Positions 1 through 44,011 are shown, counted from the stretch's first letter. The stretch: DNA of 44,011 bases from Synechococcales cyanobacterium bin59.metabat.ball.084 (GCA_013297675.1 JAAFHZ010000023.1:1-44011), one strand, 5' to 3'. Numbers and translations: made by a program. Notes: generated from the letters alone by a model not told the origin.

Positions 1-101
1 TTGGGTCAGGAGAAAGAATAAAAAGATTTGGAGGATTTTCGACCTGATCACCAGCCGCACATTATACTACTGAAAAGTTTCAAGTTTTCTGATGTGTTCT
101 G

Positions 102-1652
102 ATGGGCAAAGTTTATATTATCGGCGCAGGTCCTGGCGATACCTCACATCTGACTCTCCGCGCCCAGCAACTGTTAGCTAGTGCCGATGTGGTAGTTTAC
201 GATGCCTTGGTAGACGAGGGGCTATTGCAATTTTTGCCTGCTCATTGTAAGCGGGTCTATGTGGGCAAACGGGGCGGCCAAACCAGCATCACCCAAACCG
301 AGATCAATCAAATCTTGGTTGATCAAGCTCAAAATGCCGATCGCGGCGCATCTCAGGCTGAGTATCGGGTAGTGCGGCTAAAATCTGGGGACCCGTTTAT
401 TTTTGGTCGCACCACCAGCGAAGTTGATGCCCTGATGATGGCAGATTGTCCTTATGAGGTTGTCCCAGGGATCTCAGCGGCTCTGGCTGCGCCTTTATTA
501 GCCGGAATCCCTTTGACTGATACGGTGCTGAGCTACGGCTTTGCGGTGGTCACAGCCCATGCTCCTGAAGAGTTACATTGGGATGCCTTGGTACAAATCC
601 CGACGGTGGTGATCTTGATGGGGGCTAGTACTTTAGCGGCTACGGTTAAAGGCTTGATCGATCATGGTAAATCGCCCCAAACCCCGATCGCTATTATTAA
701 GTGGGCAAGTTTGCCGCAGCAGGAAGTGGTGGTGAGCGATTTAGGCCATATTGTTTCTACGGTGGCCGATCGCCATATGTCGCCAGCGGTAATTGTGATT
801 GGAGAGGTAGTGAAGCTGCGCCCCTTTTTACGCTGCGATCGACGTTCTCCCCTGCGGGACAAGACGGTGTTGATTACCCGGTCTTTACAGCAGTCCCCAG
901 AACTCCAGCAGTTATTAACTGCCCAGGGTGCCCGGACGATCGAGATGCCCACGTTAGAGATTGCGCCGCCCAGTGATTGGTCAGGATTAGATCAGGCGAT
1001 TACTAAAGTTGGGGAATACGATTGGTTGATTTTGACCTCGGCCAATGGCGTGGAATATTTCTTCGATCGATTGGCCGCCCAAAATAAAGATGCACGGGCT
1101 TTGGGTGGGGTGAAAATTGCGGTGGTGGGTCGCAAGACGGCGGATACTCTGCGGCAGCGGGGGATTTTGGCAGACTTTATCCCGGCAGAGTTTGTGGCTG
1201 AGGCTTTGGTAGATAGTTTCCCGGAATCTTTGACAGATAAAAAAGTGTTGTTTCCTCGGGTGGAGAGCGGTGGCCGAGAGTTGTTGGTGCAGGCTTTTAC
1301 GGCGGCGGGTGCCCAGGTGGATGAGGTGGCGGCGTATCAGTCCATCTGTCCCGCAGCAGCCGATCCAGCGGTGTTGTTGGCTTTACAGCGACGAGAGATC
1401 GATATTATTACTTTTGCCAGTTCTAAGACGGTGCAGCATTTCCATCAATTGGTGGCGGCTCATCTGCCCAAAAATTGGTCAAATAATTTGCTGATTGCTT
1501 CGATCGGGCCACAAACTTCGGCCACTTGTCGGGAGTTGTTTGGGCGAGTAGATATAGAAGCTAGTGAATACACTATGCCAGGATTGGTAGCGGCAATTGT
1601 TGGAAATTTGCGGGAGAGTCGCACTGCTGAGCAGGGGGGCAATAATTTATGA
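102..1652 (+). CDS. cobA-hemD: Uroporphyrinogen-III C-methyltransferase / uroporphyrinogen-III synthase fusion
   Basis: This 516-residue protein joins two tetrapyrrole enzymes. Residues about 1-245 are a SUMT methyltransferase: the N-terminal glycine-rich VYIIGAGPGD and the later RLKSGDPFIFGR are family signatures. It uses S-adenosylmethionine to methylate uroporphyrinogen III at C2 and C7, giving precorrin-2 for siroheme and cobalamin. Residues about 250-510 match HemD, which cyclises hydroxymethylbilane to uroporphyrinogen III (LITRSLQQSPELQQLL at its start, LILTSANGVEYFF, and ITFASSKTVQHF near the end). The second enzyme makes the substrate of the first, so the fusion is functionally sensible; such fusions are well known in other bacteria. 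The ATG at 102 precedes the SUMT core directly. Its stop overlaps the next start (ATGA), so the two genes are probably translationally coupled. Confidence 0.93.
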   Translation: MGKVYIIGAGPGDTSHLTLRAQQLLASADVVVYDALVDEGLLQFLPAHCKRVYVGKRGGQTSITQTEINQILVDQAQNADRGASQAEYRVVRLKSGDPFIFGRTTSEVDALMMADCPYEVVPGISAALAAPLLAGIPLTDTVLSYGFAVVTAHAPEELHWDALVQIPTVVILMGASTLAATVKGLIDHGKSPQTPIAIIKWASLPQQEVVVSDLGHIVSTVADRHMSPAVIVIGEVVKLRPFLRCDRRSPLRDKTVLITRSLQQSPELQQLLTAQGARTIEMPTLEIAPPSDWSGLDQAITKVGEYDWLILTSANGVEYFFDRLAAQNKDARALGGVKIAVVGRKTADTLRQRGILADFIPAEFVAEALVDSFPESLTDKKVLFPRVESGGRELLVQAFTAAGAQVDEVAAYQSICPAAADPAVLLALQRREIDIITFASSKTVQHFHQLVAAHLPKNWSNNLLIASIGPQTSATCRELFGRVDIEASEYTMPGLVAAIVGNLRESRTAEQGGNNL

Positions 1653-2500
1653 ATTCTGCGCTAACAATGTCACTGGGATATTGCCCGCAATCTGTAGATA
1701 CTAGCATTGATGCCGATCGACTGCGCTTTGAGTTGTATCGTCAACGTACAACTATGGAGCGTTTATCTTTGGGATATAAATTTCGACATAACGCGCGGCA
1801 AATGTCTGTGGCCTGTTTACGCCAAACTTTCCCGGAGTTAACTGAGCAAGATTTTGCCTGGAAGGTTGTTAATGCTTGGCTGCCGGAGAAATGGCCTGTT
1901 CACTGTATTCCTAAACTCAATATGTGGAACCAAGACCCTAATTCGATCGCTGCTTTAATTGGTCGGCTCTTAAAAGATGCTGCTATTCCTTATTATGTAA
2001 CTGGCGAGATAGCGGCGATCGCTCATGGAGAACCGCGTGCTACGATCGATTTAGGTGTAGTTATTTTGATCGATTTATTGCAACTTCCGGCATTGGTGGC
2101 AGAGATAGAGAGCCAGGGCTTTTATGTAGCTAATTTGGAAGACGTGATGGCTGGTCGGTTGCGCTGTTTGAATTTGACTCATATTGAGACTATCGAAAAT
2201 GTAGATTTGATGATTGCGGAGTCGGGAGAGTATGAGCTGTTGAAGTTTGAGCGCTGTCAGGTTTATACGGTGCCCGGTGGGGAGGTGGCGATCGCTTCTC
2301 CCGAGGATGTAGTTATTTGTAAGTTAATATGGCGGCGCGAGAGTAGATCTGATAAGCAGTGGCGGGATGTTTTGGGGATTTTAAAGGTACAACAAGAAAA
2401 GTTAGATTTTGGTTATTTGGGTCGATGGATTCGACATTTTGATTTAGTGGAGGATTGGCAAGAAGCAAAATTAGCAGCGGGAGTTAGTCATTTAGAATAG
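1649..2500 (+). CDS. Nucleotidyltransferase-like protein with a degenerate active site
   Basis: This 283-residue cytosolic protein starts inside the stop of cobA-hemD. Residues about 90-235 have the layout of a minimal nucleotidyltransferase or AbiEii-like fold: YYVTGEIAAIAHGEPRATID, then a C-terminal stretch where IASPEDVVICKLIWR matches the SPED...K element of this group. In active members the first motif reads GG...R.T.D-h-D. Here the second glycine is Glu, and the second Asp of the DxD is Gly (ATIDLGVVI), so metal binding is probably impaired. The first 80 residues, rich in Arg and aromatic residues, match nothing I recognise. The coupling to a tetrapyrrole gene is unexplained. The family is moderately sure; the activity is unknown. 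Confidence 0.65.
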   Translation: MNSALTMSLGYCPQSVDTSIDADRLRFELYRQRTTMERLSLGYKFRHNARQMSVACLRQTFPELTEQDFAWKVVNAWLPEKWPVHCIPKLNMWNQDPNSIAALIGRLLKDAAIPYYVTGEIAAIAHGEPRATIDLGVVILIDLLQLPALVAEIESQGFYVANLEDVMAGRLRCLNLTHIETIENVDLMIAESGEYELLKFERCQVYTVPGGEVAIASPEDVVICKLIWRRESRSDKQWRDVLGILKVQQEKLDFGYLGRWIRHFDLVEDWQEAKLAAGVSHLE

Positions 2501-2584
2501 AAGCAGCAGCTCTTTGAATTTGGCAATGGTTTTAAGCTCTGCATGTTGTGACTAGATTGTAAAACATCTAGCTGTGAGTCCTAA

Positions 2585-2776
2585 AACATCAATATTGACC
2601 AAGGCTATATAGCTGGATATAAAATCATGAGTGACTAGATTGCAAGCGACAAGGTAATGGGCGATAAAGACACCATTGCATGTAACAAAATGCAAACAGG
2701 TGACGTAGCCGGTGACAAATTCGATCACAAAAAATTTAACAATATTCATAGTTGTTATTTTAATAAAATACTCTAG
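2585..2776 (+). pseudogene. Decayed Gly-Asp-Lys repeat reading frame
   Basis: In one plus-strand frame this stretch reads with one in-frame TAG (2636-2638), bounded by stops at 2582 and 2774. The translation contains irregular short units (DQGYIAGYKIMSD, then ASDKVMGDKD, then GDVAGDKF) resembling the tandem GDKV/GDKI repeats found in some cyanobacterial proteins. There is no start codon with a ribosome-binding site. I read it as the remnant of a repeat protein; chance resemblance is possible. Confidence 0.3.
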
Positions 2777-2821
2777 TGCTGTTAATGAGTAATACTGGAA
2801 AGCATTAGTTATTTTGGATAG

Positions 2822-2982
2822 CAGTTTTAAGCGGGACAAAATAGCAGAAATATTGCACTTGCCCTCATCCCCCAGCCCCTCCTTGGGCGTGCAGGAGCAA
2901 TAAACGTAGTCTCTTGCTCCCTCTCCCATTTTGGGAGAGGGCTGGGGTGAGGGCAAGTGCAACAATGTCCTGCTTAAAATTG
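2822..2982. repeat. MITE-like inverted-repeat element
   Basis: The ends are inverted repeats: about 17 bases at 2822-2838 match the reverse complement of 2966-2982 at 15 positions. A second inner pair (from TTGCACTTGCCCTCA at 2853, and ending in AAGTGCAA at 2962) is also nearly palindromic. The centre holds a further hairpin (CCCTCTCCC-ATTTT-GGGAGAGGG). The total length is about 160 bases and there is no open reading frame worth calling. The CCCTCA...CAGCCC type of motif is a common dispersed repeat in cyanobacterial and other bacterial genomes. No clear target-site duplication is visible. Confidence 0.7.
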
Positions 2983-3147
2983 GTACCCGTTGTTTTTTTG
3001 ATTTAGTTGCTATCGCCAGATTTATTTGCTAAAGTATCCAAACCGTCGTGGGACTTTGGTGCGACTTCCGCAATCCAACTATAACTTGGCCTTAGTGCGT
3101 CGTGCCGCCTTGCCCCGCCGGTAACTGTACCGATTACATCTCTCCCA

Positions 3148-4563
3148 ATGAAGCTCATTGAACAAGTCGAACGCGAAGACTTGGTAATGTTCATTAACGC
3201 CTGTTTGTCCTGCACCAGCCAGGGTGAATTTTATGATGAATGCAGCTACGGCCAAAAGATTTCGTTAGATTTTTTGCATGATTACATTTTGGGCAACTAC
3301 CGAAGACTTTATACTCTAACACTTGCGGCGGGCATCAATCATTTCAATCAAGCTCAGATCATCCTCAAACTATTAGCTACTGGTAAATCGGCCTCTGCGG
3401 ATGATCGCACTCTCGAAAATCAATTAATTACAATTACTTTAGATCGACTACCACCACAAAGAGCCTGGGGATTATTGTGGCAGCTACGTAGACAAAGCAT
3501 CAACAACCGACGAGCCAGATCGATCGCTCAAGCCTACATCAATAGCCGAGGCGATAAACTAGCTTTTCAGGCTGTTAAATACCGGTCAAAACTGCGGGCG
3601 ATCGTGTCCCACTTTCATCTCAAACTAGAGCCAGAACTCAATAACTTTTTGTTTGGTCGCTGGGAAAAAAGCTTTGACACCGAAATTTTCGAGAAATTTC
3701 GCCAAGCTTTTTATAGCGCCAGCGCTATTTATGCTCTGCCATTTACAGTGGCTGAAGGCTTGGCCGTAAAGCACCAAATTCCTCGCCAGGTGTTTCTGGA
3801 AAAAATTCAGGGGCAAATGACAGCAGGAGAAAAGCTGCGCCTTCAAGGTAGCGCCGATCGGGGCGGAATAGAATTGACGATCGATCCTCAGCGTCTACCG
3901 CTCACCAAGCTTGCCCTCTATTTGTTATCTCTAGATCTGAAACAGCGCCAAGAGCAACTGCTAGAAATAGCTCATTGGCTGGCAACAAGTGCAGCAACCA
4001 TCTTGAAAAATACGCCGCTGCAACTGGGTAAAGTAGCCGCAGTGCTCGATCGCAGCTATTCCAGTTCAGGCTCCCGTGAAAAACGCCGTCGTCCTTTGGG
4101 TATCGCCCTAGCAGTAGATTGTTTACTGCAACAAGTTGCTACCGAATACCAAGCTTTTTGGACAGTTCCGATCGCTGATCCTTTGTTGGTAACACCCCGA
4201 GGTCAAACTGATCTGGCAACGCCCATCTTAGCAGCCTTGGCTTGGCAGCCAGAATTGATTGTGGTAATCTCCGACGGCTGGGAAAACGATCCACCTGGGG
4301 CAGTGGCTGAGTTGTTGCGGGTCTACTATGCAAAAATAGATCCACAGCGGCAAGTTTCGATCGTCCATTGCAACCCAGTGTTTAATGCCAATGACTACGA
4401 GCTAAAGCAAATCAGTCCACTGGTGCCCACGATCGGCATCCGGGAAGCCGCAGACTTACCCACAGTTTTGGCTTTTATGCGTTTTGCCGATGGCCGAGGC
4501 AGCTTGGCTGAACTAGAAGCCTACTTACTCCAGCGCACTCAAGATATTCTCGCCCCAGTTTAA
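3148..4563 (+). CDS. TROVE/VWA domain protein (Ro60-like RNA-binding protein)
   Basis: This is a 471-residue cytosolic protein. Residues about 20-290 are alpha-helical and carry TROVE-like elements: an AWGLLWQLRR segment, the DKLAFQAVKYRSK segment (135-148; many bacterial TROVE proteins have a similar DKLAYQVVKYRQR), then ALPFTVAEG and MTAGEKLRLQG. Residues about 293-465 form a von Willebrand A domain with a full MIDAS: D301-R-S303-Y-S305, T354 in RGQTDL, and D376 in VVISDGW. Ro60/Rsr proteins have this order; they bind misfolded or Y RNAs and work with exoribonucleases in RNA quality control. The only in-frame ATG after the stop at 3082 is 3148, with a poor Shine-Dalgarno. No RtcB or nuclease gene is next door. 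The VWA domain is sure; the TROVE assignment is probable. Confidence 0.62.
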   Translation: MKLIEQVEREDLVMFINACLSCTSQGEFYDECSYGQKISLDFLHDYILGNYRRLYTLTLAAGINHFNQAQIILKLLATGKSASADDRTLENQLITITLDRLPPQRAWGLLWQLRRQSINNRRARSIAQAYINSRGDKLAFQAVKYRSKLRAIVSHFHLKLEPELNNFLFGRWEKSFDTEIFEKFRQAFYSASAIYALPFTVAEGLAVKHQIPRQVFLEKIQGQMTAGEKLRLQGSADRGGIELTIDPQRLPLTKLALYLLSLDLKQRQEQLLEIAHWLATSAATILKNTPLQLGKVAAVLDRSYSSSGSREKRRRPLGIALAVDCLLQQVATEYQAFWTVPIADPLLVTPRGQTDLATPILAALAWQPELIVVISDGWENDPPGAVAELLRVYYAKIDPQRQVSIVHCNPVFNANDYELKQISPLVPTIGIREAADLPTVLAFMRFADGRGSLAELEAYLLQRTQDILAPV

Positions 4564-4687
4564 TTTCCGGTAAAACTTAGCTTCACTCTAGCCTTTCGGC
4601 CAATTTCCCAAAAAATACTCCAATTAACGTGCGGATTTACGACTAAATGGCTACAATATTGCTTGTAAAGCTATGTAAAGCAAGCCA

Positions 4688-5305
4688 ATGGAATTTCTAT
4701 CAGTAGATGTCATTAAAGAGATTGCTGAAAAGTATGGGTACTTGTCTGTCTTCACCGGCATTTTATTAGAAAACCTCGGCATCCCCCTACCGGGCGAAAC
4801 CATCACGATCGTTGGTGGATTCCTCGCAGGCAGTGGAGAATTAAACTATGGGTTAGTTTTGGCCAGCGCCGCTAGTGGAGCCTTCATTGGCGGAGTCTGT
4901 GGTTACTTTATTGGCAAATACGGCGGCTGGACACTCATGCAGAAGCTGGCCAAAGTCTTCCGAGTATCCGACAAACAGCTAGCAGAAATTAAGGGTAAAT
5001 TTGCCGATAACGCTGTTAAGGCAGTATTTTTTGGTCGTTTCATCGCCCTGCTCAGAATCTTTGCCAGCCCCATGGCCGGAGTGGTAGAAATGCCTTTGCC
5101 TCAGTTTTTGGGCGTAAACTTTGCTAGCTCCTTGAGCTGGGCAACAATTATGACTGGTATCGCCTACACCGTGGGCAAATTTGTCTCTTTAGAACAACTG
5201 GTGGCTTGGGTTGGTCAGTTTGCGATCGTAGCGCTACTAATTGCCGCAGCTTGGATTGGCGTACCTCTCTGGTTAGAAAGTCGGGCATCGAAGCTCGAAG
5301 AGTAA
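4688..5305 (+). CDS. DedA family membrane protein (VTT domain)
   Basis: This 205-residue integral membrane protein has the DedA/VTT signatures: YGYLSVFTGILLENLGIPLP near the N-terminus with PGE directly after it, a GxxxG-rich helix (ASGAFIGGVCGYFIGKYGG), and FFGRFIALLRIFASPMAGV in the second half, which carries the conserved F-x-R-F. DedA proteins are proposed to flip phospholipids or undecaprenyl phosphate and to support envelope and proton-motive-force homeostasis. The length matches the family (about 200). It stands alone: the TROVE/VWA gene ends 124 bases upstream and the next genes face the other way. The substrate cannot be told from sequence. Confidence 0.9.
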   Translation: MEFLSVDVIKEIAEKYGYLSVFTGILLENLGIPLPGETITIVGGFLAGSGELNYGLVLASAASGAFIGGVCGYFIGKYGGWTLMQKLAKVFRVSDKQLAEIKGKFADNAVKAVFFGRFIALLRIFASPMAGVVEMPLPQFLGVNFASSLSWATIMTGIAYTVGKFVSLEQLVAWVGQFAIVALLIAAAWIGVPLWLESRASKLEE

Positions 5306-5365
5306 TTCAGGTAATTGCGGCGACCACTCTGCCGATCGATAAATATTATCTCTAGCACCGCCAAA

Positions 5366-5815
5366 TCATAAGGAGAAATTTTCGGCGCGGATTTGCATCA
5401 ATATTTTACCCAGATGGTTGGCACCCGATCGATCTAACCCGCAGCCCCAAAAGTAATCTACAGGGGAGTCTTCAATGATTGTGGCCGTGCCGGTATCCAA
5501 CAAAAGTTGACGGAGATCTAGATGAGTATGAAACTTCTGACGCAGGGCTTTTTCCATTACGGCTAGTTTTCGCTGCGGCCAGTCGAGACTGGGTAAATGA
5601 TGGCTTTCTCGCCCAATCGCTGCGGCTAATTCTGGCGTGATGGCCGATCGAATTTTGGTCATCAGATATTCCAACTCACTACCCAAAAATTTTTGCGCCT
5701 GGTAATAATGCTCTACAGTTGGCCAATGCTGACCATCTAGCTCGATAGCATGGGGCGAAAAGTTAGAAAAATAACCGTAGGGTCGATCGACTTTATAAAA
5801 ATAGATATTGGTCAT
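5366..5815 (-). CDS. NADAR family protein (YbiA-like N-glycosidase)
   Basis: This 149-residue soluble protein has the NADAR hallmarks: YGYFSNFSPHAIELDG, then WPTVEHYYQAQKF, and the C-terminal WGCGLDRSGANHLGKILM. Plant and bacterial YbiA/RibX members cleave the N-glycosidic bond of damaged riboflavin-pathway intermediates; other NADAR proteins remove ADP-ribose from DNA or guanine nucleotides. The length is that of a single-domain YbiA. It lies 48 bases downstream of recQ on the same strand, so co-transcription is likely. The NADAR call is sure; the choice between metabolite repair and de-ADP-ribosylation is open. Confidence 0.9.
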   Translation of the reverse strand: MTNIYFYKVDRPYGYFSNFSPHAIELDGQHWPTVEHYYQAQKFLGSELEYLMTKIRSAITPELAAAIGRESHHLPSLDWPQRKLAVMEKALRQKFHTHLDLRQLLLDTGTATIIEDSPVDYFWGCGLDRSGANHLGKILMQIRAENFSL

Positions 5816-5863
5816 TGGTGAGTAGATCGAGAGCCGGTCAATTACTGCGATCGTCCACAGAGA

Positions 5864-7285
5864 TCACCTACAGCGATCGCAGTGGCCGCAGCGCCAGTTG
5901 ATGCCTTGATCGGTAAATCCAAAGGCGGTGAGCAAATATTGCCAGCGGCAATCCTTAGTCTTAGCATATTCCAACATTTGCTGATATATACCGGGGTCAC
6001 GACCGGTTAATTTGCCCGGTCTGCGCTGAAATGTAAAAGGAGTCTGCCAGGTGAGCTGACCTTGACTTTGCCAGATGGCTAAAGAAATTTCGGCTTGGGG
6101 ATATCCCTTCAGATCATTTAGGTGGCCTGCGATTGGGATTTTTTTGGCCAACTGCTGCGCCTGTAAATCTAACTGGGCAAGCTGGCTCAGGAAAAAAGCT
6201 TGGCGCTGCTTGTCATCAGGATACAGCCAGCCGGTAGGCTCACAGACCAACATCATGGCTGCTGCCGGTTTACCATCTCGACCCGCTCTTCCTACTTCTT
6301 GGACATATTCACTGAGGAGCAAAGGAGTTTGATAGTGGGCAATCCAGCACACATCTGGTTTATTTATCCCCATGCCAAAGGCGCAAGTGCAAACCACAAA
6401 TTGCACTTCATCGGTTAACCATTGCTGCTCGACTTTTCGCCGCTGCTGGGCACCGAGTCCGGCATGATATGCAGCGGTTCTGGAGCCAGTTTGGGTCAAG
6501 CTAGCCGCTAAATCTTCGGCATCGCAGCGGGTGCGGACATAAACTAACCCAGCTTCTTGGGGAAAGCGATCGATGAACTTTTGGAGCTTCTGATGACGAC
6601 CTCGGGGAGTCCAGACCGTCTGGAGAGATAAATGGAGATTGGGACGATGGGGGTTGATCAAAAATTTGGTGGGTCGATCGAGCTGTAAAGTCTCGGTGAT
6701 TACTTTTTGGGCGGCAGGGTCAGCGGTGGCGGTGAAGGCCGCGATCGGGATTTTGGTTCCGACTGGCTTATGAGCCAAAATTGCCGGTCGCACGGCACCC
6801 AAACGCCGGTAGGCGGGGCGGAAGGTTTCGCCCCATTGCACCAGACAATGGGCTTCGTCTAAAATCAGGCCGTTGATTTGGATGTGGGGCTGAATAAAAA
6901 TTGACCAAACTCGATCGCTTAAGAGTGTTTCTGGCGATAGATAAAGTAACCGGAGTTTTTGGGCGGTGAGGAGTTCGATCGTCTGGCGCTGCTGAGAGTT
7001 GGACATTTCGCTATGGAGGCTAGCAGCGGCTAAGTTCTGTACTCGGAGTTCTTGGACTTGGTTTTCCATCAGAGCGACCAACGGTGATACCACGATCGTC
7101 ACGCCTTGTTGCAAAAGCGCTGGGAGCTGAAAACAAATTGATTTACCGGCTCCGGTGGGCAAGACAATCAAGGTATCTTGTTGATGCAGAAGGCTGCGTA
7201 CAATTTCTCCTTGCGGCGGTCGAAAATCTGGATAACCCCAAATCTTTTGGAGCTGGGCACGAATATTTTGCTCGGAGACCTGCAT
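5864..7285 (-). CDS. recQ: RecQ family ATP-dependent DNA helicase, short form
   Basis: This is a 473-residue superfamily 2 helicase. It shows motif 0 (FRPPQGEIVRSLL), Walker A (PTGAGKS), the DEAH box in LILDEAHCLVQWG with the RecQ aromatic loop following, motif III (AFTATAD), and motif VI (QEVGRAGRDGKPAAA). The protein ends on the zinc-binding cysteines of the RQC region (a Cys, then CGHCDRC at the very end). It lacks the winged-helix and HRDC domains of E. coli RecQ (about 610 residues), so it is a short cyanobacterial form. It unwinds DNA 3' to 5' in recombination and fork repair. The downstream NADAR gene is probably co-transcribed. The start at 7285 gives a normal N-terminus. Confidence 0.92.
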   Translation of the reverse strand: MQVSEQNIRAQLQKIWGYPDFRPPQGEIVRSLLHQQDTLIVLPTGAGKSICFQLPALLQQGVTIVVSPLVALMENQVQELRVQNLAAASLHSEMSNSQQRQTIELLTAQKLRLLYLSPETLLSDRVWSIFIQPHIQINGLILDEAHCLVQWGETFRPAYRRLGAVRPAILAHKPVGTKIPIAAFTATADPAAQKVITETLQLDRPTKFLINPHRPNLHLSLQTVWTPRGRHQKLQKFIDRFPQEAGLVYVRTRCDAEDLAASLTQTGSRTAAYHAGLGAQQRRKVEQQWLTDEVQFVVCTCAFGMGINKPDVCWIAHYQTPLLLSEYVQEVGRAGRDGKPAAAMMLVCEPTGWLYPDDKQRQAFFLSQLAQLDLQAQQLAKKIPIAGHLNDLKGYPQAEISLAIWQSQGQLTWQTPFTFQRRPGKLTGRDPGIYQQMLEYAKTKDCRWQYLLTAFGFTDQGINWRCGHCDRCR

Positions 7286-8933
<1,648 letters not shown>

Positions 8934-9199
8934 ATGTTATTGAGTTTTAGGAACTGGTTTACATCGACTTAGCTTATTACTCAAGACTTGGGCACAATAT
9001 GCTCAGAACTTGACCGTGAGGAAAGACACAAAAATACAAGAGATAGATCATTTGTAATTGATTAAGTTTGCCAAAGTATGATTTGGAGTGAATTGTTAAA
9101 TAATCAATAAATTTTGCAAATTTATGCTACTTTCTTGTAAAATATGTCTCAAATCACAGCATTAAAACACTTCTACTGATTATCCTGGAGGATCGACTT

Positions 9200-10555
9200 A
9201 TTACTAGCTCAACTTCTACTGCTGCTGTCGCCAGTACCGAAACATCCGTTTTACACATTTGGGGACAACACCCCCTATCCGGGGAAGTCAGAATCAGTGG
9301 AGCTAAAAACTCTGCCTTGGTTTTGATGGCTGGCACTGTGCTTTGCTCAGGCCACTGCCGCATTAATAATATTCCTGCTTTAGCCGATGTCGGCAAAATG
9401 TGTCAAATTGTGGAAGCTTTAGGTATTAAGGTAAATCGCAACGGCAGCTCGATCGATTTTGATGCTAGTAATGTGACTGGCCACAGCGCTCCTTATGAAT
9501 TGGTTTCTAAGCTGCGGGCGGCTTTCTTTGCCGTTGGGCCAATTTTGGCTCGCCAAGGTGAAGCTCAGGTGCCTCTGCCCGGTGGCTGTTCGATCGGCGA
9601 TCGACCAGTGGAACTGCATATCCGTGGCCTGCGGGCTTTGGGTGCTACCGTAGAAATTGTGCACGGTGAAGTTCACGCCAAGGCCAATAGTGCCAATGGT
9701 CGCCTGCAAGGTACTAAAATATATTTAGATTATCCCAGCGTAGGGGCAACCGAGACTTTGATGATGGCTGCGACTTTGGCTGAAGGCGAAACTGTTTTGG
9801 ACAACGCCGCCAAAGAGCCAGAAGTAGTGGATTTGGCTAACTTCTGTATTTCGATGGGTGCCAAGATTGCCGGTGCGGGCACTGAGCGCATTGTAATTCA
9901 GGGCGTAGACAAACTGCACGATACTGAGTATGAAGTAATTCCTGATCGCATTGAAGCGGCGACTTTTTTGGTGGCCGGTGCCATGATGCGCTCCGAAATA
10001 AGTCTGTTTCCGGTGGTGCCCATGCACTTGGCCGCCGCCACTGCTAAGCTGGCAGAAATTGGCGTAGAAATTGCGATCGATGGCCCTCGGATGCGGGTTT
10101 TGCCACCTAAAGAAATTAAGGCGGTGAATATTGAAACTCTACCCTACCCCGCTTTCCCTACCGATATGCAGGCGCAGTTTATGGCCTTGCTCTCGATCGC
10201 TAACGGTAATAGCGTGATTACCGAAACCGTGTTTGAAAACCGTCTCCAGCATGTAGCTGAGCTGCAACGCATGGGAGCTAACATTCAAGTTAAAGGCAAC
10301 AATGCGATCATTCAAGGAGTGCAAAAGCTCTCTGGTGCGAAGGTAATGGCCACCGACCTCCGGGCTTCGGCAGCTTTGGTGGTAGCGGGCCTGTTTGCGA
10401 ATGGCATGACTACCGTAGAAGGTCTACATCATTTGGATCGCGGCTACGAAAACATCGAATCTAAACTGCGCAGCCTGGGTGCCAAGATCGATCGGGTGGT
10501 GGTAGATAACAACGGCTCGGTAATTCGATCGGCTAATGATTCTGTGAAAGCTTAA
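9200..10555 (+). CDS. murA: UDP-N-acetylglucosamine 1-carboxyvinyltransferase, with a probable ATT start
   Basis: MurA transfers enolpyruvate from PEP to UDP-GlcNAc, the first committed step of peptidoglycan synthesis, in the cytosol. The catalytic Cys lies in [11 protein letters not shown], and the substrate-binding Lys-Asn pair is in [10 protein letters not shown]. The first ATG in frame (9317) would begin after that Lys-Asn pair and delete the start of the fold, so the gene must begin upstream. No in-frame ATG, GTG or TTG exists between about 9122 and 9317. The best candidate is ATT at 9200, with a perfect GGAGG at 9187-9191 eight bases before it; it gives 451 residues, usual for cyanobacterial MurA. 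An early sequencing error is the alternative. A strong terminator follows the gene. Confidence 0.92.
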
Positions 10556-10579
10556 GTTCAAATTTAGCTAGTGAAAAAG

Positions 10580-10603
10580 GAGGGTTGTTAACCCTCTTTT
10601 TTT
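10580..10603 (+). terminator. Rho-independent terminator of murA
   Basis: The stem GAGGGTT (10580-10586) pairs with AACCCTC (10590-10596) across a three-base loop and is followed by seven T. It lies 24 bases after the murA stop. Confidence 0.9.
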
Positions 10604-10695
10604 ATGGAATTAACCGAATACGCTGTAACCAATATAGATACATCACCTACATCGGCTGTTCACCGATCATGCTGCCTTAGGCTTGGAAGTTTTGA

Positions 10696-12582
10696 CTAGG
10701 CAACGATATTAAAATCATTGGCCGAGAGGCTATTCACACCAGTCAAGTTGGCAAAGGCTCCGCCATTGGTACCTACTCCAATTGCTGCTCCATTTTGGTT
10801 GTAAAAGAGCTGATTAGACCCTTGGCTGTAGACGATAGAAGCAGCAGAACCAGCAACTAATGTATCGTTAGTTACAACAGCAAAATTTGCCCCAATTGCT
10901 CCACCTACGGCACTGGTGATGGCACTAAAAGTAGTCTTGCTCAGAACAAGCTTATCGACATTGCTTACAAAATCAACAACAGTATCGACACCTAACAACG
11001 ATGTTACCGTACCCGATAATGATCCTCCTGAGAACACAAAACTGTCACTGCCAGCATCACCTCGGAAAGTATCGTTCCCAGCACCGCCATTAATGACATT
11101 GTTAGCTGTATTCCCTTGAATATAGTTGCTTAGGTTATTACCAGTGCCATTGATCGCGGCTGAACCAGTCAAAAATAGATTTTCGACATTTGCCGTCAAA
11201 GCTGTAACTGTCAGAACAGAATAAGCGGTGTCATTCCCTTCATTAGCAAGTTCAATGATCACATCATTGCTGGTGTCTGAGCCGATGGATATGAAGTAGG
11301 CATCATCCCCCGTTCCGCCAACTAGGGTATCTGTACCGGCACCGGCATACATATCATCGTTACCAGCACCGCCAACTAAGGAGTCATTGCCTAGATTGTC
11401 TCGCAATACGTCATTACCGTCAGCCCCAGATAGGATGTTATTTCCCGAGTTCCCTTCGATGAAGTTGTTCAGATTATTTCCTGTACCATTGATCGCGGCT
11501 GAACCGGTCAAAAAGAGATTTTCGACATTTGCTGCTAAGGCTGTAACTGTCAAAACAGAATAGGCGGTGTCATTCCCTTCGTTAGCGAGTTCAACGATAG
11601 TGTCATTGCTGGTGTCTGAGCCGATGGATATGAAGTAGGCATCATCCCCCGTGCCGCCAACTAGGGTGTCTGTACCGGCACCGGCATACATATCATCATT
11701 GCCAGCACCACCAACTAAGGAGTCATTGCCTAAGGCATCTCGTAATAAGTCATTGCCATCACCACCAATTAGACTATTATTGGCCGTATTACCTGTGATT
11801 GAATCATTACCCGCACCACCAGCAACATCCACAAAGTTTTGCACATTGAAGCTTAAGTTACCAATATTGGGAATATTATTCACTATCAGGCTGTTAGTCG
11901 CGAGGTTGGCAATGATCGATACCGCTGCTGGATTGGTGGAAGCACTAATTCGGTTGACCAAGCCAGCTTGACCAATGATAGTGTCTATCCCAATCAGCCG
12001 ATCGAAAGCACCGCCACCTTTTTGGAGAACGCCCTGAGGCTGGAGGACAATAGCTTGGTTAAGGCCGGTGTAGTTGACCGTATCAATACCAGCACCACCA
12101 TTAATAGTATCGTTACCGGCTGAGAAAATAAAGGTGTCATTACCATCACCGCCAACTAGGTTGTTGTTTGCTGCACTACCAGCGAGAGTATCATTACCTG
12201 CGCCACCAGCGACATCCGTAAAGTTTTGCACATTGAAGCTCAAGTTGCCAATATTGGGAATATTGTTCACCGTTAGGCTATTGGTAGCGAGGTTGGCATT
12301 GATTGTAACCGTTGCCGGGTTAGTAGATGCATCAATCCGATTAGCAAGGCCAGCTTGACCAACGATAGTATCTATCCCAATCAGCCGATCGAAAGCACCG
12401 CCACCCTTTTGGAGAATACCTTGAGCCTGGAGGACAACAGCTTGGTTAAGGCCAGTGTAGTTGACCGTATCAAGACCAGCACCACCATTAAGAGTATCGT
12501 TACCGGCTGAGAAAACAAAAATGTCATCAACGATAGTGCCTACTAAGTTGTCGTTAGATACAGTGCCTGTAAAAGTTGCCAT
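10696..12582 (-). CDS. RTX-type calcium-binding repeat protein
   Basis: This 628-residue acidic protein is dominated by Ca-binding nonapeptides of the GGxGNDx type (GGAGNDTL, GGDGNDTF, GGTGDDAYF). There is no N-terminal signal peptide, as expected for type I secretion, and the last 125 residues look like the C-terminal export region of such proteins. It is built from two exact-length tandem duplications: residues 20-148 and 149-277 (129 each), then 278-390 and 391-503 (113 each). There are no Cys residues. No catalytic domain is recognisable, so a surface or matrix role is likely but not shown. No type I secretion genes lie in the window, so export would use a transporter encoded elsewhere. 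The start at 12582 is preceded by AGAGGTAG. Confidence 0.88.
   Translation of the reverse strand: MATFTGTVSNDNLVGTIVDDIFVFSAGNDTLNGGAGLDTVNYTGLNQAVVLQAQGILQKGGGAFDRLIGIDTIVGQAGLANRIDASTNPATVTINANLATNSLTVNNIPNIGNLSFNVQNFTDVAGGAGNDTLAGSAANNNLVGGDGNDTFIFSAGNDTINGGAGIDTVNYTGLNQAIVLQPQGVLQKGGGAFDRLIGIDTIIGQAGLVNRISASTNPAAVSIIANLATNSLIVNNIPNIGNLSFNVQNFVDVAGGAGNDSITGNTANNSLIGGDGNDLLRDALGNDSLVGGAGNDDMYAGAGTDTLVGGTGDDAYFISIGSDTSNDTIVELANEGNDTAYSVLTVTALAANVENLFLTGSAAINGTGNNLNNFIEGNSGNNILSGADGNDVLRDNLGNDSLVGGAGNDDMYAGAGTDTLVGGTGDDAYFISIGSDTSNDVIIELANEGNDTAYSVLTVTALTANVENLFLTGSAAINGTGNNLSNYIQGNTANNVINGGAGNDTFRGDAGSDSFVFSGGSLSGTVTSLLGVDTVVDFVSNVDKLVLSKTTFSAITSAVGGAIGANFAVVTNDTLVAGSAASIVYSQGSNQLFYNQNGAAIGVGTNGGAFANLTGVNSLSANDFNIVA
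11074..11751 (-). repeat. Tandem duplication, two 339-base units in the RTX gene
   Basis: The units at 11413-11751 and 11074-11412 encode residues 278-390 and 391-503. The segment GNDSLVGGAGNDDMYAGAG is identical in both, as is most of the sequence after it, so this duplication looks younger than the 387-base pair. Confidence 0.85.
11752..12525 (-). repeat. Tandem duplication, two 387-base units in the RTX gene
   Basis: The unit at 12139-12525 encodes residues 20-148 and the unit at 11752-12138 encodes residues 149-277. Both run from the FSAGNDT motif through NNIPNIGNLSFNVQNF to GGDGN with few substitutions and no gap, so the duplication is fairly recent or maintained by gene conversion. Confidence 0.85.
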
Positions 12583-13043
12583 ATGTAATGCTACCTCTGA
12601 GATTTTTTACTTTTAAAGATATTTTTTCAAGAGAAATCAACACTACGAGGCGAGAGTAAAATACTCAAGCGGCATAGCTAGATTAGATATTCAATTGAAT
12701 GACACAATCAATCAACTTCCATGAAGCACACATTATGCGTGAATATGATAGCTAGACTACATAACTGAGTGAAGGTGTGTTGTTAAATTTCTTTACATTG
12801 TATTGTTGCATAATAGATAGTGAAGATCAACAAGATAATTAGTTTTCCAGATCAGGTAGTCTGTGTTACAGTTCAACTGTAAAAATCTATACATAAATAC
12901 TTACATCTTAAACAGCCAGTTAAATGGCCTTAAAGTTCCCATCCATAGAAAAACAGGATGCCCTCAACTTCTTTCTCAGCATTCAATGCTGGTTAGGGGC
13001 ACCACTGGGTTGAAGCTATATCTGGCTGACCAGTTTTTTATAT
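12583..13043. other. Intergenic region upstream of the RTX gene
   Basis: This 461-base AT-rich stretch must hold the promoter of the RTX gene. A short plus-strand reading frame at 12863-13051 has no ribosome-binding site and unconvincing composition, so I do not call it. I see no repeat or RNA gene. Confidence 0.5.
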
Positions 13044-14087
13044 TTATTTGAACTTCAAAACACCCTTTTGGCCAAGCTGCCACCGATCGCTGGCGATTTC
13101 TTCTACCAGGGCTGGTCGGACTAGGATGAATTGCCCATAGTTTTCCTGATAGCCTTCGCAGGTGTAGGCCGAATTAACAGTTTTATAAATGTGAGAATTA
13201 ATGGGGCGCTTTTTGTTAGGCACTAGATAGATTGAGCTGCCTCGCCGGACTACCAAAAAGTTTCCTTTCCGATCGGTCACAAAAGTCACTTGGCTGGTGT
13301 CTCCATCCCGTAAGCGATCGAGGGCATTTTGATCGATCGAGACATCCCAGGCATCTTTGCGGATAGCTTCAGAAACACCGGCATAACGGTTGTACAAGTC
13401 TAACAAATCCCTTTCGGCGGGAGAAATAGGAGTCTTAATTTCAGGTGGTTGGATCTGTTCCGGGTTGCCCGGTAAAGCAATCGATTCCCTTCGGGATAGC
13501 TCCGCTTCACGAGTCTTATCGGATAGGGCAGGTTCATCTTTCATTGCTGCGGCGATTACTGGAGCTATCGGTTCGCTAGTAGCTCCGTTGCTAGCTTTGT
13601 TTGCAGGCGAAGACTTTGCTACTAGGCGTTGGATAATTTCTCGATATTGTCTTTCGAGGTTAGCTATTTTTTCGGCTGAATCTTGGTTAGTTTGAATAAT
13701 TTCTTTGCACAATTCGACTTCTTTGGTTAACTCATCAATCTTGCGGTTATAGCGATGACGCTCTTGAATGTAGGAGCCATTGAAGGTGTGTAGTTCGGTA
13801 GTTAACTGTTGCACCCTGGCCTCTAGAGCGCTGATATCGGTTGGGGATTGGTTTTGAGGTTGAGGTGCCTGGGTTGGGGGTGGCTCAGGCTGAAAATTAC
13901 TGGTGACGACCTGCTGCTGCTCATACATTTTGATCAGCCTTTTGTACATCATTGCTGCCCAGTTCACCACATCAGCATCGGTGCGGGGATCGCGGGTAAC
14001 GGAGGCGAAGCCGATCGGCCACTGGCATCTGGGGCAACGATTTCCATCGCGAGTAAACTCATGAGAGCATACTAGGCATTTTTCCAT
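13044..14087 (-). CDS. Zinc-ribbon coiled-coil protein of unknown function
   Basis: This 347-residue soluble protein has three parts. Residues 1-25 are a zinc ribbon (C4-x2-C7 and C18-x2-C21). Residues about 80-170 contain a coiled coil (SALEARVQQLTTELHTF onwards) after a Pro/Gln-rich linker. Residues about 220-347 form a compact C-terminal domain that begins LLDLYNRYAGVSEAI and ends DRWQLGQKGVLKF; I believe similar tails occur in other uncharacterised cyanobacterial proteins, but cannot verify it here. It is the last of three minus-strand genes, 314 bases after the NTF2-like gene, so it may have its own promoter. Function is unknown; zinc binding and self-association are inferred. Confidence 0.8.
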   Translation of the reverse strand: MEKCLVCSHEFTRDGNRCPRCQWPIGFASVTRDPRTDADVVNWAAMMYKRLIKMYEQQQVVTSNFQPEPPPTQAPQPQNQSPTDISALEARVQQLTTELHTFNGSYIQERHRYNRKIDELTKEVELCKEIIQTNQDSAEKIANLERQYREIIQRLVAKSSPANKASNGATSEPIAPVIAAAMKDEPALSDKTREAELSRRESIALPGNPEQIQPPEIKTPISPAERDLLDLYNRYAGVSEAIRKDAWDVSIDQNALDRLRDGDTSQVTFVTDRKGNFLVVRRGSSIYLVPNKKRPINSHIYKTVNSAYTCEGYQENYGQFILVRPALVEEIASDRWQLGQKGVLKFK

Positions 14088-14401
14088 GTTAATCTCTCCA
14101 GGTAAGTAACATCAATTTGAATTAGCTAAAAAGCTTAAATTCTAAAACAGCAGCTTAAAAATACAATTCTGTTTAGTGTAGAGGCAACTTTGCGCTTCGT
14201 CGATGATTTACATCAGTTTTTAAGCCAACATCTTGAGTGTAATGTTATATGTGATACAAATGTAAGTGTTGAGGTGAAAGTTAAACTCCATAGGCACTTG
14301 GCCGAACGGGGCTAATTCGTAATTTGGGAATTTACATTCCTCTACTTATATCATTTTGATGTGGAGAAAAACACAAAAATAATAACTAACTATGGCCATT
14401 T
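14088..14401. other. Intergenic region upstream of the zinc-ribbon gene
   Basis: This stretch of 314 bases separates two minus-strand genes and holds no reading frame I would call. It probably contains the promoter of the zinc-ribbon gene. I see no terminator or repeat. Confidence 0.5.
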
Positions 14402-15109
14402 TTAGGAAAGTTTATCGATGCCATAAATTTTCCAAGCGCCGCTAGATGCGTCGAACTTGAGATAATACTGAGCAATATAAAATTTGCCATTGAACTGACA
14501 GTGAGCGCGCACGGTTGCTTTATCCGGGGTGATTTTCATGGTTTCTACCTTTTTTACCTTGGTCTGTTTGCCAAAGCTACTCCACCACTTTAAATACTCT
14601 CCTGCATAGCCCCCCGGATTGGCCGATCGATTACCCTGAAAATCTCTCGATAGATCTTGCCAAGCCCCCTGATACTGGGCATTTTGCAGCTTGCTGTAGT
14701 AGCTCCGAATAAAGCTATCTGTGGCAGGACGCTGAATGTTGGGGACTGACGGTGAAGCAGGAGATGAATTAGTTTTTTTTACTGCCGGGATGGGCTGAAC
14801 TGAAGAGATCGGACTGGGAATAGGTAAGGGCTGGGGCGGATTAAAGGGAACAGGTGGCGGATTTGATGGTTTATTTTCTACTAATGGAGCTATTGATGGG
14901 ATCGGTGAATTGCTAGGAGTTACCACCGGCTCGGGACTAGTGGAGGGATTGACAGGAGTCGTATCCAGAGGAGTAGCCACCGGACTGGGTTTACTGACTA
15001 CCGTAGAAGGTTGCGGCACATTGTCACGAGTCAGAATCAAGATGCTACTAAGGACGATCGCACCAGCCATAATCGCCGCACTAATTAGAATCGCTTTGTT
15101 GTCGTTCAT
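14402..15109 (-). CDS. Membrane-anchored NTF2-like protein with proline-rich linker
   Basis: The protein has 235 residues. One transmembrane helix at about 7-27 (AILISAAIMAGAIVLSSILI) anchors it with the bulk outside the cytoplasm. Residues about 33-130 are a Pro/Ser/Thr-rich linker. Residues about 130-235 form a small domain (SFIRSYYSKLQNAQYQGAW ... GAWKIYGIDKL) with the alpha plus beta layout of NTF2-like/SnoaL folds; I recall similar domains at the C-termini of cyanobacterial Ser/Thr kinases. No catalytic residues are evident, so a binding or sensory role is inferred. It follows the VWA lipoprotein gene by only 18 bases, so the two are very probably one operon and may interact in the periplasm. 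Confidence 0.75.
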   Translation of the reverse strand: MNDNKAILISAAIMAGAIVLSSILILTRDNVPQPSTVVSKPSPVATPLDTTPVNPSTSPEPVVTPSNSPIPSIAPLVENKPSNPPPVPFNPPQPLPIPSPISSVQPIPAVKKTNSSPASPSVPNIQRPATDSFIRSYYSKLQNAQYQGAWQDLSRDFQGNRSANPGGYAGEYLKWWSSFGKQTKVKKVETMKITPDKATVRAHCQFNGKFYIAQYYLKFDASSGAWKIYGIDKLS

Positions 15110-15127
15110 GGCTGCGTTATCTGTGAA

Positions 15128-16480
15128 TTAATTTTTTTGAATTCCGTGACAAACTCGGGCGATCGTCACGGGTTTAGCTTTAGTGAGAGTAGAGACTCCG
15201 ACGGCTAAGCTGTCTAAGAATTCTTTGAGTCCGGCGGTTTTTGCCCCATCATTTTGGCCACCGTGCCAGCTATCCCACTGGTTGGAAGTTTTTATTGCCA
15301 CTACTTGGATATCGGTGGTGGCGTAGTAAAGACCATTTTTAAAGCCGTCAGGATTGATCTCGATGCCAACATCGATGCCCTGATCTTTGATGGTGTGTTT
15401 GGCCTGAAAATCGGCTGGTTTGACGGTGGGGTCTACCACAAAACTGCTTTGGGCATCATCGAGCTTTTTGACGGTGGTAGTAGTTTGTGTGACCCAAGAG
15501 CTACCTTGATCTCCAGATACTTTACTGCTCAAAGAGTAATCGAGCTGGCTTTTTTCGGCGCGACCGCCCAGTTCGAGCATTCCGATCGGCTGTCCACCAT
15601 CTTTAAGCGCTACCCCATTGAGCAACAGTGAAGCCGGAGCCGTAAAACCACTGGGCATGGTTTTGACTTCGCTTTTGAGATAGGCTACTTCTTCTACTAA
15701 GCCTTCAGAGCTAAATAGCGAGAACTGCTGCGAGGCATCGCTGACCAAGCTGCCGCCTTGGGTACGCATTTGTTTAGTGAAGTCATTGAGATGCTCCATT
15801 TTACCAACCATCAATAGATAAAAAGGATGACCTTTGGCTAGAGTGGTGGCTTGGTACGGATAGGGTGCGGTGCTGTTCGGCGGATAGATCGAGCCATCAA
15901 ATTCGCTTTTGAAGCCCCAGATGGCTACTCCGTAACCGGGGATCTTGAGATAGTTGTCTACTAGTTTTTTAGTGGCCTGTTTGGTATCGCCATCATCTTG
16001 CTGTAAGTCGGTCACAATCATCACCAACTTTTCGGTTTTGGGGGCGCTAGATTCTAAAACATCGGCAATTTTGTTGGTTTTGCCGGTGTAAAATGCCGGG
16101 GTTTTAGACTGTTGAAAGCCTGCTCGATCGAGCTTTTTCACAGTTTCATCAAAGCGGACATACTCAACTTGTCCGGGGTTGACGAGGCTAATGTTGTCTA
16201 AAATTTCTAAAACTTTGCCGTAGCGGGCACCGCTATTCTTGACAAAGCCAGCCATAGAAGCCGAGCCATCGATCGCTAGGCTGACCAGATACTTACCGCC
16301 CGCGTTCTCAGTTTTGGCGGCAAGCTGGCAAGGTAAGCCTATTTGTTTGCCACTGGCGCTTTTTCCTTCGGTGATGCCTACTGCTTCCTGCCCAACAGGC
16401 TTACAGCCGTTCAGGACAACTGCTACAATTATCAAGATTAAGAACTGCGGGGCAGAAAGACGGCTGATGATGGGCAGCAT
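15128..16480 (-). CDS. VWA-domain lipoprotein
   Basis: This 450-residue protein has a hydrophobic signal ending in the lipobox L23-N-G-C26, so it should be a lipoprotein. A von Willebrand A domain spans about 64-250, with the MIDAS start D71-G-S73-A-S75 and the later acidic motif VMIVTDLQQDDGD. VWA domains bind metal-dependent protein partners. The remaining 200 residues are beta-rich and match no family I recognise. It heads a minus-strand cluster with the NTF2-like protein (18 bases downstream) and the zinc-ribbon protein. The divergent membrane protein gene starts 126 bases away and may share a control region. Its partner and purpose are unknown. Confidence 0.85.
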   Translation of the reverse strand: MLPIISRLSAPQFLILIIVAVVLNGCKPVGQEAVGITEGKSASGKQIGLPCQLAAKTENAGGKYLVSLAIDGSASMAGFVKNSGARYGKVLEILDNISLVNPGQVEYVRFDETVKKLDRAGFQQSKTPAFYTGKTNKIADVLESSAPKTEKLVMIVTDLQQDDGDTKQATKKLVDNYLKIPGYGVAIWGFKSEFDGSIYPPNSTAPYPYQATTLAKGHPFYLLMVGKMEHLNDFTKQMRTQGGSLVSDASQQFSLFSSEGLVEEVAYLKSEVKTMPSGFTAPASLLLNGVALKDGGQPIGMLELGGRAEKSQLDYSLSSKVSGDQGSSWVTQTTTTVKKLDDAQSSFVVDPTVKPADFQAKHTIKDQGIDVGIEINPDGFKNGLYYATTDIQVVAIKTSNQWDSWHGGQNDGAKTAGLKEFLDSLAVGVSTLTKAKPVTIARVCHGIQKN

Positions 16481-16606
16481 ATTTGAGATGAACTGTATGA
16501 TTATGATAGATTATAGTGTCTGAGTGCTGGGTTTTCCTAAAATTTCTCTTTCCCGTAACTGCAAACACCTCGCGTAAAAAGTTTTCAATACAACATTTTA
16601 ACAAGA

Positions 16607-17095
16607 ATGATCATTACCACCGCTGAAATTATCCGTCTCTTTGTTTTCCCAATTATGGGATTGTTGTTGATGTTTGTGATCCAGCCAACTCTATACCAGA
16701 GCCAAATTATTCGTTTAACTGATGTGACTGTAGAAAAATGGTTGCCAAATGGTTATTATCCTCAGGCTAGCTTGGTATTTGGTTGTGCCATTTTTGCGGC
16801 TTTAGCCTGGGTGGTATGGAACACCATGTCTCCACCCGGTGCAATGTCCGTGCGCAAAGGTCGATCGATCGCCTGGTGGATTTTAAGTTTGGTGCCAATT
16901 TTAGCCGTAATTGGAGCCACTGTTTGGTCACGAAAAGCAGTGCTGGGTGATAAGTTTGGGAGCGATGTGGCCACTTTATCTCTGGTGGCTTTATTTAGCT
17001 TAGATATTTTGTTTTTGTATTGGTTGACCACCGCCACGACCACACCGGGCAATGCGCGAGATTTGCCGCCCGGAGCGAGGTTACTTGGTCGATAG
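16607..17095 (+). CDS. Four-helix membrane protein of unknown function
   Basis: This 162-residue protein has four predicted transmembrane helices, at about 9-28, 52-72, 88-107 and 121-141, with short polar loops. I do not recognise the family. The tail (DLPPGARLLGR) is probably cytosolic or lumenal and carries no motif. It lies between two clusters: divergent from the VWA lipoprotein (126 bases) and 58 bases before the aldehyde dehydrogenase start on the same strand. It could belong functionally to either. The reading frame is well used, and the ATG at 16607 begins the first helix sensibly. Confidence 0.75.
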   Translation: MIITTAEIIRLFVFPIMGLLLMFVIQPTLYQSQIIRLTDVTVEKWLPNGYYPQASLVFGCAIFAALAWVVWNTMSPPGAMSVRKGRSIAWWILSLVPILAVIGATVWSRKAVLGDKFGSDVATLSLVALFSLDILFLYWLTTATTTPGNARDLPPGARLLGR

Positions 17096-17153
17096 CTTTT
17101 TGTGGGAGCTAAATCCGCATGAGATAATGTAGATGGACTTGTCGGAGGAAAGC

Positions 17154-18644
17154 ATGACGAACCAACCTATTTCCTGTCTCAACTATATTGGAGGCCAATG
17201 GCAAGCCGCAAATAACGGCGGACAGATCGAAAGCCATAACCCAGCCCAATGGAACGAAATTGTAGCGATCGCCACCAGCTCTGATCATACGGACGTAGAC
17301 TTAGCCGTTCAGGCTGCCCGAGCAGCCTATCGGCGTTGGCGATTAGTGCCTGCCCCGGCACGAGCCGAAAAACTATTTCGGGTGGGGGAATTATTACAGC
17401 AGCGCAAAGAAGAGTTAGCAACGCTGATGAGTCGGGAGATGGGCAAGCCGATCGCCGAAGCCCGAGGCGATGTGCAAGAAGGAATTGACTGTGCTTTCTA
17501 CTACGCTGGTGAGGGGCGGCGGTTATTTGGCCAAACCATGCCATCAGAGTTAAGCAACAAATTTGCGATGACGGTGCGGATGCCGATCGGAGTTTGTGCC
17601 CTAATTACGCCTTGGAATTTTCCGGTGGCAATTCCTTGCTGGAAATCGCTGCCTGCTCTGGTCTGCGGTAATACCATTATCTTGAAGCCCGCGAAAGATA
17701 CCCCAGCCTGTGCCTCGCTGCTGTTTGAAATTTTTGCCGCCGCCGAGTTTCCGCCGGGAGTGGTGAATCTGCTGCAAGGTTCTGGAGAAGTGATTGGCTC
17801 TGCTTTAGCGGAACACCCCGGCGTTGATCTACTCTCGCTAACCGGTTCTTCGGCCACCGGGGCGAAGGTAGCAGAAATTTGTGGCCGCACCCATAAGCGG
17901 CTATGTTTAGAATTAGGGGGTAAGAATGCCCAAATAGTGATGGAAGATGCCAACTTAGAACTGGCTTTGGAGGGGGCATTATGGGGGGCTTTTGGCACGA
18001 CAGGACAGCGTTGCACGGCCACCAGTCGCCTGTTGTTACATAGCGATATTAAGGCTGAGTTCACCGCGCGATTGTTAGAGCGGACTAAACAGTTAAAAAT
18101 TGGGGCGGGCATTGAACCCAGCAACGAAATTGGCCCTTTGGTCAATCCGGCACAATTGGAACGGGTCAAGGCTTATATCGATATTGCGCGGAATGAAGGT
18201 GCCCAGATTTTGATTGGTGGAACGGCGATCGATAACAAAGAGCAGGGCTGTTTCTTTCAACCAACGATTTTAGACGGGGTGACTCCGACGATGCGGGTAG
18301 CTAGGGAAGAAATTTTTGGGCCAGTGGTAGTGCTGATCGAAGTTACTTCTTTTGAAGAGGCGATCGAGATTCTCAATGACACTTCCTATGGTCTATCTTC
18401 ATCGGTTTACACTCAAGATATCAATCGAGCTTTTCAGGCGATGCGCGATATCGAAGCGGGTATTACCTATATCAATGGCCCGACGATCGGAGCCGAGGTG
18501 CATTTACCTTTTGGTGGGGTGAAGCAAACTGGCAACGGGCATCGAGAAGCCGGAAATGCGGCACTGGATGTTTTCTCCGATTGGAAGAGTGTTTATATTG
18601 ATTTTTCGGGCAAGTTACAGCGGGCGCAAATCGACAATCGTTAA
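17154..18644 (+). CDS. Aldehyde dehydrogenase, probably 2-aminoadipate semialdehyde dehydrogenase type
   Basis: This is a 496-residue NAD(P)-dependent aldehyde dehydrogenase. It has the cofactor motif ITPWNFP (151-157), the general base E253 in LELGGKN and the nucleophile C287 in GTTGQRCTA. Residues near the end (GAEVHLPFGGVKQTGNGHREAG) are typical of ALDH branches that act on amino-acid semialdehydes. I prefer the ATG at 17154 over 17133 because GGAGG at 17144-17148 sits five bases before it. The next genes encode a class III aminotransferase and a DUF1338 2-oxoadipate enzyme, so oxidation of 2-aminoadipate semialdehyde to 2-aminoadipate is the natural reading. Succinate-semialdehyde dehydrogenase is the main alternative. 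The ALDH call is sure; the substrate is inferred from context. Confidence 0.88.
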   Translation: MTNQPISCLNYIGGQWQAANNGGQIESHNPAQWNEIVAIATSSDHTDVDLAVQAARAAYRRWRLVPAPARAEKLFRVGELLQQRKEELATLMSREMGKPIAEARGDVQEGIDCAFYYAGEGRRLFGQTMPSELSNKFAMTVRMPIGVCALITPWNFPVAIPCWKSLPALVCGNTIILKPAKDTPACASLLFEIFAAAEFPPGVVNLLQGSGEVIGSALAEHPGVDLLSLTGSSATGAKVAEICGRTHKRLCLELGGKNAQIVMEDANLELALEGALWGAFGTTGQRCTATSRLLLHSDIKAEFTARLLERTKQLKIGAGIEPSNEIGPLVNPAQLERVKAYIDIARNEGAQILIGGTAIDNKEQGCFFQPTILDGVTPTMRVAREEIFGPVVVLIEVTSFEEAIEILNDTSYGLSSSVYTQDINRAFQAMRDIEAGITYINGPTIGAEVHLPFGGVKQTGNGHREAGNAALDVFSDWKSVYIDFSGKLQRAQIDNR

Positions 18645-18722
18645 ATCTGTAGTTTTCGTGACTATTATGGTGCAGTTGTTAAGCTAGAAGTAAGGACAGT
18701 TGACCATTTGGAGGCATCGTCC

Positions 18723-20033
18723 ATGGAAACGGCTTTCTCTTTACCCCGCAGCCCTAAACTGCACACCAATCTGCCTGGGCCAAAGGCTGCGGCGCTCATT
18801 CTGCGCGATCGGGCGGTTACTTCTCCTTCCTATACTCGCGGTTATCCTCTGGTGGCTGCCAAAGGAGATGGCTGCATGATTGAAGATGTCGATGGCAATG
18901 TTTTTCTGGATCTGACGGCGGGAATTGCTGTCACTAGTACCGGGCATTGTCACCCCAGAGTTGTTGCGGCTATTCAAGCCCAGTCTAGCCAGCTCATCCA
19001 CATGTCTGGTACTGATTTCTATTATGAGCCGCTGGTAGATCTGGCCGAAAGACTGGCACAGTTAGCCCCTTTTCCTATAAATGATCAGGGCATTCGCGCC
19101 AAAGTTTTTTTCTCAAATTCTGGTGCCGAATCTTTAGATGGGGCTTTGAAGTTGGCACGCTATGCTACCGGTCGATCGCGGGTAATTTCCTTCCTAGGAG
19201 CTTTTCATGGGCGCACCTATGGCGCGATGTCTCTGACAGGATCAAAAGCGGTGCAATGCCATGGTTTTAGTCCGCTGGTGCCGGGAGTTACTCATATTCC
19301 CTATAGTCATGCGGGGTTAGACTACCTAGAAACATCGTTATTTTCTACTGTAGTTCCGCCCTCAGAAGTTGCCGCAATTGTAGTTGAAGCTATTCAGGGC
19401 GAAGGTGGCTACATTGTGCCGGAGGATGGTTTTTTAGCCCGAATTCGTCAAATCTGCGATCAACATGGAATTCTGATGGTGGTAGATGAAGTGCAGTCGG
19501 GGATGGGTCGTACCGGTAAGCTGTTTGCGATCGAGCATTGGCATGTGCAACCCGATATTGTCACTATTGCCAAGGGCATTGCCAGTGGTTTACCTCTTGG
19601 GGCATTTTTGGCTCGCCCAGCAATTATGACTTGGCCGCCCGGTTCTCATGCCACTACGTTTGGTGGTAATCCGGTGGCCTGTGCGGCGGCCAATGTCACA
19701 TTGGATTTACTTCAGGAGGAATTGATGGATAATGCTCTGCTGCGGGGCGCAGAATTGCAGGAGGGCTTAAGGCAACTGGCCAGTCAATTTCCTGGTCTAT
19801 CACTGCCGCGCGGTAAGGGATTAATGGTAGGCATAGATATTTTAGATGCCGAGGGACAGCTATCGGCCAAGCGTCGTGATGCCATTGTGGATCAGGCTTT
19901 TTATCAGGGTTTGCTGCTGCTGGGCTGCGGCAAGGCGGCTATTCGCTTTTGTCCGCCCCTGGTGATTGATGCTGACCAAATTCAAACGGCTCTGAAGATT
20001 TTGGCTACAGTTTTAGCTAAAAATCCTGCGTGA
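18723..20033 (+). CDS. Class III PLP aminotransferase (omega-amino acid type)
   Basis: This is a 436-residue fold-type I enzyme of the class III group. It shows GHCHPRVVAA (around 74-83), the SNSGAESLDGALKLAR phosphate-binding region, VVDEVQSGMGRTG with the PLP-ring Asp, and the Schiff-base lysine K284 in TIAKGIASGLPLGAF. It resembles the archaeal and thermophile ornithine/lysine/4-aminobutyrate aminotransferase branch more than ArgD. The start is the ATG at 18723, eight bases after GGAGG; the in-frame TTG at 18708 overlaps that site and is unlikely. Between an ALDH and HglS it would remove the epsilon-amino group of lysine or the alpha-amino group of 2-aminoadipate. GABA transaminase is an alternative. 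Family sure, substrate inferred. Confidence 0.88.
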   Translation: METAFSLPRSPKLHTNLPGPKAAALILRDRAVTSPSYTRGYPLVAAKGDGCMIEDVDGNVFLDLTAGIAVTSTGHCHPRVVAAIQAQSSQLIHMSGTDFYYEPLVDLAERLAQLAPFPINDQGIRAKVFFSNSGAESLDGALKLARYATGRSRVISFLGAFHGRTYGAMSLTGSKAVQCHGFSPLVPGVTHIPYSHAGLDYLETSLFSTVVPPSEVAAIVVEAIQGEGGYIVPEDGFLARIRQICDQHGILMVVDEVQSGMGRTGKLFAIEHWHVQPDIVTIAKGIASGLPLGAFLARPAIMTWPPGSHATTFGGNPVACAAANVTLDLLQEELMDNALLRGAELQEGLRQLASQFPGLSLPRGKGLMVGIDILDAEGQLSAKRRDAIVDQAFYQGLLLLGCGKAAIRFCPPLVIDADQIQTALKILATVLAKNPA

Positions 20034-20057
20034 GCGATGTTTTTTCAAGGAGCTTTT

Positions 20058-20969
20058 ATGAAACCCGCAGAAATTGCCCAACAGCTTTGGGATTTATTAT
20101 GGCAAGACTACCGCGATCGAGTGACCTATGCCCGCATTTACCAGCAGATGATTACAGAAGCTGGCGGATCGATCGCTAACGACCATATTGCTTTTCGGAC
20201 TCTGCGTTTAACTGTTGATCAACATGGCCACAGTATGCAGCTTGGCATTCCTTATTTAGCTAAAATCGCGGAAGCTCTGGGCTATCGGCAAGCTGGGGAA
20301 TATCATTTTCCCGAACAGTTTCTTTATGCTCATCACTACGCTCACCCTGATCAAGATAGCTATGATCTGCCTAAGCTGTTTATTAGTGAGTTAATTGTGG
20401 ATGACTTGCCAAAAAACGCGGCGGCTGTGATTAAAGAGACTGTACAGAGTAGTGATTTTTCCTGGTATCCCGATATGCCGCTGGAATCAATGAAGACATG
20501 CGATCGACAGGCTTTACTGACTACATTGGCTCACTTATTCGATCGTCCTTGGCAACCGCCGCAGCAGTCTGCGGTAGAGCAGGTAAATGCTGTTAGTCAA
20601 TATGGTGCTTGGGTGTTGCTCTATGGCTATGCTGTGAACCATTTTACGGGCTATGTGAATCGTCACCAAGCTGCTAAATATCAAACTATTGACCAAACGA
20701 TTGCCGGGTTAATTAATCTGGGGGTGCCCATGAAGTCATCGATCGAAGGCAGCATCGAGAGCGGTCTTTGCCAAACTGCCACTCAAGCAGCGATCGGGCA
20801 AGCCTGGGTAAAAGATGATACCGGCCACCTCATCCAAATTCCTTGGCCTTATGCTTACTACGAAATTGCCGAACGTCATCAAATTAAAGACTTAGCGGGT
20901 AACTTGGTGCTGTTTGGAGGATTCTTGAGTGCTCAAGCCAAACAATTATTTGAAATGACCCGGCGCTAA
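20058..20969 (+). CDS. hglS: 2-oxoadipate dioxygenase/decarboxylase (DUF1338, HglS family)
   Basis: This 303-residue protein matches DUF1338. Characterised members (HglS of Pseudomonas putida and plant homologues) are Fe(II) enzymes that convert 2-oxoadipate to D-2-hydroxyglutarate with release of CO2, the last special step of lysine catabolism. The metal ligands are visible: His in DHIAFRTL near the N-terminus, His in YAVNHFTGYVN, and Glu in YYEIAER near the C-terminus. I start it at 20058 because AAGGAG at 20047-20052 is five bases upstream; 20037 is the alternative. It is 24 bases after the aminotransferase stop, so the three genes form a probable operon ending at the terminator near 21098. 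Confidence 0.85.
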   Translation: MKPAEIAQQLWDLLWQDYRDRVTYARIYQQMITEAGGSIANDHIAFRTLRLTVDQHGHSMQLGIPYLAKIAEALGYRQAGEYHFPEQFLYAHHYAHPDQDSYDLPKLFISELIVDDLPKNAAAVIKETVQSSDFSWYPDMPLESMKTCDRQALLTTLAHLFDRPWQPPQQSAVEQVNAVSQYGAWVLLYGYAVNHFTGYVNRHQAAKYQTIDQTIAGLINLGVPMKSSIEGSIESGLCQTATQAAIGQAWVKDDTGHLIQIPWPYAYYEIAERHQIKDLAGNLVLFGGFLSAQAKQLFEMTRR

Positions 20970-21093
20970 ACCTTCATGTTAAAGGAGCTACTGTGTAAAG
21001 ATATTGAATTTAGAGTCGATCGATTTTCGGAGTTTTCTGGAATGTTATTAAGTGTTTTGAAACCTAAGGGCTTGATTGAGTTGATTTTACAAA

Positions 21094-21126
21094 CAAAAAA
21101 AGAGGCTCAACACCTCTTTTCTTTTT
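21094..21126. terminator. Bidirectional terminator between hglS and apcC
   Basis: AAAAGAGG (21098-21105) pairs with CCTCTTTT (21113-21120) around a seven-base loop. There are A-runs before and T-runs after, so it can end transcription from the plus-strand hglS operon and from the minus-strand apc operon. Confidence 0.85.
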
Positions 21127-21140
21127 GATGATTTCTTGAT

Positions 21141-21344
21141 TTACTGTAAGCCAGTATTCATACCGGGCTTACCAGTAGCCAATTCTACCTTCACGATCTT
21201 GCCGCCCATTTTCATAATGCGCTGCTGTTCACGAAACCAATTATCGTAAGGAACTAACTTAGTGAAATAAGTATTTTGTAGTTCGCGCTGAGTGCGAGTC
21301 CGTGACAGGCTTGGCACACAGGCAGTAACTTTGAACATCCGCAT
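21141..21344 (-). CDS. apcC: Allophycocyanin core linker L-C7.8
   Basis: This 67-residue linker sits inside the allophycocyanin trimer disc of the phycobilisome core and tunes its absorbance. The sequence MRMFKVTACVPSLSRTRTQR is the canonical start of ApcC (CpcD-like linker fold), and the basic tail KMGGKIVKVELATGKPG also fits. I start it at 21344, not at the upstream ATG at 21395, because a GGAGA lies nine bases before and the length is then the usual 67. It follows apcB by 174 bases containing a long inverted repeat, a common arrangement that lowers apcC expression. It ends just before a bidirectional terminator. Confidence 0.96.
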   Translation of the reverse strand: MRMFKVTACVPSLSRTRTQRELQNTYFTKLVPYDNWFREQQRIMKMGGKIVKVELATGKPGMNTGLQ

Positions 21345-21395
21345 ATTGGAATTTCTCCGAAAGCTATTTAAAATATCATTGCCCAGATACTTCAA

Positions 21396-21492
21396 AGTCC
21401 GGGAAATTAAGAATCAGCATTAGCGCTTCGCAACCGACCTAAGTTTAGATTGGCTCTCGCAGAGCTAGCACCCACTCCCAACTTCCCGGACT
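21396..21492 (-). promoter_or_regulatory. Long hairpin between apcB and apcC
   Basis: AGTCCGGGAA (21396-21405) is perfectly complementary to TTCCCGGACT (21483-21492), giving a 10-pair stem around 77 bases. An inner stem, GCTCT-CGC-AGAGC, is also present. No T-run follows, so it is more likely an attenuator, a processing site or a 3' stabiliser for apcAB mRNA than a full terminator. It would help set the low apcC to apcAB ratio. Confidence 0.6.
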
Positions 21493-21518
21493 CCAAATTA
21501 ACCCGTTCTAAGCTGAGA

Positions 21519-22004
21519 TTAACCCAAGCCAGAGCAGATATAGTCGAAATAAACGCCCATTTCCTTACCGGCATCAGCGCCAACTAAGCTAGCAGTTACT
21601 TCTTTCATAGCTTGAATAGCTTGAGAAGTAGCAGCAACAGGAACTCCTAAAGAGTTGTAAGTTTCTTTCAAACCGTTTAATACGCGCTCATCCAAGATGG
21701 AAGGGTCGCCAGCTAACATAGCATAGGTCGAATAGCGCAGGTAGTAGTCCAAGTCACGAATACAAGCAGCATAGCGGCGAGTAGTGTACATGTTGCCACC
21801 GGGACGAGTGATGTCCGAGTAAAGCAAAGATTTAGCGACAGCTTCTTTAACAATAGTGGCAGCATTTGCACTGATCGTGCCAGCAGCACGTACTCGCAGT
21901 TCGCCAGTACCAAAGTAAGCTTTAAGCTTGTTTAGTGAGTTTGAATCCAGGTACTTGCCCTGAACGTCCGAAGAGTTGATTACAGAGGTGATTGCGTCTT
22001 GCAT
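21519..22004 (-). CDS. apcB: Allophycocyanin beta subunit
   Basis: This 161-residue phycobiliprotein has the start [20 protein letters not shown], the chromophore region [16 protein letters not shown] with the Cys that binds phycocyanobilin (C81 in usual numbering), and the C-terminus [11 protein letters not shown]. The length is exact for ApcB. It pairs with ApcA to form the trimers of the phycobilisome core that receive energy from phycocyanin and pass it to the photosystems. It is 60 bases after apcA, with AAGGAA before the ATG. Co-transcription with apcA is expected. Confidence 0.98.
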
Positions 22005-22064
22005 TGTTTAAATTCCTTAACTGTTAACTTGATTGTTGAAGCCTCAGGGGTGTTAATCGAACGA

Positions 22065-22550
22065 TTAACCCATTGCGCCGATTAGATAATCGAAGTAAGC
22101 ACCTGCTTCAGCAGCGTCTTCACCAGACATCATGGCTACAGCAGCATCTTTCATTGCACGGATGCCGCTAGCAACTGCGTCAATTGGGGTGCCCAAAGAC
22201 TTATACATTTCGCGCACGCCTACCACACCGATTTCTTCGATCGGGGTAACATCGCCAGCTACTACTCCGTAAGTAATCAAACGTAGGTAGTAGTCCATGT
22301 CACGCAAGCAAGTTGCAGTCATTTCTTCGCCGTAAGCGTTTCCACCAGGAGAAACCACATCAGGACGTTGTTGGAACAGTTTGTTACCAGCTTCTTTAAC
22401 CAGACGTTCACGTGAATCAGTCAAAGTTTGAGCGATTCTGAGGCGACGTTCGCCAGAAGTTACAAAAGACTTGATCCGGTCGAGTTCGCCGGGGCTTAGG
22501 TAACGGGCTTCAGCGTCAGCATTGACGATCGCTTTGGTGACGATACTCAT
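22065..22550 (-). CDS. apcA: Allophycocyanin alpha subunit
   Basis: This 161-residue phycobiliprotein begins [20 protein letters not shown] and contains [18 protein letters not shown], where the Cys binds phycocyanobilin, and ends [14 protein letters not shown]. Length and motifs are those of ApcA. It leads the apcA-apcB-apcC operon. The ATG is preceded by GGAG at nine bases. The core-membrane linker gene apcE, often directly upstream in cyanobacteria, is absent here: an aminotransferase gene lies there in the opposite direction. Confidence 0.98.
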
Positions 22551-22966
22551 TATTGTGTATTACTCCAAAAAAAATTTATAAACCAGATATGAATATATAA
22601 CTGGCTTTACCAAGTTAAACTATAGCGCCGAGTCTGTGAAAAAACACGATCAATTTGCCTAAAGTTTTATATCCTTAGGGCAAGCTTCGCGAACGAAACA
22701 TCGACTGTGGGGATCTCGGTAAGGTCGGCTACCTTCAAAATGTATTTTCGGGCATTGGTGAGTAATTCCGAAGAAACTCGTAACAGTTCGTAATAAAGCG
22801 CAATTTTGGGCGCTGTCTTCCGGCTGAATTCACTAGTCTATTGGTTGGTGACTGGCTAGCTCATTTTTTGTGATGAACTTAATAAAAATAACTTTTGAAG
22901 ATTTCTGATTTCTGTTCGATCGCTCTGGTATGCTGGTTGTTCATGATCATCGCCACATCGCCTTCA
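22551..22966. promoter_or_regulatory. Divergent control region, apcA and the aminotransferase gene
   Basis: This 416-base region holds no gene. On the minus strand a candidate -10 (TATAGT, 22624-22619) would give an apcA leader of about 60 bases, but no clear -35 stands at the right distance, so the placement is tentative. The apcA Shine-Dalgarno GGAG is next to the gene. The plus-strand promoter of the aminotransferase gene is not identifiable by eye. Confidence 0.4.
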
Positions 22967-24160
22967 ATGACATTAGATTGGATTAGTCCGGCTGCTCGGG
23001 TTCGCAATTTGCCGCAGTATGTATTTGCGCGGTTAGATGAACTCAAGACAAGTGCCCGTAAGCAGGGCATTGACCTCATCGACTTAGGAATGGGCAACCC
23101 TGATGGAGCTGCCCATGGGTCGGTAATTGCTGCGGCCAAAAAAGCCCTAGATGATCCCAATATTCACGGATACCCGCCCTTTGAGGGAGTAGGCAGTTTT
23201 CGACGCACGGTGGCTGAGTGGTATCACCGTCGGTACGGCGTGACCTTAAACCCTGAGAACGAAGCCTTGCCCCTAATGGGTTCCAAAGAAGGGTTGGCGC
23301 ATTTGGCCATGGCCTTTTTAGATCCAGGGGATGTGGTGCTGGTACCCAACCCTGCTTATCCGGTGCATTTTCGCGGACCATTGATTGCTGGTGCCGAGAT
23401 TCACGAAATGTTGCTGACGGCCGAGAATGATTGGGTGATTGACCTCAGCAAAATTCCAGAAGACGTGGCGCGGCGGGCAAAGATGTTGTTTTTCAACTAT
23501 CCTAGCAACCCCACCGGGGCAACGGCACCTCGGGAGTTTTATGAAGAAATTGTGGCTTTTGCTCACAAGTACGAAATTATTTTGGTGCATGATCTCTGCT
23601 ATGCCGAGCTGGCCTTTGATGGTTATCAGCCCACTAGTCTGTTAGAAATCCCTGGTGCCAAGGAGATCGGCGTGGAGTTTCACACTATGTCTAAGACCTA
23701 TAACATGGCCGGTTGGCGGATTGGGTTTGTGGTGGGAAATTCCCAAATTATTCAGGGGCTACGCACTCTCAAGACCAATTTAGATTACGGCATCTTTGCT
23801 GCTCTCCAGTCGGCGGCTGAAACTGCACTGAATTTACCCGATTCTTATGTGTCGGAAGTGCAAAACCGTTACAAAGAAAGAAGAGACTTTGTGATTGCAG
23901 GCATGGCAGAGCTGGGCTGGAATATCACTAAGACCAAAGCCACTATGTATTTGTGGATTGCTTGTCCACCGGGAATTGGTTCTACCGAGTTTGCCTTGAA
24001 GGTGCTGAGCGAAACTGGGGTGGTGCTGACACCGGGGAATGCTTTTGGTACCGGTGGCGAGGGCTATGTGCGGATGAGCCTGATTGCCGACTGCGATCGC
24101 CTAGGTGAAGCAATTCAACGCCTCAAGAGTGCTGGGATTACCTACGACTCCTTCCAGTAA
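22967..24160 (+). CDS. Class I/II PLP aminotransferase (AlaC / DapL-like)
   Basis: This 397-residue fold-type I aminotransferase shows IDLGMGNPDG, YPPFEGVGSFRRTVAEWY, NYPSNPTGA, VHDLCYAELAFDG, and the Schiff-base lysine K243 in HTMSKTYNMAGWRIGF. These fit the bacterial AlaC/YfdZ branch that is often labelled LL-diaminopimelate aminotransferase. Reactions in this branch include alanine-pyruvate/glutamate transamination; true cyanobacterial DapL has a different N-terminus. I choose the ATG at 22967 because MTLDWISPAARVRNLPQYVF is the expected start; the 24 codons upstream (from 22895) read as hydrophobic noise. No Shine-Dalgarno is seen, which is common in cyanobacteria. The substrate is not settled. 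Confidence 0.88.
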   Translation: MTLDWISPAARVRNLPQYVFARLDELKTSARKQGIDLIDLGMGNPDGAAHGSVIAAAKKALDDPNIHGYPPFEGVGSFRRTVAEWYHRRYGVTLNPENEALPLMGSKEGLAHLAMAFLDPGDVVLVPNPAYPVHFRGPLIAGAEIHEMLLTAENDWVIDLSKIPEDVARRAKMLFFNYPSNPTGATAPREFYEEIVAFAHKYEIILVHDLCYAELAFDGYQPTSLLEIPGAKEIGVEFHTMSKTYNMAGWRIGFVVGNSQIIQGLRTLKTNLDYGIFAALQSAAETALNLPDSYVSEVQNRYKERRDFVIAGMAELGWNITKTKATMYLWIACPPGIGSTEFALKVLSETGVVLTPGNAFGTGGEGYVRMSLIADCDRLGEAIQRLKSAGITYDSFQ

Positions 24161-24220
24161 AATGAGTAAGCCTCAGGTTCTGATCCAATCTATGTTTTGC
24201 ACTGCTTACTTAAGAAAATT

Positions 24221-24562
24221 ATGAGCGAAACCATTTTTAGCAAAATTATCCGCCGGGAGATTCCTGCTGACATTGTTTACGAAGATGACCTGATTTTGGC
24301 TTTTCGGGATATTCAGCCTCAAGCACCTATCCACATATTAGTAATTCCCAAGCAGCCGATCGAGTCGATTTCTACCGTCACCCCTGCCGACCAAGCTGTT
24401 CTGGGGCACTTAATGGTTAAAATTCAGCAGATTGCGGCTGAAGCAGAGCTGGTGAATGGCTATCGAGTGGTGACTAACATTGGTGCCGATGGCGGCCAGA
24501 CTGTCTCTCATTTGCATTTTCATATTCTTGGTCAGCGCCAAATGGCTTGGCCACCGGGTTAG
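24221..24562 (+). CDS. HIT family protein (HinT-like purine nucleotide hydrolase)
   Basis: This 113-residue protein has the HinT fold: SETIFSKIIRREIPADIVYE at the start, LAFRDIQPQAPIHILVIPK, and the histidine triad HLHFH in QTVSHLHFHILGQRQM. Such enzymes hydrolyse adenosine phosphoramidates and related nucleotide adducts in the cytosol. I prefer the ATG at 24221 over 24197, since the protein then starts at the conserved SETIF. It lies 60 bases after the aminotransferase stop on the same strand and may be co-transcribed. Confidence 0.94.
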   Translation: MSETIFSKIIRREIPADIVYEDDLILAFRDIQPQAPIHILVIPKQPIESISTVTPADQAVLGHLMVKIQQIAAEAELVNGYRVVTNIGADGGQTVSHLHFHILGQRQMAWPPG

Positions 24563-24606
24563 CAGCTATTTATATCTCAAAGGGAAAAAATAATTCTTAT
24601 TTCCTC

Positions 24607-24635
24607 TTTACAAAGCTAAATAAGTGTTCTAATAT
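24607..24635 (+). promoter_or_regulatory. psbA promoter
   Basis: TTTACA (24607-24612) and TAATAT (24630-24635) are separated by 17 bases, an excellent sigma-70-type promoter and close to the -35 box usual for cyanobacterial psbA. The predicted start near 24642 gives a leader of about 54 bases. Confidence 0.8.
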
Positions 24636-24695
24636 GAAGACATGAGCGCAAGCCCATATCTCGAACCTTAAAAATTCATAGCAATCATAAGCAAA

Positions 24696-25778
24696 ATGAC
24701 AACTACTTTACAACGTCGCGAAAGCGCCAACGTATGGGATCGTTTTTGCGGATGGGTAACATCAACTGAGAACCGCCTTTATGTAGGCTGGTTTGGCGTC
24801 TTGATGATTCCTACTCTTCTTTCCGCAACTATCTGTTTCATCGTCGCCTTCATCGCTGCTCCTCCCGTAGACATCGATGGTATCCGTGAGCCTGTAGCTG
24901 GTTCATTGATGTATGGCAACAACATCATCTCTGGTGCTGTTATTCCCTCCTCCAATGCAATTGGTCTTCACTTCTACCCAATCTGGGAAGCTGCTTCCTT
25001 AGACGAGTGGTTGTACAACGGCGGCCCTTACCAACTAGTAGTATTCCACTTCTTGATCGGAATCTTCTGCTACATGGGTCGTGAGTGGGAACTTTCCTAC
25101 CGTCTAGGTATGCGTCCTTGGATCTGTGTTGCTTACTCTGCTCCAGTAGCAGCAGCAACCGCAGTATTCTTGATCTACCCAATCGGTCAAGGTTCTTTCT
25201 CTGACGGTATGCCTTTGGGTATCAGCGGAACTTTCAACTTCATGATCGTATTCCAAGCTGAGCACAACATCTTAATGCACCCATTCCACATGTTGGGAGT
25301 AGCTGGTGTATTCGGTGGTTCCTTGTTCTCCGCTATGCACGGTTCTTTGGTAACTTCTTCTTTGGTTCGTGAAACAACTGAAGTTGAGTCCTTAAACTAC
25401 GGCTACAAGTTCGGTCAAGAAGGCGAAACTTACAACATCGTTGCAGCTCATGGCTACTTCGGTCGTTTGATTTTCCAATATGCTTCTTTCAACAACTCTC
25501 GCTCTTTGCACTTCTTGTTAGGTGCATGGCCTGTAGTTGGAATCTGGTTCACTGCTCTGGGCGTAAGCACCATGGCTTTCAACCTCAACGGTTTCAACTT
25601 CAACTCTTCGGTAATTGACACTCAAGGTCGCGTTATCAACACCTGGGCTGACATTATCAACCGTGCCAACTTAGGTATGGAAGTAATGCACGAGCGCAAC
25701 GCTCACAACTTCCCCTTGGACTTGGCTGCTGGCGAAGCAACTCCTGTAGCTTTGACTGCTCCTTCCATCAACGGTTAA
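24696..25778 (+). CDS. psbA: Photosystem II D1 protein
   Basis: This 360-residue reaction-centre protein binds the special-pair chlorophylls, pheophytin, QB and the Mn4CaO5 cluster. Visible landmarks are Tyr161 (YZ, in [16 protein letters not shown]), the QB/His region of [32 protein letters not shown], and the C-terminal processing site [11 protein letters not shown] leaving a 16-residue tail. Residue 130 ([11 protein letters not shown]) is Glu, the state of D1:2 high-light type forms, not Gln as in Synechocystis psbA2. Codon choice differs from neighbours (many C-ending codons such as ttc, aac), typical of very highly expressed genes. It has its own promoter and terminator. Other psbA copies presumably exist elsewhere. 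Confidence 0.99.
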
Positions 25779-25800
25779 TTTTTAACTCTTGATGCAAAAG

Positions 25801-25822
25801 ACCCCTCGAAAGAGGGGTTTTT
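25801..25822 (+). terminator. psbA terminator
   Basis: ACCCCTC-GAAA-GAGGGGT followed by T-run: a seven-pair stem with a stable GAAA loop, 23 bases after the psbA stop. Confidence 0.93.
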
Positions 25823-25836
25823 TGTTGGCCAATTAA

Positions 25837-26067
25837 TTTGCTCATTTTAATTGCAGTCATCAATTTTCTTTTGCTCCGGGTCGATCTTCACGAATTTCGC
25901 TACCCACTGAAGGGTCGAAGCTTACCATTAAAGGTGTTGGGATGCGGTGGAGTGAAGATGGCTTCAATCACCTACTTTATTTGAGGCTTGATTGGGTTAA
26001 CCAACGCTTTGATTCACTATTTCCCCATGTTTTCAATGGGCAAATTGACCCCTCTCACAACCCCTAA
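25837..26067 (+). pseudogene. Transposase C-terminal remnant
   Basis: One plus-strand frame is open from after the stop at 25834 to TAA at 26065-26067 and has no plausible start codon. Its second half reads KGVGMRWSEDGFNHLLYLRL and continues DWVNQRFDSLFP. The pattern of G-MRW followed by a helix with L-x-LR resembles the tail of several bacterial transposase families (ISKra4/UPF0236 type). I see no inverted repeats. The transposase assignment comes from memory of the motif and is uncertain. The rest of the 415-base gap between psbA and 26194 holds only the psbA terminator. Confidence 0.4.
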
Positions 26068-26193
26068 ATGCGCCCGATGCTTTTCTTTGCTGTAATTTAC
26101 CATGGGCGATCGCTGTGCTTGAAACGTGACTGACCGAGATGAATCTTTGCTCTTAAGGCTAAAATAGAAATAGCAAAATTATTAAGATTCTGT

Positions 26194-26466
26194 ATGTCTC
26201 ATTCTAGATTTAGCCCGGAAGAAGTTGCTCGGCGAGGCAAGGAACTCTACGCAAAAATTATTCGCGCCCAAGTAGAGACTGATGAGAATATTGGTAAAAT
26301 TGTATCAATTGATATTGAAACTGGTGAGTATGCGGTGGGTGAAGACCTGTTAATTCCTAGCCGCAGCCTACAAGCGAAACACCCGGATGCAGCTCTTTGG
26401 GGAGAAAGGATTGGTTTTGATGCCGTTTATGCGGTTGGCGGCACTTTGAGTGAAACCATCAAATGA
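26194..26466 (+). CDS. Small conserved protein paired with a retropepsin-like gene
   Basis: This 90-residue protein has a helical, charged N-terminal half (FSPEEVARRGKELYAKIIRA) and a beta-rich middle (IGKIVSIDIETGEYAVGED), followed by a segment on accessibility of ligands that I cannot assign (PDAALWGERIGFDAVYAVGG). I do not know its function. I recall similar small proteins encoded next to clan AA aspartic protease genes in cyanobacteria, and here its stop overlaps the start of such a gene (ATGA). That coupling suggests a two-gene module, perhaps of toxin-antitoxin style, but nothing in the sequence shows this directly. No Shine-Dalgarno is evident before the ATG at 26194. Confidence 0.65.
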   Translation: MSHSRFSPEEVARRGKELYAKIIRAQVETDENIGKIVSIDIETGEYAVGEDLLIPSRSLQAKHPDAALWGERIGFDAVYAVGGTLSETIK

Positions 26467-26639
26467 TTAGAGGGACAATTGACGATCTTCAAGCAAAAAT
26501 CACGGTGATTTTAAGGCTGCCTCATGGACAAGATATCGAAATTGGATGTGTTGTAGATACTGGATTTGCAGGCTTTTTAACGTTGCTAATCATGGCAGTA
26601 GAAAGGCTTGGTTTACCTTATCTAATTAACATCGATTAG
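26463..26639 (+). pseudogene. Truncated retropepsin-like (clan AA) aspartic protease
   Basis: The frame starts in the stop of the previous gene and encodes only 58 residues. CVVDTGFAGFLTLLIMAVERLG contains the D-T-G catalytic motif followed by FLTL, the signature of small cyanobacterial retropepsin-like proteins, which normally run to about 110-130 residues. The frame ends at TAG 26637-26639 right after GLPYLINID, and the next bases already belong to the broken Rpn-family gene on the other strand. It therefore looks cut off by a deletion or insertion junction. The normal FLTLP has Leu instead of Pro here. Confidence 0.6.
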
Positions 26640-27149
26640 TGGCCTGGGCTGCTAAATGTGCTTGTACCACCATAGCAAAAGGGTTATGACTGGCTTCTAG
26701 TTCCTCCTTGCGCTTTTTCTAGTCTACCAGCTTCACGATGGGAAAGTGAAAATGTACGCCACAGCCCAATGTTTCTTCGCCGAAAGTTTGTGGTCGCCAA
26801 TTTTTATCGGTGTCTCCCAAGACTGCGAAGCTAGCCACTTTTCGCCGAAATTTGTCGCGCAATCGGGCGAAGTAGATAAAGACCCGTTCGCTAAATTCGT
26901 TTTCTTTTTGGTTCTTCTTGAAAAGGTGCTCCACTTGGGGAAACCCCAAGACCGCACTTTTCGCTGAATTTCGACGTGAGCAACAATCCATTTCTCTTTG
27001 CCGCTTTTTAAATATACTTTGACTAATTTATCGATGATACGCTTGCCGGTGTTTGCTTCTAGAGTGATCTGTTGCAGTTCTGCATCTAGGAAATCAAAGC
27101 CTCGCTCCCAATCGATTTGGCTGTAGGCTTCGGGGAAGAAGAATGCCAT
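26640..27149 (-). pseudogene. Broken Rpn-family nuclease/transposase-like gene
   Basis: The N-terminal part reads MAFFFPEAYSQIDWERGFDF and then DKLVKVYLKSGKEKWIVAHVEIQ, typical of the PD-(D/E)XK Rpn/PDDEXK transposase-like family common in cyanobacteria; E in VEIQ belongs to the nuclease motif. The continuation (ENEFSERVFIYFARLRDKF, FAVLGDTDKNWRPQTFG, FPIVKLVD) lies in another frame, so there is a frameshift in the region 26920-26970. That region contains the palindrome CTTGGGGAAACCCCAAG (26934-26950). After KLVD an in-frame TAG (26719-26721) interrupts, and the reading continues EELEASHNPFAMVV to about 26640, where similarity ends. With a frameshift, a stop and a missing 3' end, this is a clear pseudogene. 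Confidence 0.75.
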
Positions 27150-27169
27150 GAATTGGGGAAAGTAGGATT

Positions 27170-28270
27170 TTAGGATTTGCTTCCAGGGGGTATTACCAAC
27201 ACAAATTCATCCCTAGTATTGATAGGTGTTATCCAATGACAATACTTTCTTACATTTGATTGGTTTTCTTGTTCGAGTTTGGAATTAGTTTCTTTTAATC
27301 CTTTCTGAACTATATTATAGTGTTCAGAATAATTTAGAACTGTTTTTTGAATAACTTGATGATAAATTACATTAAAGTTACTAAATACATGTATTTCGTT
27401 TTTAAAAATGTTTTTTAGTTTAATCTTACTTTTGTTATTATACATAATATTTATTACCCATCCATCAACTGATGGGTGAACTCTATCTATCCATATAAAA
27501 GCACTAACAGAATCTTTTAGCCAATCGATTTTTTCTTCCTTAATTTGTTGACTAATTCCCATATCGGTAAATGCAGCAATCACCAATGGAAAAGATCCGT
27601 CTTTGTATCTTTCAGTTTTTTTAGATATATTTCTGAGAAGTGTTTTTTGAGATATTTCGCGAAAAGCTTCTATACTTATTACTTTAAGATTAGGACGGCC
27701 AGTGTTTGATTCCATGAGTTTATATCTGAAATCTAAATCCTTATCTTCATAATCTGTTAACGATCTAGTTGTAAGAATCAATTTTATCTTTTTAGCTATC
27801 TCTTTGTTTCTTCTACTATCAAGCTTGCTTAGATCACACTTAATGCATAAAGCACCATCGAAATTTATTTCTTCCAGTTTTTGTATAAGAAGTTTAATTT
27901 GAAGTTCTTTAGACTGTGTTTCCTGATCTGAACCAATAAAAGTAGTGAATACTTCTACTATAAATTCAGGATTTACTTCACTTGCATTGACAAACCAGTC
28001 TGGGGTTTTAACTTTAGATTGAAAATTGATTTCCTTTTCATATTCTAATGCATATCCATTCTTTTTGAGCAAATATCCCAAAGCTAACTCATTGTAAGTA
28101 TTAGTTTGTTGCTTTTCTTTATTTCCCCTTTCGATATAGTTAATGTATTCTCCAGAATCTTCGGGAGATTCCAGAAACTTTAATAATTGGAAAAACTCTT
28201 CTCTTTGTTCTACACAGTTAGGATGATTTTTTAGCTTTTCCAACCAAAAATCTTTTTTATCAATGGCCAT
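27170..28270 (-). CDS. AT-rich orphan protein with a possible PD-(D/E)XK nuclease fold
   Basis: This 366-residue protein is rich in Lys, Asn and Ile, and its gene is visibly richer in A+T than the flanking psbA and cta genes, a sign of transfer. Residues 58-110 have the order of a PD-(D/E)XK core: a helix with E61 (YNELALGYLLKKNGYALEYE), then TPDW with D91, then FIVEVF with E106. The usual lysine two residues later is Phe108, so the active site is atypical or lost. The C-terminal half (for example SAFIWIDRVHPSVDGWVINI) is not recognised. It starts 134 bases from ctaE and ends 20 bases before the Rpn pseudogene. A defence or restriction role is possible but not shown. Confidence 0.7.
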   Translation of the reverse strand: MAIDKKDFWLEKLKNHPNCVEQREEFFQLLKFLESPEDSGEYINYIERGNKEKQQTNTYNELALGYLLKKNGYALEYEKEINFQSKVKTPDWFVNASEVNPEFIVEVFTTFIGSDQETQSKELQIKLLIQKLEEINFDGALCIKCDLSKLDSRRNKEIAKKIKLILTTRSLTDYEDKDLDFRYKLMESNTGRPNLKVISIEAFREISQKTLLRNISKKTERYKDGSFPLVIAAFTDMGISQQIKEEKIDWLKDSVSAFIWIDRVHPSVDGWVINIMYNNKSKIKLKNIFKNEIHVFSNFNVIYHQVIQKTVLNYSEHYNIVQKGLKETNSKLEQENQSNVRKYCHWITPINTRDEFVLVIPPGSKS

Positions 28271-28342
28271 AAATTTTTGATTTCTCTGAGGGTGGAAAAT
28301 CTTGAGAGTGCTTTGGCTTGACGTATTTTAATATTTACAAGA

Positions 28343-28382
28343 AAGAGGCTTTGTACAATGTTGTTTTGTATACAAGCCTCTT
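28343..28382 (-). terminator. Terminator-like hairpin after ctaE
   Basis: AAGAGGCTT...AAGCCTCTT forms a long imperfect stem extended by TGTACA/TGTATA pairs. On the minus strand a weak T-rich tail (TTCTTGT) follows. It sits 22 bases past the ctaE stop and probably ends the ctaCDE transcript. Confidence 0.6.
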
Positions 28383-28404
28383 AATCTATCGAACTCACCG
28401 CAAA

Positions 28405-29037
28405 TTAAAGCAAGTACAATAAGATAAACAGAATAATCCAGATGACATCAACGAAGTGCCAATAGATTTCGGCGGCTTCTACCCCAAAGTGACTATCGCT
28501 ACTGTAGTGGTCAGCGCTTTTAATAGAACGCCATAACACCGCCAACATCAACATCACTCCTACCATAACGTGCAGACCGTGGAAGCCAGTTAACACATAG
28601 AAAGTGCTAGCGAACAAATTAGTCCGTAGTCCAAACTCTAAGTGCATGTACTCATAGACTTGGCCACAGAGAAACACTATCCCCATCAGCGCCGTGATGC
28701 CAAACCACTTGCGCAGTCCGGCCACATCATTCTTTTTAATTGCCGAATCTGCCTGGTGAATCACCAAACTACTCGAAATCAAAATCACCGTGTTGATTCC
28801 TGGCAACAGCAGCTCTAACTTGGGAGTGCCCTCGGGCGGCCACACTGGAGCCACCGCCCGGAAAGTTAAATAAGCTACAAATAGCCCAATAAATAGCGCA
28901 CTCTCCGCAACCAGAAACATGAACAAACCAAAGATCCGGAGATCGGGGTGCTCTTCATGGCCATGGGCAACGGCTACAGTCTCGGCGGTGCCAGAGATTT
29001 GAATGGACTGGTTTTTGTTATCGATCGAACCCTGCAT
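28405..29037 (-). CDS. ctaE: Cytochrome c oxidase subunit III
   Basis: This 210-residue membrane protein has five predicted helices. It shows HPDLRIFGLFMFLVAESALF, FVAYLTFRAVAPVWP, TGFHGLHVMVGVMLM with the subunit III histidines, and the ending EIYWHFVDVIWIILFILLYL, which is the family signature. It is part of the aa3-type terminal oxidase that passes electrons from cytochrome c6 or plastocyanin to oxygen. It is 37 bases downstream of ctaD in a ctaC-ctaD-ctaE operon and is followed by a hairpin. Confidence 0.97.
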   Translation of the reverse strand: MQGSIDNKNQSIQISGTAETVAVAHGHEEHPDLRIFGLFMFLVAESALFIGLFVAYLTFRAVAPVWPPEGTPKLELLLPGINTVILISSSLVIHQADSAIKKNDVAGLRKWFGITALMGIVFLCGQVYEYMHLEFGLRTNLFASTFYVLTGFHGLHVMVGVMLMLAVLWRSIKSADHYSSDSHFGVEAAEIYWHFVDVIWIILFILLYLL

Positions 29038-29074
29038 AAAATTCTGGATGGTAAAGGACGTTTAATATTTTGGT

Positions 29075-30727
29075 TTAACCCGCAACTGTTGCCAATTTCT
29101 CTTCTTCTTCTACCCCATAATCATAAGGGCCAGTAGTAAGCACAGGTAACACCTCAAAGTTTTCGATTTCGGGTGGAGAACTAGTCATCCATTCAAAAGT
29201 CAAAGCATTCCAAGGATTGTCGGGGGCTTTTTCGCCCTTGAACCAACACCACAAGGCATTAATTAAGAACGGCACCGTGGAAACCGCCAGTAAATAGCTG
29301 CCCCAGGTACAAACTTGGTTCAGAGTTTGAAACTCTGGCGCATACATGGCAATCCGGCGGGGCATTCCTTGTAAGCCTAAGATGTGCATCGGTAAGAATG
29401 TGACATTGAAACCCACAAAAGTCATCACAAAATGTACTCTGCCCCAGAACTCGCTATACATTCTGCCGATCGCTTTGGGATACCAGTGATAAATTCCCGT
29501 AAAGATCCCAAATACCGAGCCGCCAAACAACACATAGTGTAAGTGGGCAACTACAAAGTAAGTATCGTGAACGTGAATATCAAAAGGCACTGCGGCTAGC
29601 ATTACGCCGCTGATGCCACCAACTACGAAAGTTGATAAGAAACCCATCGCAAACAGCATCGGACTATTGAGGGAAATTTTACCGCCCCACATCGTGGCCA
29701 ACCAACCAAAGACCTTGATTCCGGTGGGTACGGCAATGATCATTGTAGTGATCATAAAGAACATCCGTAACCAGGCCGGGGTGCCACTGGTAAACATGTG
29801 GTGTGCCCAGACAATCAGACCCAAAAAGCTAATAGCTAAGCTGGAATAGGCGATCGCGCCGTAACCGAAAATTGGTTTGCGGGAGTGGATCGGAATAACT
29901 TCTGAAATAATGCCAAAGAAGGGCAGCACCATAATATAGACAGCCGGGTGAGAGTAAAACCAAAACATGTGTTGGTAAACTACCGGATGACCGCCGCCAG
30001 TGGGGTTAAAGAACGCAGTGCCCGCCAATAGATCAAAGGAGAGCAGAATTAAAGCACCAGCCAAAATCGGTGTAGCGATTAAGATTAAGGCCGAGGTGGC
30101 AATCATTGCCCAACAGAACAAGGGCATCTGCATCATCCCCATGCTGGGCACTCGCATTTTGAGAATGGTGGTCATGAAGTTGATCCCACCCAAAATAGAG
30201 GAAGTCCCACCTAAGAGCAAACTAAAAATCCAGATGGCTTCGCCCACTTTAGCAGTGGTCAGACTCAATGGCGGATAAGAAGTCCAGCCTGCTTGAGCGG
30301 TACCAAAGTAAAAGCTGCCGATTAGCATGATACCGGCTGGTGGCAGCATCCAAAAAGCTACGGCGTTCAGCTTAGGGAATGCCATATCTCGCGCCCCAAT
30401 CATTAAGGGGATCAAGTAGTTAGCAAAAGCCCCGGTGCCTGCGGGCACGATCCACAAAAAGATCATGATCGTGGCGTGCATGGTAAACATGCTGTTATAG
30501 AGCGCCGGATCTACCAAATCGGGATCAGGGGTGGCTAGTTCAGTCCGAATACCTTCGGCTAGTAAGCCGCCCACCAAGTAGAAGAAGAACGACATCACCA
30601 TATATTGGATGCCGATCACCTTATGGTCGGTATTAAAAGTGAAAAAATCTTGCCAACGACGTTCGCCGTGGCCGTGGCTGGGAGATGCTTGCTCCGCAAC
30701 GGGTGGGAGGGAAATATTGGCAGTCAT
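29075..30727 (-). CDS. ctaD: Cytochrome c oxidase subunit I
   Basis: This 550-residue protein is the catalytic subunit with heme a, heme a3 and CuB, with twelve membrane helices. Landmarks are FTMHATIMIFLWIVPAGTGA (a heme a ligand His), QHMFWFYSHPAVYIMVLPFF (CuB His and the cross-linked Tyr region), WAHHMFTSG with the His pair, and HDTYFVVAHLHYVLFG with the heme a3 and heme a ligands. It reduces oxygen to water and pumps protons. The gene follows ctaC with only a three-base gap, so coupling is tight. The length is normal for cyanobacterial CtaD. Confidence 0.98.
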   Translation of the reverse strand: MTANISLPPVAEQASPSHGHGERRWQDFFTFNTDHKVIGIQYMVMSFFFYLVGGLLAEGIRTELATPDPDLVDPALYNSMFTMHATIMIFLWIVPAGTGAFANYLIPLMIGARDMAFPKLNAVAFWMLPPAGIMLIGSFYFGTAQAGWTSYPPLSLTTAKVGEAIWIFSLLLGGTSSILGGINFMTTILKMRVPSMGMMQMPLFCWAMIATSALILIATPILAGALILLSFDLLAGTAFFNPTGGGHPVVYQHMFWFYSHPAVYIMVLPFFGIISEVIPIHSRKPIFGYGAIAYSSLAISFLGLIVWAHHMFTSGTPAWLRMFFMITTMIIAVPTGIKVFGWLATMWGGKISLNSPMLFAMGFLSTFVVGGISGVMLAAVPFDIHVHDTYFVVAHLHYVLFGGSVFGIFTGIYHWYPKAIGRMYSEFWGRVHFVMTFVGFNVTFLPMHILGLQGMPRRIAMYAPEFQTLNQVCTWGSYLLAVSTVPFLINALWCWFKGEKAPDNPWNALTFEWMTSSPPEIENFEVLPVLTTGPYDYGVEEEEKLATVAG

Positions 30728-30730
30728 GAT

Positions 30731-31765
30731 TTAGCTATCTAGGTGGATGTGGTTTTTGGCTTGTTGATCGCGTACCAACTTAGCGAGCATTTCGGTTCTT
30801 ACGCCCATTTCACGGGCGTAGGGAGCCAGATACTCATGGGTGGGCATGGTGGCCGGATTCATTGATTCGATAGAAGCTAAGGTACTCTGCATTACTGCCG
30901 AGCCGGTGGTTTCAGCAGGCTGGATTTGGCTGGCCACCCAAGCATCGTAGTTCTCTTGAGTTTCTACGATCATGTTAGTGACCATCGAACCATGGTAGCC
31001 ACCACACAGCTCAGCGCAGCGAATGGGATAGGTGCCAACTTTGTTGGAGGTAAAACGCAGTTGAGTGATTTCACCCGGAATGGTGTCTTGCTTCAAGCGC
31101 AGTTGAGGAATCCATAGAGCATGGAGCACATCATTAGCCTTGAGGATGAGTTTGACCTCCTGGTTTACCGGCACATGCAGCTCACCAGCAGTGATGTTGG
31201 TGTTGGGGTAGTTGAAAATCCAGGCATATTGCAAACCCGTGACATTCACGTTTACCGCTGCTTCTTTACCCTGACTGGCAGGGGAAGCACCAATACCGCT
31301 GGCCGTCATGCCCTCTAGACTTTTCATATCCATTCCAGGCATTTCGGCGGCCATGGCGGAGTTTTTGCCCCCATGCATGGCGTGCATGTCGTTGGCAGCC
31401 GAGGGATCGAAGCCGCCCATTTCGCCGTAGATCTCGAAGCTATAAATCGAAATCCACAGGACGATCGCAGCGGGGATCGCTGTCCAGAAAATCTCTAGGG
31501 GGATATTCCCTTCGATCGCTGGCCCGTCGGTGGTGTCGCCTTTTTTGCGGCGAAACATGATGGCCGAGTAAACAATGACACCCTGCACAATAATGAACAG
31601 ACCGGTGGCGATCGCCATCATGGCATTGAAAAGTGCATCAACGTGAGTGGCTTCTTCCGAGGCTGCCACCGGCATCAGACCGTTGTTGTAGCCATACCAA
31701 AGGCTTACAACGGTCAGCAGAATCCCGGCAAACAGGGTCAAAATAGAATTTGGAATACTTGTCAT
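30731..31765 (-). CDS. ctaC: Cytochrome c oxidase subunit II
   Basis: This 344-residue protein has two N-terminal membrane helices (about 6-24 and 47-70, with a further one at about 90-108) and a periplasmic or lumenal cupredoxin domain with the CuA site: His in DVLHALWIPQLRLKQD and the cluster C-x3-C-x3-H-x2-M in RCAELCGGYHGSM. It accepts electrons from soluble cytochrome c6 or plastocyanin. Between the membrane part and the cupredoxin there is an insert of about 50 residues rich in Met, His and Ala (DMHAMHGGKNSAM, EMPGMDM), which may bind copper. It leads the ctaCDE operon and faces ctaA across 461 bases. Confidence 0.96.
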   Translation of the reverse strand: MTSIPNSILTLFAGILLTVVSLWYGYNNGLMPVAASEEATHVDALFNAMMAIATGLFIIVQGVIVYSAIMFRRKKGDTTDGPAIEGNIPLEIFWTAIPAAIVLWISIYSFEIYGEMGGFDPSAANDMHAMHGGKNSAMAAEMPGMDMKSLEGMTASGIGASPASQGKEAAVNVNVTGLQYAWIFNYPNTNITAGELHVPVNQEVKLILKANDVLHALWIPQLRLKQDTIPGEITQLRFTSNKVGTYPIRCAELCGGYHGSMVTNMIVETQENYDAWVASQIQPAETTGSAVMQSTLASIESMNPATMPTHEYLAPYAREMGVRTEMLAKLVRDQQAKNHIHLDS

Positions 31766-32226
31766 GTTTTATAGATACCGTATCGATCAGCTTGAAAAGT
31801 TCGCGAATCCAATGCACAGCAAATAAACACATGATCGAATGTCAGTAACACACTAACTCATGTAAACAGAATGCAATGTTTCCGGCATTAATGCTAATCT
31901 ACCGCAGACTTTTGAAAAACTCTCTTATCTGTTAACAATCTTCAGAATTATTTAACTATCGATCGCTTTGGCGGGGATTCATTGTTGCGATTTGTTAAGA
32001 GTTGAATTTACCCCCCACGATCCCCAAGTGAGAGTGCTAGCTTATGATAACTTGCGACCAAAGAAAATCCCTGAGCAGTTTTGTTCTTTACAATTCTGGG
32101 CATTCTTGTTAAAAGATTCCATTGATTTTCTTCACTAACTCTCTAGGGAGATACGGTGGAATCTATCAAAAATTACCAGTCGCAGGTAAAAGCCTGCAAA
32201 GGTAAAAAACATTGTAGAAATCAGCT
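31766..32226. promoter_or_regulatory. Divergent control region between ctaC and ctaA
   Basis: These 461 bases separate the oxidase operon from the heme A synthesis genes and contain no convincing gene. Both promoters must lie here. The imperfect palindrome GCAGGTAAAAGCCTGC lies shortly before ctaA. I could not place -10 or -35 boxes or an operator with confidence. Confidence 0.45.
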
Positions 32227-33201
32227 ATGTCAGATTCCACTTTTACGCCCAATAGTCCGTCCCCAAAATCTTCGAGGGCAGCTTTGCCGATCACCGAAGG
32301 TGCAAGCAAAGCTATCGATTCTGCCAGCAAGATTTACCAATTGGTCTGGAAAATTGCCGTAGCCACCTGGCTATTAATGGCTGTGGGTAGTGCTACCAGA
32401 GTGATGAACGCCGGTTTGGCTTGCCCTGACTGGCCGCTCTGCTACGGTCAGGCGGTGCCCCTACAACAAATGAACCTACAAGTTTTTTTGGAATGGTTTC
32501 ACCGTTTAGATGCTGGCTTGATTTTGTTGAGCACTATGGCGCTTTTTGGTCGATCGTGGTGGAGTCGGAAGTCTTTACCAGCTTGGCTGCCAACCATGTC
32601 CACCGTGGCGCTACTGCTGATTTTGGCTCAAGCGGCACTGGGTGCCTTTACGGTCACTGAGCTACTGCGATTTGATATTGTCACCGCTCATCTGGGAACC
32701 GCATTACTGTTTTTCTCGGTGCTGTTAGTTGTTGGTAGCAGTTTGTCACCAGCAACCGGTGCTAGTAACAAATGGTTAACCGCCTCTGCCGGGATCAGTG
32801 CTCTGCTGATTTATGGTCAGAGTTTACTCGGTGCCCTAGTGGGTTCCCAATGGGCTTTGCACCAGTGTTTTGGTAATGACAGACTCTGTGGGGTGATGAA
32901 TAGCCATCTCTGGGGGGTGATTCCAGCAACTCTTAGCATTTTGCTGTTTTTATTGTTAGTGTGGCGAACTGCGGCTGTGAGTAAGGTGTTACGCCTGCTT
33001 GGCGGCGGCGTGGCGCTACTGACCGTTTTACAGATTGCTTTAGGAATAGCGACATTTCGCCTGCATTTGCAGGCAGCGACTCTGACCGTGGCTCATCAAT
33101 CGATCGGGGCATTACTCCTTGGTACCTTGGTTATTTTTACTACTCTCTCTTGCCGAATGCAGTCTGGCCAAGCTGTTTCAGCTCAGCTTAAATCTGTTTA
33201 A
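32227..33201 (+). CDS. ctaA: Heme A synthase (COX15/CtaA family)
   Basis: This 324-residue protein has eight predicted membrane helices. It shows VGSATRVMNAGLACPDWPLC near the first helix, the heme-ligand His in LEWFHRLDAGL, FDIVTAHLGTALLFF, NSHLWGVIPATL and LTVAHQSIGALLLG, one His per helical pair as in CtaA. It oxidises the C8 methyl of heme O to the formyl group of heme A for the oxidase encoded divergently. The N-terminal 38 residues are polar and variable. ctaB follows 72 bases later, so the two are probably co-transcribed. Confidence 0.95.
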   Translation: MSDSTFTPNSPSPKSSRAALPITEGASKAIDSASKIYQLVWKIAVATWLLMAVGSATRVMNAGLACPDWPLCYGQAVPLQQMNLQVFLEWFHRLDAGLILLSTMALFGRSWWSRKSLPAWLPTMSTVALLLILAQAALGAFTVTELLRFDIVTAHLGTALLFFSVLLVVGSSLSPATGASNKWLTASAGISALLIYGQSLLGALVGSQWALHQCFGNDRLCGVMNSHLWGVIPATLSILLFLLLVWRTAAVSKVLRLLGGGVALLTVLQIALGIATFRLHLQAATLTVAHQSIGALLLGTLVIFTTLSCRMQSGQAVSAQLKSV

Positions 33202-33273
33202 TTTAAATGGCGAAACCTCTTCACCTCGTCTTGAATGCCCATCTATCTCTCGTTTTAGAGAACGACCAAAATC

Positions 33274-34257
33274 ATGCAAGAAACGCTCAAGAATTCTAAC
33301 TGGCAAGAAACCGTTCGCAGCTACTATCAACTCACTAAGCCCAGAATTATTCCTCTGCTATTAATTACCACTTCTGCTTCAATGTGGTTGGCAGGCCGGG
33401 GCACCGTAGATCCACTGTTGTTGTTGGTAACAAATTTAGGTGGTACTTTGGCGGCGGCTTCTGCCCAGACTTTAAACTGTATCTATGATGGGGATATCGA
33501 TTATGCCATGGAGCGGACTCGGCATCGTCCGATTCCTTCAGAGCGAGTGCAGTCTAGCCATGCCTTGATTTTTGCGGCGGCTTTGGCAGCCCTGTCTTTT
33601 TGGATACTGGTGACTTTCGCTAATTTGGCGGCAGCGCTGTGGACGATGGCGGGGATCGGTTTTTATGTAGTGGTCTATACTCACTTTTTGAAACGTCATA
33701 CCAGCCAAAATATCGTTATTGGCGGTGCCGCTGGAGCGATTCCGGCTTTGGTGGGCTGGGCTGCGGTGACTGGCCAGGTGAATTTGACGGCTTGGCTGCT
33801 ATTTGCGATCGTCTTTATTTGGACTCCGCCTCATTTTTGGTCTTTGGCTTTGATGCTGAAAGATGACTATGCCAAGGTGGGAATTCCGATGTTGCCGGTG
33901 GTGGCTGGAGCAGAAGAAACTACTAATCAGATTGGACTATATACTTTGCTGTTGGTGCCAACTACTGGTTTATTGGTGTACCCCTTGGGTGTTTCTGGTG
34001 CTGTTTATGGTGTTGCGGCGCTCATTTTGGGATTAATGCTGTTTCAACGAGTACAAGAGTTGATGGCTGAACCAGAAAGCCGTGATCGGGCGAAGTCTCT
34101 CTTTAAGTTTTCGATTCTTTATCTCATGGTGCTTTGTACGGCGATGGTGGTCGATAGTCTGCCTGCGGTTCAGCAGTTTGATGCGCAGATTTGGCAGGTT
34201 GGTCAGAACTTTGCGCTGTCGATAGCTTCGCTTGCGCCTTTGGCGGTCGGTCATTGA
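33274..34257 (+). CDS. ctaB: Protoheme IX farnesyltransferase (heme O synthase)
   Basis: This 327-residue UbiA-type prenyltransferase has the family signature for the first Asp-rich loop, [20 protein letters not shown], and the second, [20 protein letters not shown]. It transfers a farnesyl group to protoheme to give heme O, the substrate of CtaA. Eight or nine membrane helices are expected. The starting segment [20 protein letters not shown] matches cyanobacterial CtaB. It closes the ctaA-ctaB pair and lies convergent with the hybrid histidine kinase gene. Confidence 0.97.
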
Positions 34258-34364
34258 GTAATTTTTGCAAGTGTTGAAATAGTCGAGGAACTAACAGCTA
34301 AAACAATTACAAAGACTGGGTTAGAAGTATTTCCTCGCTTCTTAATGATTATTCCTGGTTGTTC

Positions 34365-37300
34365 TTAGAGGATACTTTCTAATGTTTGCAACATATCTTC
34401 CGTCGTAAATGGTTTGGTCAAAAAATAACTGACTCCAGATTTTTTGACTATTTCTTGATTGGTTGCCAAACCACTCATTGCCACCAGCTTCACTAGCGGA
34501 TCAATGCGGCGCAAAGCCCGAATAGTTGATGGGGTATCTAAGTTAGGCATCATCATATCGATCAAGATCACATCGATCTCCTCATGATGTTTGGCATAGA
34601 GCGCGATTGCTTCAACTCCATCGCAGGCTTCCAACACGTCATAATTGTATGCCAGTAAAGATTCTTTGGTAATTGAACGAATAGACATTTCATCATCTAC
34701 CACCAGTACTATTTTCTTCTGGCCATCATATAACTTGTGAACTGATAGCTGCACTTCAGCTTCTGAACTATCTACAGCCGGTAAATATATTTTAAAGCAA
34801 CTACCTCGCCCCACTTCGCTATAGACATTGATCGCTCCGCCATGAGCTTTCACAATACCGACTACGGTAGACAAACCTAATCCTGTACCGGTTTCTTTGG
34901 TGGTGAAAAATGGATCAAAAATACGATCGACTATTTCACGGCTCATCCCAACTCCTGTATCCCCAATAGTAATTACCACATAGGAGCCGATCGCTGGCTG
35001 TAAGTGCAGCTTGGCATAAGTTTCATTGATTATAATATTATCGAGCACCACCGATATTTGGCCGCCGTTAGGCATCGCATCTCGGGCGTTCACAGCTAAA
35101 TTCATTAACACCTGATGAATTTGAGTGGCATCAGCACTTACTAACCATAGTTCCTGACTAGGCAGATCTAAGCTGATATTGATCGATCGAGGAAAAGTTT
35201 GTCTAGCGACACTAATAATTTCAGTGACAATATGCCGCACCTGTAAAACTGTGCGTTCACCATCTACACCTCTGGCAAAAGTCAGAATTTGCTTGACTAG
35301 GTTACTCCCGCGCTTAGAGCTATCGACCAACATGTTTAAGAGTCGCTGATTGCGCTCATCTAAATTCTTCAGAGTATGGGGTAAAAGCTGAGCTGCACCC
35401 AGAATGGGCGTGAGGACATTGTTTAAATCATGGGCAATGCCGCTGGCCAAAGTCCCTAGGCTTTCTAACCTTTGAGCGCGGAGAAACTGCTGCTCTAGCA
35501 GTTGCTTATCAGTAACATCGGTATCAACGCTCAGAATCGATCGGGGATGACCGGTTTCGTCACGCACTAAAGTCCAGCGGCTCTGAATTACTACTTTTTG
35601 ACCAGCTTTTGTAATCTTTTGTAGTTCCCCTTGCCAAGATCCGGTAGATATTACTGTGGCTAGAGCCTCTGCTACAATTGGCTGTGATGAATCATTGGGA
35701 TAAAAGAGCTGACTGGTAGATTGACCGATCGCTTCTGCCGATGACCATCCATAAATAGATTCTGCGCCTTTGTTCCAAAATTGAATGTGATGCTGTAAGT
35801 CGCGCACGATGATTGCATCGGTGGCGATATCTAGCAGCGCGGCTTGTTCCTGGATTTTCTGCTCTGCGGCTTTGCGATCGCTGATATCTCGCCCTTCTGG
35901 AATTAGCATAATGACTTTGCCAGTTTCATCGGTAATAGGGCTGAGGGAAAAATCTACAATAATAAAAGAACCATCAGCCAAAAAATGCTTGGCTTCAAAT
36001 CTGATCAAATGACCTTGAGCAGCCGCAAGAATTCCTTGTTGTAGTCGCAGTTGCAAGTCAGGTGAGTGAGTCCACCAAAGAGTTGACCAAAATGGTTGAC
36101 CAATCACATCAGCGGGTGTTGCTCCGATTGCTGCTAGTGCTGTGCGATTAGCTTCTAAAAGAATTCCTTGAGTATCAAGTAAGCCAACAAACTGGAAGGT
36201 GCCATCAAATATTGCCCTGAATTTTTGTTCACTTTGCTTGGATGATTCTTCGGCTTGCTTGCGATCAGTAATATCAAAGCGAATCGACAAATACTGAGTT
36301 GGCCGACTGTGATCATCTAAAAATGGCACAATAGTAGTAGCTACCCAATAATAGCTACCATCTTTAGCTCTATTTTTAATTTCACCCCGCCACACTTGAC
36401 CATTAGAAATCTCTGACCAGAGGTGCTCAAAGAAGGCTGGCGGATGATGTCCGGAATTGATCAACTGGTGGGTTTTGCCCAGCAGCTCATCTCTAGAATA
36501 TTGGGAAATTTGGCAGAACTGCTCATTTACGTAGGTAATCACCCCGCGATGGTCAGTAACGGCAACGATCGCCGATCGATCTAAAGCATATTTTTGAAAT
36601 TGATATTTATCGATTTCGGCTTGTAGCTCTTGGGTGCGCACAGCTAGTTCAGCAGTTCTGCTCATTACCCGCTGTTCTAAATCATCTTCGATTTGCTGCC
36701 TGCGGATCACTTCTAGGCGTAATTCTCGATTACTCTGTTCTAACTCTACTGTTCGCTGAGTCATTTCGGATTGCAGCTTTTCCACCAAGTGGAGCATTTC
36801 TAACGGGTTAAGTAATTGTAATAGGTCAGACTGGGTTAAAATCCCCTGCAATTGGCCTTGGGCATTGGTAACTACCAAGCGCCTAATATTTTTAGCCTGC
36901 ATGATCTGTTGCGCCGACCAGAGAGAATCGGCAGGTTGTAGGCAAAACACGGGGCTACTCATCACGGCCTGTGCGGGCAAGTGCTGTAGATCTAGTTCTA
37001 ACACCTGAAACTGCACAATGTCTTGCTCTGTCACCATACCCACTGGCAATTTTTGCTCATCGATAATGACGATCGAACTGATGCGATGCTCTGTCATAAT
37101 TTGCGCAATGTGCAAAATCGAGGTGGCGGCAGTAGCCCAAATCACTTTAGGGTTCATCCCTTCTTGGACAGTTCTAAATTTTAAAAGATTCACCGGCTGC
37201 AAAATTTGGCGAATATGCTCTGGAGTAATAATCCCCATAAGCTGCCCATGTTTATTTAGAATGGGCAATAATCTAATTTGCTGCTGTTGAAAAATGCTTA

Positions 37301-37679
37301 AAACACTGGTCGCCGTATGATGATCTGATAGCATCAAAGTAAATGGCTCTGTCGTCATTACTTCTGATACTTTGATCCCCTCCAGATTTTGTTGACCAGC
37401 AGTGAGTCGGACTAAATCGCGCTCAGTAAAAACACCTACCAGTTTATCGGCAGCCACAACTAACACCGAGCTATACGTGGTGTTGATTAATATCTCTGGT
37501 AATTTCATCGATGTATTGCTACCGGTGGCTGCATTCGGCAGCAGACATCTTCGCCCTTTGGCCTGACTCATTAAGGCCAGCACCTCGACCAGCGGCATAT
37601 CAGGATCTACTGTCAATGGCTGTCGATCGATAATTGAGGCCAAGCTGGGTAAATTCTGAAGCAGGTGAGGAGAAGACAT
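34365..37679 (-). CDS. Hybrid sensor histidine kinase with CBS and PAS domains and a receiver
   Basis: This cytosolic protein of 1104 residues has four CBS domains (about 15-295), a coiled coil, three PAS domains (about 360-475, 485-600, 610-725), a HisKA/HATPase core, and a C-terminal receiver. The phospho-acceptor His is H750 in [18 protein letters not shown]1 and G2 boxes are [21 protein letters not shown] and GTGLGLSTV. The receiver phospho-Asp is D1041 in [10 protein letters not shown], with Lys in FLTKPF. CBS pairs often sense adenine nucleotides; PAS domains sense redox, light or ligands. I use the ATG at 37679; the TTG at 37694 is an alternative. The gene is divergent from the response regulator, its likely phosphorelay partner, with 175 bases between. 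Confidence 0.93.
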
Positions 37680-37854
37680 AAAAGCACCGGTCAAAGTTTT
37701 CTCTACTACAATATTAGTAGCATTTCAGGGGTAAAGTCCTGGTGATCTCTGGCTGATTTTTGGGCGATTTTGTTCGTTTCAATATGTAACATCTCTTCCC
37801 AAGAAGAACCTTGTGTGTCACGATCGACAAGTGTTTTTTTATTAATTCTAGCCT

Positions 37855-39825
37855 ATGAAAATTTTGGTGGTTGAGGATGACCCTACAATTTCTTCACTCA
37901 TCGAGACTATTTTAGAAACCCATAATTACGCTGTAGACTTGGCGATCGATGGGCAAGCGGGTTTGGATTTGAGTGATGCCTATGAGTATGACATGATTTT
38001 AATGGATGTCAGCTTACCAAAAAAAGACGGCATCAGCATCTGTCAAGAAATCAGAGCCAGAGGCAATGCTGTGCCAATTCTGCTGCTGACTGGTCTGAAT
38101 TCTCCCGCTGATCGCACCAGAGGGCTAGATGCTGGAGCCGATGACTATTTGGGTAAGCCGTTTGATCCAGATGAGTTAATGGCCAGAATTCGGGCGCTGC
38201 TCCGCCGCAGCACTGCCGTCTCCACCCCAATTTTGACCTGGGATAACCTACAACTTGATCCGGTGAGTGCGACCGTGACATTTGCCGATCGAGTAGTACC
38301 TGTCACCCCCAAAGAATACGCCTTGCTAGAGCTGCTGTTGCGCAACAGCAAACGGGTCTTTAGCTGTAACGCGATCTTAGATCATCTCTGGTCTTACGAT
38401 GGTACGCCGGGTGAAGAAGCAATCCGTACTCACATTAAAGGCTTGCGTCAAAAGCTCAAAAAAGCTGGAGCCGCCGCAGATTTTATTGAGACAGTCTATG
38501 GCATTGGCTATCGACTCAAACCAGTAATTTCACCAACCACAGTGCTGCTAACTGATGCCTGGGAAAAATTCAAGGGGCAAGTATATGAGCAAGTTGCCGT
38601 GTTAGAGCAACTGGCCATGAGATTTGTGAGCCAAGATCTCCAGTCTAATTGGCAGGCGATCGGTCAGAATATTGCCCATTCTTTGGCTGGTTCTTTGGGC
38701 ACCTTTGGCTTTTCGCTCAGCTCTGAATTGGCTCGCCAAATTGAAAAGCTGCTGAGTGAAAATCAAGATTTAACTCCCGAACAGGGGCAGTGGCTATTTT
38801 CTTTGGTAACGGCGCTACGCGAAGAGTTAAATCAGCCAATAGCGCTCAACGATCTACATAGCTCTGAGCCAGATCAGACTATTGATATTTTCTTGATATC
38901 AACCGATCTAGAGCTTAATACAGCGATTCAGTCAATGGCTAGTGACCGGGCGTGGTCAATACAAATTGTGCCCTCGATCGCTATAGCTAAAGGACAACTA
39001 CAAAACCACCGTACTCGCAGCATCTTATTAGCCGCAGTCGCCGAACCAGAGGAGATTTTGCGTTTATTGGTAGATGTAAATAAACAAGTGCCGCCAGTAC
39101 CAGTGATTGCTCTGACTAATTTTGATCACTTAGATCAAACAGTGACTCAGCTAGGTACTTATATTGTGATTGACTCTACTAATGCTGCTGATATTATGGA
39201 GGCGATTGCTGGGGCGATCGAGGCGGCAGAATCTAGTCAAACTCACGTATTAGTAATTGATGATGATTTGAAAATTTTAGCTGTTTTACAAGCGCTGCTC
39301 ACCCCTTGGGGCTTTAGAGTAACTACCCTATCTGATCCAAGAGCAATCTGGGAATTGTTGCCGGTAGCTAAGCCAGATTTATTAATTTTAGATATCGAAA
39401 TGCCGATCATGAATGGGTTAGATCTATGTCAAGCTATTCGTAATCATCCAGATTGGTCTGCTCTGCCCATTATCTTTTTGACGGCCTATTCCGAAGCAAG
39501 CTTAATTCAACAGGTGTTTGCGATCGGGGCTAATGATTTTGTCAACAAGCCCATAGTAGGGCCAGAAATTATCTCCCGAATTGGTAACTTAATGGAGCGC
39601 CAGCAGGTGCAGAGATTAAAAGCCGCTGAACGGCACCGCCTTGACGATCATCAGGCCAAATCCTTGGTTCAGGATCAAATTCAGGTGGCTTTAGCCGCGA
39701 TCGATCATGCTCTACAATCTTTACAAGAGCACCAGGCTCAAGACCAAGCCAGTCTACAAATGCTGCAACAGGCTGGTGAGCAAGTCGATCGATTACAAAA
39801 ATTGTTCCTGAAACTTGATGTTTAA
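37855..39825 (+). CDS. Multidomain response regulator (REC-wHTH-HPt-REC-like-REC)
   Basis: This 656-residue protein starts with an OmpR-type receiver (D51 in DMILMDVSLP, K101) and a winged-helix DNA-binding domain (about 125-225, TPKEYALLELLLRN ... ETVYGIGYRLKP). Next comes an HPt domain with H275 in NIAHSLAGSLGTFGF. Residues about 344-455 have receiver-like periodicity but lack the phospho-Asp (ILLAAVAEP) and Lys, so this is a degenerate receiver. A full receiver follows (D513 in LLILDIEMPIMNG, K565), then a coiled-coil tail. With the divergent hybrid kinase, it offers every element of a His-Asp-His-Asp relay. Targets are unknown; ftsH lies 196 bases downstream. Confidence 0.92.
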   Translation: MKILVVEDDPTISSLIETILETHNYAVDLAIDGQAGLDLSDAYEYDMILMDVSLPKKDGISICQEIRARGNAVPILLLTGLNSPADRTRGLDAGADDYLGKPFDPDELMARIRALLRRSTAVSTPILTWDNLQLDPVSATVTFADRVVPVTPKEYALLELLLRNSKRVFSCNAILDHLWSYDGTPGEEAIRTHIKGLRQKLKKAGAAADFIETVYGIGYRLKPVISPTTVLLTDAWEKFKGQVYEQVAVLEQLAMRFVSQDLQSNWQAIGQNIAHSLAGSLGTFGFSLSSELARQIEKLLSENQDLTPEQGQWLFSLVTALREELNQPIALNDLHSSEPDQTIDIFLISTDLELNTAIQSMASDRAWSIQIVPSIAIAKGQLQNHRTRSILLAAVAEPEEILRLLVDVNKQVPPVPVIALTNFDHLDQTVTQLGTYIVIDSTNAADIMEAIAGAIEAAESSQTHVLVIDDDLKILAVLQALLTPWGFRVTTLSDPRAIWELLPVAKPDLLILDIEMPIMNGLDLCQAIRNHPDWSALPIIFLTAYSEASLIQQVFAIGANDFVNKPIVGPEIISRIGNLMERQQVQRLKAAERHRLDDHQAKSLVQDQIQVALAAIDHALQSLQEHQAQDQASLQMLQQAGEQVDRLQKLFLKLDV

Positions 39826-40021
39826 GTCTTCAAAGCAGAGCATGTTAGCCATTGATTGTGGACTACAGAACACACCAATGAATGCTGCGATTTTGGTGAT
39901 TGGGGGCGGGGGCTGCCGATCAAAATTATCTAATCTGGTGCTTCGATCGATTTTCCTCACAAGTTCCTTGGATTTACTCTGTATATTGACAGGTATCGCT
40001 CGCAGTATCCAAGGTTGCCAT

Positions 40022-41983
40022 ATGCCGATCGCGAACAATCGTAAATCTGATAAATTACATTCATCGATCCCCACCGGATTAATTTTTATCACCTGGGCAG
40101 TATTGATGTTGGTCTGGCCACATGAACACTATGCTCGGAAGTCTTACAGTGAATTCATTCAGCAGGTAGAAGCGGGAGATGTAGCGAAAGCTACAATTGA
40201 TGATCAAGAAATTCGCTACGAGCTAAAAACAGCCCCAGCTACCACCAAAGATTCTCCAGCCAAGAATATTTTTATCACCAGAAAACTGCCAGAAGATCCT
40301 GGACTCGCGCAAATTCTGCGCAATCATCGGGTTGAGCACTCCGCCACAGTTCCGAGTCCGTTTAATGGTTTGTGGGCAGTTTTAAGCTGGGTGGGTATAC
40401 CGCTGTTATTTTTGATACTTTGGTCGAGACTCACCAGTGGTAATCGAGCTAGTGGTTTAGGAATGCTGGGCATTGGCGATAGTCATGCCAAGGCTTATAG
40501 TGCCGGTGATACTGGTGTTACCTTCAACGATGTGGCGGGGATCGACGAAGCCAAGGCCGAACTTCAAGAAATTGTAGACTTCTTGAAACATGCCGAAAAA
40601 TACGTCAAATTAGGAGCCAAGATTCCCAAAGGCGTATTATTAGTTGGCCCTCCAGGCACCGGTAAAACCCTCTTGGCCAGGGCGATCGCTGGTGAAGCCG
40701 GAGTACCATTTTTTAGTATTTCTGGCTCAGAATTTATTGAGATGTTTGTGGGGGTGGGTGCTGCGCGAGTGCGGGGATTATTTGAACAAGCCAAACAGCA
40801 GGCACCCTGTATTGTATTTATCGATGAGTTAGATGCTTTGGGTAAATCTAGAGCAAGCGTTAATTCGATTGGTGGCAACGACGAACGAGAACAGACCCTC
40901 AATCAACTCTTATCAGAAATGGATGGTTTTGCCGCCAATACCGGCGTAATTTTGCTCTCGGCCACCAACCGCCCAGAGGTATTAGACCCAGCCTTACTGC
41001 GCCCCGGTCGCTTCGATCGACAAATTGTAGTCGATCGCCCTGATAAGCTTGGGCGACAGGCCATTTTACTAGTCCATGTGCGCCAGGTGAAGCTGGCTGC
41101 CGATGTGGATTTGTTGAAAATCGCCGCTCGGACTCCCGGTTTTGCTGGAGCCGACTTGGCTAATTTAATTAATGAAGCTGCGCTGTTGGCGGCTCGGCAC
41201 AATCAAGAAGCTGTCGCAATGGCAGATTTTGAGGCAGCAATCGAGCGCCTCTTGGCCGGACTAGAGAAAAAATCGCGGGTCTTAAATGACCTCGAAAAAG
41301 AAACCGTGGCCTACCACGAAGTCGGCCATGCGATCGTTGGCTCCTTAATGCCGGGAGCAGGATCGATCGAAAAAATCTCGATCGTGCCTCGGGGCATGGG
41401 CGCTTTGGGTTACACCTTACAACTACCCCAAGAAGATCGATTTTTGATGATAGAAGACGAGCTGCGAGGGCAAATCGCGATCCTGTTGGGCGGTCGATCG
41501 GCAGAGGAGTTAATTATGAGAAAAGTCTCTACTGGCGCTAGTGACGATATTCAAAAAGCCACCGATTTAGCCGATCGCTATGTTTCGATTTATGGCATGA
41601 GTAAACAGCTTGGACCAATGGCTTTTGACCGTTCTGCCAACCAGTTTCTGGGTGGCTATAGTCCCCGCCGTCCCCTGAGTCCCCAAGTAGAGGCCACCAT
41701 CGATCGAGGCATTAAAAACCTGATTGACCACGCTCACCACGCGGCTCAAGAAATTTTAGCTCACAATGAACCGCTGTTGCGGCAGATGGCTGGGATACTG
41801 CAAGAGCAAGAAATTTTGGAAGGTCAAGAGTTACATGCTTATCTCCAGCAAGTCCAAAAGCCACCGCTACTAGATCAGTGGCTGCAAACCGGTGAGCTGG
41901 AGGTCAATTATCCGATTAATGCTCAGTTTCCGGTAACGAGCAACAGTCACAATCAATCTAGCTACGAATATTCATATTCATAA
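40022..41983 (+). CDS. ftsH: ATP-dependent zinc metalloprotease FtsH
   Basis: This is a 653-residue membrane AAA protease. Helices at about 16-32 and 118-134 flank a periplasmic or lumenal domain. The AAA module shows Walker A GPPGTGKT (209-216), Walker B CIVFIDELD and the SRH ATNRPEVLDPALLRPGRFDR. The zinc site is HEVGH (432-436). It degrades damaged membrane proteins, including D1 in PSII repair, in heteromeric complexes. I start it at 40022 (MPIANNRKSDKLHSS), which leaves a standard N-terminus; the frame is open to 39815, overlapping the response regulator, but that stretch has no matching character. Which of the several cyanobacterial FtsH paralogues it is cannot be told. The DUF1816 gene follows after 17 bases. 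Confidence 0.96.
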   Translation: MPIANNRKSDKLHSSIPTGLIFITWAVLMLVWPHEHYARKSYSEFIQQVEAGDVAKATIDDQEIRYELKTAPATTKDSPAKNIFITRKLPEDPGLAQILRNHRVEHSATVPSPFNGLWAVLSWVGIPLLFLILWSRLTSGNRASGLGMLGIGDSHAKAYSAGDTGVTFNDVAGIDEAKAELQEIVDFLKHAEKYVKLGAKIPKGVLLVGPPGTGKTLLARAIAGEAGVPFFSISGSEFIEMFVGVGAARVRGLFEQAKQQAPCIVFIDELDALGKSRASVNSIGGNDEREQTLNQLLSEMDGFAANTGVILLSATNRPEVLDPALLRPGRFDRQIVVDRPDKLGRQAILLVHVRQVKLAADVDLLKIAARTPGFAGADLANLINEAALLAARHNQEAVAMADFEAAIERLLAGLEKKSRVLNDLEKETVAYHEVGHAIVGSLMPGAGSIEKISIVPRGMGALGYTLQLPQEDRFLMIEDELRGQIAILLGGRSAEELIMRKVSTGASDDIQKATDLADRYVSIYGMSKQLGPMAFDRSANQFLGGYSPRRPLSPQVEATIDRGIKNLIDHAHHAAQEILAHNEPLLRQMAGILQEQEILEGQELHAYLQQVQKPPLLDQWLQTGELEVNYPINAQFPVTSNSHNQSSYEYSYS

Positions 41984-42000
41984 AATCAGGAATAAAAATC

Positions 42001-42336
42001 ATGAAATCTATTGCCGATTTTTTTAGCTCTAAGTATCAAGCGCTGCAAAGCGAAGTAGCACCCGTAAAATTTTCTGAATACTGGGCTAGTACTCTGCATT
42101 TTTGGGGCAGAGCTTGGTGGATTGAGATTTCTACCAACCAACCTAGCTGCCTTTATTATTTTGGACCTTTCGCCAATAGTAAAGAAGCCGAGCAGCTCAT
42201 GGCTGGCTACGTTGAAGACCTGGAGAGTGAATCTGCCCAAGGAATTCAGGCTCAAATTAAACGCTGTAAACCCGATAAGCTCACGATCGAGGGAGGAAAT
42301 GGGCAGCATGACTCCAAATTAGCTTATGCACTATAA
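42001..42336 (+). CDS. DUF1816 protein
   Basis: This 111-residue protein has the DUF1816 core, WWIEISTNQPSCLYYFGPF, followed by NSKEAEQLMAGYVEDLESE and a final RCKPDKLTIEGG. The family is largely confined to cyanobacteria and some members are associated with phycobilisomes or stress, but no biochemical role is settled. It lies 17 bases after ftsH and 30 before the split-barrel gene, so the three probably share a transcript. A role in protein turnover or light-harvesting repair would suit the neighbour but is only an inference. Confidence 0.85.
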   Translation: MKSIADFFSSKYQALQSEVAPVKFSEYWASTLHFWGRAWWIEISTNQPSCLYYFGPFANSKEAEQLMAGYVEDLESESAQGIQAQIKRCKPDKLTIEGGNGQHDSKLAYAL

Positions 42337-42366
42337 ATTTCCAACAAAAACAAGAGAGGAACAGCT

Positions 42367-42834
42367 ATGTTAGATATCGATGAAATGAGTTCTACAGAAA
42401 TCTATGATTTGTTGCGGGAAGTAGGCTATGGTCACTTAGGCTTCATCCATAACGGAAAACCTTGCGTGATGCCGATGCACTACTATCTAGAAGATCAAGA
42501 TATTTATCTGTTTACCACCGAAGGGATGAAAACCCATGATATAGATCTCATGCCAGAAATTTGCCTTCAGGTTGAACAGGTGGTGAATGATCCTTTGCAT
42601 TGGCGCAGTGTAATTGTGATGGGGCAAGCCCAGCGTTTGACTGAAAAAGTAGAGTTCGATCGGGCAATGGGAATCATCAAAGCCAAAAATCCTACTCTTT
42701 CGCCCGCAGTGAATCGCACCTGGATAGATTCTTGGGGACGGGCAGAAATAATCGCTATTTATCGTATTTCTCCAGGAGAGATGAGTGGCCGCACTACTGA
42801 TGGAGTTAGTAGTAAGATAGCCGTTGAAGCTTGA
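42367..42834 (+). CDS. Pyridoxamine 5'-phosphate oxidase-like flavin split-barrel protein
   Basis: This 155-residue protein has the FMN-binding split-barrel layout of the NimA/PPOX-like group: EIYDLLREVGYGHLGFIHNG at the start, GKPCVMPMHYYLEDQDIYLF, then EGMKTHDIDLMPEICLQVE and WRSVIVMGQAQRL. Members bind FMN, F420 or heme and reduce or sequester small molecules; real PLP synthesis is not implied. GAGAGGAA precedes the ATG. It is the third gene in the ftsH-DUF1816 run. The substrate is unknown. Confidence 0.88.
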   Translation: MLDIDEMSSTEIYDLLREVGYGHLGFIHNGKPCVMPMHYYLEDQDIYLFTTEGMKTHDIDLMPEICLQVEQVVNDPLHWRSVIVMGQAQRLTEKVEFDRAMGIIKAKNPTLSPAVNRTWIDSWGRAEIIAIYRISPGEMSGRTTDGVSSKIAVEA

Positions 42835-42960
42835 TGACAACGGCGATTTCAGATCAGAAAAGATCTAAACTATTGCAGTATTTAAAGGAGCGCGAGAATA
42901 AGCAATTATTTTGGCTACTAGAGTGATACAATACATTCAATGTAACAACTCCACTATTTT

Positions 42961-43863
42961 ATGCTTTGTCGAAAATCTTGTATAGTGCTGGGTGCATTTT
43001 GCACGTTGTTTCTACCTAGCCCAGCCTCAGCCTATTCCGTCATGGAAAAGGTGGTAAAGACAGGTGTGCTCACGGTAGGTACTAGTAAAGATGCATTTCC
43101 CTTTGCTTACAAAGATAGCAAGGGGCGCTTAACCGGATATTCGGTGGATATGTTAACCCTCATTCAAAAACAGCTTGAAAAACAGTTGAAGCGTCCAGTG
43201 CGGATGGAGTTAGTTACTCTCGCTCCTGCCGATCGGATACCTAAATTAAAAAGTGGAGCAGTAGATATTGTCTGTGATGCCGCTAGCTTTACCTGGGAGC
43301 GCAATCGTGACGTAGATTTTACAGTTAGTTATGCCACCACGGGCACTCAACTAATGGTTCGGACAAGTAATCAAGTTAGAGATATCGGTGCATTGGCTGG
43401 TCAAAAAGTTGGTGTAATGCGTTCCACTACTAGCGAAGAGGCTGTGCGTCGTCTCCAGCCACGAGCTAAGGTTATCTTAGTGCAAGATCGGGCAGAAGGC
43501 CACCGGCTATTGCAGGAAAATAAAATTACTGCTTTTGCCGACGATCGAATTTTATTAGAAGCCTGGCAGCAAAAAACACCTAATGCCCGCGATTTTCAGA
43601 TTCTGAGTGCGCCACTATCAAAAGAAGGAATTGCCTGTATGGTGCCAGAAAACAATTCGACATTTTTGGATACTGCCAACTATTCTTTGGTGCGTTTTAT
43701 GCAAGGTTTTATTAAGGGCAAGCCTGCTTATGTGCAAACCTTTGATCGATGGTTTGGATCACAAAGTGTCCTGCCTTTGTCACGAGATCTGCGCGAGTTG
43801 GTGATTGAGAATATGCGGTTGGTGATTGATAACAAGCAAGAAATACCAGACAGTGAATTGTAA
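42961..43863 (+). CDS. ABC transporter periplasmic solute-binding protein, family 3
   Basis: This 300-residue protein has a signal peptide with a cleavage site after ASA (residue 24). The mature part has the type II binding fold of polar amino-acid receptors: VVKTGVLTVGTSKDAFPFAY, GRLTGYSVDM, ADRIPKLKSGAVDIVCDAAS, then TWERNRDVDFTVSY with the ligand-contact Arg, and LAGQKVGVMRSTTSE. It resembles glutamate/aspartate and general amino-acid receptors. No permease or ATPase gene is in the window, so it may serve a transporter encoded elsewhere or downstream. Its start at 42961 has no clear Shine-Dalgarno. Confidence 0.92.
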   Translation: MLCRKSCIVLGAFCTLFLPSPASAYSVMEKVVKTGVLTVGTSKDAFPFAYKDSKGRLTGYSVDMLTLIQKQLEKQLKRPVRMELVTLAPADRIPKLKSGAVDIVCDAASFTWERNRDVDFTVSYATTGTQLMVRTSNQVRDIGALAGQKVGVMRSTTSEEAVRRLQPRAKVILVQDRAEGHRLLQENKITAFADDRILLEAWQQKTPNARDFQILSAPLSKEGIACMVPENNSTFLDTANYSLVRFMQGFIKGKPAYVQTFDRWFGSQSVLPLSRDLRELVIENMRLVIDNKQEIPDSEL

Positions 43864-43964
43864 AGTAACAAAAGCTGTGAAGCGCCAGGGCTATTTCATT
43901 CTATGATAATTGGCACAAGTGGTGCTAGTATTATGGTACAGCAACTTATGGAGTAGTGACAATT

Positions 43965-44011
43965 TTGAATAACTTAGCAATCATAGAAGCTTTTTTAGAT
44001 TTACCAGACGC
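43965..44011 (+). CDS. Partial reading frame at the window edge
   Basis: A TTG at 43965 (or a GTG at 43956 in the same frame), with GGAG at 43950-43953, opens a frame that runs off the right edge. The visible residues are NNLAIIEAFLDLPD. The phrase E-x-F-x-x-LPD recalls the N-terminus of ISAs1-type transposases, but fifteen residues are too few to decide. Confidence 0.3.
   Translation, partial: MNNLAIIEAFLDLPD

Follow-up and report, generated by a model that had tools for sequence, protein, structure and literature searches.

The window (the whole stretch of 44,011 nucleotides analysed, from Synechococcales cyanobacterium bin59.metabat.ball.084; accession no. JAAFHZ010000023.1) contains four genes, encoding a VWA lipoprotein, a single-pass protein with a putative NTF2-like domain, a zinc-ribbon coiled-coil protein and a divergently oriented four-helix membrane protein (Table 1). 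The analysis confirmed that these genes are real and were correctly read: the four ORFs have the positions and strands assigned to them in the original prediction, and the features ascribed to their products are present. The VWA lipoprotein has an intact MIDAS (D71-x-S73-x-S75 together with T157-D158). The NTF2-like gene follows the VWA gene at a distance of 18 bases, and its product contains one transmembrane (TM) helix (residues 7–25) and a Pro-rich linker. The zinc-ribbon protein combines the motif C4xxC7...C18xxC21 with a coiled coil and has no TM helix; its gene is separated by 314 bases from the NTF2-like/VWA pair. The four-helix protein has four hydrophobic segments and is encoded divergently across a gap of 126 bases. 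Searches of Pfam and NCBIfam gave no match of credible score for any of these four proteins.

Table 1. Position of the genes and other features of the locus, including the part of the operon found on a second contig.
Feature	Position	Strand	Assignment
Zinc-ribbon coiled-coil protein, 347 aa	13044..14087	-	accessory or adaptor component
Single-pass Pro-rich/NTF2-like protein, 235 aa	14402..15109	-	local passenger or lineage-specific accessory
VWA lipoprotein, 450 aa	15128..16480	-	core component
Divergent intergenic region, VWA/four-helix genes	16481..16606		
Four-helix membrane protein, 162 aa	16607..17095	+	core component
Operon break point	17073..17133		homology to the operon of the sister species ends there
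Tubulin-like, actin-like and two zinc-ribbon-family genes	contig C198 ~10022-16890 (locus L049:6023-12891)		

The putative lipid attachment site of the VWA lipoprotein, Cys26, follows a hydrophobic stretch (VVLNGC) in which Asn at position -2 makes an unusual lipobox. This Cys residue is at least 90% conserved among 52 homologues, and a canonical lipobox is present in 54 of 64 relatives. The MIDAS residues D71, S75 and D158 are invariant in the same 52 homologues, which represent several phyla. The VWA domain was undetected in a Pfam search of this protein, and a PDB sequence-profile search returned nothing useful. An AlphaFold2 model based on the alignment of 52 sequences (pLDDT 87.6) was compared with known structures; VWA, integrin I, BatB and ArnAB structures accounted for nearly all the best matches of residues ~61–241, with Z values of up to 7.6. 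Since Z stays below 8, the comfort line of the tool, the assignment is carried by fold and MIDAS motif jointly, and together they identify residues ~61–241 as a predicted VWA domain. The C-terminal part (residues ~257–450) aligns to Ig-like sandwiches and is predicted to form an Ig-like β-sandwich. Cys51 and Cys444, both conserved among the aligned cyanobacterial sequences, may form a disulfide.

The VWA protein was searched for in 60 related genomes and found in 18, and its surroundings were compared ORF by ORF. This analysis revealed that the VWA and four-helix families adjoin in most genomes having them, so that this part of the predicted neighbourhood is conserved beyond the strain, whereas the NTF2-like gene is not. 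The typical order comprises the VWA gene, the divergent four-helix gene, genes for a ~495-aa and a ~1080-aa protein (tubulin-like and actin-like, respectively; see below) and one to three genes for proteins sharing the C-terminal domain of the zinc-ribbon protein. The four-helix gene normally heads an operon that continues into the tubulin-like gene, and most of the loci, which come from several phyla, have the same five families in a single cluster. In this conserved tubulin-like/actin-like gene set, the VWA lipoprotein and the four-helix protein form the envelope half. A free-standing module made of the four window genes was rejected: the core is the tubulin-like/actin-like pair, whose genes most relatives carry at this site and the window genome elsewhere. 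This core was invisible to the original prediction because it lies on another contig.

The ~495-aa protein is a member of the Tubulin_2 family (PF13809); the copy of the window genome (L049:6023-7483) scores 28.8 bits, with a cut-off of 27. In cyanobacteria these proteins are ~490–500 aa long. A GGTGASG-type loop, matching the GG(T)G(S/A)xG signature of Tubulin_2 proteins, is present in all 76 tubulin-like relatives, a count that is partly due to the construction of the search, and a PDB profile search with the tubulin-like alignment gave no match. The ~1080-aa protein contains an FtsA/MreB-like region with the actin-superfamily motifs VGVDFGTSFTN, CID-x-GGGTSD and GGNGSR; across the family the phosphate-1, phosphate-2 and adenosine motifs (DFGTSFT, D-x-GGGTSD and GGNGSR, respectively) are invariant or nearly so. 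The FtsA (PF14450) and MreB (PF06723) models were matched by 11 of 11 actin-like proteins, below the gathering score, and the best PDB matches were to FtsA/MreB at the phosphate-2 motif (weak; E 0.01–0.07). By these motifs, the ~1080-aa partner encoded on contig C198 is a predicted member of the actin/FtsA superfamily.

Clustering of the flanking proteins showed that an OmpA-like protein is the commonest other family (6 cyanobacterial loci); one such protein, at locus L084, matches PF00691 with an E value of 0.00034, below the gathering score. No OmpA-like protein was found near the window genes, and blastp clustering of the flanks of the cyanobacterial loci identified no other widely recurrent family.

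The C-terminal domain of the zinc-ribbon protein (residues ~225–347) belongs to the same system as the VWA and four-helix families and occurs in seven copies in this genome. The original prediction that it is reused elsewhere was borne out. WD40 repeats are present in 6 of 82 scanned proteins that contain the domain, an FGE-sulfatase domain is joined to one unlinked copy, and other proteins of this group have TM helices or coiled coils. The domain was modelled at a pLDDT of 93.9; Foldseek and VIA-align found no convincing PDB relative (best Z 2.4, which is no proof of a new fold), and a PDB sequence profile of the family returned coiled-coil noise only. In the sister species, the zinc-ribbon gene adjoins murA, as it does in the window, and is placed at a contig end; it is likely that it is linked to the VWA gene there as well. 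The zinc-ribbon protein is an accessory component, possibly acting as an adaptor.

The distribution of the system was analysed in 120 genomes of the order, which were searched separately with the tubulin-like, VWA and actin-like alignments. The three genes were found in an identical set of 29 genomes. For one pair of genes, the probability of identical sets is near 10^-28 if presence were independent, a figure that relatedness of the genomes makes too optimistic. The positive genomes span some 17 families, several of which also include members with none of the three genes. The system is present in only about a quarter of the order and so does not belong to the core of the type IV pilus. The zinc-ribbon C-terminal domain occurs in 32 of the 120 genomes, frequently as multiple copies. 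The four core families show correlated pairwise divergences (Spearman 0.73–0.90; 39 loci), a result that shared phylogeny alone can yield.

When named genomes were scanned using the tubulin-like alignment, 80 loci were obtained, and the set of VWA, four-helix, tubulin-like and actin-like genes was also identified in Poribacteria, Nitrospirae, Aminicenantes, Pyrinomonadaceae (Acidobacteria) and Selenomonadales (Negativicutes). In the non-cyanobacteria, as well as in Synechocystis and Synechococcus-like genomes, the VWA and four-helix genes point in the same direction, the former often lying 12–17 bases upstream of the latter; in many other cyanobacteria the two are divergent. The gene set is widespread but patchily inherited, and its members outside cyanobacteria may have a different role.

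Counterparts of these genes in Synechocystis PCC 6803 have knockout phenotypes. Insertion mutants of sll0445, sll0446 and sll0447 are each impaired in phototaxis, and Sll0445 (Tubulin_2), Sll0446 (FtsA domain) and Sll0447 are recovered in the same fractions as pilus-assembly and photosystem proteins (PMC9880817). Since this is a single study, which also reports photosystem effects in the mutants (PMC9880817), the motility phenotype may be indirect. The genes sll0443–sll0449 are transcribed as a single unit that has a putative CRP site and appears in the same list as slr2015–slr2018 (pilA9–11) and other units (PMC2633013). A lexA mutant shows increased expression of sll0443–sll0445 and sll0448 (PMC4759255). 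Sll0445/Sll0446 depend on ComFB/c-di-AMP and are deregulated in a comFB mutant, which has pilus defects (PMC12313861). The equivalence with PCC 6803 is based on the published Tubulin_2/FtsA annotation and on the gene order of the S. salina type: in S. salina and a closely similar second genome, the VWA, four-helix, Tubulin_2, FtsA-like and adaptor genes follow in this order. The third and fourth places of the Tubulin_2 and FtsA-like genes are the same in both species, and the S. salina order therefore implies that sll0443 is the VWA gene and sll0444 the four-helix gene. The Synechocystis genes would, by the same comparison, be co-directional, whereas in the window genome they are divergent and split. 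No CRP-like site above chance was detected in the intergenic region between the window VWA and four-helix genes.

The module is thus not wholly undescribed, as had been thought possible: besides these Synechocystis counterparts (PMC9880817), its outline was given in 2010 by Makarova and Koonin, who reported FtsZl1 (now Tubulin_2) together with VWA proteins and suggested a role in membrane remodelling (PMC2875224). Since then the FtsZl1 system has stood as a prediction from genomes, its function disputed in the paper's own reviews, where a reviewer proposed transport or signalling instead (PMC2875224). Both systems include a tubulin-like protein and an operonic VWA protein with an intact MIDAS (split over two contigs in the window genome), membrane-associated partners and, in a subset, OmpA-like proteins, and there were cyanobacterial members in the 2010 survey (PMC2875224). 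The tubulin-like protein described here is shorter (~490 aa, compared to 1051 aa for the type protein), and it lacks the long coiled coil and alpha-helical C-terminal domain of most described members, which are non-defining features. A linked P-loop GTPase or Ser/Thr kinase, frequent but not universal in FtsZl1 systems, does not recur in the cyanobacterial loci according to blastp clustering. A further difference is the constant FtsA/MreB-like partner of ~1080 aa; an actin-like partner is unmentioned in the main text of the 2010 paper (PMC2875224). The pair resembles the FtsZ-FtsA divisome in that tubulin-family and actin-family proteins are encoded together and expected at the membrane; unlike the divisome, the system does not consist of cell-division genes and is found in only a quarter of the order.

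We consider it probable that the gene set encodes an envelope-anchored, FtsZl1 (Tubulin_2)-type tubulin/actin machine that supports surface motility. The predicted tubulin-like GTPase and FtsA/MreB-like ATPase would assemble, presumably as polymers, on the cytoplasmic side of the plasma membrane. Their state would be carried across the membrane by the four-helix protein, through a putative coupling, to the external MIDAS lipoprotein, and interchangeable zinc-ribbon-family proteins may recruit partners as adaptors. The output in cyanobacteria would be a cell-surface function for type IV pilus-dependent phototactic motility, presumably in this species as well. A more specific version can be put forward tentatively, in which the co-inherited tubulin and actin pair drives a metal-dependent state of the VWA-Ig protein through the four-helix protein, inside-out as in integrins, while the unnamed adaptor domain plugs in genome-specific partners. 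The constant parts are now defined (the VWA-Ig lipoprotein, the four-helix protein, the tubulin-like and FtsA-like NTPases and the shared adaptor domain), and the all-or-none inheritance of three of them, together with the Synechocystis motility mutants, opens the function to direct tests in a model organism. If the proposal is true, bacteria would have a tubulin-actin partnership in addition to FtsZ-FtsA, with an apparent connection to the cell surface.

The main rivals of this proposal are general membrane remodelling and defence. According to the former, the system is a generic membrane-remodelling or vesicle-forming machine, as proposed in 2010 (PMC2875224), and the motility defect is an indirect result of a change in the envelope. 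The OmpA-like partners in some loci and the photosystem effects in the mutants (PMC9880817) are consistent with such a function, and the system could be present in non-motile or non-piliated lineages. However, no remodelling activity is reported in the papers cited here, and its regulation together with pilus genes points to surface motility; we regard generic remodelling as rather unlikely.

A biological-conflict system, in which tubulin, HSP70-type, VWA and adaptor proteins trigger an effector and the zinc-ribbon C-terminal domain is the effector-associated adaptor, seems an unlikely explanation. Its presence would be expected to be patchy and all-or-none, as observed, and the many-copy adaptor-like domain, both linked and unlinked and with WD40 and FGE-sulfatase fusions, resembles effector-associated domains (PMC7159879); in addition, the part of the operon on contig C198 adjoins genes for a YhcG-type nuclease and a Uma2 protein. 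The GAP1-N2 systems of Kaur et al. (2020) likewise bring together adaptor domains and proteins of the tubulin family, the actin/HSP70 superfamily and the VWA type, but blastp clustering of the cyanobacterial loci revealed neither a GAP1 GTPase nor FNIII as a recurrent neighbour, and according to the same authors such GTPase-centred conflict systems, with their tubulin and HSP70 components, are almost missing from cyanobacteria (PMC7159879). Moreover, a PADLOC search gave no credible match for the core proteins (for the zinc-ribbon protein, weak coiled-coil matches only), no nuclease, toxin or other effector family recurs at the cyanobacterial loci, and the known mutants are affected in motility (PMC9880817).

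The organization of the tubulin/actin gene set in the window genome was compared with that in the sister species (G001), where the operon is unbroken and the order is kept apart from a flipped VWA gene (L031). In blastn comparisons, the sister DNA matches the window up to and including the four-helix gene, where the match ends; from a point shortly ahead of the tubulin-like gene, the sister operon DNA matches contig C198, with the junction there near position 9995. On the 3′ side of the four-helix gene, the window runs into an aldehyde dehydrogenase gene. The operon is split between the four-helix and tubulin-like genes, and its cytoplasmic NTPase half has been relocated to C198. An artefact of assembly or binning, with the operon intact in the living organism, is very improbable: the genome is a draft of 220 contigs, but the two break ends are far from the ends of their contigs (C137, 44 kb, and C198, 20.6 kb), and both contigs carry on into other intact genes. 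Because dN/dS values relative to the sister species indicate strong purifying selection (VWA 0.06, four-helix 0.03, tubulin-like 0.01 and actin-like 0.02, compared to 0.02 for murA), both halves of the operon appear to be functional. The zinc-ribbon-family genes evolve faster (dN/dS 0.14–0.21).

An intact NTF2-like gene beside the VWA gene was found in no other genome sampled, and in the sister species it is reduced to a 33-aa remnant abutting the VWA gene; on the basis of the neighbourhood and of this deletion, the NTF2-like protein was rejected as a core partner. The original model, in which the VWA lipoprotein and the NTF2-like anchor are an external sensor pair that signals to the inner zinc-ribbon protein, draws on the 18-base gap, a compatible topology and the likeness of the NTF2-like domain to the extracytoplasmic part of Ser/Thr kinases, but is scarcely credible given that the gene is not beside VWA in the other genomes sampled and that the sister species has kept only a remnant of it, whereas selection on VWA and the four-helix gene has remained strong. 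The predicted placement of the proteins inside and outside the membrane is consistent with their sequences; the NTF2-like protein as partner of VWA did not hold, its adjacency not being kept elsewhere. This protein is a passenger or a lineage-specific accessory outside the conserved set. Its putatively NTF2-like C-terminal domain, for which Pfam and NCBIfam contain no match, shares homology with the C-terminal, extracytoplasmic part of Ser/Thr kinases.

The relocated half of the split operon on contig C198, which carries the tubulin-like and actin-like genes, is immediately followed by a gene for a YhcG/DUF1016 nuclease. The genes after it encode a further protein in which the zinc-ribbon C-terminal domain occurs, as well as a Uma2 protein. 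In one protein of the sister species the same C-terminal domain is joined to an FGE-sulfatase domain, which is the effector type reported from cyanobacterial conflict systems (PMC7159879).

Within the window, an RTX-type repeat gene is flanked by murA and the zinc-ribbon gene; comparison with the sister species showed that it is absent from the corresponding place there. The tandem paralogue pair located elsewhere in the window is unrelated to the VWA/four-helix/tubulin-actin finding.

Several loci of related genomes contain a second, shorter actin-like paralogue downstream, and the one in L061 lacks canonical phosphate motifs. Among the core genes themselves, in-frame stops were seen, in search matches only, in the VWA and actin-like genes of genome G116 and in the VWA and tubulin-like genes of genome G040. 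Their occurrence in more than one core gene per genome could reflect either concerted decay or sequencing error. A pair resembling the membrane protein and OmpA/MotB-like protein of L045 was found in Synechococcus-type loci, e.g. L084.

Coordinates of additional features in the window, on contig C198 (L049) and in loci of related genomes (other L numbers)
Feature	Location	Remarks
RTX-type calcium-binding repeat protein	window 10696-12582	628 aa; PF00353
Tandem paralogues	window 21519-22004, 22065-22550	161 aa each; 37% identity to each other
YhcG/DUF1016 PDDEXK nuclease	L049:12897-13913	strong PADLOC PDC-S02 match
Zinc-ribbon C-terminal domain + FGE-sulfatase domain	L151:856-2613	one protein
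Second actin-like paralogues	L061:16922-19906, L064:17406, L067:18317, L072:17455	730-994 aa; downstream
Membrane protein adjoining OmpA/MotB-like protein	L045:12462-15180	membrane protein 684 aa; close to operon
Similar pair	L084:16720-18959
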